From: Polyangiaceae bacterium
GTDB taxonomy: Bacteria > Myxococcota_A > Polyangia > Polyangiales > Polyangiaceae
Length of the DNA stretch: 64,000 nucleotides
Assembly: GCA_029266615.1 (NCBI GenBank)
Contig: JAQSWN010000031.1
Location: forward strand, 1 to 64,000
Direction: 5' to 3'
Position numbers and translations under genes: made by a program. The notes under the pieces were generated by a model. The model worked only from the letters and a program-made list of their open reading frames with translations. It did no database searches and had not been told where the DNA came from. This document shows positions 1-64,000 of the stretch, in pieces (position 1 is the first letter of the stretch; each line of letters starts with the position of its first letter).

Positions 1-435
1 AGCGAGCGCTACCTGACCGAGACGCTCATCGCGCGGCGCAAAGCGATACTGCAGCGCTACTTCGCGAAGGTGTCGCCCATTGCTCGCATCAGCGCCAACG
101 GAGAAGGCGTATGCGGCGTGGACTTGGCGCGCGCCACCGGCATCGTCCCCAACGAGGAGATGTCGTTTCGCGCCTACCTCTACCGAGGACCAGAGCTCCA
201 GGCGGCAGGAAAGCCGCGCTTCCGACGCGTCCCCGCGCCGGACGTGTGCGTAGACATCCCGCACCGCGAGCTTCCCGAGTCCATGCCGAAGGACGACCCG
301 GAGCGCTACGTCGTGCTGGACATCACGAACGGGTACGCGCCCGGACCCCTTCGCCTACACCTCTACGATCTCGGCGCCGGGGGGTATCAGCTCGCCGGGG
401 TGGAGCGGCCGGAAGCACTCAAGCGCCCGGATTGA
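1..435 (+). CDS. C-terminal part of an unknown protein, cut by the window edge
   Basis: The frame is open from base 1 to the TGA at 433-435, giving about 144 residues with no start in view. A GTG at 70 is in frame, but the residues before it (SERYLTETLIARRK) read like normal coding sequence, so the gene almost certainly begins outside the window. The visible part has no motif I recognise, no membrane segment and no repeat. It ends inside the 3' end of the leftward cyclic-nucleotide-domain gene (17 bp convergent overlap). I cannot name a function. Confidence 0.6.
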   Translation, partial: SERYLTETLIARRKAILQRYFAKVSPIARISANGEGVCGVDLARATGIVPNEEMSFRAYLYRGPELQAAGKPRFRRVPAPDVCVDIPHRELPESMPKDDPERYVVLDITNGYAPGPLRLHLYDLGAGGYQLAGVERPEALKRPD

Positions 436-1366
436 CGCTACGCTCCTGCCGCAGCGGCATCGGAACGACCGAGTCGTCCACCTCCAGCAGCGGCTCGAGC
501 TCCGAGACCAGGAACTTGAGCGTCCCGCGTGTGAGACGGCCGTGCTCTTCGGCCTGATCGTAGAAGTCCTGCTCGGAGATGCACAGCACGGTCGCTTCCC
601 GGACGGCGCGCGCCGCGTACCCGGGCAGCCCGTGACAGAACGCGGCCGCGCCGCCGATCAAGTCGCCGCGCCGATGGGTGTAGCGGAAATCCCCGGGAGC
701 CGTCAGCTCGATGCTCCCGCGTGCCAGCACGTAGAGCATGTCGCCGTCGCTGCCCAGATCGAAGAGCTGCTCTCCCGGCTCCAAGTGGCGCGGCTCTGCG
801 ACCGTCGCCAAGCTGACGATCGCCTGCATGCCGGCAGAGCCCAGGAACTTCGCCCGGCGCAGCGCGAGGATCTTGTCGTACGTCTCCATGGGCCCGGCTG
901 ACATCGGAGGCGGAAGCTCGCTCTGCCGCTCCAGGCGCGAGGCGAGCTGCCGCCACCGCCCATGGAGTTGAGTCGCGAAGTTGCGGATCGCTGCGCGCGC
1001 GATTTGGCCGTTGTCTTCAAGCATGTCGAACCAGTCCGCGATACGAAGCGAAAGAAATCGGCTCGTCTCCAGCGCGCGACAGTTGCGCGTGCGCGGACGC
1101 TCGAGGATCCCGTCGATGATGCCGACCACGGCCAGGGGCGCAAACTCCCACGACCGATCCCCGGGTCGCTCCATCGCCACGCGCCCTTCTACGAGGAACA
1201 AGATGCGGTCCGGCGAATCTCCAAGGTCGAAGAGCAGCTTGCCGGCCGCAAGCTCCACGTCCTCCAAGAGCTCGATGAAACGCAGGTGCGCCGCGACCGG
1301 CATACTCGGAAACATCGAACGGAGCAGGATTTCGCGCTTCAGCCGCGCGCTGTCGGCGATGGTCAT
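419..1366 (-). CDS. Protein with two cyclic-nucleotide-binding (CAP_ED) domains
   Basis: This 315-residue soluble protein holds two CAP_ED-like beta-barrel domains, about residues 15-140 and 170-290, and no DNA-binding or enzymatic domain. Each repeats the pattern 'G..LFDLG...D..L(F/Y)VL..G.(V/I)', the barrel core of this family. The phosphate-binding cassette is not canonical: the second copy reads LIGGAAAF with no acidic residue where a cAMP-binder has Glu, so ligand binding is uncertain. Its ATG overlaps the stop of the upstream transporter-HEAT gene (ATGA, 1363-1366), so the two are translationally coupled and probably act together, this one as a sensor or regulatory subunit. That role is inference from the overlap. 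Confidence 0.85.
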   Translation of the reverse strand: MTIADSARLKREILLRSMFPSMPVAAHLRFIELLEDVELAAGKLLFDLGDSPDRILFLVEGRVAMERPGDRSWEFAPLAVVGIIDGILERPRTRNCRALETSRFLSLRIADWFDMLEDNGQIARAAIRNFATQLHGRWRQLASRLERQSELPPPMSAGPMETYDKILALRRAKFLGSAGMQAIVSLATVAEPRHLEPGEQLFDLGSDGDMLYVLARGSIELTAPGDFRYTHRRGDLIGGAAAFCHGLPGYAARAVREATVLCISEQDFYDQAEEHGRLTRGTLKFLVSELEPLLEVDDSVVPMPLRQERSVNPGA

Positions 1367-4128
1367 GCGGGCCTTTCCGTGAGCACGGCCAGCGGCGGGG
1401 CCGGCGGGGGCAAGGATCCGAGCGCCCGGAGGGCGCGCGTCGCGAGCGAGCTCACGATGCTGTCCGGATCGCGTGACAGCGCGGTGAGCGCAGCGCGGGC
1501 GTCTGCGAACGCGCCGACCAGCTCCTGAGCGCGCTCGGCGCGGAGCTCGTCCGGCAAGTCGTCCACGACCAAGCGAAGCAGCGGCGCGACCTCGTCCGAC
1601 GAGCGGTCCAGACCCCGAATCAGCGCGTCCAAGAACTCCACCGCGCGGCCACGGCGCCTTCGATCGCGAGACGTCAGCGCGGCGAAGATCGCGGGAATGT
1701 CATCCCCGCGATGCAGCACTTGCAGCAGCCGCGAAAGGCGGTCTCGCGACTGCGCGATCTTGTCCTCCAGTAGCTCGATGACGAGCTGGCTCTCCAGCTT
1801 GCCGGAGACGACGCGATCACTCTTCAGCGCGAGCTCAGCCGAAAAGAGTCGCAGGTACTCGAGCGCGTTGCGCGTGATTTCATGGAGGATTGGCCCGGGG
1901 TCGATGCGCAGCGACGTCTCGAGCGCGATCTGCTCCAGGCCGCGCAGGGCCTTGTAGCGCACGAGGCCGTTTTCGTGCTCGACGACGACCTTCAGCAAAA
2001 TGCGCAGCGCTTCCGTCGATAGGAACGCGGAGACGCTGCGGGGGACGTGAATGTGCACGCGCCGCTCGAGCGACTCGTCGTCCAGCGCCCGTGACAGGGC
2101 CTCGAGCGCGGGGGGCCCGACGCGCACGAGGCCTCGGCGCGCCGACAACCGGTCGTCCGCCAACTTCAGGCGGCCAATCAAAAAGTCGATGCAGGTGTCG
2201 TCCGCGGTCGTCTCCAGCGCCGCCGTCACTGCGCTCGCCAGCGCAGGGAGGCGCGCAAAGGCGAGCAGCAAGCGCGGCGTGTCCGCAGTAGGGTGCGCGG
2301 CCAACGACTCGATGAAGGCGAGCTTCAGCGAGTGCTCTTCGTCGTCGTCTGCGAACAGCTCCCAAGTGAGCGGGTCGCCGTCCATGACGTGACCGCCGAG
2401 CTGAGCGAGGTAGAGCGTCGCGAAGGTGCGGAGCGCGGGGTTGCCGTGGGCGGCGACGTGATCGAGCACGTCCACCTCGCCCGCGATCGCGAAGGCCCGC
2501 ACCGTCGCCTGCTGAACCGCCACGGACGGAGAGTCCAGCAGCTTCTCCCCGAGCGAAAACCAGTCTCGCCGCCGGCTCGAGCCCAAAATCTCTAGCGCGC
2601 GAAGCAGCACGCCTTCGTCGTTATGAAGGAGAATCAGGGCTGGAATCAAGCGGTCGCGCTTACGCTCCGCGAGCACGTTCATGGCCGCGATGACCTCGGT
2701 CGGTTGCGGGCGAGCCAAGGCCTCGACGAGGGTCTCTACGGACGTGAGGTCGAGCTCGGCCAGCATGAACTCGCGCTCCTGGCCGCCGCGGCTGAGCGCT
2801 TGCCGAAACAGCGCGATGTAAGGCTTTCGGATGCCCACCCCGACGACTAGCCAAAGCACCGCGAGCGTCGCCGCCGTCGCCGCCAAGTGGCCCGGCCGAA
2901 ACTCGCGCTGCATCGTCGCGGCCAAGAGCACGCCGCCCGCGAGCGCCTGCGCGACGCGCGTGACGATGAGATCGACGAAGCCTCGCGCGCGCGCTTGCTG
3001 CTCTACCGGCGCCCAAAGCAGCTCCCCCGCCACGCGCCCGAGTGAGTTGCGAAGCGACGTGTCCGTTCCTTTCAAGAGCACGACGATCCAAAACGGAGCG
3101 CCGAGCAGCGCCGTGACGGTGGCCCCCGCGCTGAGCAGCAGCGGCCCCGTGAGCGCCAGCCCCACCACGCCGATGCGCTGGACGACGGGGCCCGTGATGA
3201 CCACCTGCAGCATGAGCGCACCCAGGCTGAGCACGAGCTGGTAACGCGCGAAAAATTCGCCCAAATCCTCGGGAGCGATAGTGCGCGACACCTTCGCTTT
3301 GTAGAGGTAGTCGACGACCACGGAGAGAGCGACGGAGAGCGCCGCGATGAGGGCCAGGCGAATGAGGAACGGGTCGTGGCGCACCGTGGAGAGCTGCGGC
3401 CGCAGGGGCACTCGGCTCGCCACCGGGCTCGAACCGATTCGCCCACCCTGCCCCACCGCGACCGCGTCCTCCAGATTGAGCTGCGTGGCTACGAAGGTGG
3501 CTGCGAAGTACAGCAGCGAGGCAACCCCGAGTAGCCCGTGCACGGGCACCACTTTCAGCAGGACCGCCGCGATCGCGCCGCCGCCCACGCCGCCGAGCAC
3601 GCCGCCGGACGCGAGCGGACCGAAGAGGCGCCGGCTCTGCGCGGCAGTGAAGAGCGTCCCCGCCAGCTGCCAGAATTGCCCCACGAGCACGGTCGCAGAA
3701 AGTGCGCCGAACACATACAGGCTGAACACGCTCGCCGCCCCGGGCGGACGGATGCGGAAGTACGCCACCGAGAACGCAGAAAGGAGCAGCGAAACGACGA
3801 GCGCGTTCTTCGCACCGGCAGCGCGCGTCAGCCTCACGCTCAGCGGCGTGATCGCAATCGTAAAGACGGCGGTGGCGACGTAGACGAAAGCCAGGTTTCG
3901 CGGGGCGAGCTTGGTCAGGAACAGGGCGTCTCGAGCAGTTTCCAGCACCGTGTGTGCGGAAATCGTCAGGAGCAGCACGAGGAACGCGCGCAAAAAGACC
4001 ACACCCTCGCCCGACCGAAGGTCCACGAAGCGACCGAAGAAACGGGTGAGCGACAGCTGAGCGGCGCTTTTCAAGGAGAGAATCTCGTCACGGGGCGAAC
4101 TTTGGGGGTCGGCCGGCTTGCGGCGCAA
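1363..4128 (-). CDS. Npt/ATP:ADP-translocase-like membrane protein fused to HEAT repeats
   Basis: The 921-residue protein has two halves. Residues about 45-440 form some 10-12 hydrophobic helices. They carry stretches typical of the Npt1/Npt2-type nucleotide transporter family: RDALFLTKL after the first helix and RRLFGPLASGGVLGGVGGG near residue 170. Residues about 470-900 are soluble alpha-helical HEAT-like repeats. Bacterial members of this transporter family outside intracellular parasites are poorly understood, so nucleotide transport is only a family-based guess. The downstream gene (two cyclic-nucleotide domains) overlaps by 4 bp. The start is uncertain: the longest frame begins at a TTG (4128) only 5 bp from the divergent ATG at 4134, and a TTG at 4074 is an alternative that leaves room for a promoter. 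Confidence 0.85.
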   Translation of the reverse strand: MRRKPADPQSSPRDEILSLKSAAQLSLTRFFGRFVDLRSGEGVVFLRAFLVLLLTISAHTVLETARDALFLTKLAPRNLAFVYVATAVFTIAITPLSVRLTRAAGAKNALVVSLLLSAFSVAYFRIRPPGAASVFSLYVFGALSATVLVGQFWQLAGTLFTAAQSRRLFGPLASGGVLGGVGGGAIAAVLLKVVPVHGLLGVASLLYFAATFVATQLNLEDAVAVGQGGRIGSSPVASRVPLRPQLSTVRHDPFLIRLALIAALSVALSVVVDYLYKAKVSRTIAPEDLGEFFARYQLVLSLGALMLQVVITGPVVQRIGVVGLALTGPLLLSAGATVTALLGAPFWIVVLLKGTDTSLRNSLGRVAGELLWAPVEQQARARGFVDLIVTRVAQALAGGVLLAATMQREFRPGHLAATAATLAVLWLVVGVGIRKPYIALFRQALSRGGQEREFMLAELDLTSVETLVEALARPQPTEVIAAMNVLAERKRDRLIPALILLHNDEGVLLRALEILGSSRRRDWFSLGEKLLDSPSVAVQQATVRAFAIAGEVDVLDHVAAHGNPALRTFATLYLAQLGGHVMDGDPLTWELFADDDEEHSLKLAFIESLAAHPTADTPRLLLAFARLPALASAVTAALETTADDTCIDFLIGRLKLADDRLSARRGLVRVGPPALEALSRALDDESLERRVHIHVPRSVSAFLSTEALRILLKVVVEHENGLVRYKALRGLEQIALETSLRIDPGPILHEITRNALEYLRLFSAELALKSDRVVSGKLESQLVIELLEDKIAQSRDRLSRLLQVLHRGDDIPAIFAALTSRDRRRRGRAVEFLDALIRGLDRSSDEVAPLLRLVVDDLPDELRAERAQELVGAFADARAALTALSRDPDSIVSSLATRALRALGSLPPPAPPLAVLTERPA

Positions 4129-4133
4129 AACGT

Positions 4134-4526
4134 ATGGGCTTACTTTTAGGGCAGATGCTCGGTTGCCACCAGCAGCAGAACCTTGGAGAGCGAGCCCGAA
4201 GCCGGGCCGTACGCCTGGGCGTCATCATGGGCGGCGTCGCCCTCGGTTGGGCACTGCTCGCCTCCGAGCTCGGGCTGACCCAGAAGCTTGGTTGGCTGGT
4301 GGCCTTGCCGGCGGCACTCTCCGCGTACCTGCTCATCTCGGGCAGCCTCGGCATCTGCGTGTACTACGGGCTGAAGGGCGCGCGCGGCGCGGACCACGGG
4401 AGCGAAGCCGTGCTGGATCCGCAGCGGCGCGCTCACCTGCGGCTGCGCGCGCTGATCGCCGTCTCGGCTAGCCTCGTCATCGCGGTCGGGTTCGCGGCGG
4501 CGGTCGTAGTCGCCGCCAACGGCTAA
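4134..4526 (+). CDS. Small membrane protein of unknown function
   Basis: This 130-residue protein has about four hydrophobic segments: one at residues 27-45 (LGVIMGGVALGWALLASEL), a probable pair of helices within residues 52-80, and a C-terminal helix around 108-128 (ALIAVSASLVIAVGF). A short basic loop (RRAHLRLR) lies before the last one. Codon use matches the neighbours, so it is likely real. I recognise no family. The start is not certain: ATG 4134 nearly touches the start of the divergent transporter gene, and ATG 4155, preceded by AGGGCAG, is a good alternative. It converges on the GTPase gene with 39 bp between stops. Confidence 0.6.
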   Translation: MGLLLGQMLGCHQQQNLGERARSRAVRLGVIMGGVALGWALLASELGLTQKLGWLVALPAALSAYLLISGSLGICVYYGLKGARGADHGSEAVLDPQRRAHLRLRALIAVSASLVIAVGFAAAVVVAANG

Positions 4527-4547
4527 CGGCGACCGCTCGTAAGATAA

Positions 4548-4560
4548 GGCGCCCGGCGCC
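4548..4560. terminator. Possible hairpin between two convergent genes
   Basis: GGCGC-CCG-GCGCC forms a perfect 5-bp GC stem in the 39-bp gap between the stops of the small membrane protein and the GTPase gene. No T-run follows on either strand, so it is at best a weak or Rho-assisted site. Confidence 0.25.
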
Positions 4561-4565
4561 GTGGC

Positions 4566-5426
4566 TCACGGGCGCGAAGCGCCGTCTGCGCTCTCCGCGC
4601 CGTCCGCAGGCGATTCCAGCGGGTGCAAGCCGCTGCGTGCAGCGGCTCGGCGCGCGCGCGCCTCGAGCGCGTCCAGCGACGATGCCCCGAGGTGGGCGGC
4701 CATGTCGGGCGTCTCCATGTCGATGTCTTCGGCGCGGACGTTGACTTCCTCCACTTCGACCGGCCCTTCCAGCGGCGCGTCCTCGAAGGTGAGCACGTGG
4801 TCGAACAGATTGTCGGCGTTGGCAAACTCGGCAAGAAGGGGGGTCAATTCCGCGCCTTTGAGCGCGCGCACCCCGACCCGCATCGCTTCATTCAACGTCG
4901 CGCGGACGCCGTCACCGTTCGCGGCGTTGGACGAGATCATCGGAATCGAGCCGTCTAGCCTCAGCTTGCGCCGAAGCACGGCGGGAGTCAGCGCGCCCTC
5001 TACGTCTTGCTTGTTCGCTTGCACGATCAGGCTCACCGGCTCCGTGCGGCGCTTGATGGAGGCGCGCAGGCGGGCAAAAGTGCGCTGCGTGTCCGCGATG
5101 GCTCCGGGGCTCGAGTCGCAGACGAACACGACGACGTCCGCCATGGCCACGAGTGGCCGGCGCCGGTAGTTGCGCTCGATCTGACCCGGGACGGTGATGA
5201 GCTGGAAATAGAGCCCGACGCCGCCTTGGCGCGGCCCCTCGATCTCCAACCAATCGAAGAACATGGTGCGGCCTTTGAGCTCGGCCGGAGTTACGATCTC
5301 GCTGCGCCGACTGGGCGGAATGATTTCGTGCACACGCTTCAGGTTCGTCGTCTTGCCCGCGAAGCCGGGGCCGTCGTAGACGATGCGCACCACGTGGCAC
5401 TTCCGCTCGGAATCGAAGGACGCCAT
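4566..5426 (-). CDS. MglA-like small Ras-type GTPase with a C-terminal extension
   Basis: This is a 286-residue GTPase of the bacterial Ras-like MglA group, which acts in cell polarity and motility in Myxococcus. Visible motifs are the P-loop GPGFAGKTTN (residues 19-28), the MglA-type switch TVPGQ in place of the usual DxxG, and NKQD for guanine recognition. MglA itself is about 195 residues. Here an extra acidic tail of about 90 residues follows, with EVEEVNVRAEDIDMETPDM in it. A longer frame reaches ATG 5480, but I chose ATG 5426 because it puts the P-loop the same distance from the N-terminus as in MglA. No mglB-like (Roadblock) partner is adjacent. It is divergent from the TM2-domain gene. 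Confidence 0.88.
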   Translation of the reverse strand: MASFDSERKCHVVRIVYDGPGFAGKTTNLKRVHEIIPPSRRSEIVTPAELKGRTMFFDWLEIEGPRQGGVGLYFQLITVPGQIERNYRRRPLVAMADVVVFVCDSSPGAIADTQRTFARLRASIKRRTEPVSLIVQANKQDVEGALTPAVLRRKLRLDGSIPMISSNAANGDGVRATLNEAMRVGVRALKGAELTPLLAEFANADNLFDHVLTFEDAPLEGPVEVEEVNVRAEDIDMETPDMAAHLGASSLDALEARARRAAARSGLHPLESPADGAESADGASRP

Positions 5427-5480
5427 ATCACTTGCTAACGCGGGCACGGCTTGCGCCGCAAGGGCGCCGCCACACCACAT

Positions 5481-5505
5481 CTGGATAATGCCGCGACATA
5501 TCCAG
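5481..5505. promoter_or_regulatory. Operator-like inverted repeat between divergent genes
   Basis: CTGGATA and TATCCAG form a perfect 7-bp inverted repeat around an 11-bp spacer. It sits in the 125-bp region between the GTPase gene (start 5426, leftward) and the TM2 gene (start 5552, rightward). A second weaker pair, GCCGC and GCGGC, brackets its right half. The geometry (18 bp centre to centre) suits a dimeric regulator serving both genes. No protein is known to bind it. Confidence 0.35.
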
Positions 5506-5551
5506 TGATTGCGGCAATTTACAGCCCAATGTTCGTTTGATACGTTGCGCC

Positions 5552-6157
5552 ATGTCGTACGGATCGCCGCCAGGGCCGGGTGGATATGGACAGCCGCCCG
5601 GTGGCTACGGACCTCCGGGCCCCGGCGGCTACGGCCCGCCGCCCGCGGGCAGTTACGGCTACGGGCACAACCCGTACGCGGCGCCCGTGTTCGACCAGAG
5701 TCTGGCGATCACGGGTGAGTCGGAGAAGACACGCGCCACCGCGTTCGTGCTCGCTTACGTGCCCGCCATGTTCCTCATCAGCGGCATCGATCGCTTTTAC
5801 CGAGGGCAGGTCCTGCTCGGCATCCTCAAGCTGCTGACCTTGGGCGGCTTCGGCCTGTGGACGCTCATCGATTGGGTCCTGCTCGCGGTGGGCGAGCCAA
5901 AGGACAGCGACGGCAGGCCGCTGTCGATGCCCCGGGAAGTAGTGGGCACACCAACCGTCAACGGCAACCACGTATTACTCGCGGGTGTTCTGGCCGGCAC
6001 GTTCGGAGTGGACCGCTTCATGCTCGGTCAAACTGGCCTCGGCATTCTCAAGCTCATCACTTGCGGCGGCTTCGGCCTGTGGCACGTCATCGACGTCATC
6101 TTGTGCGCCACTGGAAGTTTGCGGGACGCCCAGGGCAATTCGCTGCGCTGGCGCTGA
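5552..6157 (+). CDS. Double TM2-domain membrane protein with a Gly/Pro/Tyr-rich N-terminus
   Basis: The protein (201 residues) begins with about 45 residues of GGYGPP-type low-complexity sequence, followed by two copies of a TM2 domain at about residues 60-115 and 135-195. Both carry the family signature G(I/V)DRF, then LGILKL(L/I)T and GGFGLW..ID. Each TM2 domain is two helices with a short DRF turn, so four membrane segments are expected, with the glycine-rich arm in the cytoplasm. TM2 proteins usually have one copy, so the tandem is unusual. The molecular role of the family in bacteria is not established. I use ATG 5552 because the longer frame needs a TTG 15 bp upstream. Confidence 0.85.
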   Translation: MSYGSPPGPGGYGQPPGGYGPPGPGGYGPPPAGSYGYGHNPYAAPVFDQSLAITGESEKTRATAFVLAYVPAMFLISGIDRFYRGQVLLGILKLLTLGGFGLWTLIDWVLLAVGEPKDSDGRPLSMPREVVGTPTVNGNHVLLAGVLAGTFGVDRFMLGQTGLGILKLITCGGFGLWHVIDVILCATGSLRDAQGNSLRWR

Positions 6158-6194
6158 GGCGGGCTTGCTTCCGCGCTAATTCGCGCTTTTTGTG

Positions 6195-6222
6195 GTTGTG
6201 GTATCGGTTCCCGCTGGCATAG
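6195..6222 (+). promoter_or_regulatory. Candidate promoter for the cysteine-rich lipoprotein
   Basis: TTGTGG and CATAGT are 16 bp apart, a plausible -35/-10 pair for a housekeeping sigma factor, though neither box is perfect. The -10 box ends about 11 bp before the ATG at 6233, so the transcript would have almost no leader. Confidence 0.3.
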
Positions 6223-6232
6223 TCCGCGGAAC

Positions 6233-6754
6233 ATGCGGCGCTTGCTTTCGGCCGTCGGCTTCGCGCTCTCACTGAGCGTTGGCCTCTTCGGCTGCAACGA
6301 TCACGACTACTGCGGCGCGGGCGAGCCCTGCGAGTGCAGCAACACCACGGACTGTTACTTCGGCTGCGACGAAGACGGCTGCAACCCGCGGTGCTTCCAG
6401 ATGAACCACTGCGGCATGGTGTGCGAAGACGACTGCCATTCGGAGTGCTTCGAAGTACAGGAGTGTAGCACCGTCTGTGGCAACGACTGCAGCTTCGACT
6501 GCCACAACACCAACGCCTGCGGGATGGAATGCGGGGACAACTGCAATCTGAACTGCCACGACACCGACCGCTGCGGAGCCGTGGTCGGTACCGGTAGCGT
6601 CGTGCGCTGCGCCAACGTCACCACCTGCGCGATCGAGTGCACGGGCGCCTGCAAAGTGGAATGCGTTTCCGTCAACGACTGCAACGTGACGTGCGTAGGC
6701 GGCGGGGAGACCCAGTGCAGCGACGGCAACATCGCCTGTGGAGGTTGTTCGTGA
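6233..6754 (+). CDS. Cysteine-rich lipoprotein built of 18-residue modules
   Basis: This 173-residue protein has a lipoprotein signal peptide ending in the lipobox LFGC (Cys21). The mature part is extraordinarily rich in cysteine: 31 in the whole protein. They follow a regular module, C-x3-C-x3-C-x3-C-x5, of 18 residues, repeated in four nearly perfect copies between residues 40 and 110 and more loosely to the end. Spacers are rich in Asp, Asn and Glu. Such spacing suggests a disulfide-stacked fold or a metal-binding surface protein, but I know no named family. The downstream outer-membrane gene starts within its stop codon (GTGA), so both are made together. Confidence 0.8.
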   Translation: MRRLLSAVGFALSLSVGLFGCNDHDYCGAGEPCECSNTTDCYFGCDEDGCNPRCFQMNHCGMVCEDDCHSECFEVQECSTVCGNDCSFDCHNTNACGMECGDNCNLNCHDTDRCGAVVGTGSVVRCANVTTCAIECTGACKVECVSVNDCNVTCVGGGETQCSDGNIACGGCS

Positions 6755-7371
6755 ACCGTCGATTCCTTCGCGCGATCCTACCCGCGCTCTTCGCGTCGCT
6801 TTACCTGTGCTTCGCGCTCCCGGCCCACGCGCAGAGCACGATTAAGCGCCCGGGAGACCGCCCCGACTACGCTTTCGAGCTGGAGCCGCACCTAGCGCTC
6901 GGCTTGCTCGATCCGCCGGGTTACGGCGGCGGGACCGGCTTCGGCTTCGGCGTCCGAGGCAGCGTGGAAATCGTGAAGAACGGCTTCATTCCGAAGCTCA
7001 ACAACTCGGTCGCGATCGGGTTTGGCTTGGACTACCTCCGCTACGACGGCTGGCAGGGTCCGCGCGGCTACTGCGAGGAGCGCGGGTCCGGTCCTGCGGG
7101 CGTGCCGATCTGCCGGCGCATCTCGGGCGGCGCAGACGGGGACATCGACTACTTCTTCGTGCCGGTGGTCATGCAGTGGAACTTCTGGCTCCACAAGCGC
7201 TGGTCCGTCTTCGGTGAGCCCGGCGTCGCGCTCTACGTTCAAGACGGCGACGTCAAATTCAACCCGTTCGTCTTCTATGCAGGTGGTCGCTTCCACCTTA
7301 CGGATCGCGTCACCCTCACCGCGCGCGTCGGCTACCCGACCCTCTCGTTCGGCGTCTCCTTCCTGTTCTGA
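6751..7371 (+). CDS. Predicted outer-membrane beta-barrel protein
   Basis: The 206-residue product has a Sec signal peptide (residues 1-27, cleavage after AHA) and ends in SFGVSFLF. That terminal aromatic beta-strand is typical of proteins inserted by the BAM complex. The body alternates short amphipathic strands (VGFGLDYLRY, FFVPVVMQW, VFGEPGVALYV), consistent with a small barrel of eight or so strands. I chose GTG 6751 over longer frames. It overlaps the upstream stop as GTGA, has GGAGG at 6740-6744 with good spacing, and puts the signal peptide at the N-terminus. Coupling to the cysteine-rich lipoprotein suggests both act at the outer membrane. Confidence 0.82.
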   Translation: MNRRFLRAILPALFASLYLCFALPAHAQSTIKRPGDRPDYAFELEPHLALGLLDPPGYGGGTGFGFGVRGSVEIVKNGFIPKLNNSVAIGFGLDYLRYDGWQGPRGYCEERGSGPAGVPICRRISGGADGDIDYFFVPVVMQWNFWLHKRWSVFGEPGVALYVQDGDVKFNPFVFYAGGRFHLTDRVTLTARVGYPTLSFGVSFLF

Positions 7372-7694
7372 ACCCCCGTTGGCGAGAACGGCTCGAGACT
7401 CACAGGGAGGTCGGGACATCGGGAGACCTGCGAGCAAGCGCGAGAAATTTGGGGTTCGCGCTGGCGCCGCTCGCAGTGGCGCATGGGGTCTGCAGTACGA
7501 GCCAGCGATCTGAGACGAACCGTCAATCCCACGCAGGCGGCAGCGCGCCCCCCTACATATCGCTCGCACGACTCCCGCTCTCCCGATCTCCCTGTGAAAT
7601 CTCGAACGGGCGGCGGAGTGGCAGGCGCCCCCCGGGGCGAAACAGAGCCGTAACGGAGGCGCGCAGGGGGACGTGCTAGCACTGAGGGCCGCTC
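7372..7694. other. 323-bp stretch without a gene
   Basis: No frame here has convincing codon use. The main content is a long imperfect inverted repeat (7393-7435 and 7562-7605, listed separately). Near the right edge, GTGCTAGCACTGAGGG just before ATG 7695 holds a possible ribosome site (GAGGG). I see no terminator with a T-run after the barrel gene. Confidence 0.5.
7393..7605. repeat. Imperfect 43-45 bp inverted repeat flanking 126 bp
   Basis: The left arm (7393-7435) and the reverse complement of the right arm (7561-7605) match at about 37 of 45 aligned positions. The longest shared block is TCACAGGGAG, and TCGAGA, TCGGGA, CGGGAG and TGCGAGC also match. The pentamer AACGG occurs directly at 7387-7391 and 7605-7609, as a target-site duplication would, but it overlaps the arm ends and may be chance. 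It could be a small non-autonomous mobile element (MITE-like) or a large RNA hairpin. No transposase is nearby. Confidence 0.5.
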
Positions 7695-9158
7695 ATGCTC
7701 ACTCAGCGCGATCCGAACAGGCCCGACAAGCTCGACACGCACCAGAAGGCGCTGGCGATCAACCTTGACGCCAAACGGTACGGGACGTTCGCAGAGATTG
7801 GCGCGGGCCAGGAGGTGGTGCGCTGGTTCTTCCGCGTCGGCGGCGCCGCCGGCACCATCGCCAAGAGCATCAGCGCGTACGACATGGCGGTGAGCGACGC
7901 AATCTATGGTCAGACTCAGCGCTACGTCGCACGGCAGCGGCTGGAGAGCATGCTCAACTACGAGCACGATCTGAACCTGAAGCGACTCCGCGATGCGCGG
8001 GGGGACACGACTTCGTTCTTCGCGTTCGCGGACACGGTCTCCGCGCGCAACTTCAAGGGGACGAACGAGTGCCACGGCTGGATGGGCGTGAAGTTTCAAG
8101 CGCACCCTCGCGACCAAGACAGCGAGATTATCATCCACGTGCGCATGCTGGACACGGAGAACGCGCTCCAGCAGGAGGCGCTCGGTATCGTGGGCGTGAA
8201 CCTCCTCTATGGTGCGTTCTTCATGCACCACGATCCGGATCGGCTCGTCGAGTCCCTGCTGGACAACTTGAATACGCAGCGCATCGAGATCGACATGATC
8301 GAGTTCTCGGGCATCGAGTTCCGCCACGTGGACAACCGAGTGATGAGCTTGAAGCTGGTGCAGCTCGGGCTGTCGGGCGCGGCCATGTTCGGTCCCAAGG
8401 GCCAGGTGCTCCAGCCGGCGGAAGTGTTGTACAAAAAGCCGGTATTGGTGGAGCGCGGCAGCTTCCGCCCGGTGTGCCACGTGAACATCGACATGCTCAA
8501 GGCGGCTCACGAGGAGTTCGAGAAGACGCTCGCGCCCGGGGAGCACATCGTGGAGCTGGCCGAGATCACGATGCGCAATCTCATCGTCGGAGGGCAGATA
8601 GACTACCGCGACTTCTTGGCCCGAGCGGACGTGCTGGCGGCCGCCGGCAAGACCGTGCTCATCTCGGACTACTTCGAGTACTATCGCTTGGCGGCGTACT
8701 TGCGAAAGCACACGTCGCGACCCATCGCGATAACGCTCGGCGCGGGCAGCCTGCAAACGCTGTTCGACGAGAAGTACTACGCGGATTTGGACGGAGGGAT
8801 TTTGGAGTCCTTCGGGCGGCTCTTCAAGAACGACCTCAAGCTCTACGTGTACCCGTTCCTGGATCCGGACACGGGCAAGCTGAGCAAGGTGGACAACTTG
8901 GAGGTAGCGAAGGAGCTGACCAAGCTGTACGGCCACCTCGTTGATCGCGGCTGCATTCTGCAGCTGGAGAACTACGACCCCAACTGCCTGAACATCTTCT
9001 CGCGGGACGTGCTGGACCGAATCAAAGCGGGCGATTCGAGCTGGGAGCAGATGGTGCCGGAGGAGATCGCGGAGATCATCAAGCGGCGCGGCTTCTTCGG
9101 ATGTAAGAAGTCCGCCGAGGCGCTGGCCGCGACGCCGGAGCGACGCTACGACAATTGA
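7695..9158 (+). CDS. Conserved 487-residue protein of unknown function
   Basis: This soluble protein (no signal peptide, no membrane helix) has the look of a highly conserved family: near-uniform codon quality and blocks such as FAEIGAGQEVVRWFFRVGGAAGTIAKS (residues 32 onward), SFRPVCHVNIDML, GGILESFGRLFKNDLKLYVYP and a CKKS near the C-terminus. I recall close relatives in many bacteria under inconsistent names, including a nicotinamide-nucleotide adenylyltransferase, but I see no HxGH or similar nucleotidyltransferase motif, so I do not accept that name. A ribosome site GAGGG lies just upstream. Its last 13 bp overlap the convergent sugar kinase. Confidence 0.8.
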   Translation: MLTQRDPNRPDKLDTHQKALAINLDAKRYGTFAEIGAGQEVVRWFFRVGGAAGTIAKSISAYDMAVSDAIYGQTQRYVARQRLESMLNYEHDLNLKRLRDARGDTTSFFAFADTVSARNFKGTNECHGWMGVKFQAHPRDQDSEIIIHVRMLDTENALQQEALGIVGVNLLYGAFFMHHDPDRLVESLLDNLNTQRIEIDMIEFSGIEFRHVDNRVMSLKLVQLGLSGAAMFGPKGQVLQPAEVLYKKPVLVERGSFRPVCHVNIDMLKAAHEEFEKTLAPGEHIVELAEITMRNLIVGGQIDYRDFLARADVLAAAGKTVLISDYFEYYRLAAYLRKHTSRPIAITLGAGSLQTLFDEKYYADLDGGILESFGRLFKNDLKLYVYPFLDPDTGKLSKVDNLEVAKELTKLYGHLVDRGCILQLENYDPNCLNIFSRDVLDRIKAGDSSWEQMVPEEIAEIIKRRGFFGCKKSAEALAATPERRYDN

Positions 9159-10069
9159 GCGATGCTCTGGGGCGCGGCCGGAGGCTCCCCCGCGGCGAGC
9201 TCTGCCAGCGCCAAAGCTCCGGCGATACCCGCCCGTTGACCTAGTAGAGGCGGCACGACGTACGAGTCGATTCCGTGAACGAGAGCGTCCGCCGAGACGT
9301 AGCCCCCCAGCGAGCGCAGCAAGTGCGAGCGCACGAGCGGAAAGAGCTGCTCGGCTTGCATGACCCCGCCGCCCAAAATCACCCGCTCCGGCGAAAGCAC
9401 GAGAACGAGCGTGGTGAGCGCGGAGGCGACGTAACGCGCCTGCAAATCCCACGCGGGGTGCGGAGCCGGCAGCGTCTCCGCCCGACACCCCCAGCGTCGC
9501 TCGAGGGCGGGCCCCGAAGCGACGCCCTCCCAGCAACGTCCGCCGTGGAATGGGCAAACGCCCTCGAAGCTCGCGTCGTCCGGCTCCCGCGGCAACAGCA
9601 GGTGACCCATCTCCGGGTGGACCAAGCCATGGGCCAACTTACCGCCGACCAGCGCGCCACCGCCAATGCCGGTGCCGATGGTCACGTAGAGCGCTGTATC
9701 CAAACCTCGGGCCGCGCCCCAGCGAGACTCTCCCAGCACCGCGCCGTTCACGTCCGTGTCGAACCCGAGCGGCACGCCGAGCGCTTGCTGCAGGGGACCG
9801 ACCACGTCTGCGTTCGCCCAACCGGGCTTGGGAGTGGTGGTGACGTGACCATAGCCGGGAGTGCCGCGCCGCAGCTCGATGGGGCCGAAGCACCCGACTC
9901 CCAAAGCTTCGACCTTCGGTTGATTGCGAAAGAAATCGATGCAACGGCCGAGCGTCTCGGCGGGCGTGGTCGTGGGCAAGCGAACCTGGGCTCGCAGATC
10001 GTCCGGTCCGGTCCCCACTGCACACACGAATTTGGTGCCGCCGGCTTCGATCGCTCCGTACAACGACAT
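9146..10069 (-). CDS. ROK-family sugar kinase, probably fructokinase-like
   Basis: The 307-residue protein is a ROK kinase, an ATP-dependent sugar kinase using a cytoplasmic hexose. It shows the N-terminal phosphate-binding loop GAIEAGGTKF (residues 5-14), the catalytic region GFDTDVNGAVLGE, the ATP loop TIGTGIGGG, and the zinc site HPEMGH followed by CPFHGGRCWEG. The EAGGTKF start and the CPFHG spacing are those of bacterial fructokinases rather than glucokinases, so fructose is the best guess. GGGGAGG just before ATG 10069 is a strong ribosome site. It lies 102 bp downstream of the ATP-grasp gene on the same strand and may be co-transcribed with it. Confidence 0.88.
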   Translation of the reverse strand: MSLYGAIEAGGTKFVCAVGTGPDDLRAQVRLPTTTPAETLGRCIDFFRNQPKVEALGVGCFGPIELRRGTPGYGHVTTTPKPGWANADVVGPLQQALGVPLGFDTDVNGAVLGESRWGAARGLDTALYVTIGTGIGGGALVGGKLAHGLVHPEMGHLLLPREPDDASFEGVCPFHGGRCWEGVASGPALERRWGCRAETLPAPHPAWDLQARYVASALTTLVLVLSPERVILGGGVMQAEQLFPLVRSHLLRSLGGYVSADALVHGIDSYVVPPLLGQRAGIAGALALAELAAGEPPAAPQSIAQLS

Positions 10070-10171
10070 GCCTCCCCATCATGGCATGGCGGACCCGGAC
10101 CCGTCCGCCCATGGCCGTACATGGCCCCGCAGTTTTCGCGTCATTCAGCCCCAGCCAGCCGGCGTCGCGGC

Positions 10172-11500
10172 TCAAGCTCGATTCAGAGCGATGACGTTGA
10201 GGAACCGTAGCGGGTGCCGGGCGACGTCTCGCGCGATGTTCATCTTGTCGAAGAGCGCCGGCAACGGGTCGTCGGCGTCGACCACCGCGTCCACGTGGCG
10301 CTGTCGCTCGCGAAAGTGCTGCCACTTTTGCCATTCTTGCGGGCTGAGCGCACCCGAGACGCGCTGGGAGCGGAGCAGCAGCTTCAGCGCGGCGCCGTGC
10401 GCGTAGGCGGTCACTTCGTCCGCGCCATTGTTCGCCGCCGCGGGTAGCGGGAGGTCTAGCGGCTGCCCGATCGCGTCGCGGTAAGCGAGCAGCGGCAGCG
10501 GCAAGCCACGGGCGATGTCGAAGCCCATCTGGTTATAAAAGCGAGGGTTGAAGTCGATGAGCAAGCGGCGCGCGCCGTCTTCGACGAACTCGGCCTCGAA
10601 GGTGCCACTGAACCCGACCCGCTGCGTGAGGAGCTGGAGGCGCTGCACCAACTCTTCGCTCGGCGCCGCGGCTTCGAAGCAGACACCGATGCCGAGGCGA
10701 CGCGGCCATTGCAGCACCTTGCGCATGCTGCGCGTGCCGACGATACGCCCGTCTCGCACGTGACCACAGATGCTGTAGATGCCGGTGGTCGCGGCGTCGG
10801 TGAAGAACTCTTGAATGATGGGGCGAGTCACCGATGCGTCGTAGTCACGGAGCTCTTGTCCGAACGCTTCGCCCGAGACGTGCTCGTAGGTTCGAACCAG
10901 CTGGTCGCGCTCTTTGACCAATGCACCCTTCACGCGCGGATCGAACAAGACCTGCGTCGTTGGCTTGACCAGCAGCGGGAAGCGCGCCTCTCGGGCCAGC
11001 TGCTCCACCTCGGCGAGCGAGCTCGGCATCCAGCTCTGCGGCGTCGAGAGACCAACCGCGGCGGCGTGCTCGCGCAGCAGGCGCTTGTTCAACAGCGAGT
11101 GAAGCACGGTGACGTCTGGCAAGCCGAGGTAGAAATAATCGGACAGCTCGTCGCGGTGCAGCGAGTAGAGGAAGGCCGTGTCGTCGCAGGTCGGGAGGAG
11201 CACGTAGGGTCCGCGACGCCGGCCGAGCGCCAGTAGCCATTCCACGAAACGCGCCGTGTCGCGCACCGGCGGACAGCGCACGTGCTCGGTCGCATACTTG
11301 GACGCGCTCGCGGTCGTGAAGCGCGCCGGATCCGCCGTCGTTACCGGAACGCCGTTGCGGCCGAGGTTGCGCACGGCGGCCAACGTGCCGTGGTAGCCAG
11401 GCATGGTCAGTAAGACCTTGGGCCTGGCGCCTTCCGCCGAGCGTAGAGGCCGCTTCGCGAAGCGGGCCGCAGAGCCCGCGCTGCTCGGAAAGTGGCTCAT
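10172..11500 (-). CDS. ATP-grasp carboxylate-amine ligase
   Basis: This 442-residue protein has the ATP-grasp layout: a pre-ATP domain (residues 25-130, starting VLLTMPGYHGTLAAVRNLGRNG), an ATP-binding part with LLVKPTTQV (Lys for ATP) and RPIIQEFF, and the metal-binding end EAEFVEDGARRLLIDFNPRFYNQ (acidic residue plus N-P-R). Members of this group join a carboxylate to an amine through an acyl phosphate, often an amino acid or peptide. The substrate is not visible. It follows, on the same strand, a diaminopimelate-decarboxylase-like gene with 117 bp between. That pairing suggests a small amino-acid-derived product or modification, which is inference. Confidence 0.82.
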   Translation of the reverse strand: MSHFPSSAGSAARFAKRPLRSAEGARPKVLLTMPGYHGTLAAVRNLGRNGVPVTTADPARFTTASASKYATEHVRCPPVRDTARFVEWLLALGRRRGPYVLLPTCDDTAFLYSLHRDELSDYFYLGLPDVTVLHSLLNKRLLREHAAAVGLSTPQSWMPSSLAEVEQLAREARFPLLVKPTTQVLFDPRVKGALVKERDQLVRTYEHVSGEAFGQELRDYDASVTRPIIQEFFTDAATTGIYSICGHVRDGRIVGTRSMRKVLQWPRRLGIGVCFEAAAPSEELVQRLQLLTQRVGFSGTFEAEFVEDGARRLLIDFNPRFYNQMGFDIARGLPLPLLAYRDAIGQPLDLPLPAAANNGADEVTAYAHGAALKLLLRSQRVSGALSPQEWQKWQHFRERQRHVDAVVDADDPLPALFDKMNIARDVARHPLRFLNVIALNRA

Positions 11501-11617
11501 GGGATCATGCAGCGTTCAGCATTGCTCAGCACGCTCACGCCGGCAGCAGCGCCACACAGGTCCGAGCCTCGCGAGCTGTCGCGCCCGAAGTGACCACCTG
11601 TGCGGTGACGCACGTCC

Positions 11618-13099
11618 CTACCGTTGCAGCTCATCGAACGCCAGCAGGTCGTCGAAGGTTTCAGCACGCCGGAGTACGTGGGCCTGCCCGTCATGAACGG
11701 TCACGATCGCAGGCCGGGGAAACGAAAATGACGTGGAAAACGGAACGAAATAAGCCCCTGCGTCCATGACCAGCAGATGATCGCCGGGCTCGAGCGCGGG
11801 CAGGCGGACCCCCCAGTGCAAGGTATCGCCCGGCGTGCAGATCGGGCCGGCGAGCGCGTGCAGACGCTCGGACCGCCCTCCACACCGGCTCGCCACGAAC
11901 AGTTGGTGATACTCGCTGCGGCAGCTGTCCGCCAAATTGATGCCCGCATCCAAAATGGCGTAGAGGCGCTCGCTGTCCGCCTTCAAGCTCTGAACCTTCG
12001 TGACCAACAACTGCGCGTCGCTCGTCACGGACCGGCCCGGCTCGAGCAGCACGCGCGGAGCCGGACGGCTCAAGCGAGCGAAATGGCTCGCGACTCGCTC
12101 GCTGATGAGCGCGACGTGCCGCTCGATACCGAGCGCACGGGACGGCTCGGGAGCCGCGATATCTCGACCGAAAGTGCGGTTATAGCGGACCTCTTTGTCG
12201 GAGAGACCCCGCACGCTAGGGGACGCGAGGCTTCCACCGAGGTTCAGCAGCGTGAGGTCGAGGCCGAGGCCCTCGCGCAGCTCGTCCACGAAGGCGAGCG
12301 CTTGGTCGACGAACGTCGTGACGTCCGCCTCCGAGCGCAGCATGCCCCCGCGGTGCGCGTGGAGGCCCACGACGTCCAGCGCGCCGCTGCCCACGGCTTC
12401 TTCGAACACGCGACGGGCCATGCCGCCCGCCACGGGCGTGCCGAATTGACCGGACCAACCCTCCCCCACCGTGACTCGAACTCCAACGCGCGGCCGCCGC
12501 CCGAGCTCGCGCGCGATGCGCACGACGCGCTCGAGCTCTTCGCGGTGGTTCACGTTGAGAAGTAATATGTCGCTCTGAATCGCGTCCCGGAGCGAAGCGT
12601 CGGATTTGACGGGACCGTTGTACACGATGCGCTCCGGCGCGAAGCCGAGCTTCTGCGCGAGCCAAAGCTCGTAGTGAGAGATCACCTCGGCGCCGAGGCC
12701 CTCTTCACGAAGCATGGCGATGACGCCCGGCACCGGGTTGGTCTTGAACGAGTAGAAAACGTCGACGGAGGTGGGGCCGCGCGCCGCCTCGGTCATGAAA
12801 CGGCGCGCGTTGTCGCGCAGGCGCGCGGCGTTGACCACGTGAAGCGGGGAACCGAAGCGCTCCGTGAGCGAAGCAAAGCTCACCCCGTGCAACGTCAGCT
12901 CGCCGCTGGGTTCACGCGAGAGACCAAAGTGCTCGGGCGAGATGCCCGTTGCCGGTCGGGCCTGTGCCTGGACGGCCGCCCGTAGCCCCCGCTTGACCGC
13001 TCCCTTGGACGCGCGGGCAAAGTCAGAGAGAGTGAACGGTCGTGCCAAAGCACTGAAACCTAACACGAGCGCCTGACGGAAGCGGCGCCCGGAGCGCAC
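11618..13099 (-). CDS. Type III PLP decarboxylase related to diaminopimelate/ornithine decarboxylase
   Basis: The 493-residue enzyme has the alanine-racemase-type barrel with PLP lysine Lys119 in FYSFKTNP, the phosphate-binding region HAHRGGM, EPGRSV, and a C-terminal beta domain with GPICTPGDTL and MDAGAY. In true LysA the dimer-active-site motif is C-E-S-x-D. Here it is C-T-P-G-D, so the substrate is probably not meso-diaminopimelate. About 75 extra residues precede the domain. The start is GTG 13099, directly beside the G-rich repeat. With the downstream ATP-grasp gene it could form a decarboxylated amino acid and ligate it. Nothing here suggests lysine synthesis, since no other lys/dap gene is near. 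Confidence 0.85.
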   Translation of the reverse strand: MRSGRRFRQALVLGFSALARPFTLSDFARASKGAVKRGLRAAVQAQARPATGISPEHFGLSREPSGELTLHGVSFASLTERFGSPLHVVNAARLRDNARRFMTEAARGPTSVDVFYSFKTNPVPGVIAMLREEGLGAEVISHYELWLAQKLGFAPERIVYNGPVKSDASLRDAIQSDILLLNVNHREELERVVRIARELGRRPRVGVRVTVGEGWSGQFGTPVAGGMARRVFEEAVGSGALDVVGLHAHRGGMLRSEADVTTFVDQALAFVDELREGLGLDLTLLNLGGSLASPSVRGLSDKEVRYNRTFGRDIAAPEPSRALGIERHVALISERVASHFARLSRPAPRVLLEPGRSVTSDAQLLVTKVQSLKADSERLYAILDAGINLADSCRSEYHQLFVASRCGGRSERLHALAGPICTPGDTLHWGVRLPALEPGDHLLVMDAGAYFVPFSTSFSFPRPAIVTVHDGQAHVLRRAETFDDLLAFDELQR

Positions 13100-13129
13100 G
13101 TAAATGCGTATCTTTTCGACGCACCGTCA

Positions 13130-13705
13130 TTGTTCCGCCCCGGCGCCCAGCCAGGCCAGCCAGGCCAGTCAGGAGGGAGGGCCAGTCAGGGAGGGCGGGA
13201 GGGCGGGAGGGCGGGAGGGCGGGAGGGCGGGAGGGCGGGAGGGCGGGAGGATCAGTCGCTCCCTTTTCGCAGGCGCCGCGGAGCGCGCTTAGTTGCGTCG
13301 CGGGCGCTGTGCTCCCGACTGCGGGCGCCTTGGGGCTGGCGTGGTAGACTCCAAGGTGGACTCTGTCGCGAGCTTTCTGAAGCCTGGCTCGTCGCGACCG
13401 TGGGCATCGTTGCCTACGCGTGGGTAGACCTGCGGTATAACCCTGGGCTGACGCAGGAGACAGCGTTCACGTTGACGCCGGACGTGACCCGCTTTGCGGA
13501 TCTTTGGGATTGGGGCGGGCGTCTCCTGCACCATGGCGCGTTTGGGCTCCTCGCCTTAAACGCGCTGGCGCTGGGAGGCATCCTCGCGCTCGCGCTTCGC
13601 GGCGTGCTGACAACGCTCCGGCGGCTGCGCAATCCATACGAGGAACAGCGTGTCAGCATCGTCCCCGCTTCGGTTCCGACCAGTGTGCCGCCGCCCGCGC
13701 CTTAG
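13130..13705 (+). CDS. Small membrane protein, start unresolved
   Basis: The frame is clearly coding from about 13365 to the TAG at 13703-13705, with helices near AWLVATVGIVAYAWVDL and GAFGLLALNALALGGILAL and a proline-rich tail. Upstream, the only usual starts are TTG 13130, which would translate the G-rich repeat into GGREGGRA low-complexity sequence, and GTG 13400, which would cut the first helix. A CTG near 13310-13330 is possible. Codon use between 13250 and 13360 is poor, so I doubt the long form. Its stop overlaps the convergent aminotransferase by 4 bp. No family recognised. Confidence 0.5.
   Translation: MFRPGAQPGQPGQSGGRASQGGREGGRAGGREGGRAGGREDQSLPFRRRRGARLVASRALCSRLRAPWGWRGRLQGGLCRELSEAWLVATVGIVAYAWVDLRYNPGLTQETAFTLTPDVTRFADLWDWGGRLLHHGAFGLLALNALALGGILALALRGVLTTLRRLRNPYEEQRVSIVPASVPTSVPPPAP
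13193..13248. repeat. Seven perfect tandem copies of an 8-bp G-rich unit
   Basis: GGGCGGGA is repeated seven times without change, preceded by related G-runs at 13173-13195. The top strand can form G-quadruplexes. The array lies between the decarboxylase start (13099, leftward) and the small membrane protein. Each unit is not a multiple of three, so loss or gain of a copy would shift any frame read through it. Confidence 0.9.
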
Positions 13706-14922
13706 GCCTCTTCCGCGAGCCAGCGCCGGATACGCTCGCAAGCTTCGCGGAGGCGAGGTGGATCTTCGATCAGCGCGAAGCGCACGTAGCCGTCGCCGCC
13801 CGGGCCGAAGCAAACCCCGGGTGACGCCGCGACGTGGGCCCTCTCGATGAGGCTCTTCACCGCGGCCATGGATCCGCGCTCGCGCCACGCCGCGGGCAAC
13901 GGCGCCCATACGAACATGGTGCTGCTCGGCTCTGCCACGTCCGCCCACCCCGCCTCCCGCAAGCCCTCGACGAGCGCGGCGGCGCGCGCGCGATACAGGT
14001 CGCGCAGGTCGCTCGCGATGCGGTCGCCGTGAGTGAGCGCCCAGGCGGCGGCGTGCTGCAGGGGTGCGAAGCCGCCGTAGTCCAAGTAGCTCTTCATGTG
14101 TGCGAGCGCGCCGACCATTCGGCGGTTGCCAACCACGAACCCAACGCGCCAGCCCGGCATGTTGTAGCTCTTGGACAAGGAGCACACCTCGACCGCAAAC
14201 TCTTTCACCTCCGCCTCGGGCATGCCGCAGTCGAAGATGCTGGGCGCGAACCGAGCGCGGAAGTCCAGGTCCGCGTAGGCTAGGTCGTGCAAGAGGAGCG
14301 CGCCACTCTGCTGCACGACGCGCACGAGCTCCATGAGCTCCGCCCGGCTGACGCCGCGACCAGTTGGGTTTTGGGGATAGTTCGCGATGACGAGCTTGGC
14401 GCGACCGCCGCGGGCCTCGACGCGGGCAAGCGCCTGCGCGACCGCTTCCGCGGGAGCGATCGCGGCGCGCGCCTCGTACGGCTCGACCTCCGCTCCGGCG
14501 ATGCGCGGCCCGCTCGCGTGAATCGGATAGCAAGGGTCGGGCGATACGACGATGTCGCCAGGGCTCAGCGCGGCAAAGCAGAAATGACTGATGCCTTCTT
14601 TGGCGCCCAAGCAAACGACCACTTCCTTCTCCGCGTCGAAGGTGGTGCGGTAGCGCCGCTGGTACCAGCCGCAGATCGCTTGCCTCAGCTCGGGGACGCC
14701 GGAGCCCGGGTGGTACCGGTGGTTTTCCGCCACGTTCGCGCCCGCGTGCAGCACTTCCACGATGGCGGGCGGAGGCGGGCGGTCCGGGTTGCCGAGCCCG
14801 AGGTCGATGAGATCGGCTCCCGCCGCGAGGGCTTCGGCCTTGGCGGCGTCCGTCGTGACGAACGCGTAAGGCGGGAGCGAGTCCGCCCGAGGAAACGCCC
14901 AGCTCCGAGCAATAGTAGGCAT
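13702..14922 (-). CDS. alaC: Class I/II aminotransferase, AlaC type
   Basis: This 406-residue PLP aminotransferase matches the AlaC (glutamate-pyruvate aminotransferase) group. It opens with a short lead to SLPPYAF, then DLGLGNPD, the PLP-stacking region LGAKEGISHF, NYPQNPTG, the tyrosine region HDLAYADLDF, and the PLP lysine in SLSKSYNMPGWRVGF. Substrate motifs are shared with LL-diaminopimelate aminotransferase-like proteins, so alanine synthesis is likely but not proven. I use ATG 14922 because it gives the same N-terminal length as AlaC. ATG 14937 and GTG 14946 are in frame upstream. Confidence 0.85.
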   Translation of the reverse strand: MPTIARSWAFPRADSLPPYAFVTTDAAKAEALAAGADLIDLGLGNPDRPPPPAIVEVLHAGANVAENHRYHPGSGVPELRQAICGWYQRRYRTTFDAEKEVVVCLGAKEGISHFCFAALSPGDIVVSPDPCYPIHASGPRIAGAEVEPYEARAAIAPAEAVAQALARVEARGGRAKLVIANYPQNPTGRGVSRAELMELVRVVQQSGALLLHDLAYADLDFRARFAPSIFDCGMPEAEVKEFAVEVCSLSKSYNMPGWRVGFVVGNRRMVGALAHMKSYLDYGGFAPLQHAAAWALTHGDRIASDLRDLYRARAAALVEGLREAGWADVAEPSSTMFVWAPLPAAWRERGSMAAVKSLIERAHVAASPGVCFGPGGDGYVRFALIEDPPRLREACERIRRWLAEEA

Positions 14923-15006
14923 GTCGCGGCAGGCCATGCGTACCACGGCCCCGTCGACGAAGCAGGCTCGAATGCCGCGGTCGTGCTAGGCGTGTGAGTT
15001 CCCTCC

Positions 15007-16044
15007 ATGGCCCGTTACGAGATTCGCGGGGCAGTGCCGACCGACCTCGGTGAGCTGCTCCGCTTGGCCCGTCACCTCAACTCGGTCAACCTCCCCCACG
15101 AGGCCGGGCACATCACGCGCTTGCTGGAGACGTCCGAGAAAAGCTTCACCGGACAGATCGAGAACCCGCGACGGCGTAAGTACGTCTTTCTGATTCGCGA
15201 CCTCGAGCGCGCGGAAGCGGTCGGAACTTCTATGATCGTGGCCCAGCTCGGCCGCCGCGACGCGCCCTACATCTACCTGGACGTGAGCACCGAGGAAAAG
15301 TACTCGAGCTCCACCGACAAGCACTTTCACCATCGCGTGCTGCGCATCGGGTTTTCGTACGATGGGCCCACCGAGCTCGGCGGCTTGGTGGTGCACCCCG
15401 AGCATCGACGCGCAGACGAAAAGCTCGGCCTGCTCATTTCGTACGTACGCTTCGCGTTCATCGCTACTCACCGGGACTTGTTCAAGAACGAGCTCCTCGC
15501 GGAGCTGATGCCGCCGCTGCAACCCGACGGAACGAGCCACCTATGGGAAGCTTTCGGCCGCCGCTTCACGGGCATGAGCTACGCGGAGGCGGATCTCCGC
15601 TCCAGCGAGGACAAGACGTTCATTCGCGACTTGTTCCCTCGGGGTGAGGTGTACGCGAGCCTGCTCTCGCAAGACGCGCAGGACGTCATCGGCAAAGTTG
15701 GCGCGCAAACGCGAGGCGTCGAGCGAATGCTGCGGCGGGTCGGCTTTCGCTACGCCGAGCGCATCGATCCGTTCGACGGCGGGCCACACTTCGTGGCGAG
15801 CGCCGACGAAGTTTCGCTGATCCAGGGTACTCGCGCGTTACCGTTCGCGGGCGTGCTGGGCGAAGGTGACGGCGGCGCGAAGGCGCGCGCTCTGGTGACT
15901 CGGGAGACGAAGCAGGCGCCCTACTTCCGCGCCGTCGCTTGCCGCTTCACCGAGCGCGAAGGACAACTTCTGCTGCCGGCCGACTTCGCGGAGCTGCTCG
16001 GGGCGAGCCCGGGCGAGCCGCTGGGCTTGCTCCCCCTGCCCTAA
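15007..16044 (+). CDS. Arginine N-succinyltransferase-like protein (AstA family)
   Basis: The 345-residue protein looks like AstA, which transfers succinyl from succinyl-CoA to the alpha-amino group of arginine in the AST arginine-degradation route. Conserved blocks are RYEIRGAVPTDL at the start, LLETSEKSF, ELGGLVVHPEHRR (CoA-binding), FKNELLAELMPPL and GRRFTGMSYAEAD. The length matches the family. No astB, astD, astE or astC gene is adjacent, so it stands alone here. Acylation of another amine is possible. It ends one base before the stop of the convergent secreted protein. Confidence 0.82.
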   Translation: MARYEIRGAVPTDLGELLRLARHLNSVNLPHEAGHITRLLETSEKSFTGQIENPRRRKYVFLIRDLERAEAVGTSMIVAQLGRRDAPYIYLDVSTEEKYSSSTDKHFHHRVLRIGFSYDGPTELGGLVVHPEHRRADEKLGLLISYVRFAFIATHRDLFKNELLAELMPPLQPDGTSHLWEAFGRRFTGMSYAEADLRSSEDKTFIRDLFPRGEVYASLLSQDAQDVIGKVGAQTRGVERMLRRVGFRYAERIDPFDGGPHFVASADEVSLIQGTRALPFAGVLGEGDGGAKARALVTRETKQAPYFRAVACRFTEREGQLLLPADFAELLGASPGEPLGLLPLP

Positions 16045-16773
16045 TCAGAGCTCGCCGCCGAGACCGATCCAAGCGCGCCCAGGCCGGAACGACGCGAGCG
16101 GCACCCATCGCGAACGAGCGCGCTCCGCGTGGGGCCGGCGATCGTCGTAGGCGAAAACGGCGGCGTCGATCGCGATCGCGCCCGCCATACCCAGCAGCAA
16201 TCCCGCGCCCGCTCCGTCTCCCTCGCACTCGTAGCCGTCGCAGTTGCTGGACACGGTCGCGCCTAGCACCGCGCCCACCAACGGCATTCCGAGCCGTATC
16301 CCGAAGCTTCCGAAAGCCCGTCCCGGATTTCTGTGCACGAAGTGCACGATGCCGGGTCCAAATTCATACGCTAGTAGACCGGCGCCAGCGATGGCGCCGC
16401 CGTCACGGCCATTGCCGTCTATCGCGACGCCGAGCAGCACGGCCGACAGCGCTGCGCCGTCCACGATGAGCGTCTGCCAGCCATACCAAGTGCGTCGTGG
16501 CCCCGCCGCGGGCAAGTCGTCGTCATCGTCGTCGTAGGGATGCTGGCCGAAGCCGATGACCTGCGCTCTCGCGGGGGCGGGAGAGGTGGGAGGCGCGGCC
16601 GGGGCGGGTGGAGGCGCCGCGGGTGGAGGCGGGTCGACTATCGGGGGCGCGGCGGGGGCCAGCTCCTCCGCTTCGAGCACGAAGACGGGCAGCTGCGCCA
16701 GGGAAGGCTGCGACCAGCTCGTGACCACGAGCAAGGCTACCGGGAGCGGCCAGCGCAAGATGCGGAGCGACAA
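16045..16773 (-). CDS. Secreted or outer-membrane protein with a Pro/Ala-rich linker
   Basis: A signal peptide (residues 1-26, cleavage after SLA) is followed by about 45 residues of proline/alanine-rich linker, an acidic run (DDDDDD) and a C-terminal part with several hydrophobic stretches: GWQTLIVDGAALSAVLLGVAID, GGAIAGAGLLAYEFG and GAGAGLLLGMAGAIAIDAAVF. The layout is that of envelope proteins common in Polyangiales. I recognise no defined family. The start is TTG 16773; no better start precedes the signal peptide. It lies 70 bp downstream of the large lipoprotein gene on the same strand. Confidence 0.65.
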   Translation of the reverse strand: MSLRILRWPLPVALLVVTSWSQPSLAQLPVFVLEAEELAPAAPPIVDPPPPAAPPPAPAAPPTSPAPARAQVIGFGQHPYDDDDDDLPAAGPRRTWYGWQTLIVDGAALSAVLLGVAIDGNGRDGGAIAGAGLLAYEFGPGIVHFVHRNPGRAFGSFGIRLGMPLVGAVLGATVSSNCDGYECEGDGAGAGLLLGMAGAIAIDAAVFAYDDRRPHAERARSRWVPLASFRPGRAWIGLGGEL

Positions 16774-16843
16774 CTCGAAAAGTTTCTGGACCTGGGGCCG
16801 TCAAAGTCAAGCTAGCCGCCCGAATGCGCGGAATATGCGGCGT

Positions 16844-18535
16844 TTATGGTAGGTCTACCGACGTCAGAGAAAGGTCCGCGCCGATGAGATTCAGCGTGAG
16901 CTTTTTGGCGGCGCCGTCGCCGGAGACGAACAGTGCGTTCGCGCCTAGACCGACGACGTCGTCCCCGCGCGACAGGTGCTGGTCGGAGAGGTGCTTGGCC
17001 ATGACCTGCACGGTGCCGTCGGCGCCAACGACGAGGCCGTGTAGCCCCCCGAACGTAGCCTCGCGATCGCCGGTGCCGGTCCAACGCTCCCAGAGCACCA
17101 CGAAGCGGTCCTGCCCGATGGGAGCGAGCCGCGGGCGGTCGGCCTGGGCCATGCTCGCCGCGTAGTCCGTGAGCCAAGTCAGCTTGTTGGTGACCTCGTT
17201 ACCCGCCGACGTCACCACCTGCGTGGCGGCGCCGTCGACGAAGGCGTTACCCTTCTCGTCCATCGTTGCGAACGCACGGCTCACGCGAACCAGCGCCACG
17301 TCACGTGTGCCGTTCAAGCTCTGCGCGGTCTCGGTGCCACGCTCGGTCGTGAACGCGACGATGTAACCGAAGTCTCCCGTCGCAAGCTGCGCGACACCGC
17401 CGAGGCGCGTGTAAGTGTCGTTCGCGCCCGTCGCGCCCTTGGGCTTGAACAGCTCGTAAGATTTCGTGCCCATTTTGGGGCCACTGAAGCGACCCATGAC
17501 GATCGCGCGCGGGTGCGCGTCGCCCAGGTGCACCTCCACGAAGCCCGTGCCGTCGTGAAACAGCCGCTGGTCGAAGGAATGGCTCACCCACATGCTGGAG
17601 CCGAGGGTGACGCCGCCGCTAGTCGCATCGAAATGTGTCGTGAGCGCCTTTTGATGACGAGACATCACCATCGGGTTGGCGTCGTAATCCGTATTTATCC
17701 CGTGAAGGAGCGCGACCCGACCGTCGTGGTAAGCGAGTCGCGAGGTGGCGGCCACCATCGGATTGATGATGGGCTCCGACTCTGCGTCCGCCGTTTGCCG
17801 CGCCGCGCTCGCGTCAATCTCGAGAGTTTTGCAACCGTTGGGGTCGAGCTTGACGATCTTGACGATGCCTGGACGGTGCATGCCGGGGGCGGGAAGCTCC
17901 GGAGTCAGATCCTTGTCCTCGTTCACGCCGGTCGCGACGTAGTAGTTGCCGCTCTCGTCCCGAGCCAGACCCATGATGTGAGCCATTTGGTCGATCTGGT
18001 AGGCGCGGGTCACCGCATAGCCGGCGGCGCCCTTCTCCACGCGCATGAGGAACGCCTTCTTCGCGTTCTTGTTCGGGTCGTCTTGGCCGCGCGCTGGGTC
18101 CGCCGAGTGATCTTGCCAGAGGATGTCTACGCTTTCGCCGTCCGGAAGGGCGACGATCTCGGGCGGCTTGCCGTAATTGGTGCCCCAACCCCACGGCGTT
18201 GTCGTGTCGCCGTCGGTGTCGAACGGCTTACCCATCATGGCAACGCTCGTGGTGTCGAGCCGCGTGACCTTGAGTCCTTGCGTCACCGGGCAGGCCGAGA
18301 CGCCGCCGGCCGCCCCCGCTCCGGCTGATGAGCCGCCAAGGCCGGCGCCGCCCTGCGCACTCTCACCCCCTGCGCTACCTCCACCCACATTGTTCCCCGG
18401 ATTGCTCGTGCCGCCGGTCGAGGCGTTCCCGCTTCCGCTGGCGGAAGGACTGGGCTGCGCGTCGGTTCTATCCGAGCAAGCCGCGAGGCTGAGGACGGCA
18501 AACGCAGCGAGCCAGACGCAGTAACGGGTGTGCAT
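16844..18535 (-). CDS. Large lipoprotein with a Gly/Ala/Ser linker
   Basis: This 563-residue protein has a lipoprotein signal peptide with lipobox LAAC (Cys20) and about 65 residues of Gly/Ser/Ala linker. A large domain beginning CPVTQGLKVTRLD follows. It has recurring short strands around W and G (VDILWQDH, YYVATGVNED, RVALLHGINT, DFGYIVAFTTERG, DRFVVLWERW), which suggests a beta-propeller, but I cannot assign a family or enzyme activity. It is probably anchored in the outer membrane. The linker style is characteristic of myxobacterial surface lipoproteins. Confidence 0.75.
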   Translation of the reverse strand: MHTRYCVWLAAFAVLSLAACSDRTDAQPSPSASGSGNASTGGTSNPGNNVGGGSAGGESAQGGAGLGGSSAGAGAAGGVSACPVTQGLKVTRLDTTSVAMMGKPFDTDGDTTTPWGWGTNYGKPPEIVALPDGESVDILWQDHSADPARGQDDPNKNAKKAFLMRVEKGAAGYAVTRAYQIDQMAHIMGLARDESGNYYVATGVNEDKDLTPELPAPGMHRPGIVKIVKLDPNGCKTLEIDASAARQTADAESEPIINPMVAATSRLAYHDGRVALLHGINTDYDANPMVMSRHQKALTTHFDATSGGVTLGSSMWVSHSFDQRLFHDGTGFVEVHLGDAHPRAIVMGRFSGPKMGTKSYELFKPKGATGANDTYTRLGGVAQLATGDFGYIVAFTTERGTETAQSLNGTRDVALVRVSRAFATMDEKGNAFVDGAATQVVTSAGNEVTNKLTWLTDYAASMAQADRPRLAPIGQDRFVVLWERWTGTGDREATFGGLHGLVVGADGTVQVMAKHLSDQHLSRGDDVVGLGANALFVSGDGAAKKLTLNLIGADLSLTSVDLP

Positions 18536-18610
18536 CGCTTCTATGGTGGCGCGGGGCGCACCGTTCGGCTCAAACGGCCGGTGATGGAATTTCGACGTCG
18601 CTCCGAGCCT

Positions 18611-18627
18611 CGGGGCACGCCGCCCCG
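18611..18627. terminator. Possible terminator hairpin after lolD
   Basis: CGGGGC-ACGCC-GCCCCG forms a perfect 6-bp stem 30 bp beyond the lolD stop (leftward reading). It has no T-run, so termination by this hairpin alone is doubtful. Confidence 0.3.
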
Positions 18628-18656
18628 AAGCAACGACCCCACCTCGCGCGCTCGAG

Positions 18657-19409
18657 TTACTCCTGCGCCGAAACGGCCGGCGATGACGTGCCGTGGGGGC
18701 GCTGGTTGCGGCCCACGTCGTCCGTCTCCACCTTGCCGTCGCGCATGCGCACCACGCGCGGCATGCTCTCGGCGAACGCCGAGTTGTGGGTCACGACGAC
18801 GATGGTCGTGCCGTGCTGGCGATTGATGTCGAAGAACAGGTCATGGATGGCGTCGCTCGTCGCGCTGTCCAAGTTGCCCGTCGGTTCGTCCGCGAGCAAA
18901 AGCTTCGGGTCCAAAACGAGCGCGCGCGCGACCGCGACGCGCTGTTGCTCGCCGCCAGACAGCTCGCCAGGGCGGTGGCTCACACGGTGGGACAACCCCA
19001 CCTCCTCGAGCAAGGCCTGCGCGCGCTTTTCCATCTCTTTGCGGCTCCGGCCCTGAATGAGCCCCGGGAGCATGACGTTCTCCAGCGCGTTGAACTCGGG
19101 CAGCAAGTGATGAAACTGAAACACGAAGCCGATGCTCTTGTTCCGCACCGCGGCCAGCCGCGAGGAGCTCATGGTCGTGAGCTCCTCGCCCCCGAGGCGA
19201 ATGCGCCCGCTGCTCGGCAAGTCCAACGTGCCGATGCAGTGAAGCAGCGTGCTCTTGCCCGCGCCGGAGGCCCCGACGATGGCCAGGATCTGCCCGGGGT
19301 AAATGTTGAGGTCGATGCCCTTCAGCACGTCGAGCCGCCGCCCCATGTGAAGGAACGACTTCTGCAGATTCTCGACGATGACGAGGGCTTCGGACATGGA
19401 GGGGCTCAT
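18657..19409 (-). CDS. lolD: LolD-type ABC transporter ATPase (lipoprotein release)
   Basis: The 250-residue ATPase has Walker [10 protein letters not shown] (near residue 45), Q-loop [18 protein letters not shown] (the MacB/LolD-group FQ.H.LLPEF form), signature [15 protein letters not shown], Walker [14 protein letters not shown] and switch histidine VTHN. It would power release of lipoproteins from the inner membrane to LolA. I chose ATG 19409 because it overlaps the lolC stop (ATGA). ATG 19397 is a second in-frame choice. About 20 polar residues follow the family's usual C-terminus. Confidence 0.93.
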
Positions 19410-21178
19410 TCGTAGCGGATGCCATCGACGGGCCGCAAGCGGCTGGCGGCGACCGCGGGGTAGACGGTGGCGAGAGTAGTGATGACGAGCGCAGAGAGCG
19501 CGACGAGCACGAAGTCCGCGAGGTCCGCGTTGATTGGCAGCCGGTCCACGTAATACACGTCCGGATCCAACCGAAGACCGAACTGGGTGAGCCCCTTGAT
19601 GGCGGCAAAGCCGGTCGCGACGCCGAAATAGGTGCCGATAGCGCCGATGAGCATGCCCTCGCCCATGAAAATGGCGAGGATGGAGCGGTCGCTCGCGCCG
19701 AGCGACTTCAGAATCGCGATCTCTTTGCTCTTCTCGGTCACCATGAGCAAAAGCGTGCACAAGATGCAAAAGCTGGCGACGAGGATGGCGAGTGAGAGGA
19801 TGACGAACGTGGCAATCTTCTCGAGCTTGAGCGCGCTGAACAGGTTCTTGTTCAGCTCTTTCCAGTCGCGCATCCGCACGTCGTCGCGCTGAACCTTGGC
19901 GGCCAGGGGCGCGCGCATGTCCTCCACGTGCTCGGCGTCGTCCAACTTCACCTCGAGGGCGGTGATGTTCTGCTTCAAATCCAGGAAGTCTTGCGCGGCG
20001 TCCAGCGAGGCATAGGCCTGACTCGCGTCGTACTCGTACATGCCGCTGTAGAAGACGGCCGCGACGCGGAAGCGCCGGCTCTTCGGCATCAGCCCCATGG
20101 GGCCCAAGTCGCCGATCGGGGAGACGAGCGTGATCTCATCGCCGATGTACACGTGGAGCGATTTGGCGAGCTCCCGCCCGATCACGATGCCGGGGTATTC
20201 GTCCGGCTCGTTCACGGCGTCCTTGACGCTCGGGTCGAGCTCGGCGTCCAGCTTGCCCGTGTAGCTCTTGAGGTCGGGCCCCTTCAGATAAACCTCGCCG
20301 CCCGGGCCGAGACCGATCGGCTCGTTCGCCGGTAGGTTGGCAAGTTTTTTCGTGTTCGTGAGGTACTCGAACTTGCCGACCTCGATGTTCTGCACGAGGT
20401 CGATGACGGTACCGATCGTCTGCGGGTCGACGCCCCGCAGAAGCACACCGGCCGTGTTGGACGCGCTGGAAGCCATGGCTTCGCCTCCGGCCACGGGGGT
20501 CACGGCCTTCACGCCTGGCACGGAGCGCAAGTCGTCCGAGAGCTCTCGCCAGTTGGTGAAGCCGCCGACCTTCTTACTCTCCACGCGGACGTGCGCGTTG
20601 TTGCCCAAGATCTTGCGCTTCAAATCCGCGCCGAAGCCGCCCATCACTGCGACGACCACGCACAGCGCGAGCGCGGAGAGGGCGACGCCGAGGATCGAGA
20701 GCACGGAGATGACGGTCAAGAACCCGCTCTTCGTGGCGCGCACGTGACGGGCGCCGACGAAGGATACGAAGCCGCCGCGCTCGAGCGCATCCAAGAAGTA
20801 CGGTATCGCAATCGCCGAGAGCCCCACCACCAGGCCCATGCCGCAGACGACGGTCCCGACGTGCACGGCTTGGGAGGACAGCGAGAACGGCGTGCCTTTG
20901 CCGTCTTTCAAGAAGTGCGACCACGTGCCGAGGCCGACGAAGCCGACTCCGAACAGCGCAGTGACGCCGCGTAAGAGCACGCGCCAGAGCCGCGGCCCGA
21001 GCCGTCGCGAGAGCCAGCGGAGCCCGAAGAAGACTCCGACGACGAGCAGCAGGCTGCCGAGGACGATGACGCCGATGCGCCCGTTGACGCCGAGCGCGCT
21101 CCACGCCTTCTGCAACCAGGATTTCGACGCCATGTCCGCCTTGAGCGGCGCGAGCGCGAGCGCGGAGAGCAACGTCAT
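19406..21178 (-). CDS. lolC: LolC/LolE-type lipoprotein-releasing permease with an N-terminal extension
   Basis: The C-terminal part (about residues 180-590) is a standard LolC/E permease: a first helix after [30 protein letters not shown], a large periplasmic MacB-like domain, and three C-terminal helices including the [11 protein letters not shown] loop, ending RPVDGIRYE. Family members are about 400 residues. Here some 160 extra N-terminal residues carry about three more hydrophobic segments ([54 protein letters not shown]). Only one permease gene is present, so it may work as a homodimer (LolF-like). ATG 21178 overlaps the lysS stop (ATGA). Confidence 0.9.
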
Positions 21179-22857
21179 TCGGGTCGAGCCAGCGGGAAGG
21201 CGATCACGTCGCGGATCGAAGCCTGACCGGCGATGGCCATGACCAGACGATCCACCCCGAGCCCGAAGCCGGCGGCGGGCGGCATACCGTGCTCCAGCGC
21301 CATCACGTAGTCGTGATCGTAGTCCATCGTCTCTTCCGCGCCGCGCTCCTTGGCGTCGAGCTGGGCCTGGAAACGCGCGGCTTGGTCTTCGGGATCGTTG
21401 AGCTCGCTGAAGGCGTTGCACAGCTCGCGGCCGTGCACGAACAGCTCGAACCGATCCGTCAGCGTGGGATCCGCGTCCTTCTTGCGGGCGAGCGGCGAGA
21501 CCTCGAACGGGTAGTCGACGATGAAGACGGGCACGCTCTTCTGCCCGTCCTGGCTGCGGTAGTCCTCGATGAGGAACGGCTCCGCCAAGTACTCGTAAGC
21601 GACGAACAGCCGCTCGCCGTCGCTCCCGGAGTGGCTGAGCGCGCGCCGCAAGTTGCCCCAGTCGATGCGTCCGGCGCGCTCGCTCTTCTGCTTGTAGCCT
21701 TCTACGGCCGCGTCGAGCTCACTCGGCAACTTCTTGCCGTCCGGCCCCATCTTGAACGCGAGCGCGGCGAGCTCTCCCGCGATGCTCACCGGCAGCTCCG
21801 CCTTTTCGAGCGCGTCTCGTACCGCTTGCTTCATGGGCACGCGCGCAAACGGCTCGTCGAACGTGAAGGGCCGCTCGGCGCGCACCTTCTCCGCGGCCTC
21901 GCCGAGGCCGAGCTCACGCAGCCGGCCGAGCACGAACGCGTCCACGTGGCGGAACAGCGCTTCGGCCATGGGCATGAGCGTCTCGTAGGTCGCGTAGGCC
22001 ATGTAGAACTCCAGCATCGTGAACTCGGGGTTGTGCCGAGTGCTGATGCCTTCGTTCCGGTAGCAACGCCCGATCTCGTAAACGCGCTCGAAGCCGCCGA
22101 CGAGCAAACGCTTGAGGTAAAGCTCCGGCGCGATACGTAGAAACAGGCCCAAATCCAGCGCATTGTGGTGGGTCTTGAAGGGGCGGGCGGTCGCGCCGCC
22201 AACCAAGGTGTGCAAGGTGGGCGTCTCCACCTCCAAGAAGTCTCGCCGATCCAAGAAGTCGCGCAGGCCCTGCACGACGAGCGAGCGCGAACGCAGCGCG
22301 ACCGCGACCTCCGGATTGGAGACCAAGTCCACATAGCGGCGGCGGTAACGGATGTCCGTATCCGTCAGGCCGTGCCACTTGTCCGGCAGCGGACGCAGCG
22401 CCTTCGTGATGAGCCGAATCGACGATAGCTCGATGCTCAGCTCGCCGGTCTTGGTGACCATGGCTCGGCCGCGCGCTTCCACGTGGTCGGCGATGTCGAT
22501 CGTTTCCAGCGCCGCAAAGCCGCTGCCCAAGATGTCCTGCTTGGCGAAGAGCTGAAGCTCGCCCGAGCCGTCGCGCAAGCGGATGAAGCTCGCCTTGCCG
22601 AAGCCGCGGCGCAGCACGATGCGACCGAACACGAGGAAGGACTCCTGGTTACCGATCGTCTCCACCTGCGCCGGGTCGTAGCGGAGCTCTTTCTCGTCCA
22701 CGAGCGCGGCCGCAAACTTGTGCCGGAGTTCCTGGACGGTGCTGCGCTTGTCCAGCTTGACGTCGTTGGCAAACGGGTTCTGTCCCTGCTCCCGCAGCCG
22801 CGCCGCTTTGTCGCGCCGCTGCTGAATCAACGCATCTTCTGAGCTATCCGCCGACAT
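21175..22857 (-). CDS. lysS: Lysyl-tRNA synthetase, class II
   Basis: This 560-residue class II enzyme charges tRNA-Lys. It has the N-terminal OB fold (about residues 70-160), motif 1 around DFLEVETPTL, motif 2 FERVYEIGRCYRNEGIS...HNPEFTMLEFY, and motif 3 GFGLGVDRLVM near the end. It is about 55 residues longer than E. coli LysS. The extra sequence lies between motif 2 and the VDYPFEVSPLAR block, around FKMGPDGKKLPSELDAAVEGYKQKSERAG. Gene order prfB-lysS is the same as in E. coli. ATG 22857 has AAGG just upstream. Confidence 0.95.
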   Translation of the reverse strand: MSADSSEDALIQQRRDKAARLREQGQNPFANDVKLDKRSTVQELRHKFAAALVDEKELRYDPAQVETIGNQESFLVFGRIVLRRGFGKASFIRLRDGSGELQLFAKQDILGSGFAALETIDIADHVEARGRAMVTKTGELSIELSSIRLITKALRPLPDKWHGLTDTDIRYRRRYVDLVSNPEVAVALRSRSLVVQGLRDFLDRRDFLEVETPTLHTLVGGATARPFKTHHNALDLGLFLRIAPELYLKRLLVGGFERVYEIGRCYRNEGISTRHNPEFTMLEFYMAYATYETLMPMAEALFRHVDAFVLGRLRELGLGEAAEKVRAERPFTFDEPFARVPMKQAVRDALEKAELPVSIAGELAALAFKMGPDGKKLPSELDAAVEGYKQKSERAGRIDWGNLRRALSHSGSDGERLFVAYEYLAEPFLIEDYRSQDGQKSVPVFIVDYPFEVSPLARKKDADPTLTDRFELFVHGRELCNAFSELNDPEDQAARFQAQLDAKERGAEETMDYDHDYVMALEHGMPPAAGFGLGVDRLVMAIAGQASIRDVIAFPLARPE

Positions 22858-22942
22858 CCTTGGTTCGCTTCTCCGGCGCTTTTGGCGCGGGCACGGCGTT
22901 TAGCGCGACGCTCGCCCCCCGTCTAGCGGCGGGAAAGCTCGC

Positions 22943-24077
22943 TCAGGCCGCGCCCGGCGGGGGCACGTTTTGCGGCTGTTTGTCGGCGTGCTGTAGCAGG
23001 TAGGCCTCGATGAACGGATCCAAATCCCCGTCCAGCACGTCCTGCACGGCCGCGGTTTCGTGCTCCGTGCGTAGGTCCTTCACGAGCTGGTACGGCTGAA
23101 GCACGTAGCTGCGGATTTGGCTACCGAAGGCGATTTGCCCTTTGCTGGCTTCGTAAGAGGCCTGGGCTTGTTCACGCTTCTGCTGCTCCAGCTCGTACAG
23201 CTTGGCCTTGAGCATCTTCATCGCCATGGCTCGGTTTTGGTGCTGGCTGCGCTCGGCACGGCAAACGATGTTGAGCCCGCTCGGGAAATGCTTGAGGCGC
23301 ACCGCGGTCTCGACCTTGTTCACGTTCTGACCGCCTTTGCCGCCCGCGCGCATGGTCGTAAGCTCGATGTCCTTGTCCTCGACGACGATGTCGATCTCGT
23401 CTTCGATGTCGGGCGTGACCTCGATCGCGGCGAAGCTGGTTTGCCGGCGCGCGTTCGCGTCGAACGGGCTGATGCGCACCAGGCGGTGCACCCCCATTTC
23501 CGCCCGCAAATAGCCGTAAGCATTGGTGCCGGCGACGGTGAACGCGGCGCCGGTGATGCCCGCTTCTTCCGCCGGCTCGTAGTCGATGACCTCGGTTTTG
23601 AAGCCCTTACGCTCGCACCAGCGCAAGTACATGCGAAGCAGCATGTCCGCCCAATCCTTCGCTTCCACGCCGCCCGCTCCGGGGCTGACGCTCACGATGG
23701 CGTTGGAGTGGTCGACCGGGCCGCTCAGCATGCGCTTCAGCTCCGAAGCGCGCACCTTCGCGTCCACGGGCCGCAAGCTGGCTTCGATCTCGTCGATCAG
23801 CTTTTCGTCGTTCTCCATCACCGCGAGCTCGAGCATCTCCGCGGCGTCGGTCAGTTCTTTGACGAGCGCGTCGCTCTGCTCGATCTTTTCGGAGGCGGCG
23901 GCGCGTTTGCGCATCAGCGCCTGCGCCTTTTCCTGGTTGTTCCAGAAATTCGGGTCGCTGGAGAGCTGGTCGAGCTCGTCTATCTCGCGTTTGAGCTGAG
24001 GGACGTCAAAGAGACCCCCTTAGCGCATCGACGCGCCTTTGAAGGTCCGAGAGCAAATTGCGAGCATCAGCGAGCAT
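22943..24077 (-). CDS. prfB: Peptide chain release factor 2, with programmed +1 frameshift
   Basis: RF2 ends translation at UGA and UAA. The SPF tripeptide ([10 protein letters not shown]) and the GGQ motif ([11 protein letters not shown]) identify it. The gene is in two frames. From ATG 24077, 23 codons are read to CTT (24011-24009), then an in-frame TGA (24008-24006). Skipping one base (24008) continues with GAC GTC CCT through to the stop at 22943. The coding parts are therefore 24077-24009 and 24007-22943, 377 residues in all. The joined N-terminus ([20 protein letters not shown]... then [12 protein letters not shown]) matches RF2 structure. The frameshift makes synthesis depend on low RF2, a known autoregulation. 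It lies 85 bp upstream of lysS. Confidence 0.95.
24006..24020 (-). promoter_or_regulatory. prfB: prfB programmed frameshift site
   Basis: Read leftward, the bases are AGG GGG TCT CTT TGA, followed by C. This has the internal Shine-Dalgarno-like AGGGGG, the slippery CTT and the poorly terminating TGA-C of the classic RF2 site, differing from the common form only in having TCT rather than TAT before CTT. Confidence 0.95.
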
Positions 24078-24089
24078 GGCCGCGGATAC

Positions 24090-25052
24090 TTACTCCGAGC
24101 CAGCCGGGCTTGCCACCGCGAATGTTGCGACGGTGCGGGCGGAGACGGTCGAAATTTGCGCCGGAGTCGGGGCCGGAGGTGGCGGTGGGGGCGGTGAACA
24201 AGCGCCCAGGACTGCCTCTGGAAAGCCCCAAATCGCGCGGCCGAGGCTCGGTGCCTGCTCCGAAAACCAGCCCGCCGTGAGCGCGTCCAGATCCGCGAAG
24301 AGCTGGAGGACGTCCAGAACGCGCGGCGCCCGGTCCGGTGGGTTGCCGTCGTCCGCGCACGAAAGCTCACGCGCCCGGAACAAGCCGAGCAGCGTCTCCA
24401 CCACGCGCGACTCCAGCTTCAGCCGCGCGGCGCCAGCATCTTGACGGAGCCGCTCCACCGCCAGCTCCTCGCTCGCGAACACGAGCCGATCGAGGCGAAA
24501 CGACATCGAGCCTTCCAGCACCAAGCCGGTGCCGTCCGCCTGCGTGATGCGGTACGGGTCGTCGCCGCTCGGGATCCAGCGCAGGGCCTTGTCGGAGTTG
24601 CGCAGCACGCGGAAGCGCAGCTCCGGAAGGAGCGCCGAGCTGCGCGCCCGCGACGCCAGCGAGTCCAGCCGGCGCCGCTCCGCCGCGGTGTGAACGACCG
24701 AGAGCGCGACGGCCGTCGCTTGGCGCGTGAACGCTGCGAGCGAGCGCAGCTGCTGGAAAGACGCGAGCGCGGCGACGCGCGGGTCAGCAGGTGGCGCAGG
24801 TGAACGTGCGGCGGTCGGCACCTCTGCGACCCGCGGCACCGCCGCGCGGTCCAGCGGAAGCGACACGGTGAGCCACGCTGCGCGCTCCGAGCGCGCACTG
24901 GCTTGCGTGGCTCGCGCGTGAAGCGCCACCTCTACGTGGCCTCCGCGCCCCAGCTCCACCACGGGGGCTTCGCGCGCCTGACCCGACGCCGAGGAGGCCC
25001 GAAGGATTCCGGCACTCACCAGCGCCCCCCACATCAGCCATGACCTGCCCAT
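24090..25052 (-). CDS. Secreted protein of unknown function
   Basis: The 320-residue product starts with a signal peptide (residues 1-24, MGRSW then a hydrophobic core, cleavage near ASG-QA). It continues as an Ala/Arg/Leu-rich helical protein with a proline run (PPPPPPPAP) near the C-terminus. A longer frame goes to 25166, but ATG 25052 begins the signal peptide and has GGGGG close upstream. I see no catalytic motif; two cysteines lie in the C-terminal half (LSCADDG and GACSP). It ends 12 bp before the prfB start and so probably heads the prfB-lysS-lolC-lolD run. Confidence 0.65.
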   Translation of the reverse strand: MGRSWLMWGALVSAGILRASSASGQAREAPVVELGRGGHVEVALHARATQASARSERAAWLTVSLPLDRAAVPRVAEVPTAARSPAPPADPRVAALASFQQLRSLAAFTRQATAVALSVVHTAAERRRLDSLASRARSSALLPELRFRVLRNSDKALRWIPSGDDPYRITQADGTGLVLEGSMSFRLDRLVFASEELAVERLRQDAGAARLKLESRVVETLLGLFRARELSCADDGNPPDRAPRVLDVLQLFADLDALTAGWFSEQAPSLGRAIWGFPEAVLGACSPPPPPPPAPTPAQISTVSARTVATFAVASPAGSE

Positions 25053-25259
25053 GCGCCCCCAATCGGTCAGCGCGACGCGCAGTTGCTCGATTCGAACGCG
25101 GGGGCCAACGAAAGCGGGCTCGCCGCGGCACGAACGCTGTCTAACCCTTGGTTGCCATAGCGGCACTGCCGGAGCACCGCCATCTCGGCTGTGATCGCAA
25201 GGATTTGCCAGGTACGGGGGTTGACCGAGGGGGCGCCCCGCGGGCCCGCGCTCGCCGAC

Positions 25260-26528
25260 TTACAGCCCGGCGGCGTGCTCGGCGGCCACTTCCAGCTCCG
25301 GGTCGGCGGGCAATCCCGGCGGTTCGAACGCCGCCTCTCCGCCGCGCACGACGCGCGCCACCGTGAGCACGTCGAACCCGGTGGTCGAGACGTCTCCCAC
25401 CGCTGCACGCACCTCCGCGCCCGCGCTGCTGCGGGGCAGCCAGATGCCGCCCACGTGCACCGCGAGCGGGTAGTCTTCTTCCACGACCGACGAACCTTGC
25501 AACGACGGATGAACCGTCACCGTCCGAAGGCGCAGCGCGTCCGACAGGTGCGGGACCCGCCAATAGACGAACGCGCGACCACTCAGCTGCAAGACGAGCA
25601 CCGCCGGCTCGACGACGGGCAGCGGCTCCACCTCTACTGACGGCATGTCCGCAGAGCCAGCGGCAACGGGCTCCGCATCCGCCGCCAGCGAAACGTCTAC
25701 CTTCGGCGTCTCTGGTTCCGCCAACACGGGAGGTGGCTCCGCAACCACGGGAGTCGGCTCCGCAACCACGGGAGTCGGCTCCGCAACCACGGGAGTCGGC
25801 TCCGCAACCACGGGAGTCGGCTCCGCAACCACGGGCGGCTCCGCAACCACGGGCGGCTCCGCAACCACGGGCGGCTCCGCCACGACGGGCGACGACTCCG
25901 CCACGACGGGCGACGGCTCCGCAACCACGGGCGACGGCTCCGCGACGGCAGCAACCGGCGACGGCTCCGCAACCACGGGAGCTGGCTCCGCGACGGCAGC
26001 AGCGGGCGCGGGTCGGGGTGCAACCGGCGGCGCTTGCGGCGTGAGAATGGGGTCGCCTTTCGTCTCCACGACTTTGCGGCGGCGACCGGGGCCGAGGTCG
26101 CGCTCTTCCGCGATGCGCTCGCGGATGGCGAGCGCCGCCGCGTGCTCCGGCTCACGCTCGATGACGTCGTCCAGCATGCGCAGGGCTTGCTCGTAATGGC
26201 CTTGCGCCGCGTAGATTTCCGCGAGCGTTACGGTTGCTACCGGCGGGGGCCCTTGGAAGTCGTGCAGCTGCCCTTCGCCGCGGATTGTCGCCGCCGCGTC
26301 TGGCAAATTGAGGCCCGATTCCACGACGCTGGCGAGCAGGTCGCGCGCCACGCCGAGCCAACCGCGCGTCCGGCGCTGGCGCTCCAGGTCTGGCTCGCTC
26401 AAGCGCACGATTTCGTCGCGCAGCTCCACCCGGGTCAGCTGCTCCGGTCGCTCCACACCGCGCGCGCGGGCTCGGAGGATCAGCTCGTCACGCGACAGGC
26501 CGTCGAGCTCGGCAGGGTCGAAATCCAT
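25260..26528 (-). CDS. Rho-N/SAP-like, TPR and VVAEP-repeat protein, DUF4912-like C-terminus
   Basis: Four regions are visible in 422 residues. Residues 1-45 (LSRDELILRARARGV...LTRVELRDEIVRL) resemble a Rho N-terminal/SAP helix-extended-helix. Residues about 95-145 hold a TPR pair (LAEIYAAQGHYEQALRMLDDVI). A long linker follows of VVAEP(T/S/P)P repeats. A C-terminal beta-rich domain (VLQLSGRAFVYWRV...HVGGIWLPRS) recalls DUF4912 proteins; that match is from memory and tentative. No transmembrane segment. ATG 26528 is preferred over GTG 26555. It follows ribF by 10 bp, so it is likely co-transcribed with it, but a flavin role is not indicated. Confidence 0.7.
   Translation of the reverse strand: MDFDPAELDGLSRDELILRARARGVERPEQLTRVELRDEIVRLSEPDLERQRRTRGWLGVARDLLASVVESGLNLPDAAATIRGEGQLHDFQGPPPVATVTLAEIYAAQGHYEQALRMLDDVIEREPEHAAALAIRERIAEERDLGPGRRRKVVETKGDPILTPQAPPVAPRPAPAAAVAEPAPVVAEPSPVAAVAEPSPVVAEPSPVVAESSPVVAEPPVVAEPPVVAEPPVVAEPTPVVAEPTPVVAEPTPVVAEPTPVVAEPPPVLAEPETPKVDVSLAADAEPVAAGSADMPSVEVEPLPVVEPAVLVLQLSGRAFVYWRVPHLSDALRLRTVTVHPSLQGSSVVEEDYPLAVHVGGIWLPRSSAGAEVRAAVGDVSTTGFDVLTVARVVRGGEAAFEPPGLPADPELEVAAEHAAGL
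25738..25990. repeat. In-frame tandem repeats coding VVAEPTP/VVAEPP
   Basis: A 21-bp unit (rightward reading TCCGCAACCACGGGAGTCGG plus C) occurs about four times in a row from 25738. It is followed by three 18-bp units and then degenerate copies. All unit lengths are multiples of three, so copy changes alter only linker length. Confidence 0.85.
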
Positions 26529-26538
26529 GGCGGCGCGA

Positions 26539-27513
26539 TCAGTACCACGCCCCACGGGCGCTGGGATCCGGCTTACGTGCGGCCGTCAGCACGCGGGCCC
26601 CCTCGATATCTCGAGCAATTTGCGCGCGGAGCTCCTCCACACCCGAAAACTTTTGCTCCTCACGCAGCCGGCTCAGCAAATGCACGCGCAACTCCTGACC
26701 GTAGAGATCGAGCGTGGTGTCGAACAGGTGAACCTCGAAGCTCGGCCCGGCACCCAGGGTCGGCCGAACGCCGAAATTCGCCACGCCTCCCGTGAGCGCC
26801 TCGAAGCCAGTATCGGTCCGGCGGTCGACGACCACGGCGTAAACGCCGTGCGGCGGCACCGCTTCCCCCAGCTCGCTCAGGTTTGCGGTGGGCACGCCGA
26901 TGGTGCGCCCGCGCCCGTGGCCAGGGATGACCAGCCCGGTGAGCGAATGCGGGCGACCAAGTAACGCTTCGACCTCGTCGATCGCACCTCTCCCCAGGGC
27001 TTCACGCACGCGCGTGCTGGAGACGGGACCGTGAGCGTCGCGCTCGAGCGCAGATGCTCGCGCCGTAAAGCCGAGCTCCTCGCCGAGCCGCGACAGCTCC
27101 GCGAAGTCTCCGCGCCGGCCGCGTCCGAACCGAAAATTTTCGCCGACGATGACCGTCTTCGCGCCCAGGCCCGCGACGAGCAGGCTGCGGGCAAACTCCA
27201 GCGGCTCCATCTGCGCCAGCGGCAGCGTGAACGGCTCGACGACGACCGAAAGCTGCGCGCTCTGTCGGCGTAGCAGCTCCACCTTGCGATCGAGCGTCGT
27301 GAGCGCCGGCAAGGCCCCTCGCCCGAGCACTTGGGAAGGGTGCGGATCGAAGGTGAGGACCAAGGGCGCGAGCGACGAAGCCTGCGCCATAGCCACGGCC
27401 TGGGCGACGACGGCCTGGTGACCGCGATGGACGCCATCGAAATTGCCGATCGCAACCAGCGAGCCCGGGGAAGAGCTCGGTTCGAATGCGCCGAACACGC
27501 GCTGAGAACACAC
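26539..27513 (-). CDS. ribF: Bifunctional riboflavin kinase / FMN adenylyltransferase
   Basis: The 324-residue enzyme makes FMN and then FAD. The N-terminal nucleotidyltransferase part has AIGNFDGVHRGHQ (residues 21-33, with HxGH) and the ISSTxxR-like PVSSTRVREAL. The C-terminal riboflavin kinase part has GRGRTIGVPTANL and YAVVV...GVANFGVRPT, then the catalytic region EVHLFDTTLDLYGQELRV. Length and order match RibF. The start is GTG 27513. It is divergent from holA with 59 bp between starts. Confidence 0.95.
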   Translation of the reverse strand: MCSQRVFGAFEPSSSPGSLVAIGNFDGVHRGHQAVVAQAVAMAQASSLAPLVLTFDPHPSQVLGRGALPALTTLDRKVELLRRQSAQLSVVVEPFTLPLAQMEPLEFARSLLVAGLGAKTVIVGENFRFGRGRRGDFAELSRLGEELGFTARASALERDAHGPVSSTRVREALGRGAIDEVEALLGRPHSLTGLVIPGHGRGRTIGVPTANLSELGEAVPPHGVYAVVVDRRTDTGFEALTGGVANFGVRPTLGAGPSFEVHLFDTTLDLYGQELRVHLLSRLREEQKFSGVEELRAQIARDIEGARVLTAARKPDPSARGAWY

Positions 27514-27572
27514 GCCGCCGCTTTACTACGGCGTGGCGCGACGTTCCAATCCCGCCGTGATAGGAAGCGGTT

Positions 27573-28634
27573 GTGACGCCGGATCAAGCTGTAGCCGAGG
27601 CCTCCCGGGGAGAGCTCCGCCCGGTTTACTTGGTCGCCGGCGAGGAAGTGTACCTGGCAAGCGCCGTCGTGGCCGCCCTGAAGGCCGCCAGCATGAAGGG
27701 CGGCGTTACGGGGCTGAACGAGGACCAGTACCAGGCGGGCGAGGTGGACGTGGACCGGGTGCTCGGGGATGCACGCACGTTGCCGATGATGGCCAAGCGC
27801 CGCTTCGTGCTCGTGCGCGGGCTGGAGCGTTGGGAGCCTCGCGCCGGCAAGGCGGAAGGTAAAATCACTGACAAGGACCCGCTGGAGAAGCTGGTGGACT
27901 ACGCCAAGGCGCCCTCCCCCAGCACGGTCCTCGTGCTCCTCGGCGCGGGGGTCGACAAGCGACGCAAGCTCTATACCGTCGCGAAGACGGACGGCTTCCT
28001 CGTGGCGTGTGAGCCGCTCGCTCGTCACGAGCTACCGACTTGGATTGAGCAACGGGTGCAGGCCCGCGGCTGTAAAATCAGCACGAGCGTCGCGGATCTC
28101 CTGGCCGAGCTCACCGGGCCGGAGCTTTCGCCAGTCGCAGACGCGGTAGAGCGCCTTTGCCTCTACGTAGGAGACGGCAACGAGGTCGGCGAAGACAGCG
28201 TCGCGACGTGCATCGTTCGGCTGCGCGCCGCGAGTGTCTGGGAGTTGGTCGGCGCGGTAGGCCGGCGAGATGCAGGAGCTGCGCTCGCCGCGCTCGCCGA
28301 CGTTTACGACCCGCAGGATCGTGGGCTCAGGCTGCTCGGGGTATTGGCATGGTCCACGCGTCAGCTGCTGCGCTTCGATTCCGCGCTGCGGGGCGGCGCT
28401 TCCCCGGATCAGGCGGCCATTCGCGCCGGCGCGCCCCCGTTCAAGGCGCGAGAGCTCAGCCAGCAGCTGAAGGCCCTGCCTCGGGCAGACCTGGAGCGCT
28501 GGCCGGAGCTGCTCGCGCGGCTGGATCTGGAGCTGAAGGGCGGGAGCCGGCGTCCCCCCCAAGCGGTCCTGGAAGCAGCGATTTTGAAGCTATGTCGAAC
28601 TTCGCAGCCTTCCGGCCGCCGCGCGGCAACTTGA
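27573..28634 (+). CDS. holA: DNA polymerase III delta subunit
   Basis: The 353-residue product matches the clamp-loader delta subunit. It shows the opening LRPVYLVAGEEVYL (residues 15-28), a degenerate AAA+ core with RRFVLVRGLERW, PSTVLVLLGAGVDKRRKLY, and the C-terminal collar region WELVGAVGRRDAGAALAAL...ILKLCR. As in all delta subunits there is no Walker A. It opens the beta clamp at the replication fork. The start is GTG 27573. ribA follows 40 bp downstream on the same strand. Confidence 0.93.
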   Translation: MTPDQAVAEASRGELRPVYLVAGEEVYLASAVVAALKAASMKGGVTGLNEDQYQAGEVDVDRVLGDARTLPMMAKRRFVLVRGLERWEPRAGKAEGKITDKDPLEKLVDYAKAPSPSTVLVLLGAGVDKRRKLYTVAKTDGFLVACEPLARHELPTWIEQRVQARGCKISTSVADLLAELTGPELSPVADAVERLCLYVGDGNEVGEDSVATCIVRLRAASVWELVGAVGRRDAGAALAALADVYDPQDRGLRLLGVLAWSTRQLLRFDSALRGGASPDQAAIRAGAPPFKARELSQQLKALPRADLERWPELLARLDLELKGGSRRPPQAVLEAAILKLCRTSQPSGRRAAT

Positions 28635-28674
28635 CCCCCGGGTGCCCGCGCACCATGTTCTCCGAAGTTTCGTG

Positions 28675-29361
28675 ATGTCTTCGGTTGGCTCAACAGAGCG
28701 TCATCCTCGGCTCGAGCACAAGGCTCGCGCTCCCATCCCTACGCGGTACGGCACGTTCGATCTGCACGTCTTCGAGTGGGAGGACGCAGACGCCCACCCC
28801 GGGCTCAGCCGCGAGCACTGCGCGCTGGTGATGGGAGACGTGCGCGGAGAGCGCGCGATCCCCGTTCGCATCCATTCGGAGTGCCTGACGAGCGAGGTCT
28901 TCGGCTCGCTCAAGTGCGACTGCCGGGAGCAGCTCGAGCGCGCGCAGGCGGAAATAGCCCGGCGCGGTGTTGGTGTGCTGCTGTACTTGCGGCAAGAAGG
29001 CCGGGGCATCGGCCTCGCCAACAAGGTGCGCGCCTACGCGCTGCAGGCCAAAGGGGCGGATACCATCGAGGCGAATGAGCTTCTGCACCTGCCGGTCGAC
29101 GCGCGCACGTACGACGTCGCCGCGGCCATGCTGAAAGATTTGGGCGTGGAGTCGGTGGAGCTGCTCACCAACAATCCCCTGAAGTTGGACGCACTGCGCG
29201 CCCTCGGGGTTCACGTGGAGCGGCGCGTACCTGTCCTGGTCCCTGCCAACCCGTTCTCCGCCTCCTATCTGGAGGTGAAGCGTCGACGAATGCAGCACGA
29301 CTTGCCCAGCGCGCCGACCCCCGCGGCGCCCCAAGTGCGAGTCGCCTCCAGCGACGGCTGA
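28675..29361 (+). CDS. ribA: GTP cyclohydrolase II
   Basis: The 228-residue enzyme opens GTP in the first step of riboflavin synthesis. It has the zinc cysteines in CLTSEVFGSLKCDC, the signature YLRQEGRGIGLANK, and the nucleophile region DARTYDVAAAMLKDLG, followed by LLTNNPLKLDALRALGV. No RibB (DHBP synthase) domain is fused, unlike many bacterial RibBA proteins. I use ATG 28675; a GTG at 28642 extends it by 11 unlikely residues. It lies near ribF, so two flavin steps are clustered. Confidence 0.94.
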   Translation: MSSVGSTERHPRLEHKARAPIPTRYGTFDLHVFEWEDADAHPGLSREHCALVMGDVRGERAIPVRIHSECLTSEVFGSLKCDCREQLERAQAEIARRGVGVLLYLRQEGRGIGLANKVRAYALQAKGADTIEANELLHLPVDARTYDVAAAMLKDLGVESVELLTNNPLKLDALRALGVHVERRVPVLVPANPFSASYLEVKRRRMQHDLPSAPTPAAPQVRVASSDG

Positions 29362-29602
29362 GCTCGGCGCGCGCCTGGAACCAACTCGGCGAGGCTTTCG
29401 CGAGGACCGAAGCGGAGCGTACACCGGTACGTGAGCATCGGACCGCAGCGAAAACGACCCGTAGTGGACGCTAGTCCACGGAGGACCACGGCCCGAGCGT
29501 CAGCGAGGGAGCGCCGAAGGCGCAGTGAAGCCAAAACCCGAAATCGGCGCGCGGCGAGCATGATATTTGACCGCTGGGCTCGTCGTCGGTTACGCCACTG
29601 TG
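29362..29602. other. Intergenic stretch with palindromes ahead of the transglycosylase
   Basis: This 241-bp gap holds GTGGAC-GCTA-GTCCAC (29464-29479), a perfect 6-bp stem with a four-base loop, and GTAC-ACCG-GTAC (29419-29430). Neither has a T-run. They could be the ribA terminator region or operator sites for the transglycosylase. I see no gene. Confidence 0.4.
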
Positions 29603-31742
29603 ATGCGATCGATGCTGGCGCGCTGCCCGCTCTGGCTGCTTTGGGGCCTCGCCCCAGCGCCCGCGCTGGCGCAGCCGGCCGGCGGGAGCCTACCGGCGGC
29701 GCCCGAAAAACCGCCCAGCGGCGCTGAAAAGCCTGCTGCTGGAAAAGCAAAGTCGCCGGAAAAGAGTGGGGCCAAGCCGCCCGCAAAATCGGCCTCTAAG
29801 CCGGAAGCCTCCAAGCCGGAAGCCTCCAAGCCGGAAGCCCCCAAGCCGGAAGCCCCCAAGCCGGAAGCCTCCAAGCCGGAAGCCTCCAAGCCGGAGCCGC
29901 CGGCAAGCAACAAGCCCGCGGCGGATGTCGCGCGCGGGGCGGGCAGCCGCAGCGTCGCGCCGGCCTGGCTCTGCAGCGCCCGCGCCGGACGAAAACGCGC
30001 GACAGCGCATCATCGGCGCCCCGAGCGACGACGCTCGTCGTCGCGGTAACGACGACCCCGAGCTCAATCGCTTGCGCGACGCCGAGCGCGTGCTGTTTCC
30101 GCGTCCGCTGAGCGGACTTTCGCTCGGCTTCGAGTTCGCGGCGCCGAGCAAAGGAGGCACGGAGCTGGAAGCTTCCGGCCTGCCCGTGGGCGCGCCCAGC
30201 GGCACCGAAGGCGGCGCCAAGAGCAGCAGCTCCGCTGAAGAGAGCTGGCTTCGCGGCCTCACGTCGCCGGACCTACCGACTCGTTACGACGAGCGCGTCG
30301 TGCGTTACTTGCGCTTCTATCGCGATACGCCAGGCGGCCGCGCCATCGCTCGGACGTGGGCGAAGAAAGCCGGGCGCTACGGCGCCGCGATTCGCGCCGA
30401 GCTCGGACGCGCCGGGCTACCGCAGGACTTGGTGTGGCTCAGCTTGATCGAGAGCGGGCACAACCCCACGATCGCCTCGCCCGTGGGTGCGGCAGGTCTT
30501 TGGCAATTCATGCCAGATGCGGCGCGGAACTACGGCCTCGTCGTCGACCGGTGGGTGGACGAGCGCCTCGACCCAGAGCGGAGCACGCAGGCCGCGCTTA
30601 GGTACCTGAGCGACCTCTACCGGCGCTTCGGCAGTTGGGATCTCGCGATGGCTTCGTACAACATGGGGTACGGCGGCTTGTCGCGGGCGGTCAAGAAGTT
30701 CAACACGAACAGCTTCTGGGAGCTCGCGCGCTACGAAGCCGGTATTCCGTGGGAGACCACGCTCTACGTTCCCAAGATTTTGGCGACGGCGGTGGTGATG
30801 AACAATCGCCGCGCGTTTGGGCTAGACGGCGTGGCCGCCGACGCGCCGGAGCGCTTCGACGTGGTCGTCGTCGGGCCGTCCGTATCTCTCGCGGAGGTTG
30901 CGCGCGTGGTGGGCAGCACGCCCGCCGCCGTGGAAGCCGCCAATCCTCAATATTTAGCCGGCCGTACCCCGCCCGTCGCGCCCGGCGCGGTGCGTCCTTC
31001 GTATCGCATCCGCGTGCCGGAAGGCAGCGCCGCGAAGTGGAGCCCAGCGCGCCTTTCCGGCGACGACGGGTTGGAGGCGTACGTCGTCAAGGCGGGCGAA
31101 ACCGTGGAGCGCATCGCGCGTGCGAGGGGCACCAGCGAGCGCGAGCTGCGCGAGAAGAACCGCGTTGCCGCGAACGAGGTGCTCGCCGCCGGCACGGTGC
31201 TGCTCGTGCCGCGGCTCGTGAGCCACGTCGAGCAAGACCCCACGACCGCCGCGGAGCTCGTGGTCGTACCAGCGCGCGCGGTGGACTACCCCGAGCGCAA
31301 GCGCGTCTTTTACCGAGTCGTTTCCGGTGACACGACCAGCGGCGTCGCGAGCGCGTTCCGCGTGTCCGCGCAGGAGCTTTCGGATTGGAACACGCTGGAC
31401 GCGCAAGCTCGGCTCGAGCCCGGGATGAGCCTCCAGGTGTTCGTGCCCAAAAACGCGGACCTCTCCAAAGTGCTGCACGTCCCAGAGGCGCACGCGCAGG
31501 TGCTCGTCGCGGGCAGCCCGGAGTTTTGCGACTGGTTCGAGGCCCAAAATGGCAAAAAACGCCTGGTAATTGCCGCGCGGGACGGTGACACCCTCGTCGC
31601 GATCGGCAAGCGTTACGGCATGACGGTCGGGCAAATGGAGCGCGTGAATCGTCGAGGACGGAGCGACCAGCTGACGACCGGCGAGCGCATCGTGGTGTAC
31701 ACGGAGCGCGGCAAGGTCGCGCCCGGCGACTCCCTCCTTTAG
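29603..31742 (+). CDS. LysM lytic transglycosylase (MltD-like), read through a frameshift
   Basis: Two frames together make one plausible 712-residue enzyme. From ATG 29603 comes a signal peptide (cleavage near ALA-QP) and seven ASKPE repeats. After the GGGG run at 29936-29939 this frame loses sense. One frame over, coding continues through a lytic-transglycosylase domain, with catalytic Glu in SLIESGHNP (codon 30450-30452), GAAGLWQFMP and AMASYNMGYGG. Three or four LysM domains follow (AYVVKAGETVERIA, FYRVVSGDTTSGVA, IAARDGDTLVAIG). Without the shift, the enzyme frame starts at GTG 29766 with an RKPPS run and no export signal. One surplus G, as sequencing error or mutation, explains it. The enzyme cleaves peptidoglycan in the periplasm. 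Confidence 0.75.
29792..29896 (+). repeat. Seven tandem 15-bp repeats coding ASKPE/APKPE
   Basis: The unit GCCTCCAAGCCGGAA recurs seven times with single-base changes. It encodes a charged, flexible linker after the signal peptide of the transglycosylase. Confidence 0.9.
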
Positions 31743-32665
31743 AAGGAGAACGGGCGGTAGCGAATCGAGCCCCGGGCGCTCTGCCCCGGTTCGAGCACGA
31801 TCGTGCCATTGCCGGGCACGCTGCGCGCTTCGAGGTTGAAGGCGTCGTTCACGTTCGACACCGTCTCCAAGCAGAAGAAGTCGAACGCCTCCGGCACGTA
31901 GACGATGAGGACGCCGAAGATTGGGTCGGCCTCGATCTCCAGGCCAACGCCCTTCTCCGGCCACTCGAGCCGGGCCGTGCCGCCGAACTGGCCGAAGCAG
32001 CCGTCCATCTCCGCGAGCGGGGCCAGACGCTGCGGCTCGCGGAAATCCCACTCTGGCGGTACCGGCTCACTCCATTCAGGTAACAGGTACTGGCGGCCGA
32101 CCCACCGCACGGGCGCTTGGGCCTGGAGCCGCACGCCTGCCGTGCGCTCGTAGTACGGGTGCATTCCGAACCCGCACGGCATGGGCGAAGCGCTGTCGTT
32201 ACGAATTGCCAGGTCGACCGTGAGCGCTATTTCCGAAAGCGTGAAGCGCTGGGTGGCGGTGTACGCCCAGGGCCAGTCCGCGGCCGGGTAGCGGCAGAGA
32301 AGCTCCGCGCTCGATTCATTCGCGGAGACCAGTGCAGACGGGAGCTGCCACACGTGGCCGTGGATGGGATGGTCCGGTGGCGTATTCCGCATCAGCTCGA
32401 CGCTTCGCCCCTGGAAGGTGAAGCGGCCGTCTTTGACGCGATTCGAGAACGGAAAGAGCGGAAAGCTAGCGAGCTCCCGCCCGTCTCCCTCGGCAAGGGC
32501 TCGCGGCGTGGCGCGACGCATGAGCTCGAAGCGCTGCCCGCCCTGCTCCCAGCCGAACGCGGCGATGCACCCGCCGATGCTGGGCCAAAGCTCGAGTGAC
32601 AGCGGGCCACGCCGCAGCTCCACGGCGTCTTCGGGTCGGCTCGAGGCGGGCATGGGTGTGAGCAT
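31739..32665 (-). CDS. Aldose 1-epimerase family protein
   Basis: This 308-residue protein has the GalM-type beta-sandwich features: PSIGGCIAAFGW near the start, NRVKDGRFTFQGR, the catalytic histidine in DHPIHGHVW, a second histidine in GMHPYYER, and the catalytic glutamate in FFCLETVS. It interconverts the anomers of a hexose or hexose phosphate; the exact sugar is unclear. ATG 32665 and ATG 32653 are both in frame, and the longer frame to 32806 overlaps glmU and is rejected. It is convergent with the transglycosylase (4 bp overlap) and divergent from glmU. Confidence 0.87.
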   Translation of the reverse strand: MLTPMPASSRPEDAVELRRGPLSLELWPSIGGCIAAFGWEQGGQRFELMRRATPRALAEGDGRELASFPLFPFSNRVKDGRFTFQGRSVELMRNTPPDHPIHGHVWQLPSALVSANESSAELLCRYPAADWPWAYTATQRFTLSEIALTVDLAIRNDSASPMPCGFGMHPYYERTAGVRLQAQAPVRWVGRQYLLPEWSEPVPPEWDFREPQRLAPLAEMDGCFGQFGGTARLEWPEKGVGLEIEADPIFGVLIVYVPEAFDFFCLETVSNVNDAFNLEARSVPGNGTIVLEPGQSARGSIRYRPFSF

Positions 32666-32726
32666 GGTGTCCGGAAACGGGAGTTTTTTTCTCCGTCCCG
32701 CCGCCGGGGCGTGCGAAAAAGACGCC

Positions 32727-34133
32727 ATGACGACGACCCCGCCCCGTCTCTCGGCCATCGTCCTGGCTGCCGGCAAAGGCACGCGCATGAAGAGCCAGCT
32801 GCCCAAGGTCCTGCACCCCCTCTGTGGTCAGGCTTTGGTGGAGTACCCAGTCGCGGCCGCGTTTCTGGCCGGCGCCGAGCATGTCGTGGCGGTGACGAGC
32901 GGCCAGCCGGAGCTCACCCAGGCGTTGGAGGCGCGTTTCGGCAAGGAGCGCATCACGGTCGTCGTGCAAGATCCCCCGCGCGGGACGGGAGACGCGGTGC
33001 GGGTGGGTCTGGAAGCGGTCAGGCACCCCCGCACCCTCATACTCTACGGGGACACCCCCTTGGTGCGCGCGCAAGACCTGAGCGGGCTACTCACGGCCCT
33101 GGACGCTCCCGGCTGCGAGCTGTCGCTGCTCACCGCAACTCCCGACAGCCCGTTCGGTTACGGGCGGGTGCTCCGTAGCACTCAAGGCGCCGTGACGGAG
33201 GTTCGCGAGCAGCGGGATCTGAAGACGGAGGCCGAGCACGCCACGCGCGAGGTGAACGCGGGCATGTACGCGGCCGCGACGGAGACTCTGCGCACAGCCG
33301 TCGCCGCGCTCGAGCCGAACAACGCGCAAGGCGAATACTACCTGACGGACGTCGTGGCCAGCATCGCTCGCAAGGCGGGGGTCACGGCCGTGCTGGGTGA
33401 CTCGGACGCGCTCGTCGGCGTGAACGACCGCGCGGACTTGGCGCGCGCCGAGGACTTGCTCTACGCGCGGCTCCGCGACCAACACCGTCGCGCCGGCGTC
33501 ACCGTGCACGGAGACGCACGCATCGATAGCGGCGTGCAAATCGGGGAAGACGCGGAGATCGGCCCTGGCGTTTGCCTGCGCGGCAAGACGCGCATCGGCG
33601 CAGGGGCGCGCGTGGACGTGGGCTCGGTGCTGGTCGACGCCGAGGTCGGCCCCGGCACGAACATCAAGCCGTACTGCGTCGTCACCCAGAGCCGCGTCGG
33701 CGAGCGCGCGGAGATCGGCCCGTTCGCGCACCTGAGGCCGGAGAGCGACATCGAGGCGGAGGCCCACATCGGCAACTTCGTGGAGACCAAGAAGACGCGC
33801 GTGAGGCGGGGCGCGAAGGCCAACCACCTCGCTTACCTGGGCGACGCGGACGTGGGGGAGCGCGCGAACATCGGCGCCGGCACCATCATCTGCAACTACG
33901 ATGGCTTCGTGAAGCGCCGCACCACCATCGGCGAAGGCGCGTTCATCGGCAGCGACTCGCAGCTGATCGCGCCGGTGAGCATCGGCAAGAACGCCTACGT
34001 GGCGACCGGTACGAGCGTGACCGAAGACGTGCCAGAAGACGCGCTCGCGATCGGTCGCGCCCGCCAGTCGAACAAGCCGGGCTACGCCAAAAAGCTCCGC
34101 GAGAAGCTGGCCGAGGCCAAGAAACGAGGCTGA
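32727..34133 (+). CDS. glmU: Bifunctional GlcNAc-1-P uridyltransferase / GlcN-1-P acetyltransferase
   Basis: GlmU makes UDP-GlcNAc for peptidoglycan and lipopolysaccharide. The N-terminal uridyltransferase has LAAGKGTRMKSQLPKVLH (residues 11-28), PRGTGDAV and LYGDTPL. From about residue 255 the left-handed beta helix shows hexapeptide turns (IGEDAEIGPGVCL), then NFVETKKTRV and NHLAYLGDA with the acetyltransferase catalytic His, and GTIICNYDG. Its 468 residues match the family. ATG 32727 is chosen because the longer frame runs antisense through the epimerase gene. Confidence 0.95.
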   Translation: MTTTPPRLSAIVLAAGKGTRMKSQLPKVLHPLCGQALVEYPVAAAFLAGAEHVVAVTSGQPELTQALEARFGKERITVVVQDPPRGTGDAVRVGLEAVRHPRTLILYGDTPLVRAQDLSGLLTALDAPGCELSLLTATPDSPFGYGRVLRSTQGAVTEVREQRDLKTEAEHATREVNAGMYAAATETLRTAVAALEPNNAQGEYYLTDVVASIARKAGVTAVLGDSDALVGVNDRADLARAEDLLYARLRDQHRRAGVTVHGDARIDSGVQIGEDAEIGPGVCLRGKTRIGAGARVDVGSVLVDAEVGPGTNIKPYCVVTQSRVGERAEIGPFAHLRPESDIEAEAHIGNFVETKKTRVRRGAKANHLAYLGDADVGERANIGAGTIICNYDGFVKRRTTIGEGAFIGSDSQLIAPVSIGKNAYVATGTSVTEDVPEDALAIGRARQSNKPGYAKKLREKLAEAKKRG

Positions 34134-34134
34134 G

Positions 34135-35742
34135 TCAGTCCTTGGGGCGCTTCTTGGCAGAGGCGAGCCACGTCGCCACGCAGACGAAGAGCGCCGCGCC
34201 AATGACGAACAGGGCCCAGCTCGGCCGCGCGAGGCCTCCGCCGTTGCGCTTGAGCACGACCTCGAAGACCTGCACGAGCAGCGCGCCGATGCCGGCAGTG
34301 GCGGCGCTGTAAAGCACCGTACGCCGTAGCCGCTGCTGCGCTTCCATGGCGCGCGGCGTGCTCGGCCAAATCTCACTCTGCAGGTGGCGAATCCAAAGCA
34401 CGCCGGGCGTCGCGAGCGTGAACAACGCCCCCACGAAGCTGATTACCGCTTCCGTCTGCGTGAGATCTGCGCCGCCCCGGATGAGCCGAATGATGCTACC
34501 GACCAGGACCAGCGCGCCGCACAGCAGCCACAACCCGCCGAGCACGGTGAAGAAGACGAGCCCGGGCCGCGCAAGCTTGACCGTGCGCGTCGCCTCCTCG
34601 ATATCCGCGCTCTGCACGGTCGCCGAAGACTGGCGCAACATGGTTTTGGCGGTCGCGGCCGCGGTGCGGTCCACGACGCCCCCGCCGGAGGCGACGTCGA
34701 TGACTTCGCCGTGGGTGTCGAACGGCGCGAGCGCGGCGTCGAGCTCGGCCATGGTCTGAAAGCGTTCGGCGGGGCTCTTCGCCATCGCCTTCTGGATCAC
34801 CAGCTCGAGCGAGAGCGGCACACCGCTCGAAAGCTCGCTTGGTCGCGGCGGCTCCTCCGTCAGCACGGCCGTGAGCGTCGCCATCGGGTCGCGACCCTCG
34901 AACGGCTTTCGGCCGGTCAAGGCGCGGAAGAGCATCGCGCCGACGGCGTAAATGTCCGCCCGCGAGTCCACCCTGTCCCCGCGGGCTTGCTCCGGCGCCA
35001 TGTAGTCCGGGGTGCCCATCACGGTGCCGGTCTTGGTCAGGCCGTCTTTGTTGTCGCCGACCTTGGAGATGCCGAAGTCGAGCACTTTGACGTGCGTGCC
35101 GTCGCCGGCGAGGAACACGTTCTCCGGCTTCACGTCGCGGTGCACGATGCCGGCGGCGTGGGCCGCCCCGAGCGCTGCGCAAACCTGCCGGACCACGTGT
35201 GCGGCCGCGCCCGGCGTCATCTTCCCCACCCGGTCCAGGTGGTTGCCGAGCTCTTCGCCTTGAAGCAGCTCCGCGACGATGTACGGTCGCCCGTCGGGGC
35301 TCGCGCTCACGTCGTAGACGTCCACCACGTTCGGGTGCGACACGACGCTGGAAGCTTCGGCCTCGCGCTGAAAGCGGGTGACGACCTCGGGCTGGCGCGC
35401 GAGGTCAGGGTGCAGCATCTTCACCGCAAAGCGCTTCGTGGGCAGGCGCAGGTGGCGCGCTTCGTACACGCGCCCCATGCCGCCCTCGCCCACCATTCGC
35501 ACGACCTCGTAGACGCCGCCGAGCACGGCGCCAATCATGGGATCTTCGTTGTCGGGAGCGTCCTCGAGCGGCGTCGCGTCGTGCGGGCACACCTTGAACG
35601 CTGCGGGAAAACGACGATCACACGACGGGCAGCGCCGAGAGTTCGGCATGCCCTCGGAAAGCGCGTCCGAAAAGCTCGCCTGCGAGCTACGCGCCGGGGA
35701 CAGAACCGGTGCGCTGCCTTGCGGGGCGCGAGGACCAACCAT
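34135..35742 (-). CDS. Ser/Thr protein kinase with zinc ribbon and four membrane helices
   Basis: This is a PknB-type kinase of 535 residues. A zinc ribbon (CPSCDRRF...CPHD) lies near residue 38. The kinase domain (about 75-330) has the glycine loop GEGGMGRVYEA, Lys in FAVKML, HRDVKPEN, DFGISK and APEQ, so it should be active. About 50 polar residues are followed by four hydrophobic helices (GLVFFTVLGGLWLLCGALVLV; AVISFVGALFTLATPGVLW; VLYSAATAGIGALLVQVF; ALFVIGAALFVCVATWL), so the kinase faces the cytoplasm. ATG 35649, just before the zinc ribbon, is an alternative start. It lies 58 bp downstream of the HtrA protease and may share its promoter. Confidence 0.9.
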   Translation of the reverse strand: MVGPRAPQGSAPVLSPARSSQASFSDALSEGMPNSRRCPSCDRRFPAAFKVCPHDATPLEDAPDNEDPMIGAVLGGVYEVVRMVGEGGMGRVYEARHLRLPTKRFAVKMLHPDLARQPEVVTRFQREAEASSVVSHPNVVDVYDVSASPDGRPYIVAELLQGEELGNHLDRVGKMTPGAAAHVVRQVCAALGAAHAAGIVHRDVKPENVFLAGDGTHVKVLDFGISKVGDNKDGLTKTGTVMGTPDYMAPEQARGDRVDSRADIYAVGAMLFRALTGRKPFEGRDPMATLTAVLTEEPPRPSELSSGVPLSLELVIQKAMAKSPAERFQTMAELDAALAPFDTHGEVIDVASGGGVVDRTAAATAKTMLRQSSATVQSADIEEATRTVKLARPGLVFFTVLGGLWLLCGALVLVGSIIRLIRGGADLTQTEAVISFVGALFTLATPGVLWIRHLQSEIWPSTPRAMEAQQRLRRTVLYSAATAGIGALLVQVFEVVLKRNGGGLARPSWALFVIGAALFVCVATWLASAKKRPKD

Positions 35743-35800
35743 AAGGTCACGAAGCGTAGCCCAATTCCTAGAGCGGGAACCAGGCCCTCGGGTAGGACTA

Positions 35801-37252
35801 TTACTTACGAACGACCAGGAACACCGAGGCTCCGCGACGGTGCACCAAGAGCAGCACGTCGCCTGACGCCTTCGCGTAGTGCTCCTTGAACTTCGCCAGC
35901 GAATCCACGGGCGCGCGGTTCAGCTCCAACACGACGTCCCCTGGCCGCAGGCCGGCTTTTGCCGCCGGACTGCGAGCTTCCAAGTCCGTGATGACAACCC
36001 CACGCTGCACCTCCGCGCTCAGGCCCAGCGTTCGGCGGTGCTCGGGCGTCAGCTCTTCCAACGTCACGCCGTCGAGCGCGCCGCCGCTGGTCGCCTGAGG
36101 AGCGCTGCTGGGAGCAGCCCCGGAGGCCACGGCCGCGTCGTCCGGAACCTCTCCCAGATCCACGCTCAGCGAGACAGGCTTAGTGTCGCGCATCACCTCG
36201 AGTGTGACGCGCTTCTTCGCGCCGCTCGACGCGATCAGGTTTCGGAATTGGCCGGTGGAGGTGACGGCCTTGCCGTCCACCTTCGTGACGACGTCGCCGC
36301 GTTGTAGACCGCCTTTGGCGCCGGGCCCGCCGCTCCGAACCTCCGTGAGGAGCACGCCGTTTTGGTTGCTCAGCTTGAGCGCCGCCGCCAGGTCCTGATC
36401 GACGTCCTGAATGCCGACGCCCAAGAAGCCGCGCGACACTTTGCCGGACGTCTTGAGCGTTTCCATGATCGGCTGGGCCATGCTGCTCGGAATCGCGAGG
36501 CCGATGCCCTGGTAGCCGCCGGTGCGCGAGAGGATGGCGGTGTTGATGCCGACGAGCTTACCTTCCGTGTTGATGAGCGCGCCGCCGGAGTTGCCGGGAT
36601 TGATGGCGGCGTCGGTCTGAATGAAGTCTTCGTAGGCGGTGATGCCCAGGTCCGCGCGGCCCTTGGCGGAGACGATGCCCATGGTCACCGTTTGGCCGAC
36701 GCCGAGCGGGTTACCGATGGCGAGCACGACGTCCCCCAGGCGCAGCTTGCTGGAGTCACCGAATTCGGCCGCGACGAGGCCTTCGGGGCTGCCCTTGATC
36801 TTGATGACTGCCAAATCGCTCTTCGGATCCGTTCCGACTACCGTGGCGTCGAACTCACGCTTGTCGGAGATGGTGACTTTGATCTCCTTGGCCTCCGCCA
36901 CGACGTGGTTGTTGGTCAGGATGTAACCATCTTTGGAGACGATGACGCCCGAGCCGATGCCTTGGCCCTGGCGCTCTTGCGGCGGTCCGAAAAAGAACGG
37001 CAAGCCTTGCGGCTGACGCTGCTTCACCGTCGTCGCGACGGTGACCACGGAGGGGAGCACGCGCTCCGCCACATCCGCGATCGATACCGAGCCGCCGACC
37101 TGCGTCAGCGCCGGGTGGGCCAGGACCGAGACGTCGCGCCCCGGCTCGGGCTTAACCTCGCTCTTGGAGAGGTTGCCACCACGAGCGCAGCCCGGGGCCG
37201 CCAAGGTGAGAGCCAGAACAGATACGAACCCGTAGCTCAGTTTCGACATCAT
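35801..37252 (-). CDS. degP: HtrA/DegP-type periplasmic serine protease
   Basis: The 483-residue protease has the triad His in LTNNHVV, Asp in KSDLAVIK and Ser in NPGNSGG (SGG loop intact), so it should be active. Two PDZ domains follow, about residues 280-365 (VSRGFLGVGIQDV) and 395-480 (LEELTPEHRR...GVVITDLEARSPAAKAGL). The N-terminus is a signal peptide with a Cys in LAAPGC that resembles but does not fit a lipobox perfectly, so lipid anchoring is possible. It degrades or refolds misfolded envelope proteins. Tandem ATGs at 37252/37249 are the best start. Confidence 0.93.
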   Translation of the reverse strand: MMSKLSYGFVSVLALTLAAPGCARGGNLSKSEVKPEPGRDVSVLAHPALTQVGGSVSIADVAERVLPSVVTVATTVKQRQPQGLPFFFGPPQERQGQGIGSGVIVSKDGYILTNNHVVAEAKEIKVTISDKREFDATVVGTDPKSDLAVIKIKGSPEGLVAAEFGDSSKLRLGDVVLAIGNPLGVGQTVTMGIVSAKGRADLGITAYEDFIQTDAAINPGNSGGALINTEGKLVGINTAILSRTGGYQGIGLAIPSSMAQPIMETLKTSGKVSRGFLGVGIQDVDQDLAAALKLSNQNGVLLTEVRSGGPGAKGGLQRGDVVTKVDGKAVTSTGQFRNLIASSGAKKRVTLEVMRDTKPVSLSVDLGEVPDDAAVASGAAPSSAPQATSGGALDGVTLEELTPEHRRTLGLSAEVQRGVVITDLEARSPAAKAGLRPGDVVLELNRAPVDSLAKFKEHYAKASGDVLLLVHRRGASVFLVVRK

Positions 37253-37412
37253 CTTACCAATCCTCGGCGTCACTCTGCCGTGCTCAACCCGGTCTACGGT
37301 TGGTTCATTCCTGACCACGCGCAAGCCCCTGGAGCGCGCCCCGGCCGGGAACCCCCAAACTCTCGCTCCTCCCCTCCTTTCCTCTTCGGGAAATCTCGGG
37401 CGGGGTCGAGGG

Positions 37413-38477
37413 TCAGAGCTTGGCGAGGAAGTCGCCGATTTCGGTCAGCGGCAGGCTCTGGCTGGCGACACCGGCCCGCACTGCGGCGCCGGGCATGCCG
37501 TAGACGACGGCGGACTCTTCGCTCTCCGCGATGACCATACCGCCGGCCTCGATGATCTTGCGAGCGCCTTCGACCCCGTCGTCACCCATGCCGGTGAGGA
37601 TCACCCCGACTGCGCGTCGACCGAGCCCGAGCGCCACACTGGTCAGCAGGCGATCCGCCGATGGCACGTAGCGATCGCGTTCGCCCGGCGGGGTGACCTT
37701 GAGCTTCATGGTGCCCCGCGAGGACACTTCCAGCTCCATGCAGTGACGGCCCGGGCAGACGAAGCCGACCCCCTCGCTCACGACGTCTTGATCTTGCGCC
37801 TCGCTGACGCGCAGCGCGCCGCGCCGCGAGAGGCGGTCAGCGAAGGTGCGGGTGAACTTGTCCGGCATGTGCTGCGCGATCACGATCGCGTTGCGGTAGT
37901 TCTGCGGGAAGCGCGTAAAAATCTCCATCAGCGCGCTCGGCCCGCCGGTGGACGACGCGACCGCGATCACGTTCTTGGGCGGTACGAGCTGCTTTTGGAC
38001 GCGCGGCTCCGTGGGCGCGGGGGCCACGTCCGCGGTGCGACGCGCGGGCTGAGGGACCCCGAGCCGCACGCTACGCGCCAAGAGCACCTTGCTCACCAGC
38101 TGCTCGCGGATACCGCCCAAGTCCGGATCCGAAAACCGCTCCGGCTTGGCCACGAAATCCAACGCGCCCAGCTCGAGCGCCTTGAAGACGTTCTCCTTCT
38201 GGCTGTAGCTCGACACGACGACGACCGGAGTCGGGATCTTGGTCATCAAGATGCGCAGGAACGTGAAGCCGTCCATTCGCGGCATCTCCAGATCCAGCGT
38301 GATGCAGTCGGGCTTGAGGCTCGCGACCAAGCGAAGCGCCTCTTCGCCGTCAGCGGCCTTGCCGACCACCTCGATCTCGGGCGACTGCGCCAAAATCTCC
38401 CCGATACTGCGGCGGTTGAAGACCGAGTCATCGACGACCAGCACGCGCAGCGGTAGCGCTTGAGTACGGAGGATCAT
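37413..38477 (-). CDS. cheB: CheB chemoreceptor methylesterase/glutaminase with receiver domain
   Basis: The 354-residue response regulator has a receiver domain (residues 10-130; acidic pocket Asp16/17, phospho-acceptor Asp62 in TLDLEMP, Lys in FVAKPERF) joined by a polar linker to a CheB methylesterase domain. Esterase residues are Ser in ASSTGGPSA, His in IAQHMP and Asp in GMGDDGVEG. It removes methyl groups from receptors when phosphorylated by CheA. ATG 38477 overlaps the cheR stop (ATGA). It is the last gene of the che operon. Confidence 0.95.
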   Translation of the reverse strand: MILRTQALPLRVLVVDDSVFNRRSIGEILAQSPEIEVVGKAADGEEALRLVASLKPDCITLDLEMPRMDGFTFLRILMTKIPTPVVVVSSYSQKENVFKALELGALDFVAKPERFSDPDLGGIREQLVSKVLLARSVRLGVPQPARRTADVAPAPTEPRVQKQLVPPKNVIAVASSTGGPSALMEIFTRFPQNYRNAIVIAQHMPDKFTRTFADRLSRRGALRVSEAQDQDVVSEGVGFVCPGRHCMELEVSSRGTMKLKVTPPGERDRYVPSADRLLTSVALGLGRRAVGVILTGMGDDGVEGARKIIEAGGMVIAESEESAVVYGMPGAAVRAGVASQSLPLTEIGDFLAKL

Positions 38478-39346
38478 GTCAGCCCCCCTGCGCCGACCGG
38501 TTTTCTGTACACGAGGTCGTCGCGCAGGTGCACGAGCTCGAAGGCGGTGCTCAGGTTCAAAAGGGACTCGGAGTGTCCGAGCATGAGATAGCCGCCGGGG
38601 CAAAGCCGCTGGTACAGGTTATCGATCACGCGCTTCCTGGAACGAACGTCGAAGTAGATGAGAACATTACGGCAGAAGATCGCGTCGACGCGCCCTACCA
38701 AGTTGCCCCGGCCGCTATCGAACAGGTTCATCTGCCCGAATTGACACAGTTTTTTAACGGAGTCGGCGACATGAAAACCGTCCTCGAGCTCGAAAAAATA
38801 CCGCGACTTGTCCTTGGCGGAGGTCGCCCGCAAGGAGCTCGACTGATAGACACCGCGCCGGGCGTGCGCGACGCAGTGGCGCGAGAGATCCGTACCGATC
38901 ACCCGCACGTCCCAGCCCTCGAAGCGCGCGGACTCTAGGATGAGAGCCGCGATCGTGTACGCCTCTTCGCCGGTCGAACAGCCCGCGCTCCAAACCAGGA
39001 GCCGGCGGCTGCGCGCGTTCGCCTGTTCCAGGCGCGGCAACAGCTCCGCCTGAAAGGCGCGCAGCTGATATTCCTGACGGAAGAAGTACGTCTCCTTCGT
39101 GGTCAGCCGCTCCAGCGCCTCTTCCATCTCGGCCTGGTTGTGCGCGTCGAATCGCAGGTATTTGTAATAGGCCTGGTAAGAAGGCAGCCCTAGAGCCTCC
39201 AGCCGCTCGCCTAGTCGCCGGTCGAACAGCATCAACGCGGACTCGTCGTAAACGAGACCGGCGTGCTCGTAGACCAGGTCCCGCAGCAAGCGAAACTCTT
39301 CCAATGACATGCGCCGGAAAGGAGTGGGAGCCTGGCGCAAGGTCAC
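38474..39346 (-). CDS. cheR: CheR chemoreceptor methyltransferase
   Basis: The 290-residue enzyme methylates receptor glutamates using S-adenosylmethionine. It has the N-terminal helical domain (EEFRLLRDLVYEHAGL), the conserved LTTKETYFFR, the SAM loop VWSAGCSTGEEAYTIA, and IFCRNVLIYFD. I favour GTG 39346: it overlaps the stop of the HEAT gene (GTGTGA) and AAGGAG lies 4 bp before it. ATG 39310 gives a 278-residue form starting right at the domain but lacks a ribosome site. Confidence 0.94.
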   Translation of the reverse strand: MTLRQAPTPFRRMSLEEFRLLRDLVYEHAGLVYDESALMLFDRRLGERLEALGLPSYQAYYKYLRFDAHNQAEMEEALERLTTKETYFFRQEYQLRAFQAELLPRLEQANARSRRLLVWSAGCSTGEEAYTIAALILESARFEGWDVRVIGTDLSRHCVAHARRGVYQSSSLRATSAKDKSRYFFELEDGFHVADSVKKLCQFGQMNLFDSGRGNLVGRVDAIFCRNVLIYFDVRSRKRVIDNLYQRLCPGGYLMLGHSESLLNLSTAFELVHLRDDLVYRKPVGAGGLT

Positions 39347-41436
39347 ACCTCTCCTTGGGGCCTTCGCGGCGGCCGACTGCGACGCTGCCCGGTGCTCTCC
39401 AAGGCGCGGCTCAACGCGTCTTTCACCATCGGATCCTGCTCGACCGCCAAGCGCGCGCGCAGCAACGCCGCCGAAGCTTCGTTCGGGGCGCGGCCGAGCA
39501 AATCGGCGGCCAAGCGACGCACGTCCCATGCCGATTGGTCCAGGCACGCTCCCAAGTGCACGACCACGCGCGGATCCGGCTCCGCCGCGATCGCGAGCAT
39601 CGCCGCCTTCACGACCTCCGCCTCCGCGTGGTGCAAGCCGTCGAACAGAGAGGACAAGCGTCGCGCGTCCGCGTGTCGGGACAGCGCCTCGACCGCCGCC
39701 ACCGCGACGCGCGCGTCGCTCGAGCGGACTAGTGGGCCCAGCACCGGAAGCGCGCGCGGGTCCGAAGACTCGCCGAGAGCGCGCAGCGCAGCCAGGAGCA
39801 GCACGGAGTCTCGCGCCTCGGCTACGACCTCGAGCAACGCCGGAACGCCGACCGAGCTCTGGTCTTTGCCCTTCAAGCGTCCCAGAGTGCGGACCGCCTC
39901 CAAGCGTACCGCCTGTTCCTCGTCCGCGAGCGCGAAGCGCACCGAGTCGAGCGCCTCTGGTGAGGTGAGCGCGCCGATGGCAAGCAGCGCCGCGCGACGC
40001 TCGTCGTGGGAGGTGCTCATCAAGAGCCGCATCGAGAACGCCGAAAGCTCGGCGCTGTCCAGTGACGTGAGCTTGCCGCGCGGCCCGAGCGCGGCGACGA
40101 TTAGCGCCGTCGCGTGGGGCGAGGAGCCGTGCAAGCTGCCCAATTGCACGAACGAGAGAGCATCCTCTGGGTAACGCTGGCTCACCGCGATCAGCGCCGG
40201 CTCGGCGCTCGCGACCAGCGCCGGCTCTGCCAAGAGCCGAACGAGCTCCGGCAGGCAAGCCGAGTCGCCGACGCGCGTGAGCGCCCCGAGCGCGGCCCGC
40301 ACGACGTCGGCTGAGCTGGCGGTCAGCGCCGAGCTGAGCGTGCGGCGTACCTCGGGCGTCACCGCGTCGCTCGGGAGCCGACCCAGCAGGTCCAAACACG
40401 CGGCCGCTGTCTCCCCTTCCGACGACTGGGAGCCGACGAGCAGCTCCGGGATCGAGCCCGCACCGAGCAGAAACAGCGCTTGATCGGCCTCGGCGTAGCA
40501 GCGCGGATCTGCGAGCCAGCCGACGGCTGACCTCGCCCCGCTCGCGATACCGAGCGCGCCGACGACGGTGAGTGAAGCGCGCACGCAGTCCACGTCGCCA
40601 TCGCGGGGCGCAAGCCAGCCGAGGAGCACGCGCTCGGCGCGCTCGCCGGCTTGGCGGAGCTCGGACGAGGCGGCCCGGCGCGCCAGCTCCGAAGCGCCGA
40701 CGTACTCGGCCAGCGCGCACACCGGCTCCGGCTCCTGGCTCGAGAGCAAGGCGCGCAGCAGCGGCGGGGCCGCCTTCGGATCTCCCGACTGTGCGGCCAG
40801 AGAGAGCGACGGGCGACCGAGCAGCGGATCCTGCAGCCAGCGCTCCACCATCGCAAAAGGAAGGCCGGCCCCGATCGTGGCCAGCGACTCGAGCGCGGCC
40901 AGTGTTTCGAGCGGGCGCGCCTCGTCCAAGCGACTCACCAAGAGCGCACGGGCAGCTTCGACACGCTCACCACCGATCGCGCCGAGCGCCTCCAGCGCCG
41001 CGACGCGCACGTTCGGGTCGGCGTCGTCCACGAGCGGCCGCAGTACGGGGAGCGCGGCCGCTTCGCCGGAGCGCCCGAGCGCCTCGATGGAGAGCTTTTT
41101 CCCATCCGCGTCCAGCTTCGGTACGCGCGCCGCGAGCGCTTCCACCGCCGCCGCGCCGAACGAACCGAGCGCCTCCACGGCTGCGTTGCGAAGGCCCACG
41201 TTGTCGCCAGGCTCGAACACGTCCACCAGCGCCGAGACGAGGTCTGGCTCTGGTCCGAGGTCCGCGATGATCCCGATCGCTTCTTTGCGAACGCGCCAGT
41301 CGTCGTCCCCCAGCGCCGACAGCAAGGGCCCCACGCGCGCAGACGGAGGCAGCTCGGCAATCCGCGAAACGCCCCGACGACGCTCCTCCGGGTCGGAAGA
41401 CCCCAGCGCGCGCGAAACCTCGGCCTCGTCGCTCAC
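39343..41436 (-). CDS. HEAT-repeat protein inside the che operon
   Basis: This 697-residue protein is almost wholly HEAT/PBS-lyase-type helical repeats of about 31 residues. Examples are ALGDDDWRVRKEAIGIIADLG, DDADPNVRVAALEALGAIG and ALADEEQAVRLEAVRTLGRLKG. It has no signal peptide, membrane helix or catalytic motif. Such solenoids are protein-binding scaffolds. It begins at GTG 41436 inside the stop of a CheW gene (GTGA) and ends inside the start of cheR, so it is translated as part of the chemosensory set. It may link the kinase complex to its input or output in place of a receptor; this is inference. HEAT proteins occur in at least one Myxococcus che cluster (Che7). Confidence 0.9.
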   Translation of the reverse strand: MSDEAEVSRALGSSDPEERRRGVSRIAELPPSARVGPLLSALGDDDWRVRKEAIGIIADLGPEPDLVSALVDVFEPGDNVGLRNAAVEALGSFGAAAVEALAARVPKLDADGKKLSIEALGRSGEAAALPVLRPLVDDADPNVRVAALEALGAIGGERVEAARALLVSRLDEARPLETLAALESLATIGAGLPFAMVERWLQDPLLGRPSLSLAAQSGDPKAAPPLLRALLSSQEPEPVCALAEYVGASELARRAASSELRQAGERAERVLLGWLAPRDGDVDCVRASLTVVGALGIASGARSAVGWLADPRCYAEADQALFLLGAGSIPELLVGSQSSEGETAAACLDLLGRLPSDAVTPEVRRTLSSALTASSADVVRAALGALTRVGDSACLPELVRLLAEPALVASAEPALIAVSQRYPEDALSFVQLGSLHGSSPHATALIVAALGPRGKLTSLDSAELSAFSMRLLMSTSHDERRAALLAIGALTSPEALDSVRFALADEEQAVRLEAVRTLGRLKGKDQSSVGVPALLEVVAEARDSVLLLAALRALGESSDPRALPVLGPLVRSSDARVAVAAVEALSRHADARRLSSLFDGLHHAEAEVVKAAMLAIAAEPDPRVVVHLGACLDQSAWDVRRLAADLLGRAPNEASAALLRARLAVEQDPMVKDALSRALESTGQRRSRPPRRPQGEV

Positions 41437-41930
41437 CGGCGCGCCTCGCTCGCCGCGTACAGCTGTGCCGGCGACAGAGAGCTCGTGAGCACGTCGAACT
41501 CGCCCACGTCCAAGATGAAGGTAAGCCCCTCCGAGCGGCTCACCACGCCCGCGATGCCCCGCAGGTCGTCGCCTCCGCCGAGAGCCGGCGCTGGCTTCAG
41601 ATCCGCGCCCGCGGTGCCGAACACCTCCGTGACGCGGTCCACGCACAGGGCCACGCCGCGCCCGGTCACGTCGATCAAAATCCATTTCGCGCGCCGGGGA
41701 TCTGGCAATGCCGGCAAACCGAAGCGCGCGCGTAGCTCGACCACGGGCACGATTTCCCCGCGGTGATCCGCGACTCCGGCAATGGTGTGGGGCGCGTGCG
41801 GGAGCTCCGTGATCGGCAGCGGATTCACGATCTCGCGCACGTGATCGATGGGGACGGCGTACGACACTTCGCCGACGACGAAGCCAACCAGGCTTTTCTG
41901 CGGATCCGGGCGCTCGGGACGGTAGCTCAT
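41433..41930 (-). CDS. cheW: CheW adaptor protein (second of two)
   Basis: The protein (165 residues) is a single CheW domain: VGFVVGEVSYAVPIDHVREI at the start, PHAPHTIAGVADHRGEIVPVVELRARFG in the middle, and VALCVDRVTEVF. CheW couples receptors to CheA. ATG 41930 lies 10 bp after the stop of the first cheW. It differs enough from its neighbour (about 25 percent by eye) that the two probably have separate partners. Confidence 0.93.
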   Translation of the reverse strand: MSYRPERPDPQKSLVGFVVGEVSYAVPIDHVREIVNPLPITELPHAPHTIAGVADHRGEIVPVVELRARFGLPALPDPRRAKWILIDVTGRGVALCVDRVTEVFGTAGADLKPAPALGGGDDLRGIAGVVSRSEGLTFILDVGEFDVLTSSLSPAQLYAASEARR

Positions 41931-41940
41931 GACGACTCGC

Positions 41941-42423
41941 TCAGCTGGGCAGGATCGAACGCAAATCCAGGAGCACGACGAAGGAGCCAGGTGGCCTCGC
42001 CACCCCGACCACGTGCTCGGAGGCGTCGCTGCCGAGCGTGCTCGCGGCCGGCTCAATCTCGCTCGCCTGCAGGCGCACCACCTGGCGCACCTCGTCCACC
42101 AAGAGGCCCACCGTCTCCCCGCTGGCGGAGGTCGTGAGCAGGATACGCGAGCGCCGACCGGTGGTCGTCTCCAAAAGGCGCAGCTTGCGTCGCAAGCACA
42201 GGACGGTGACGAGTAAGCCGCGCACGCTGCACACGCCCAGCACCTCGCGCGTAGAGCGCGGCACGGGCGTGATCGGGGGCGGGCTCAGAATCTCTTTGAT
42301 GCCAGTCAGCTCGATACCGAACAGCTCGCCGCCCACTACGAACATCAAAAACTCGCGGAGCGGCGCAGTCTCGCTGCCGCGCCGCGATAGGCGCGCAACG
42401 GGGGCACGGGTCAGGTCAGCCAT
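41941..42423 (-). CDS. cheW: CheW adaptor protein (first of two)
   Basis: The CheW domain fills most of 160 residues: LMFVVGGELFGIELTGIKEIL, PRSTREVLGVCSVRGLLVTVLCLRRKL and VGLLVDEVRQVVRL. A short basic N-terminal arm (residues 1-22) precedes it. ATG 42423 lies within the cheA 3' end (8 bp overlap). The usual 'N-L-R-G' turn of CheW reads S-V-R-G here, close to canonical. Confidence 0.92.
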   Translation of the reverse strand: MADLTRAPVARLSRRGSETAPLREFLMFVVGGELFGIELTGIKEILSPPPITPVPRSTREVLGVCSVRGLLVTVLCLRRKLRLLETTTGRRSRILLTTSASGETVGLLVDEVRQVVRLQASEIEPAASTLGSDASEHVVGVARPPGSFVVLLDLRSILPS

Positions 42424-44518
42424 GTAGCAAGCTCAGCCGCTCGCGCGGCCCCTCTCCACCGGAAAGCACTTCTTCGATCACGGCGCCCGAGTCGAGGACC
42501 AAGCCGACGCGCTGGTCTCCCAGCTCGGTGGCGCCCGCGAACCCGCGCACCCGCGAGAGCGACGAGCCGAGCGGCTTGATTACGATGTCTTCTTGACCGA
42601 AGAGATGATCGACCACCAAGCCTAAACGGCGGTTCCCGAGCGCCGCCACCACGACGAACCGACGACGGCGCTCTTCCAACGGCTCCGGCAAGCCGAGCAA
42701 GCGTCCGAGGTCGCAGATCGGCAGTGAGCTGCCTCGCACCGTGATCACCTCGCGGTTCTCCACCCGCCGCACCTGCGCCGCGTCGAAGGACAACGCTTCG
42801 GACACCGTGGAAAGCGGAATCGCGAACACTTGTTCGTGCACGCGCACCAAGAGCGCGCTGACGATCGCGAGCGTGATCGGCAGCGTGATGGCCATCTTCG
42901 TGCCAATGCCGCTCTCGCTGTGCACGTCGATGACGCCGCCGAGCTTGTTGATGTTCGTCTTGACGATGTCCATGCCTACGCCGCGGCCGGACAGGTCGTC
43001 CGCCTGCTCGCGCGTGGATAGGCCGGGCACGAAAATGAGCGCCAAAATCTCGTCGCGGACCAGCTCACTGGCTTCGCCCCGCGCGATCTTGCCGCTCGCG
43101 ACCGCTTTTTCTACGAGCGCGGATTCGTCGATACCGCGGCCGTCGTCTTCGACCTCGATCATGACGTGGTTGCCTTTTTGAAAGGCGTTCAGGGCGATGG
43201 TGCCGGCGAGCGGCTTGCCCACCTCCGCGCGGCGCTCCGCGGACTCGATGCCGTGATCGATGGCGTTCCTGATCATGTGCATCAGCGGATCGCTGAGCTC
43301 TTCCACGATCAGCTTGTCGATCTCGGTCTCCGCGCCGGTGATAACGAGCCGAATCTCCTTGTTCAAGTCTCGGCTAATTTGCCGCACGACGCGGGCCAGG
43401 CGATCGAACACCTGGCCCAGCGGCACCATGCGCACCTCGAGGATGCCGTCCTGCATCTCGCCCAAGCGCCGGTCGAAGTTGCGGTGCAACCGCATCAGCT
43501 CCGTCGCGAGCTGGCGCGAGCCCTCTCCGCGGAGGCGCTCCGCGATGCGTGAGAGCGAGCTGCGCACGATCGAGAGCTCGCCCACGATGTTCATCAGGTG
43601 GTCGAGCTTGCGGATGTCGACGCGCACGGTCTGCGTCAGCGAGCGCAGCGAAGGCCCTTGCTCGGCGGGCCCCTCCCGATCCATCAACATCGCATCGGCG
43701 GCCTTGGGCGAAGAGATCGCGCCGGTTACACTGCCGCGCAGCGGGCCCACGCTCGGCGATACGGAGCCGCCGCGACGCCGCGGGATCTCCTCGATCACGA
43801 CATTGTCCGCGCCCAGCGAGCCGATGAGAGTCGCCAAGTCGTCACGCGACGCGACGAGCAGGTCCAGCTCGATGGCGTCGGCGCCGGTCGCTTCGCCCGT
43901 CGGCAGGTACGTGATGATCTCGCCGTGCCGCTTGGCACGCTCCTTCATGTCGTCCAGAGCCTTGTCGATGGTCGACAGGTCGAACTGCACGCGGAGCCGA
44001 TAGAGCTTGAGATTTTGCTCGATATTCGCGCGGAGCCGGTGCTCCTCGTACTCCGTGAGCACCGCGAGCATGCCGGGGTCGAGCTCGTAGTCGCCCACCG
44101 GGCTGACGCCGCGCTCCACCGCCGCTCCGAGCCGGTCCAGCCGGTGGAACAAGTCGTCCACGCTCGGCAGATCGTCGTCCCGGCCTTCCTTTTCGATGGT
44201 CAGGATGCGGCCGTATGCGTCCACGGTCGAGAAGAGGACGTCCAGCACCTCCGGCCGCAGGTCCATCCGACCGAGCCGTAAATCGTCGAGCAAGTCTTCG
44301 AGCCGGTGCGAGAAGGCGCCCAGCCGAATGGCACCGAAGAGCCCCGCGAGGCCCTTGAGCGTGTGAACGGCGCGGAAGGCTTCGTTGATCAGCGAAGGAT
44401 CTTCCTTGCCCGCCTTCTGCGCCGCGTCGAGCGCGAGCAGGTTGCGGCTCAGGGTCTCGATGATCTCTTGGGCTTCGGAGAAGAACTCCTCGCGAGCCTT
44501 GTCGGTTATCTCAGGCAT
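42416..44518 (-). CDS. cheA: CheA chemotaxis histidine kinase
   Basis: The 700-residue kinase has an Hpt domain with phospho-acceptor His52 (AVHTLKGLAG) and a middle segment with an acidic helical region. A dimerisation domain (TVRVDIRKLDHLMNIVGEL, about residues 295-360) follows. The ATPase domain has LMHMIRNAIDHGIE (N box), DDGRGID (G1) and GRGVGMDIV (G2). A C-terminal CheW-like domain ends the protein (LLVRVHEQVFAIPLSTVSEAL onward). All catalytic boxes are intact. No receiver domain is fused, unlike FrzE. It overlaps the upstream receiver gene by 8 bp. Confidence 0.96.
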   Translation of the reverse strand: MPEITDKAREEFFSEAQEIIETLSRNLLALDAAQKAGKEDPSLINEAFRAVHTLKGLAGLFGAIRLGAFSHRLEDLLDDLRLGRMDLRPEVLDVLFSTVDAYGRILTIEKEGRDDDLPSVDDLFHRLDRLGAAVERGVSPVGDYELDPGMLAVLTEYEEHRLRANIEQNLKLYRLRVQFDLSTIDKALDDMKERAKRHGEIITYLPTGEATGADAIELDLLVASRDDLATLIGSLGADNVVIEEIPRRRGGSVSPSVGPLRGSVTGAISSPKAADAMLMDREGPAEQGPSLRSLTQTVRVDIRKLDHLMNIVGELSIVRSSLSRIAERLRGEGSRQLATELMRLHRNFDRRLGEMQDGILEVRMVPLGQVFDRLARVVRQISRDLNKEIRLVITGAETEIDKLIVEELSDPLMHMIRNAIDHGIESAERRAEVGKPLAGTIALNAFQKGNHVMIEVEDDGRGIDESALVEKAVASGKIARGEASELVRDEILALIFVPGLSTREQADDLSGRGVGMDIVKTNINKLGGVIDVHSESGIGTKMAITLPITLAIVSALLVRVHEQVFAIPLSTVSEALSFDAAQVRRVENREVITVRGSSLPICDLGRLLGLPEPLEERRRRFVVVAALGNRRLGLVVDHLFGQEDIVIKPLGSSLSRVRGFAGATELGDQRVGLVLDSGAVIEEVLSGGEGPRERLSLLHG

Positions 44519-44912
44519 GCGCCCCCGACCCGGGCTCCGCTCCCATCTGCTCGAGCACGTGCTTGACCAGCGCCTCGGCCGTGAACGGCTTGACGAGGTA
44601 GCTGCTCGCGCCGAGCGACAGGCCCCGGTCGCGGTCGCGCTCGGAAGATGCGGTCGAAATGATCAATATCGGCGTGCTCCTGTGAGCCTCGCTTTTCTTG
44701 ATGAAGCTAATCAGCTCCAGCCCGTTGATGTCCGGCATGTTGATGTCGGTGATGACGAGGTCCCAGGCGCCACGCGGCAGGAGACGCAGAGCGTCGAACC
44801 CGCTCTGCGCTTCGGCAATCTCCAGCGGTCCGAGCGCCGTCGCCGACGTCAGGGCGGCGCGGACAAAAGTCCGCATGCTGGCGGAGTCTTCGACGAGCAG
44901 CACCCGGCGCAT
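44511..44912 (-). CDS. cheY: CheY-like single-domain response regulator
   Basis: A stand-alone receiver of 133 residues with acidic pocket Glu8/Asp9, phospho-acceptor Asp56 (VITDINMP), Thr/Ser in IISTAS and Lys in LVKPF. It is the first gene of the che operon and overlaps cheA by 8 bp. It is the expected phosphorylation target of CheA. Whether it controls a motor, a gliding or pilus apparatus, or something else is not visible. Confidence 0.93.
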   Translation of the reverse strand: MRRVLLVEDSASMRTFVRAALTSATALGPLEIAEAQSGFDALRLLPRGAWDLVITDINMPDINGLELISFIKKSEAHRSTPILIISTASSERDRDRGLSLGASSYLVKPFTAEALVKHVLEQMGAEPGSGAHA

Positions 44913-45014
44913 TGGGCGTCAGCATACCACCCCGGGCTCTTCTGGCGCTATTTGTGGCAATGTCGCGGTTTCGCGGGTCGGCCCGTCACCTACTTCAGCT
45001 CCTTTCCGACGTTT

Positions 45015-46315
45015 ATGGCGCAAAAGACTGCAATCATCGGCGCCGGCTCGTCCGGCCTGACTGTCCTCAAAGCCCTGCGCGCGGCGGACGTGCCCGCCGT
45101 GTGCTTCGAGCGCGGCTCGAAGGTGGGTGGCAATTGGGTCTTCGATAACGACAACGGCCAGAGCCGCATCTACCGCTCGCTTCGCATCAACACGTCCCGG
45201 AACCGCATGCAGTTCTCGGACTTCCCGATGCCGGCCGACTACCCTGACTACGCCAGCCACGAGCAAGTGGCGCGCTACTTCGACGCCTACGCGGATAAGT
45301 TCGACCTCAGACCCGGCATACGGTTTCGCACGAAAGTGGAGCGAGTGACGCCTCGCGGCCGCGGTTACGCGGTCGCGACCGACGACGGGCAAGAGCACGT
45401 GTTCGACGCCGTGGTGGTCGCGAACGGTCACCACTGGGATCCCGCCTTTCCGGATCCGCCGGCCCCGGGCCACTTCGATGGCATCACCCTGCACTCGCAC
45501 CATTACGTGAGCCCGAGCGAGCCCCACGACCTCGCGGCAAAACGGGTAGTAGTAGTCGGTATCGGCAACAGCGCCGTGGACATCGCGAGCGAGCTGGCGC
45601 TCCGCGGCGCTGAGGTTGCGCTCTCGGTGCGGCGCGGAGCATGGGTTTTACCCAAGCACGCGTTCGGTCGTCCCATCGACCAGCCTGGCATCATTCCCCG
45701 GTCCTGGCCCGACTCGGTGAAGACCCGCATCGCGGAGCTCTGGTACCGCCTCAAGGTGGGCGCGCCCGCCGACTACGGCTTGCCCGCTCCGGATCACCGC
45801 CTCGGCCATGCGCACCCCACCTTGTCGGATGATCTGTTACCGCTGCTTCGTCAGGGCAAAATCGCGGCGCGCCCGGCGATCCAGCGGCTAAACGGCAAAG
45901 TCGTGCACTTCACGGATGGCAGCCATTTCGATGCCGACGCAGTCGTCTACTGCACGGGCTACAGCGTCTCTTTCCCGTTCTTCGAGCCAAGCTTCGTGTC
46001 CGCGCCCAACAACGAGCTGCCGCTGTTCTTGCGCTGTTTCCACCTCGAGCACCGCGGGTTGATGTTCGCCGGCTTGGCCCAGCCCCTCGGCGCGATCATG
46101 CCGCTCGTCGAAGCTCAGGGCCGGCTCTTCGCGAGCTACCTGCGCGGGGACTACTCGCTGCCCGACGCCGCGGAGATGCGTGAGCGCGCGCGGCGGGAGC
46201 GCGAGCACGTGCGGCGCCGCTTCGTCGCGACCCGGCGCCACACCATGCAAGTCGACTTCGACGCGTACTTGGCCGATGTCGCGCGTGAGCTGCGCGCGGG
46301 TCAGCGCCGACGAGG

Positions 46316-46319
<4 letters not shown>
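45015..46319 (+). CDS. Flavin-containing monooxygenase
   Basis: This 434-residue FAD/NADPH oxygenase has the FAD fingerprint GAGSSG (residues 8-13), the FMO signature with F-x-G-x3-H-S in FDGITLHSHHY, the NADPH site VVGIGNSAVD, and the late motif YCTGYSVSFPF. It probably oxygenates a soft nucleophile (N or S) or a ketone; the substrate is unknown. ATG 45015 is the right start, since the longer frame runs antisense through cheA and cheY. It converges on DAHP synthase (4 bp overlap). Confidence 0.92.
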
Positions 46320-47371
<1,052 letters not shown>

Positions 47372-47458
47372 GCGGGGCGCTTAGTAGTACGGCCGGAACA
47401 GAACGCAAATTCGCCGCACACTTGCGGCCTGCAGCGGGGTCGTGAGCAGTATGAGGCG

Positions 47459-49216
47459 TTGGACCACCCCGCCCTGTCCACCCCGCCGCCGTTCCGGCCG
47501 GAGCCGACCCAGGCCGCCCCCCGCCAGCGGTTCACGCGCGGGCGCGTCAGTCCCCGGGGAATCACCTGGTTCGGGGTTACCTCGTTTTGGGGCCATTTGC
47601 GGCACTTCGTCTCAGCCGCGATCGCGACCGAGGACATCGACTCGCGAGACTGGATGACTCCGGACATCCCCGCCGAGCTCACGGCCCGCGTCGCGCGGGT
47701 CCTGGGCGGAGACGAGCGGGCCGGCAGCGTGATCGAAGCGCTCGGGCGCGACCTCTGGATAGACTACGTGTCGGACACTGGCGACGACGTCTCCGTGAGC
47801 CGGGCGGTGGGGCGCCTCATCGTCGAGCCGTACGAGGTGCCCGACCCCGAGCGGCCGGGCGAATACCTCGTCGCGCCGCGCGGTGAGCTGCTGCTGTTCG
47901 GGGGTGACACGGCGTATCCCGTCGCGACCGCGCAAGAGATCACGAACCGCGTCCTCGTGCCCTTCAACGAAGCGCTCGTCGGCAAAGACACCACCCCGCG
48001 CGTGCTGCTCGGCATTCCCGGCAATCACGACTGGTACGACGGGTTGGATGGCTTTGGCCGTATGTTCCGCGTGCGCCCGCCGGAAGACGAAGCCGACGCG
48101 CGCCCGAGCATGCTCGGAGTGTCCAAGCCGATGCTCGAGCATTACGCGGAATGGGCGCGTGAGTTCGTGCTCGGCGGCAAAGTCGAAAAGCCGAAGGCGC
48201 TCGTCCTATCCGGCTACGTTCCCGTGCAAAACGCGAGCTACTTTCTGCTCCCGCTCACTCCCCACATTCACCTGTTCGGGGTGGACCGGCAGCTCAAGAC
48301 CATCGACTCGCGGCAGAAGCGCTTCTTCGTCGAGTGGTCGCGCGAGCACGCTGACGCGCGCCCCTGGGTGCTCTTGCCGGATCCGCTCTGGCGCTTCGGC
48401 TCGGCCAGCCTCAGCGGCACGCAAATGATTCAGACCCTCGGCTTCGACTTCCACGCCCGGCCGCACTTCTTGCTGTCCGGCGACATTCACCACTACGAGC
48501 GCAGCACCTCGGGCAGCACCTTGCACGTCACCGCGGGCGGCGGCGGCGCGTTCCTGCACCCCGCGCCCGTCTTCGATGGCCGTCGCCCCGCCGACAAACG
48601 CTGGCCCAACTCCACCCAGTCGCGGGCCTTGCTCGGGGGCGTACCGTGGAAAATCACGCGCGGACGCTCGGGCTTCCTGCCGCACCTCGTCTTCCTCGCG
48701 CTGTTCGCGCCGGCTATGTCGCTCGGCTTACGCGTCTACGATCGCATCGGCGTCATCGTGGCTGCGCCGATCGCGGTCACGCTGGTGGTCACCACCGTTT
48801 ACGCGCTGATCGGCGGCGTGCGGCGTCGCTGGCGCTTGGTACTCCCGCCTGCAATGTTTGCGGGTGCGCTCACCGCCTCATTGCCCATCGTGGCGTCGCT
48901 GCTCGTCAAGCAAATGCTGCTCCGCCTGAGCTTCGTCCCATCGCCGAGCGTGGTCGCGGGCGGCACCCTGCTGCTCACCGTATTCGCCGCGACCTACTTG
49001 TTCGGCTCGTACCTCGCGTGGCTCACGCGGCACGGAATCGAGCACACCCAAGCGTTTACCGCGCTCGATCACCCTGGTTACAAGCATTTCTTGCGCCTAC
49101 GCGTGCGCGCCGACGGCAGCGGCGTGGACGGCTACTGCATCGGGCTCACGGATCCGCTCGCGCCGGACGCGAAACCGGAGCTGGTGGACACGTTCACGTG
49201 GCGCGTCCACGGCTGA
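47459..49216 (+). CDS. Membrane-anchored metallophosphoesterase
   Basis: Residues about 100-410 carry calcineurin-type metal ligands: LLFGGDTAYP, GIPGNHDWYDG and SGDIHHYERS. The usual first D-x-H motif is not obvious. After it come about four hydrophobic helices (LPHLVFLALFAPAMSLGL; VIVAAPIAVTLVVTTVYALI; AGALTASLPIVASLLV; GTLLLTVFAATYLFGSYLAWL) and a soluble tail, so it is a membrane phosphoesterase of unknown substrate. The start is unresolved. The frame is open far upstream, and I picked TTG 47459 as the first plausible start beyond the DAHP synthase promoter region. Strong coding sequence begins near 47560. Confidence 0.8.
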   Translation: MDHPALSTPPPFRPEPTQAAPRQRFTRGRVSPRGITWFGVTSFWGHLRHFVSAAIATEDIDSRDWMTPDIPAELTARVARVLGGDERAGSVIEALGRDLWIDYVSDTGDDVSVSRAVGRLIVEPYEVPDPERPGEYLVAPRGELLLFGGDTAYPVATAQEITNRVLVPFNEALVGKDTTPRVLLGIPGNHDWYDGLDGFGRMFRVRPPEDEADARPSMLGVSKPMLEHYAEWAREFVLGGKVEKPKALVLSGYVPVQNASYFLLPLTPHIHLFGVDRQLKTIDSRQKRFFVEWSREHADARPWVLLPDPLWRFGSASLSGTQMIQTLGFDFHARPHFLLSGDIHHYERSTSGSTLHVTAGGGGAFLHPAPVFDGRRPADKRWPNSTQSRALLGGVPWKITRGRSGFLPHLVFLALFAPAMSLGLRVYDRIGVIVAAPIAVTLVVTTVYALIGGVRRRWRLVLPPAMFAGALTASLPIVASLLVKQMLLRLSFVPSPSVVAGGTLLLTVFAATYLFGSYLAWLTRHGIEHTQAFTALDHPGYKHFLRLRVRADGSGVDGYCIGLTDPLAPDAKPELVDTFTWRVHG

Positions 49217-49251
49217 GGGAAGCTTCCGCGCACCCAAGGCGTAGCCTAGCC

Positions 49252-49908
49252 GTGGGTCCGAGGTCCGTGCGTCTTCCCCGTCGCGCTCTGCTGCTCGGCG
49301 CCGTCAGCGTCGCTGTACCGCGGCCGGTGCACGCCGGAGCGCCACTCATCGTCCTGCAGCCACTCGGCGCCGCCCTTCCGCCCGCCGAGCTCGACGCAGT
49401 CTCGGGCGCGCTCACCGCGTTCTATGCCGTGCAGCTCGTCATCGCGCCGCCTCTGGAGCTGCCGAAGCGCGCGTTTTACGCCAAGCGGCAGCGTTATCGC
49501 GCCGAAAAGCTGTTGGAGTACTTGGTCGCCCAGGGTCGCCCCGACGCGCGCGTCGTGCTCGGCCTCACGAGCGTGGACATCTCCACGACCAAAGCCCCCC
49601 ACGAGGATTGGGGCATCCTCGGCCTCGCGACGCTCGACGGCCGCAGCGCCGTTCTGTCCTCGTTTCGCTGCAAGCGCGCCGCCCAATCAACCGCCCACGC
49701 GCGCGTTCGCTTTGCCAAAACCGCCGTCCACGAGCTCGGTCACTCCTTCGGTCTCGACCATTGCCCGACGCCCGGCTGCATCATGCACGACGGTGAAGGC
49801 AGTGTGCTCACCACCGACACCGAGCATGACCTTTGCCAAGGCACCCGCACGCGCCTCACCGCCATCGGCGTGATGAAGCCCGGCGCTGTCTCTCCTTTCG
49901 CGCGCTGA
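49252..49908 (+). CDS. Archaemetzincin-like zinc metalloprotease with a signal peptide
   Basis: The 218-residue protein has the archaemetzincin zinc motif in HELGHSFGLDHC followed by PTPGCIM (H-E-x2-H-x2-G-x2-H-C-x4-C-x-M), with catalytic Glu in place. The second structural cysteine pair, normally C-x2-C, reads CQGT, so one zinc cysteine is missing. A basic N-terminus with twin arginines (LPRRALLLGAVSVAVPRPVHAG) looks like a signal peptide, perhaps Tat type. Archaemetzincins are usually cytosolic, so export would be unusual. GTG 49252 is preferred; GTG 49267 is next. Confidence 0.82.
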   Translation: MGPRSVRLPRRALLLGAVSVAVPRPVHAGAPLIVLQPLGAALPPAELDAVSGALTAFYAVQLVIAPPLELPKRAFYAKRQRYRAEKLLEYLVAQGRPDARVVLGLTSVDISTTKAPHEDWGILGLATLDGRSAVLSSFRCKRAAQSTAHARVRFAKTAVHELGHSFGLDHCPTPGCIMHDGEGSVLTTDTEHDLCQGTRTRLTAIGVMKPGAVSPFAR

Positions 49909-50057
49909 CCATCTCCGATCGGTCCCATAGGTGGGGGGCGCCACACCGTAGCAGGGCGCGTCCGCCGCTCACCGTGCGGCCTTGGCTCAACGCCGCCGCG
50001 CAGTGCTACGCGCGGAGCCGCGCACGCGCGTCGATTTTCCAGCGAGGCGAATGTGAG

Positions 50058-51815
50058 TCAGCCGCGCGCGCCGTGCACGCCCGTGCGGAGCAGGGGCAAA
50101 ACGTTCCCCGTGGATTCATAGTCGAAGAGGCCCCGCGCGATGTCTTCCAAGTGACGGTGGCTGGGGAAGTAGAACGGTTTTGGAAAGCTGCGGAGCGGCC
50201 CGCGCAGCACGACTTTTTGGACGTGCTCGAGCATGAGCGCGTTGTGCACGAAGCCGATGCCGCTCTGGGCGTTTTGCAGGGAGCCGCTCGGATGCCCGCC
50301 CCAGGGCGGCGTGCCCGTGCCGTACCCCAGCGCCGGCCAATAGTTGACGGCGACGGTGCCGTAGCGGAGCTCGTCTATCGCTCGAGAGAGTGCGGCTTCC
50401 AGCGCAGGATCACCTTCCGCCTGGCTCGGGAAGTACAGCATCGCGTTCAAGGTGCCCCACACCTTGTCGTTCAGGAAGCGCACGGCGCGGTCCAAGAACT
50501 CTGGGGCGTCGCTCTCGTCTATTTCGACGACGCTCAAGAACGGGCAAAATGGCTCGAGCTGAAACGACTCCGCGTCGGACTCCGGCGAAAGGCCGGTGAG
50601 GAGCGTCCACGGCAGTTGGCCATCGCCAGCGGGGGATGACCAAAGTCGACCGTCGCCAGGGTGGGCGGCGAGCTCCTGGAAGCGCTTGACCGCGCCGGGG
50701 TAGTACGCCGCCCTCGCTGGCTGCTCGGTGAACAAGCGCTCGAGCCGCGACACGATAGGCTCTGCCAATTGGGTCGGCAGCACGAGCAGCTTGGCGGCGT
50801 TGCAATTGAACGACGCGTTGTTGAACAGCATGCCCGCGATCCCCTCGGCGACGTCCGACAGCTCCTGCTCCGTGTACCGCCCGGGAGTGACCACGACGGG
50901 GCTCACGTTGCCGAGCTCGCTGGTGATGCTCTTTTGCAGGAGCGGGCGCCCGTTCCTTTGCCGCTCGACGCGCTCTGCCCCCGGCGGCCCCCACACGATC
51001 GCGTCGTGCGTTTCGATCGCGCCTGTGAGGTGCACGTGGTCCACATGGGGGCTGCCGAGGAGCGCCTTGCCCGCCTCCACGCCGCCGTAGACGACGGCAA
51101 ACCCTCCCAGGGCCGCGATGGGCTCGAAAATGTGCTCGAACGCGGGCCCTAAGTACGAGTTGACGGGGCTCATCTTGAGCACGCAGCTCCGCCCCATCAC
51201 GAAGCACTCGTGCAGCACGTCCAGAGCTGGGATGCTCGCCACGTTCCCCGCGCCGAGCACCGCCGCCACGGAGCCGCGCGGCGCCGCCTCGCGATAGAAG
51301 CTGGCCTGGGCACCGCGAATGTCCGCTGCGTCGACCTCGCGCCCGAGCCGAACGTCGATCGTGTACGGCATGAACAGGACGCGGTCGGCCAAGCTGTGCG
51401 GCATCACCTGCACGGAGACTTCTCCGCTCGGGAGGCGGCGCACGCGGTCGTCCGCGATGAGCGGCGCGCCGCGCTCGCGGATTTGAGCGAGCGAGTCGCC
51501 GAGTAGCCGGACATAACGCTGAATCACGACCGCGCCCGCCAAGAGCTCCTCTCCGAAGCCGCCAGGGCGGTTCTCCAAGCCTTTGGCGCGAGCGCCGAGC
51601 CGGGCGAGCTCGTGCCCGCGCGCTCGAAGCCGCGCGCGGACCTCGCCCAGGGCGGCAAGTTTTTTGGACAGCGGCGCCCGCGCGAAGCCTTGGGAGCGAG
51701 CGCCAACCTCGCGGGTGATTTCCTCGACCGCGCGCGGATCGGTTTCGACCACGGTTGCGGGAGCTGTCGTGGCGCTAGAAGCGCTTGTAGTCGAAGGTAC
51801 GCGGGCGCCGGTCAC
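50058..51815 (-). CDS. Aldehyde dehydrogenase superfamily protein
   Basis: The 585-residue protein has the ALDH Rossmann and catalytic folds: VLGAGNVASIPALDVL and SCVLKMSP (NAD-binding Lys), TSELGNVSPVVV with the general-base Glu, and the nucleophile Cys338 in ASFNCNAAK. Late conserved blocks are FCPFLSVVEI and LRYGTVAVNYWPALGYG. It is about 90 residues longer than typical ALDHs, mostly at the N-terminus. The substrate is unknown. The start is GTG 51815. It stands alone, divergent from the coiled-coil gene. Confidence 0.88.
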   Translation of the reverse strand: MTGARVPSTTSASSATTAPATVVETDPRAVEEITREVGARSQGFARAPLSKKLAALGEVRARLRARGHELARLGARAKGLENRPGGFGEELLAGAVVIQRYVRLLGDSLAQIRERGAPLIADDRVRRLPSGEVSVQVMPHSLADRVLFMPYTIDVRLGREVDAADIRGAQASFYREAAPRGSVAAVLGAGNVASIPALDVLHECFVMGRSCVLKMSPVNSYLGPAFEHIFEPIAALGGFAVVYGGVEAGKALLGSPHVDHVHLTGAIETHDAIVWGPPGAERVERQRNGRPLLQKSITSELGNVSPVVVTPGRYTEQELSDVAEGIAGMLFNNASFNCNAAKLLVLPTQLAEPIVSRLERLFTEQPARAAYYPGAVKRFQELAAHPGDGRLWSSPAGDGQLPWTLLTGLSPESDAESFQLEPFCPFLSVVEIDESDAPEFLDRAVRFLNDKVWGTLNAMLYFPSQAEGDPALEAALSRAIDELRYGTVAVNYWPALGYGTGTPPWGGHPSGSLQNAQSGIGFVHNALMLEHVQKVVLRGPLRSFPKPFYFPSHRHLEDIARGLFDYESTGNVLPLLRTGVHGARG

Positions 51816-51899
51816 GGTGCTTCAATTTAACGCTATTCGTGGCCGGCGTGCGCGGCCTTTCCTTCCACAGCTAGAACGAGCAAAGTAGCCTCTCAAGCG

Positions 51900-53204
51900 A
51901 TGGCGGAAGGCGGAAGACCTCCTGACCTCCCGCGGCGACCGACGAGCCTCATGGGTGAGATGATCCCGCCGGAATCGAAGCCCACTCCCCCTCGCGGCGT
52001 CGACCTACACGCTTCCGTCACCCTCGCGCCCCCCTCCCCGCTTCCGGCTTTCGCCGCTCAGGGTGACGCGCACCTGCGGGCCGCTTTGGATGCCGGGTCG
52101 CGCGCCGGCTCGAACCTGAGCGAGCTGTCCAGAACCGTAAGGGAGCTCGCCCTTGGTTTGTCAGGCGCGAAGCAAGCCAACGAGCAGCTGGTCCAAGAGC
52201 TCGAGACCCTGCGCTCCTTGCTCGGCGACGCCGGCGAGCAACGGCGCATGCTCGCCGAGCGCATCGTGAAGCTCGAGCAAGAGCTGTCGGAGAAGGACGC
52301 GACTCTGCGCCGCGAGCGGCAGTTCCTCACCGATCAGCACGACGAGTTCTTGGCCGCCTTACTCGACGAGCACGAAGAGGCGCTGCACGGGCGCGTCCGC
52401 AGCGAGACGGCCCGCGTGAGCCCCCACGCCGCGGAGCCCGACGAGCGCTCGCACGCCGAGGCCCCGCGCACCGGAGCGGACTCCGAGCGCGAGGTCGCGG
52501 AGGCCACGCGCTTCGCGCTCGAAAGCGAGCTCGCGCGCGCGCGCGAGGCGTTGTTCCAAGCCCAGCGGGCCCGGGACGAAGCCCAGGCCCGCGCCGAGAA
52601 GCGCGAACGCGAGCGCGACGAGCTTCGCGCGGAAGCTTCGCAACTGCGCGCGCGCCTCGGTACGAACCGTTCCAGCTCTGCTCCTCCTCCGCCCGCCCCG
52701 CTCCACAGCAAGCCGCCCAGCTTCATGCCGCCCGGCGCCCTGACCCTCGACGACGGGGAGCTGGATTCGAACCTGCATGCGCGCGGCATGACCCCGCGGA
52801 TGCCGAGCGTGGTGCCTCGCTTAGGGGCGTCGCTAGCACCAGAACGCCTTCGGCGGAGCTCGCCCAGCTCATCTCCGGACGCTACCGTCACCCCCTTCCC
52901 GCGCGAGACAACGCGCCCTGGCGTTGGGGGGCCGAAGCCTTCCGAGCCTCCGCCCCCGCCGAGTTTTGGTCCGCCCCCATCGGGCTGGACCCCGCCGCCT
53001 CCGGCCGCCGAGCCCACGCCCACCGCACCGCGCCTGCAGTCCGCTGCGTACCTGCCGCAGGGCTTGCCCAGCCTCACGCCGATTTTACGGGCGAAACCGG
53101 ACCCAACGACTCGACCGCTCATCGACTATTCGCTAGGGGAAGGCGGCGTCCAGAGCGAGTTGCTCGAGGGCGCGCGGCTCTCGTCCACCCCCCCTAGAAA
53201 ATAA
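51900..53204 (+). CDS. Coiled-coil protein with a proline-rich C-terminus
   Basis: In this 434-residue protein, residues about 75-160 and 195-260 form long coiled coils (QELETLRSLLGDAGEQRRMLAERI; REALFQAQRARDEAQARAEKRERERDEL). A disordered region rich in Pro and Ser follows, ending in a short conserved-looking tail (RPLIDYSLGEGG). No membrane or catalytic motif. Such architecture suits a cytoskeletal or scaffold role, but that is only a structural analogy. It abuts the next gene directly. Confidence 0.75.
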   Translation: MAEGGRPPDLPRRPTSLMGEMIPPESKPTPPRGVDLHASVTLAPPSPLPAFAAQGDAHLRAALDAGSRAGSNLSELSRTVRELALGLSGAKQANEQLVQELETLRSLLGDAGEQRRMLAERIVKLEQELSEKDATLRRERQFLTDQHDEFLAALLDEHEEALHGRVRSETARVSPHAAEPDERSHAEAPRTGADSEREVAEATRFALESELARAREALFQAQRARDEAQARAEKRERERDELRAEASQLRARLGTNRSSSAPPPPAPLHSKPPSFMPPGALTLDDGELDSNLHARGMTPRMPSVVPRLGASLAPERLRRSSPSSSPDATVTPFPRETTRPGVGGPKPSEPPPPPSFGPPPSGWTPPPPAAEPTPTAPRLQSAAYLPQGLPSLTPILRAKPDPTTRPLIDYSLGEGGVQSELLEGARLSSTPPRK

Positions 53205-54002
53205 GTGCCCCGCCCCCTGCTGCTCCGCACGGTCCTCGCCGCTGCGGCCGCGCTGATCTCGATCTGGTTCAGCAAGCTCGGCTTGTTTGCCGCGGTGGGC
53301 GCATTCATCGCCTGGGCAAGCTTGCCGCGCGTCCCGAAAGCCGAGCTCAAGCGAGAGCGACTGCTGTTGCTCGTGGCCGCGCTAGGCTCGGGCGTTGGGC
53401 TCGTTCGGTTCCTCATCACGGAAGCAATCCCGGGCATCGTCGCGGGCGGCAATCGCTTCACGGAGCAACGAGTGATCTCGCGGCTGCGGGAGGTGCTCTT
53501 TGCGGAAGACTTGGCGCGCCGCAGCGCGCCGCGGGATCCGGACGCAGACAAAATCGGGTCCGCGCTGCTGCTCGGCGAGCTCACCGCGCACATTGGCGTC
53601 CGACGCGGAGCGCCGCTGGCCGCACCGCTGCTCGATGGCTACCCGCGACAGGTGCTCACGGAGGTCGGTCCGGCGAGCGAGATCGGCGGCTACTACCTGA
53701 GTGTGTGCTTGCCCAAAGCCGGCGGCGGCTTTACCGCCCAGCCGGAGGAGCCCGTAGACGAAGAGCTCGCCGAGCGTCGCTTCATCGCTTACGCCTGGCC
53801 AAGTGGCAGCGCTCCGGGCCTAAATAGCGCGGTCATGCTGGACGAGCATGAAAACATCGCCCTCGCGCCCGCTCGGGCCGGCTTGCGCTTCGGTCACGAC
53901 GCCCCGCCCCGCTGTGACGACGCGGTCGCGCCCGAGACTCGCGGTGATTGGCAGCCTTGGCGCCAAAAGAAGCCACGCCAGACCCTCCCTGGCGATCGCT
54001 GA
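53205..54002 (+). CDS. Membrane-anchored protein with a pseudopilin-like C-terminal part
   Basis: The 265-residue protein opens with two or three hydrophobic segments within the first 75 residues (LLRTVLAAAAALISIWF; LGLFAAVGAFIAWASL; LLLLVAALGSGVGLVRFLI). A soluble part follows with EQRVISRLREVLFAEDLARR, then GGYYLSVCLPKAGGGF and RFIAYAWPSG...AVMLDEHENI. The last blocks recall the pseudopilin-related domains found in many Planctomycete and delta-group proteins ('GYxFxVxLP ... YAWP ... DExG'); this is a resemblance, not a firm match. GTG 53205 follows the previous stop with no gap, indicating coupled translation. Confidence 0.7.
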   Translation: MPRPLLLRTVLAAAAALISIWFSKLGLFAAVGAFIAWASLPRVPKAELKRERLLLLVAALGSGVGLVRFLITEAIPGIVAGGNRFTEQRVISRLREVLFAEDLARRSAPRDPDADKIGSALLLGELTAHIGVRRGAPLAAPLLDGYPRQVLTEVGPASEIGGYYLSVCLPKAGGGFTAQPEEPVDEELAERRFIAYAWPSGSAPGLNSAVMLDEHENIALAPARAGLRFGHDAPPRCDDAVAPETRGDWQPWRQKKPRQTLPGDR

Positions 54003-54020
54003 CGTGCTAAGGCGCCGCGC

Positions 54021-55199
54021 ATGGACGAGCTGTACCGCAGCGACATCAACAAGGACGTCAAGCCCGCCGCGCCGGGTGAGTTCGCTCCCCTTGCGCTCGG
54101 CTCGCTTCAGGTAAACCCGCCCGTCGTGCTCGCCCCGATGGCGGGCGTCACCAATTATCCGTTCCGCGCGCTTTGCAAGCGGTTCGGCGCCGGCCTGTAC
54201 GTGAGCGAGATGATCACGGCTCGCCCCCTCGTGGAAGGCAACGAGAAGACGCTCAAGCTCGCCGACTTCGGGCCCGACGAGTCGCCACGAAGCCTGCAGC
54301 TCTACGGCGTGGACCCGTATTACGTCTCGGAGGCGGTGAAGCGGCTCGTGAACGAAGGCCGCGTCGATCACATCGACATGAACTTCGGTTGTCCCGTGCG
54401 CAAGGTCACGTCCAAGGGCGGCGGCTCCGCGATCCCCGCCAAGCCTCGTTTGTTGGAGGCGATCGTCGGCGCGGCCGTCAAAGCGGCGGGAGTCGTGCCG
54501 GTTACGATCAAGTTTCGGATGGGTATCGACGAAGGGTGCATCACGTATTTGGATGCGGGGCGAGTGGGGGAGCAAACGGGATGTCGCTGGGTCGGGCTGC
54601 ACGCGCGCACCGCGGCGCAGCTTTATGACGGAGAGGCGCGCTGGGAAGCGATCGCTGACCTCAAGCGTCGCCTGTCCATCCCGGTGCTGGGCAACGGGGA
54701 CATCTGGGAGGCGGAAGACGCGCTGCGGATGATGCGCCAGACCGGCTGCGACGGCGTGATCGTGGGGCGCGGCTGTCTCGGGCGTCCGTGGCTATTTCGG
54801 GATTTGTCCGACGTGTTTGCGGGCCGCGAGCCGCAAAATCCCCCGACTTTGGGGGAAGTTCGCGATGTTCTGCTGGAGCACGCGCGCGGCCTCGCGGCGT
54901 GGTTCGGTGAGCGCCCCGCGATGCGAGCGTTCCGCCGCCACGCAACCTGGTACACGAAATGCTTTCGCAATACAGCCGAGCTCCGCGCCCGCTTGATGCA
55001 GGTGGGCACCCTCGCCGAGCTGGAGATGACGCTCACCGGGCTCAACGCGGCGGAGCCGTTTCCAGCGTTGGCCATGCGTGTTCCGCGAGGGAAAGCGTCG
55101 GGAACGCAGGTCGTGAGCTTGCCCCACGGGTACTTGCAGAATCGCGAAGATGCCACACCCCCGTCGGCAGACGCCGAGGACGCGTTCTCCGGCGGCTAG
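54021..55199 (+). CDS. dusB: tRNA-dihydrouridine synthase, DusB type
   Basis: This FMN enzyme (392 residues) reduces uridines in tRNA loops. Motifs: VVLAPMAGVTNYPFR (FMN phosphate region), catalytic Cys in DMNFGCPVRKV, KFRMG, GLHARTAAQLYDG and GNGDIWEAEDAL, then VIVGRGCLGRPWLF. About 40 extra C-terminal residues and a short N-terminal lead go beyond DusB (321 residues). ATG 54021 is 18 bp after the previous stop, so the gene is probably in the same transcript. Confidence 0.94.
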   Translation: MDELYRSDINKDVKPAAPGEFAPLALGSLQVNPPVVLAPMAGVTNYPFRALCKRFGAGLYVSEMITARPLVEGNEKTLKLADFGPDESPRSLQLYGVDPYYVSEAVKRLVNEGRVDHIDMNFGCPVRKVTSKGGGSAIPAKPRLLEAIVGAAVKAAGVVPVTIKFRMGIDEGCITYLDAGRVGEQTGCRWVGLHARTAAQLYDGEARWEAIADLKRRLSIPVLGNGDIWEAEDALRMMRQTGCDGVIVGRGCLGRPWLFRDLSDVFAGREPQNPPTLGEVRDVLLEHARGLAAWFGERPAMRAFRRHATWYTKCFRNTAELRARLMQVGTLAELEMTLTGLNAAEPFPALAMRVPRGKASGTQVVSLPHGYLQNREDATPPSADAEDAFSGG

Positions 55200-55284
55200 C
55201 GCGAAACGCGAAAGCCAATCCGCCGGGGAGCCGCGAGAGCAAGCGCTGGCCAAGTCCGCGTGATGGGGTTAGGATTCTTCGCGG

Positions 55285-55800
55285 ATGCGGGCCATCGGGA
55301 CTTCCAAAGTGCTGAGCTGGCGATGGGCGCCCTGCGTTGGCCTCGCCATCGGCGCCTGCTGCTTCGCCGCCTTCGCCATGGTGGCTATCCCGGATCGCAT
55401 CGGCAGCGGCGGGGAGCGGCCCCCCGGTAGCGCCGCGTTCAGTCTGGAGAGCGGGCTCGCCAGCACGCAATCGGGAACGGACAGCTCTAACCGCTTTTCC
55501 ACGTCGGACTCGGGCAGCACGTCCGCAACCTTCTCATCGCTCCCTTCGAATCAGGGTGCGTCCCGCTCGGCGGACAACATGTTCCCCAAGCGCGGCTTCA
55601 CGCCGCCTTTGGAACGCCCGGCCGCGCCGCCAGCACCGCCGCCCATCGTTCCACCGCAGCCCGCTTTGGAGATGCCTCCGCCTCAAGCGGCGCTCCCCCT
55701 GCCGCCCCCAGCCGACGCGCCGCCAGCGCCCCCTCCACCGGCGCAGGACCCGCAGGCGGCCGCGGCGTTGATGGAACAAGGCATCCGCAACCCGGACTGA
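55285..55800 (+). CDS. Small signal-anchored Pro/Ser-rich protein
   Basis: In this 171-residue protein, a single hydrophobic segment (APCVGLAIGACCFAAFAMVAI, residues 15-35) anchors a low-complexity exterior: a Ser/Thr-rich stretch, then PPAPPPIVPPQPALEMPPPQ repeats. There is no family match. It could be an envelope-spanning spacer. It precedes the beta-mannosidase by 36 bp on the same strand. Confidence 0.6.
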   Translation: MRAIGTSKVLSWRWAPCVGLAIGACCFAAFAMVAIPDRIGSGGERPPGSAAFSLESGLASTQSGTDSSNRFSTSDSGSTSATFSSLPSNQGASRSADNMFPKRGFTPPLERPAAPPAPPPIVPPQPALEMPPPQAALPLPPPADAPPAPPPPAQDPQAAAALMEQGIRNPD

Positions 55801-55836
55801 GCAGCCCGCCGCCGTCTTGGTGTAGAGCATCGGGCC

Positions 55837-58353
55837 ATGACGACGATCGTGGACCTCGGCTCCGCGCGCCTGAGCTGGCATTTCCTCGACGTACCGCACC
55901 GCAGCGGCGAAGCCTTGGCGGAGCGCGCGTCGCGGCAGCCCGTGAGCCCGGCGGGGTGGTTGCCGGCGACCGTACCCGGGCTTGCAGCGCAAGATCTGCT
56001 GCGCGCCGGCCGCATTCCCGATCCGTACTGGGGCGACCAAGTCGGCGCCGCACGCTGGATCGAAGAGCGCGATTTCGTGTACGCGACGACGCTGTCGGTC
56101 GACGCCGACCAAGCCGCGCTCGCGGCTCGCCTCGTCTTCGATTCGCTCGACACGTTCGTCAGCGTGTATCTGAACGGCGAGCTCGTCGCGCATCACGAAA
56201 ACCAAATGAGGAGGTTGTTCGTGGACGTGACCGGCAAGCTGCGCGCGGGAGAGAACCGCTTGGCCCTCGCGTTCGAAGCCAGCATGCCCGCCACCGTGCG
56301 CCGCGCAGGCGGGCCCCTGCCGTATTGGAACGAGCCGTGGGAGCGGCTCTACGTGCGAAAGTCGCAGATGAGCTACGGCTGGGATTGGGCGGCGCGCACG
56401 CCAACCGTCGGTCTCGCCGGTCCGTTGCGGCTCGAGCTTTCACGCGGGCTGTTCGCGACCGATTTGCACGCGGATGCTCGTCCCAACGAAGACGGCTCGG
56501 CCACGTTCCGTGCCGGCCTCACCATCACCGCGCACGGGACAGAGAGCACGGCGGCGGAGCTCCTTCTGGACGGCCAAGTCGTCGCCAGCGCACCGCTCGA
56601 GCTCAGCGCCGGAGCCGAGCAGGAAGTAGAGCTTGCCTACGTGCTCGCGAACGCAGTCCCGTGGCTACCGCGGGAGCTCGGCGCTCCGCACCTCTACCGG
56701 GTGGGAATCAGGGTGCGGCAAGGCGAGCACACGTTGCACGAAGTCACCCGCCGCGTCGGCGTGCGCCGAATCGAGCTGTCCAAACGAGACCCGGAGAGCC
56801 CCAACGGCAAGGTCTTTTACCTCCGCGTGAACGGGCAAAAAGTCTGGGCAAAGGGCGACAACTGGCTGCCGCTGGACTTCCTTCACACGCGCGTGACGCC
56901 CGCGCAGTACCGCGAGTACCTAGAGCTCCTCATGGCCGGCGGCGTCAACCTGCTGCGGGTTTGGGGCGGCGGCATCGTAGAGCACGAAGCGTTTTACGAC
57001 GCCTGCGACGAGCTCGGGCTCCTGGTTTGGCAAGACTTTCAGTTTGCGTGCGGCATCTACCCGGAGAGCGCTGAGTTCCTGGCGGAGGTGGAGCGCGAAG
57101 CAAGGGACATCGTGAGCAAGCTCCGTAGTCACAGCTGTATCGCGCTGTGGTGCGGCAACAACGAGAACGAAGCGTTGGCCATGGTGACCACGCCGGAGAA
57201 GCGCTTTCACCCCATCTATTACGACGTCTTGCCAGCGGTGTGCGCAGAGCTCGATCCGGACCGGCCGTACTGGCCGGGCAGCCCCGCTTCGGAGTCGCGC
57301 GACCTCCACCCCGACAGCGACGAAGAAGGCGATCGGCACAATTGGGACGTGTGGTTCGGCTGGAAGAGCACGGAATACATCGCAGATCTGTCGCGCTTCA
57401 ACTCGGAGTTCGGCGCGCAAGCCCTGCCGCAACGCGAAACCATCGAGACCTTCATGCGGCCGGACGAAGCGTGGAGTCCTGGCCAGGTGAGCCGGCGCGA
57501 AGGCCAAAGCCCGGGGCTCGTGTGGGCGCGACACGGCGCCCAGATGGAGAAGCTATTTTCGCGGGCAGCCGCGTTCGGCTACCCGACGAGCTTGGACGCG
57601 GCCATCGCGACCACGCAGGCTTTTCAAGCCGACACGGTGGGGCGGTACGTGCGTCACTATCGGCGGAATCTGCGGTTCACCGGGGGCGTCATCCTGTGGA
57701 ACTACACGAGCACGTGGCCGAGCATCTGCTGGGCGCTCGTGGACTTTTACCGGCGGCCGAAGCACGCCTTCTACGAGTGCAAGCGTTGCTTCCGCCCCTT
57801 CAGCGTGGGTATCGAGCCGCTGGACGCCACGCAGAACGCGTACGTCGCGCACGCGTCACTCGACCGTCCCGGCGCCGCGCACGGCACGCTGTTGCTAGAG
57901 CTGCGCGAGGTCGCCACGGGCGAGGTGCGGAGCTCCGTCCAAGCCGAGGTCGCGCTCACCCGCGCGGGGGCGGTGGACGCCGTAGAGCTCGAGCTCCCGC
58001 CAGGCCTCGCTCGTTCGCGCTACGCGCTCGTCGCGACGCTCACCCATGCCGGTGGCGTCGAGCGAGACTTTCGCTATCTCGCCCCGCTCGTCCAAATGGA
58101 GGGGTTCGGCGGCAAGGTGAAGGCGACGCGGGTCTCGAACGGCGTCGAGGTTTCCAGCAGCGGTTGGCGACTGCGGGTCGGCGTGGAAAGCTTCGAGTCG
58201 CCAGCGATTTGGAACGACAACTACGTCGACCTGCTGCCGGGCGAGACCCGCACGCTGCACGTCGAGCACGGACGTGCGCCCGAACATCTGTGGGTCGTCG
58301 CGGGCATGGGTGAACGGGAAGCGCTGCCGCCGGACGGCTCGGTCGAGCTGTAA
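55837..58353 (+). CDS. Glycoside hydrolase family 2 beta-mannosidase
   Basis: The 838-residue enzyme has the GH2 order: N-terminal jelly roll (residues 1-190, with WGWDWAARTP-like SYGWDWAART), an immunoglobulin-like domain, then the catalytic barrel. Barrel motifs are KGDNWLPLDFL, NLLRVWGGGIVEHEAFYDACDELGLLVWQDF, the acid/base Glu in LWCGNNENE and the nucleophile Glu in FNSEFGAQ. These, especially GNWLP/WGGGIYE-like blocks, mark beta-mannosidases rather than beta-galactosidases. No signal peptide, so it is cytoplasmic and probably acts on imported mannosides. Length fits the family. Confidence 0.92.
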   Translation: MTTIVDLGSARLSWHFLDVPHRSGEALAERASRQPVSPAGWLPATVPGLAAQDLLRAGRIPDPYWGDQVGAARWIEERDFVYATTLSVDADQAALAARLVFDSLDTFVSVYLNGELVAHHENQMRRLFVDVTGKLRAGENRLALAFEASMPATVRRAGGPLPYWNEPWERLYVRKSQMSYGWDWAARTPTVGLAGPLRLELSRGLFATDLHADARPNEDGSATFRAGLTITAHGTESTAAELLLDGQVVASAPLELSAGAEQEVELAYVLANAVPWLPRELGAPHLYRVGIRVRQGEHTLHEVTRRVGVRRIELSKRDPESPNGKVFYLRVNGQKVWAKGDNWLPLDFLHTRVTPAQYREYLELLMAGGVNLLRVWGGGIVEHEAFYDACDELGLLVWQDFQFACGIYPESAEFLAEVEREARDIVSKLRSHSCIALWCGNNENEALAMVTTPEKRFHPIYYDVLPAVCAELDPDRPYWPGSPASESRDLHPDSDEEGDRHNWDVWFGWKSTEYIADLSRFNSEFGAQALPQRETIETFMRPDEAWSPGQVSRREGQSPGLVWARHGAQMEKLFSRAAAFGYPTSLDAAIATTQAFQADTVGRYVRHYRRNLRFTGGVILWNYTSTWPSICWALVDFYRRPKHAFYECKRCFRPFSVGIEPLDATQNAYVAHASLDRPGAAHGTLLLELREVATGEVRSSVQAEVALTRAGAVDAVELELPPGLARSRYALVATLTHAGGVERDFRYLAPLVQMEGFGGKVKATRVSNGVEVSSSGWRLRVGVESFESPAIWNDNYVDLLPGETRTLHVEHGRAPEHLWVVAGMGEREALPPDGSVEL

Positions 58354-58392
58354 GGACGAGCGCAGCGCGCGGCTTCGTTTCGTCGGGTCGCT

Positions 58393-58884
58393 TCAGCGAG
58401 TGAGAGCGCGCACGAGCTCACCGTGCAGGGGCAACTCGCGGAGCAGCTCCTCGCGCGGCGGCATGCGAAAATCTGCAAAATCAAAGCCGGGTGCTACCGT
58501 GCAGCCGCACAGGGCGAAGCCGTGAGGGCCCGGCACCACCCGGGCTCCTTGCAGCTCACCGCTCAAGACGACGTGTTGCGGTCGCTCACCAAGCTGTAGC
58601 TGTGAGCTCAGCCGGACCTCCCGGTGACTGCCCGCACGATCGAAGCAATGCAGCTCCAACGCGTCGCCGTAATAGTGGTGCCACGCTTCGTCCGACGCGA
58701 CGACGTGCAGAGCCGAGAAGTCCGCCCGCCGCAGCAAGAAATAGATGGCAGTAGAAGCGCTACGCTGCCCACGCTCCGGTAGCGGCCCGGGCAGCGGCTC
58801 GGCGCGGAAAGTTTCGCGATAGAACCCTCCTTCCGGGTGTGGTGCCAGCTGAAGGGCGGCAATCACTTCGTCGGCGCTGAGCAT
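58393..58884 (-). CDS. DUF985-type cupin protein
   Basis: The 163-residue cupin belongs to the DUF985 (YML079W-like) group: LAPHPEGGFYRETFR at residues 13-27, TAIYFLLRRADFSALHVVASDEAWHHYYGDAL, and VVPGPHGFALCGCTVAPGFDFADF. Structures of the family show a small-molecule pocket, but the reaction is unknown. It is convergent with the beta-mannosidase (39 bp between stops). Confidence 0.9.
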   Translation of the reverse strand: MLSADEVIAALQLAPHPEGGFYRETFRAEPLPGPLPERGQRSASTAIYFLLRRADFSALHVVASDEAWHHYYGDALELHCFDRAGSHREVRLSSQLQLGERPQHVVLSGELQGARVVPGPHGFALCGCTVAPGFDFADFRMPPREELLRELPLHGELVRALTR

Positions 58885-59112
58885 GGCCTCACCCTACTCG
58901 CCTTCTCACCCCGCGTGCACGCGCGCCCTCCGTGGACGAGGCGAAGCGGCTGCGGCGGACAGCGGGCGGCAGGGTCAGTCCCCGCGCCTGGCCACGAGCC
59001 CCGCTTCCCGACGCGCGCCGGCGCGCCGCTCCATTTCGTCGCAGAAGCCCGGGGGGATGTAGGGAGCCGCGATCTCGTTTGCCATGAACGCGGATTTGGT
59101 CGAAAAAGGCGC
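58885..59112. other. Gap between the cupin and NUDIX genes
   Basis: In these 228 bp I see no convincing gene, hairpin or promoter. ATG 59084 starts a short open frame that would have to shift at the A5 run (59102-59106) to join the NUDIX gene. I judge this coincidental. Confidence 0.4.
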
Positions 59113-59664
59113 GTGCTTTTGGATTCGGCTCGGTCCGCCCTCCTCGCCTACACCCCGGTAGATCCGCGCGAGTCTTCGTTCAAAAAGCGGATGCTAGACC
59201 TGCTCGAGGTGGCGACGCCCACGTCGCGGCATCAGTTCACGCCCGGTCACCTGACCGCGAGCGCCTTCGTGCTGTCCCCCGAGCAAGACGCCGTTCTCCT
59301 GATCTTCCACAAGAAGTTGAGGATTTGGGTGCAGCCGGGTGGGCACGTCGAACCGGCGGATGAAACGCTGGTCGCCGCGGCCCGCCGCGAGGTCGAGGAG
59401 GAGGTCGGCCTCGCCCTGTCCGCGGATGGTGCGGCGGCGGTGTTCGATCTGGACGTTCACCCCATTCCGGCACGCAAGGACGAGCCCGAGCACGAGCACT
59501 TCGACGTGCGCTATTGCTTCCGCTCGCCCACACGCGAGTTCGTGCTCACCGACGAGGTCGCCGACGTGCGCTGGGCTCCCCTCGCGCACCTCGAGGATCT
59601 GACGACCGATGAATCCGTGCTGCGAGCCGCACGCAAGCTCCGAGCACTGGGGGAGGCGCGATGA
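59113..59664 (+). CDS. NUDIX hydrolase
   Basis: This 183-residue protein has the NUDIX box at GGHVEPADETLVAAARREVEEEVG. The metal-binding REVEEEVG is intact, but the spacing between the first Gly and the first Glu is one residue longer than the consensus. The flanking pattern WVQPGGHVE and FDVRYCF is typical. It would hydrolyse a nucleoside diphosphate linked to another moiety. I chose GTG 59113 (AAAAGG upstream) because it starts at VLLDSARSALLAYTPVDPRE, the usual N-terminus of this subgroup. Its stop overlaps the next ATG (ATGA). Confidence 0.88.
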   Translation: MLLDSARSALLAYTPVDPRESSFKKRMLDLLEVATPTSRHQFTPGHLTASAFVLSPEQDAVLLIFHKKLRIWVQPGGHVEPADETLVAAARREVEEEVGLALSADGAAAVFDLDVHPIPARKDEPEHEHFDVRYCFRSPTREFVLTDEVADVRWAPLAHLEDLTTDESVLRAARKLRALGEAR

Positions 59665-60800
59665 CCGAGCAGGAGCGACGCCCCACGGCGCGGTTCTTTG
59701 CCACCGCCGCCAAAGGCACCGAGCCGCTGCTGCGCGACGAGCTGCACGAGCTGGGACTTCGTCGCGTGCGCGCCGACCGTGGCGGCGTGCACTTCGGCGC
59801 CGAGCTTTCGGACGCCTACCGGGCGTGCCTCTGGTCGCGCATCGCGCTGCGGGTGCTGGAGCCGCTGGTCGAGTTTGCGTGCCCTCACGAAGATGCCCTT
59901 TACGAGGGCGTAAAAGGCGTTGACTGGACGCGAGTGCTCGACGCGCGGCGCACGCTCGCAGTGCGCGCCGCATGCCGCTCGAGCCGTCTCACGCACACGC
60001 AGTACATTGCGCAGCGCACTAAGGACGCGGTGGTGGACCAGCTGCGCGAGCGCCTCGGCGCGAGGCCAAGCGTGGATCGCCAAGATCCGGACGTTCAGCT
60101 GTTCGTCCACCTCGTCAAGGATCGCGCCACCATCTATTTGGACCATTCGGGAGACTCGCTTCACGCGCACGGCTTCCGCGCGGCGCAAGGGGCAGCTCCG
60201 ATCAAAGAGACGCTCGCCTCCGCGCTCGTGCGCTACTCCGGCTGGGACCGGGAGTCACCGCTGGTGGATCCGATGTGCGGCTCCGGCACGCTGCTCCTCG
60301 AGGCGGGGCTGTGGGCGGCGCGGCGCGCGCCCGGCCTCGCGCGAAGCGACTTCGGCTTCGAGCGCTGGGCCGACTTCGATGACCAGGCCCGCGCCACCAT
60401 CACCCGCCTCCGTGAGGAGGCGCGCGACGCGGCCAAGCCGCTGTCCCTCTCCCTCATCGGTTCCGACACGGACGCGGGCGCGTTGGAGGCCGCTCGGGCC
60501 AACGCAGAGCAGGCGGGCTTACGCGTCAACCTGAGGCTCGCGCCGGTAACGAGCGCCGCGCCGAGCGCGGATGGCGGCGGGCTGGTGGTGAATCCCCCTT
60601 ACGGAGAGCGGCTCCGCCGCGACGAAAACCTCGGTGCGGATCTCGCCAAGGTGCTGCAGCGCTTCGAAGCCTACGAACGCGCGTTGATCGTGCCGCGTCA
60701 GTTCGACCTGCCGCTACGCGCCGATAAGTTCTTGATGGTGTTCAACGGCGCGATCGAGTGCGAGCTGCGCCGCTACGAAGCGAGGCGCGTCACGCCCTGA
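59661..60800 (+). CDS. THUMP-domain RNA methyltransferase (RlmL N-terminal-half type)
   Basis: The 379-residue enzyme has an N-terminal ferredoxin-like/THUMP region (FFATAAKGTEPLLRDEL; THUMP about 45-160) and a class I methyltransferase with DPMCGSGTLLLEA (SAM loop), SDTDAGALEAA and the catalytic NPPYGER. It corresponds to the RlmL (YcbY) N-terminal half, which makes m2G2445 in 23S rRNA. The RlmK half is absent, as in many bacteria. Translational coupling to the NUDIX gene is by ATGA overlap. It converges on the RecQ-like gene with 11 bp overlap. Confidence 0.9.
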   Translation: MTEQERRPTARFFATAAKGTEPLLRDELHELGLRRVRADRGGVHFGAELSDAYRACLWSRIALRVLEPLVEFACPHEDALYEGVKGVDWTRVLDARRTLAVRAACRSSRLTHTQYIAQRTKDAVVDQLRERLGARPSVDRQDPDVQLFVHLVKDRATIYLDHSGDSLHAHGFRAAQGAAPIKETLASALVRYSGWDRESPLVDPMCGSGTLLLEAGLWAARRAPGLARSDFGFERWADFDDQARATITRLREEARDAAKPLSLSLIGSDTDAGALEAARANAEQAGLRVNLRLAPVTSAAPSADGGGLVVNPPYGERLRRDENLGADLAKVLQRFEAYERALIVPRQFDLPLRADKFLMVFNGAIECELRRYEARRVTP

Positions 60801-62493
60801 CGTAGCGCGGCAGGGACGAGTCCTCTGGCGCCGCCGCCGGCGCGGTACCGTGGCGACTCGTGACGTAACGCGCAACCAGCTCGGCACGCCCGGCGTCTGC
60901 CGCGCGTAGCGCCGCGAAACGCGAGGAGAGCAAGCGAGCGTCCGCGACCAGCTGCTCGGGCGTGGTGCGTCGGCAGATCTGTGCACCGTCACGCACGACG
61001 AGGTTTCGGTCGGCGAAGGCGCCCAGCACGCGCTCCGCGCTCCGTCGACTCGTGCCAGCGCGCAGGGCCAGCGTGTCCGCCGGAGCGGACCTGTCATCCG
61101 CGAGCTGCGCGAGCACTTGCGCCATCGCTTCCACCGCAGCCGGCTTGATGCGTTGTTGCGCCAGCAGTGCCTGCACCAGGGCCGCGTCGCTCGAGTCCGC
61201 CAAGACGAGTGAGCTTTTCCCGGCCGCAAGCCAGGCCAAGTCCTCGAACAGTTGCTCGGGAGAGAGCGGCGCCTGGTAATGAACCACGAAATTCAAATCG
61301 GGGCGGGGCGCGACGCTGCCGAGGCAGTAGCTCACCTCCGGACACCCCGCGAGCCCCGTGGCGTTGGCGTGCGGGCTCTGCGTGACGAGCACCAGCTGCT
61401 CGTGCGCGTCCGTGAAGCGACGAAGCGAAGCGGTGCGCTCCGCGGGCGCCATGCCCGCGTGAGCGCGCACGCATGGCACTTTGCGCGAGGAAAGCTCGGC
61501 GAAGACCGCGTCCGCCTCTTGAGCGGTCGCGGTGAGCACGACGCCGGGCGCCCCATACGCCAAAATTCCGGCTAAAAGCGCGCTTTTGCGCTCGGCGGAG
61601 CGCACGACTTGGGCGCTCTGTGAGAGCTCGGGCGGCGCTGCAGCGAGGACGGCGCTGGACTTGGCGCCGATGGCCTCTGCCGCTTGGTCCACGACACGCG
61701 CACTCGTGGCCGTGCACGTCGCGAGGACGGGGGCGCCAAACGCGGCCAACGCGTCCTTCAAGCTGAAGTACGCGGGCGAGAGCTCGTGGGCGTGCTCCGA
61801 ACAAGCGTGGGCAGCCGCGATGCCGAGCAGCGCGAGCGGGGCCTTCGCGACTACCTCGTGCAGCGCCGGGTCCAGCAGCTGAGCCGGCTCCACCACGACG
61901 AGGAGCGGCCCGCCGCGCGCCAACCGACGCTTGCTGGCGGCGGCCGTGTCCGGCGAGACGAAGGTGCCGAACGCCGCGACGTCCAACCCCGGGAGTAGAG
62001 CAGCGTGCTCGACCAGCTCCGCCGCGAGCGGCGAAACGACCAAGACCGGCTGACGTGCCACACTCGCAGCCGCCGCGAAGATGGCGGCGTCCCGGGCGCG
62101 CGGGGAATTGGTGAGGAGCGTTGGCTCGCCCGCCAGAGCTTGGCGAACGGCGCGCTGCTCTTCCACCCGCAGCGCCACGAGCAAAGGTGAGCTGGCGAGT
62201 GGAGGAGCGAGCTTCGGCAATACCGGCTTTGCGTCCGTGGCCTTCGCAGCCGCGGGCTTCCCAGGCGCGCGCTTTTCAACCGCGGGCTTTGCGGGTTTCT
62301 TCGGCGCGGGCGGGAGGGGACGAGCTGCGAGCGGCACGACCTTGGCGGGCGCCTTCGAGGCGCGAGCGGCGACCTTGGACGGGGAGGCTGAACGTCCGGC
62401 AGCCTTTTTGGCCGGGGCCGCCTTCGTTTGCGTTTTCTTGCTCGAACCAGGCCTCGACGCCGATGTGCGCGTAGCCTTTACGGAATTTGCCAT
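60790..62493 (-). CDS. RecQ-like protein with all helicase catalytic motifs lost and an H1-like tail
   Basis: Residues 1-95 are Lys/Ala/Pro-rich like histone H1 (AAPAKKAAG, PAPKKPAKPA). From about residue 108 the chain follows RecQ helicase order, but key residues are gone. The Walker A place reads TNSPRARD (near 128-135, normally PTGxGKS), and motif Ia VVSPL is kept. The DEAH box is AAAH in GIAAAHACSEHAHELSPAY (225-242, normally DEAHC.S.WGHDFRP). Motif III keeps TATSARV, and the motif IV region is recognisable (VVLTATAQEADAV, HAGMAPAERTASLRRF). Motif VI reads AWLAAGKS instead of GRAGRDG. A winged-helix-like end follows (TSRRSAERVLGAFADRNLVV). It is probably a DNA-binding pseudo-helicase. ATG 62493. 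Confidence 0.8.
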   Translation of the reverse strand: MANSVKATRTSASRPGSSKKTQTKAAPAKKAAGRSASPSKVAARASKAPAKVVPLAARPLPPAPKKPAKPAVEKRAPGKPAAAKATDAKPVLPKLAPPLASSPLLVALRVEEQRAVRQALAGEPTLLTNSPRARDAAIFAAAASVARQPVLVVSPLAAELVEHAALLPGLDVAAFGTFVSPDTAAASKRRLARGGPLLVVVEPAQLLDPALHEVVAKAPLALLGIAAAHACSEHAHELSPAYFSLKDALAAFGAPVLATCTATSARVVDQAAEAIGAKSSAVLAAAPPELSQSAQVVRSAERKSALLAGILAYGAPGVVLTATAQEADAVFAELSSRKVPCVRAHAGMAPAERTASLRRFTDAHEQLVLVTQSPHANATGLAGCPEVSYCLGSVAPRPDLNFVVHYQAPLSPEQLFEDLAWLAAGKSSLVLADSSDAALVQALLAQQRIKPAAVEAMAQVLAQLADDRSAPADTLALRAGTSRRSAERVLGAFADRNLVVRDGAQICRRTTPEQLVADARLLSSRFAALRAADAGRAELVARYVTSRHGTAPAAAPEDSSLPRYVRA

Positions 62494-62505
62494 ATTGCCA
62501 CGTCA

Positions 62506-62524
62506 CGCCGGCTCCGGGCCGGCG
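62506..62524. promoter_or_regulatory. Strong GC hairpin in the leader of the RecQ-like gene
   Basis: CGCCGGC-TCCGG-GCCGGCG is a perfect 7-bp stem 13 bp before the ATG of the RecQ-like gene. If transcribed, it would sit close to the ribosome site and could limit translation. Confidence 0.4.
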
Positions 62525-62542
62525 CTACGTTCTGCGTGGCTA

Positions 62543-62569
62543 CCACTGATTTGAACAAAAGAACAGTGG
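62543..62569. promoter_or_regulatory. Operator-like palindrome in an AT-rich island between divergent genes
   Basis: CCACTG and CAGTGG flank 15 AT-rich bases. It is the most AT-rich spot of the divergent region between the RecQ-like gene and the PLP enzyme gene, as expected for a promoter/operator. Confidence 0.35.
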
Positions 62570-62615
62570 ACCCAAGAGCAGTAGTGCCGCGCGGAACTCA
62601 GGGCATGTTCAGCCC

Positions 62616-63617
62616 ATGAGTGCGCTCTTCGGCTTCTTTCCCGCGCTCGCCGGCCGGGTGCACCACGCGGTGTTGGCCGAGCTGCCGACTCGTGTCGAGC
62701 AAGCGGACGGCGTGCTCCGCGGCGCAGACATCTGGTTGAAGCGCGACGACACGTCGTCGCCCGTTTACGGTGGCACCAAGCTGCGCTTGCTCGAGCATCT
62801 GCTGGGAGCGGCTCGAGCTGCGGGCGCGACGCGCGTCTACTCCACGGGCGCCGTCGGCTCCAACTTCGCGGAAGCGACCGCGCTCCACGCGCCACGCGTC
62901 GCGCTCGCGCCAGGTGCGATCTGTTTTCCCCAACCGCTCACCGACGAAGCGGCGCGTAGCCATCGCGTGGTGCAGGCCCGCGCGCAAGTGATGGAGATCC
63001 CGCACTGGAGCCTGCTCCTGCTCGCGACCGAACGCGTGCGGCGCAGTGACCCGGGAGCGTGCGTGCTGTCCCAAGTGAGCTTCGATGCCGAGAGCTTGTT
63101 CGGCTACGTAGCGGCGGGCTTGGAGCTCGCGCTGCAAATCGAGGCGAAAGAGTGCCCAAGCCCCGCGCGCGTGGTGTTGCCCATAGGCTCCGCCGCCACC
63201 AGCGCCGGACTGTTGGCGGGCCTGTCATTGGCTCGAAAAATGGGCCTCTTACGGAGCGCGATCACGGTGTGCGCCGTGCGTATCGCCGCCTGGCCTCTGT
63301 CTCGGCGGGGTCGCGTGCTGTCCCTGGCGACGACCTCACTGTCGTGGCTTTCGCGCCTGACCGGCGAGCCGCGACTCGCTCTTCCGAAGGGTGACCTGCT
63401 ACCGCTGGAGCTGGTCACCGATCAACTCGGGGTCGGCTATCCGCACGCCACGCCCGAAGGCTCCCGCGCGCGCCACGTGTTCGCCGATGCCGGCTATCCA
63501 ATCTTGGACGACACTTACTCGGCGAAAGCCGCCGCTCACGTCCTCGCGACCGCGCAAGGGGCAGGCCCGGTGCTGCTCTGGTGCACGAAGTCGAGCGCGG
63601 GCACTCCCCTGGACTAG
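62616..63617 (+). CDS. PLP enzyme of the ACC deaminase / D-cysteine desulfhydrase family
   Basis: This 333-residue fold-type II PLP protein has WLKRDDTSSPVYGGTKLR, with PLP lysine Lys55. Family members have GGNK here, so the Asn is replaced by Thr. TGAVGSNFAEATALHA is the cofactor-contacting loop, VVLPIGSAATSAGLLAGL binds the PLP phosphate, and DDTYSAKAAAHVLA lies near the end. Activity on D-cysteine, ACC or another amino acid cannot be told apart by eye. The Asn-to-Thr change and a long variable middle argue for another substrate. ATG 62616; it converges with the next gene by 4 bp. Confidence 0.85.
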   Translation: MSALFGFFPALAGRVHHAVLAELPTRVEQADGVLRGADIWLKRDDTSSPVYGGTKLRLLEHLLGAARAAGATRVYSTGAVGSNFAEATALHAPRVALAPGAICFPQPLTDEAARSHRVVQARAQVMEIPHWSLLLLATERVRRSDPGACVLSQVSFDAESLFGYVAAGLELALQIEAKECPSPARVVLPIGSAATSAGLLAGLSLARKMGLLRSAITVCAVRIAAWPLSRRGRVLSLATTSLSWLSRLTGEPRLALPKGDLLPLELVTDQLGVGYPHATPEGSRARHVFADAGYPILDDTYSAKAAAHVLATAQGAGPVLLWCTKSSAGTPLD

Positions 63618-64000
63618 ACGGGCGGCTTGGACTTCATCACGCCGGAGAGCGTCTGCATCAGCGCGCGGTCCACGCGTTGGTAGTAGCCGCGCAGCGCCGC
63701 GAGGGCGGCATCCTCCTCGCCACGCTCGATAGAGCTCGCGACGTCCCGCAAGTGCTGCGGAAAGCTCGGCTCCAGCACCCACAGCGCGGGGAAGCGATCC
63801 AAAAGCTCGCGGTAAGCATCCAAAAACGGGTTCGCGATCCAACGCACCGCGACGGAATGTCCGGCCTCGATGATGGCGTCCAGCCACCGTTGAAAGCCGT
63901 GCGCGATCACGACCGGGTCCCCCCGGTCGAACGCGGCGATGAGCAGATCCGTGATGTCTCGGATGCGGGTCACGTCCTGCGGCGCCGCGCGCTGCGCCGC
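63614..64000 (-). CDS. C-terminal part of a GntR-family (FCD-type) regulator, cut by the window edge
   Basis: The leftward frame is open to the end of the window, giving about 128 residues, all helical: ITDLLIAAFDRGDPVVIAHGFQRWLDAI, NPFLDAYRELLDRFPALW and IERGEEDAALAALRGYYQRVDRAL. Helix lengths and the R-G-(D/E)-x2-A-A-x2-A-L-R-x-Y-Y pattern resemble the ligand-binding FCD/FadR C-terminal domain. The DNA-binding part would lie beyond 64000. GTG 63973 is probably internal rather than the start. Confidence 0.55.
   Translation of the reverse strand, partial: AAQRAAPQDVTRIRDITDLLIAAFDRGDPVVIAHGFQRWLDAIIEAGHSVAVRWIANPFLDAYRELLDRFPALWVLEPSFPQHLRDVASSIERGEEDAALAALRGYYQRVDRALMQTLSGVMKSKPPV

Follow-up and report, generated by a model that had tools for sequence, protein, structure and literature searches.

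We have found close to the end of the 64,000-nucleotide stretch analyzed here (the window) a gene whose product is, as its eroded motifs and RecQ-like predicted structure strongly support, a pseudohelicase that descends from a short RecQ helicase. Enzymes of the RecQ family serve genome stability as motors and are widely conserved. The gene (60790-62493, minus strand) was delimited by its open reading frame and by profile and PDB sequence searches. Over exactly this span it starts with ATG, has no internal stops and codes for 567 amino acids, as expected from the long uninterrupted gene described in the first-pass annotation. Its GC3-GC2 value of 0.23 lies at the bottom of the range seen in the neighbouring frames (0.23-0.38), themselves chosen by the same measure. 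The RecQ ancestry is shown by sequence comparison and by the predicted fold. The NCBIfam recQ profile TIGR01389 matched residues 151-456 (E 8.9e-17) and the top phmmer match in the PDB was the RecQ of Deinococcus radiodurans (E 2.7e-9, residues 143-446), so the collinearity with RecQ noticed before holds. The scores were below the curated cut-offs, 60.7 bits vs 640.2 for TIGR01389 and 19.7 vs 23.5 for Pfam Helicase_C. The AlphaFold model of the protein without its tail had a pLDDT of 78 and a pTM of 0.74, and that of a clade member from a lichen bin (L085) 84.8 and 0.82. Two RecA-like domains of RecQ type were present, and all 50 PDB matches listed by Foldseek for each model were RecQ-family proteins; for the window model the TM-scores were modest, at 0.32-0.65 when normalised by query length. 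Structure prediction had been proposed beforehand as a check, and the model does match RecQ structures; this result was helped by alignments consisting mostly of intact sister RecQs (37 of 41 and 20 of 24 rows).

The motifs of the motor have been replaced at the positions where they belong. The RecA1-like domain (residues ~105-290, approximate boundaries from alignment and model; 61624-62181, minus strand, as all the features of this gene) has motifs I and II erased. The alignment places NSPRARD at the Walker A position (residues 129-135; 62089-62109) and AAAH at motif II, in IAAAHACSEHAHELSPAY (61768-61821), where it sits within IAAAHAC from residue 225. The tryptophan of the aromatic-rich loop is lost too. 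In the RecA2-like domain (residues ~291-440, boundaries again approximate and taken from the model; 61174-61623), the motif V stretch carries an insertion and is modelled with low confidence (61279-61386, alignment and model), and the motif VI position, YQAPLSPEQLFEDLAWLAAGK (residues 406-426; 61216-61278, by alignment), has AWLAAGK in place of GRxGRD, without the arginines. These three erasures had been described before, with GRAGRDG as the lost motif VI. Motif III, said to be kept, is so only in part, as TCTATS, one position off TATAT. Standard RecQs have a winged helix and an HRDC domain after the zinc domain. Here the C-terminus coincides with the zinc position, with no winged helix beyond, and no HRDC domain was found by Pfam in this protein or in the 16 members of its clade. 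Pfam PF25213 matched, below its cut-off, a segment situated after motif VI and before the zinc region (residues 452-518; 60940-61140; E 1.2e-5), which is weakly winged-helix-like and may be a winged helix. In the C-terminal stretch (60793-60885) the alignment shows that the RecQ zinc cysteines have been lost. The motif V insertion, the extra segment after motif VI and the zinc cysteine loss had all been missed earlier. From these replacements, we infer that the protein would be unable to hydrolyse ATP or to unwind DNA.

Homologues were detected, with a patchy presence, in at least 16 of the 108 genomes of the bacterial family to which the window belongs; the loci were the best 30 matches per search (30 of 87 matching genomes in one of them), and thus more carriers may exist, inside or outside the family. 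The NCBIfam recQ profile matched all 16. The dead genes formed one clade with a support of 100/100 in a tree with 11 of them among 44 rows, and again 100/100 in a tree of 59 rows with the motif columns dropped (from 134 rows: 16 dead, 10 other RecQs and 33 sisters, of which 30 were picked at random and the rest by name), and several unrelated decays were rejected on this ground, with the caveat that in this tree L025, L059, L037, L003 and L017 have long branches (the tool warns where long branches meet) and L037 fills less than half of the columns. The nearest relatives were short RecQs of genomes labelled as Myxococcota/Deltaproteobacteria and Binatia (L005, L086). They have the same order of RecA-like domains and a similar spacing between motif VI and the zinc cysteines (~133), but the dead clade differs from them in its eroded motifs, its motif V insertion and the loss of RecA2 charge, and the window gene and its closest orthologue also in having lost the zinc cysteines.

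The erosion of the ATPase and helicase motifs extends across the whole clade, as judged from 134 distinct cores of 174 loci, a selection of the search matches (fragments make the denominators vary, 75-77 for sisters and 39-41 for other RecQs). The Walker A lysine was found in 2 of the 16 dead members vs 76 of 76 scorable sisters, and DEAH in none vs 77 of 77. By aligned column, the first arginine of motif VI is retained in one member and the second in nine. An insertion of 10-22 residues in motif V is common to 15 of the 16 and found in none of the 77 sisters, so that this segment measures 15-27 residues vs 5 in all the sisters. The spacing between motif VI and the zinc cysteines is 129-136 in 15 members vs 55 in the standard RecQ of the genome. 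The cysteines themselves are kept in 13, lost in the window gene (L001) and in L002, while L059 ends at a contig end. The net charge of RecA2 goes from +9.1 (SD 2.5) in the sisters to -1.2 (SD 3.4) in the dead clade. L013 and L061 retain the Walker A GxGKS, whereas their sisters in the tree, L053 and L057 (moderate support, 87/94), do not, and the motif was therefore probably lost more than once within the clade. A stepwise erosion of the motifs, read from these alignments, has been considered. The orthologue L002, 81% identical to the window gene, has the same NSPRARD and AAAH. Orthologues with intact motifs had been suggested as a check; instead, L002 has the same erasures and the wider clade eroded versions of its own. 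Sequencing error or local decay is ruled out by the erasures shared with this orthologue, the 16 genomes and the low dN/dS.

Selection was estimated by simple Nei-Gojobori dN/dS values. The core of the window gene compared with L002 gave 0.082 (bootstrap 0.057-0.111), similar to the value for an intact short RecQ that both genomes also carry (0.109; 0.079-0.152), and it is under strong purifying selection, as already suspected when the gene was described as not decaying. By region, RecA2 had the lowest value (0.035), followed by 0.071 for the winged-helix region. The gene has nevertheless changed fast, with 29% identity between genomes G000 and G003 vs 58% for the standard RecQ; this, together with the patchy presence, indicates that it is dispensable. 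Regional identity figures leave out L059, L037 and the near-copy L002.

The other main feature is a Lys/Ala/Pro-rich, histone-H1-like tail, recognized by its basic, low-complexity composition (residues 1-98; 62200-62493). It contains 17 K, 6 R, 26 A and 17 P, i.e., 23 K/R vs 2 D/E (one each). The first-pass annotation was right about its presence and character and wrong about its end, since it is N-terminal and not C-terminal. Its dN/dS against the 81% orthologue was 0.58. A 60-residue stretch with a net charge of +15 to +31 is found in 13 of the 16 members. However, among the 40 of 77 intact sisters listed, L005 and some others have basic tails and others acidic ones, and therefore the tail is no defining mark of the dead clade; its composition was compared inside the family.

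Selection acts on a gene that has lost its motor parts and bears a histone-like tail, which suggests that the RecQ shape has been put to a new use, distinct from DNA unwinding. The reading that we favour, with a little more confidence than doubt, is that of a pseudohelicase acting as an ATP-independent factor, with the basic tail on DNA and the RecQ body as a platform. The N-terminal tail would keep the protein bound to DNA irrespective of sequence. Recognition of a DNA structure or of a protein partner would fall to the body, with RecA2, the possible winged helix and, in most members, the zinc finger. The protein would thus serve recombination or repair in an architectural or a regulatory capacity, and might do so by taking up sites or partners that the active RecQs of the cell would otherwise use. 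A separate intact recQ was to be looked for in this genome, and two were found (L031 and L032). A DNA-binding role in the nucleoid or in recombination, as put forward earlier, would fit with the basic tail and with comM or recA lying close to the gene in a number of carriers, but RecA2 has lost its positive charge. More tentatively, with the scales tipped slightly against, this lineage could have made of a RecQ gene group an ATP-independent chromatin-like protein, with the motor off, a loop in motif V, an H1-like tail that took over the DNA contact from the RecA2 track and the body as platform. If so, RecQ would gain its first family of pseudoenzymes.

A similar division of labour is provided by CarD of Myxococcus xanthus, also a myxobacterial protein, which in the available text of PMC8156234 combines a folded interaction domain with a basic disordered tail. 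That tail is H1/HMGA-like, binds DNA and can be replaced by histone H1 (PMC8156234). The arrangement proposed here would resemble it, with a DNA-binding tail and a folded protein-interaction hub, but CarD is a transcription factor with a CarD domain and a C-terminal tail with AT hooks (PMC8156234). No CarD/CdnL/TRCF domain was matched by Pfam in the window protein.

The body might instead work as a scaffold independently of DNA, with RecA2 as the main surface for a partner such as an active RecQ, RecA, ComM or SSB, and the tail serving solubility or localisation. RecA2 is the region with the lowest dN/dS in the window pair (0.035), it hosts the shared motif V insertion, and its positive charge is gone clade-wide, so that the body may have lost the RecQ way of binding DNA. 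Against this, 13 of the 16 members have the basic tail, 13 retain the zinc cysteines, which in RecQ belong to a DNA-binding module, and 15 retain the segment preceding them. We hold the scaffold to be a doubtful alternative, deserving consideration.

An inactive helicase fold could also recognise a DNA signal in complex with an active motor, in the manner of RecC or AddB. RecQ belongs to SF2, and RecC and AddB to SF1, which speaks against it. As far as the available text of PMC4824097 goes, AddB and RecC, used in recombination, have dead helicase folds whose domain 2A carries a unique insertion, and here too the insertion is located in RecA2; they are SF1 proteins within a motor complex that reads Chi. 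The presence of recA or comM near the dead gene in 7 of 16 carriers is in favour, but no motor gene recurs alongside except comM (7 of 16), the RecA2 charge is lost, and the fast sequence change is ill-suited to reading one fixed signal. We regard such a reader as improbable.

An active ATPase with displaced and unrecognised motifs is very improbable. L013 and L061, with their GxGKS, may still be able to bind ATP, EEAH is kept at motif II in L004, L011 and L013, and the window protein has its shifted TCTATS at motif III; but DEAH is found in 0 of 16 members, and the window pair has no P-loop-like motif I, AAAH at motif II and no motif VI arginines. Least credible of all, and nearly refuted as far as the window gene is concerned, is a functionless decaying relic of a short RecQ, to which the patchy presence, fast divergence, graded lineage-specific motif loss and higher dN/dS of other dead pairs (0.28 for L053/L057; 0.51 and 0.45 for two pairs with dS >1.1) would point, but which is contradicted by the core dN/dS of 0.08 (bootstrap upper bound 0.11), the insertion and gene block shared among members, and the lack of premature stops in the matched core of any of the 16, when a crude neutral simulation (500 runs) gave a mean of 5.2 and stop-free genes in 0.8% of the runs.

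As to the pseudohelicase that we favour, the open-access library searched yielded no description of such a protein in the RecQ family. A full-text search for the word itself gave three open-access papers, PMC9539457, PMC4504706 and PMC9825169. The PriA of D. radiodurans is a bacterial DNA helicase whose gene persists in one lineage despite erosion of the motifs, and DNA binding, interaction with DnaB and lack of ATPase have all been measured (PMC4504706, available text). A loss of catalysis with DNA and partner binding retained, as proposed here, would resemble this case, but PriA belongs to another helicase family and its properties are measured, while the pseudo-RecQ is known from sequence and models. 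Utp25 likewise has vestigial motifs in a predicted helicase fold, although it is a eukaryotic DEAD-box-like ribosome assembly factor (PMC9539457, available text). The present case would extend pseudohelicases to the RecQ family, with 16 genomes and intact sisters for comparison. A clade retaining the RecQ shape with eroded ATPase motifs amounts to a natural separation-of-function experiment, which would show which of the roles of RecQ are structural.

The gene is overlapped at its 3' end by 11 bp of an RlmKL-like THUMP methyltransferase gene (59661-60800, plus strand). On the other side there is, in divergent orientation, a PLP-dependent (PALP) enzyme (62616-63617, plus) and a GntR-family regulator (63614-64000, minus, running beyond the window end; assigned from the Pfam match of a 66% relative) that belongs to a conserved block and is followed beyond the window by comM (contig positions 69653-71203). 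At least two genes of this block were found near the dead gene in 13 of 16 carriers, comM in 7 and recA in 5; comM was absent from the stretch read in 9, some of them short contigs. Since metabolic genes belong to the block too, the presence of comM and recA close by does not necessarily point to a common pathway. Automatic ORF choice missed the pseudo-RecQ frame itself in L183 (genome G014) and L037, and block genes at L176, L183 and L037 gave no match in the neighbour survey and were left out of the later block analysis. The intact-sister loci span at most 6 kb per side, many less, and comM lies more than 6 kb away in 4 of the 7 comM carriers, so that its absence at intact loci is weak evidence. 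A place in a defence system was considered. In a run covering the dead members, the RecQ-like DpdF and PsyrT defence models of PADLOC matched all 16, which may reflect a general RecQ likeness; annotation around the gene covered the recurrent neighbours and some of those in the window. That the intact L005 represents the ancestor of the dead gene at this locus was considered and is not supported, since the comM-recA block read in its genome (G013) is without L005, which is on another contig. In the stretch read of 6 carriers and at 8 intact loci there is an epimerase resembling the one in the block (38-47% identity); this may go back to an older neighbourhood common to both, or be due to chance.

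We analyzed the gene located at 60790-62493 on the reverse strand of the window, which codes for 567 residues in a stop-free frame. A gene for a RlmKL-like methyltransferase overlaps it tail to tail by 11 bp (60790-60800). The likeness to RecQ claimed in the first-pass annotation was supported by sequence and by predicted structure. A RecQ profile matched residues 151-456 (E 8.9e-17, with a score about one tenth of the curated one), the top PDB sequence match was the RecQ of D. radiodurans (E 2.7e-9), and residues 452-518 matched PF25213, a family of winged-helix type, below the cut-off. AlphaFold2 models were obtained for the protein without its tail (472 residues, pLDDT 78, pTM 0.74) and for a homologue, L085 (541 residues, pLDDT 84.8, pTM 0.82). 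The best 50 PDB structure matches of each model were all RecQ-family proteins, headed by DrRecQ 4q47 for the window model (E 1.8e-16) and by the RecQ cores 4tmu and 1oyw for L085 (E 1.5e-26 and 1.0e-25), with the prediction biased towards RecQ because intact RecQs made up most of the alignment rows (37 of 41 and 20 of 24, respectively). The TM-scores of the window model by query length were 0.32-0.65 with rmsd of 3-20 A, so that its domain orientation is probably poorly fixed. The protein is thus of RecQ ancestry, with a predicted RecQ fold.

Among 97 related genomes we found an orthologue 81% identical (L002), in the same genus as the window. Matches appeared in 91 of the 97, with identities of about 23-34% for the more distant homologues, and most of them were ordinary RecQs. 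Larger searches covered 108 genomes of the family, 183 of the order and 377 of the phylum, and one scan of named genome contigs provided 67 loci. Eroded motifs were found in 16 of the 134 distinct cores read, one per genome, and all 16 carriers belong to the window's own family, where the gene is present in at least 16 of the 108 genomes. The erosion described in the first-pass annotation is therefore not peculiar to this contig. Named carriers were a Myxococcales bin from a lichen metagenome (L085, matching L004), a bin labelled Sorangium sp. (L142, matching L003) and a Polyangiaceae bin (L146, matching L009).

We compared these 16 pseudo-RecQs with the 77 intact short RecQs nearest to them (sisters) and with 41 other RecQs, some denominators being smaller owing to fragments. 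The Walker A lysine was kept in 2/16 pseudo-RecQs versus 76/76 sisters and 39/39 other RecQs, and DEAH in 0/16 versus 77/77 and 39/39, with EEAH in three pseudo-RecQs. The T-A-T columns of motif III, present in all 77 sisters, had gone from all 16, the aromatic-rich loop still had its tryptophan in two (77/77 in sisters), and the first and second arginines of motif VI in one and nine of the 16. Besides, the motif V segment, of 5 residues in all 77 sisters, had 15-27 residues in 15 of the 16 pseudo-RecQs, the exception being the most diverged (L037); in both models the insertion had pLDDT below 50. Erosion of the motor motifs and, outside L037, the motif V insertion are common to the group. The four zinc cysteines were present in 13/16; they are gone from the window pair (L001 and L002), and L059 ends at a contig end. 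Motif VI and the zinc region are 129-136 residues apart in 15/16 pseudo-RecQs and 132-135 in 75/77 sisters, compared with 55 for the standard RecQ encoded by the window's genome. About 130 residues were also found there in the intact short RecQs L031, L030, L086 and related loci. This extra stretch may be a winged helix, given weak Pfam matches in a few pseudo-RecQs and a match above the cut-off in the intact paralogue L031; four sisters tested gave none. L037 itself (4795-7257 in G049) has EEAQ, the zinc cysteines and a long basic N-terminal tail. Two members, L013 (G028) and L061 (G099), have a Walker A sequence (GAGKS and GQGKS) without DEAH or the first motif VI arginine, and may still bind ATP.

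The pseudo-RecQs formed one clade with 100/100 support in a tree of 44 rows, with the 11 then known, and again with all 16 in a tree of 59 rows built after the motif I, II, III, V and VI columns had been taken out, where intact short RecQs adjoin them; several of their rows have long branches, about which the tree tool warns. The common insertion and the common gene block described below give separate support for one origin.

The gene is under selection. Between the window and its orthologue the dN/dS of the core was 0.082 (bootstrap 0.057-0.111), and in the same two genomes the short intact RecQ had 0.109 (0.079-0.152) and the standard one 0.052; another intact pair gave 0.119. By region, the window pair had 0.098 in RecA1, 0.035 in RecA2, 0.071 in the winged-helix region, 0.16 in the C-terminus and 0.58 in the tail. 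Other pseudo-RecQ pairs gave 0.276 (L053/L057, 0.221-0.339), 0.51 and 0.45 (the last two with dS above 1.1), indicating that the window's lineage is strongly constrained and other lineages less so. Clade-wide, the identity among pseudo-RecQs divided by that among sisters had its minimum between motifs II and III (0.41) and its maximum around motif IV in RecA2 (0.67), but was low (0.49) in the part of RecA2 between motifs V and VI. When neutral change of the core was crudely simulated, a mean of 5.2 stops arose, and 0.8% of 500 runs had none.

The Lys/Ala/Pro-rich tail reported by the first-pass annotation does exist, but it forms the N-terminus, not the end, of this reverse-strand product (residues 1-98; 17 K, 6 R, 26 A and 17 P versus 1 D and 1 E). 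A 60-residue window of net charge +15 to +31, often built of PAKK, KAPAKK or VRKKAP repeats, lies N-terminal of the core in 13/16 pseudo-RecQs; L003 and L004 are cut at contig ends, and L059, with an uncertain frame start, reaches +11. The tail of the intact L005 is also basic (+26), as in some other sisters, and others are acidic there (among 40 of the 77 sisters listed); a basic tail is therefore not a defining feature of the clade. Near-perfect short repeats (VRKKAP, KAPAKK, PPAKK, KKVVA) in L025, L017, L012 and L057 differ by species, suggesting rapid tandem-repeat turnover. RecA2 has a mean net charge of +9.1 (SD 2.5) among sisters but of -1.2 (SD 3.4) among pseudo-RecQs, that of RecA1 being +0.3 in both. 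Judged from composition, this change would make it less likely that RecA2 tracks along a single strand in the normal way, and would fit DNA contact moved to the tail.

In stretches of 6.8-19.9 kb, 13 of the 16 carriers had two or more members of a single gene block, which comprises recA, comM, an isocitrate/isopropylmalate-type dehydrogenase, CHAD, an MpaB-like oxygenase, the pseudo-RecQ, an acyltransferase or class-V aminotransferase, an epimerase, a GMC oxidoreductase, a small protein and GntR. The stretch included comM in 7/16 and recA in 5/16, the order in G003 being pseudo-RecQ, dehydrogenase, comM, recA. For the window's own genome, GntR starts at the end of the window and comM occupies contig positions 69653-71203. 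No block gene was seen in G002 and G049 (contigs of about 7 kb) or G014 (20 kb read). Near comM the pseudo-RecQ was absent from eight genomes lacking a strong match (G001 and G005 partly read, with comM at contig ends). Of these eight, G013 and G124 retain several genes of the block and G004 retains one. No comM match was obtained in a ninth genome, G020. Neither recA nor comM was found at the 64 intact loci of the named-contig scan or the G013 locus of L005 within at most 6 kb per side, less than the pseudo-RecQ-comM distance in four of the seven comM carriers. The likeliest history would be inheritance in place with repeated loss. As the block holds metabolic genes as well, it only hints that the pseudo-RecQ is functionally linked to recA and comM. 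Eight of the 64 intact loci (L088, L117, L120, L124, L135, L136, L139 and L140, all short RecQs) also have nearby an epimerase 38-47% identical to that of the block.

The separate intact recQ that the first-pass annotation suggested looking for was found in two versions in the window's genome, a standard RecQ with HRDC (L032) and a short one (L031), so the pseudo-RecQ is not the sole RecQ of the cell; the genus members G006, G003 and G002 have intact RecQs too (L033, L034, L040, L042). We propose that the pseudo-RecQ would lack ATPase activity and contact DNA through its basic tail, with the RecQ body providing a platform to which a DNA structure or a partner binds. There are precedents for such parts. 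The PriA of D. radiodurans is described as binding DNA without ATP hydrolysis or unwinding, with evidence for interaction with DnaB (PMC4504706). Utp25 is described as a pseudohelicase (PMC9539457), AddB and RecC as having inactivated helicase domains in which domain 2A carries an extra element (PMC4824097), and the CarD of M. xanthus as having a disordered basic tail replaceable by histone H1 (PMC8156234). No RecQ pseudohelicase or pseudoenzyme appeared among the matches listed in a full-text search; pseudohelicases and RecQ are known, and we found no RecQ pseudohelicase family on record, which is not proof since the search covered open-access literature only. Finally, the named-contig scan provided short RecQs from two records whose titles name Klebsiella pneumoniae (L105) and Spirochaeta sp. 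(L100). L105 clusters with Deltaproteobacteria-labelled genes in the 59-row tree, and L100 is identical to L156, whose genome is assigned to the phylum of the window; both are probably mislabelled metagenome bins.
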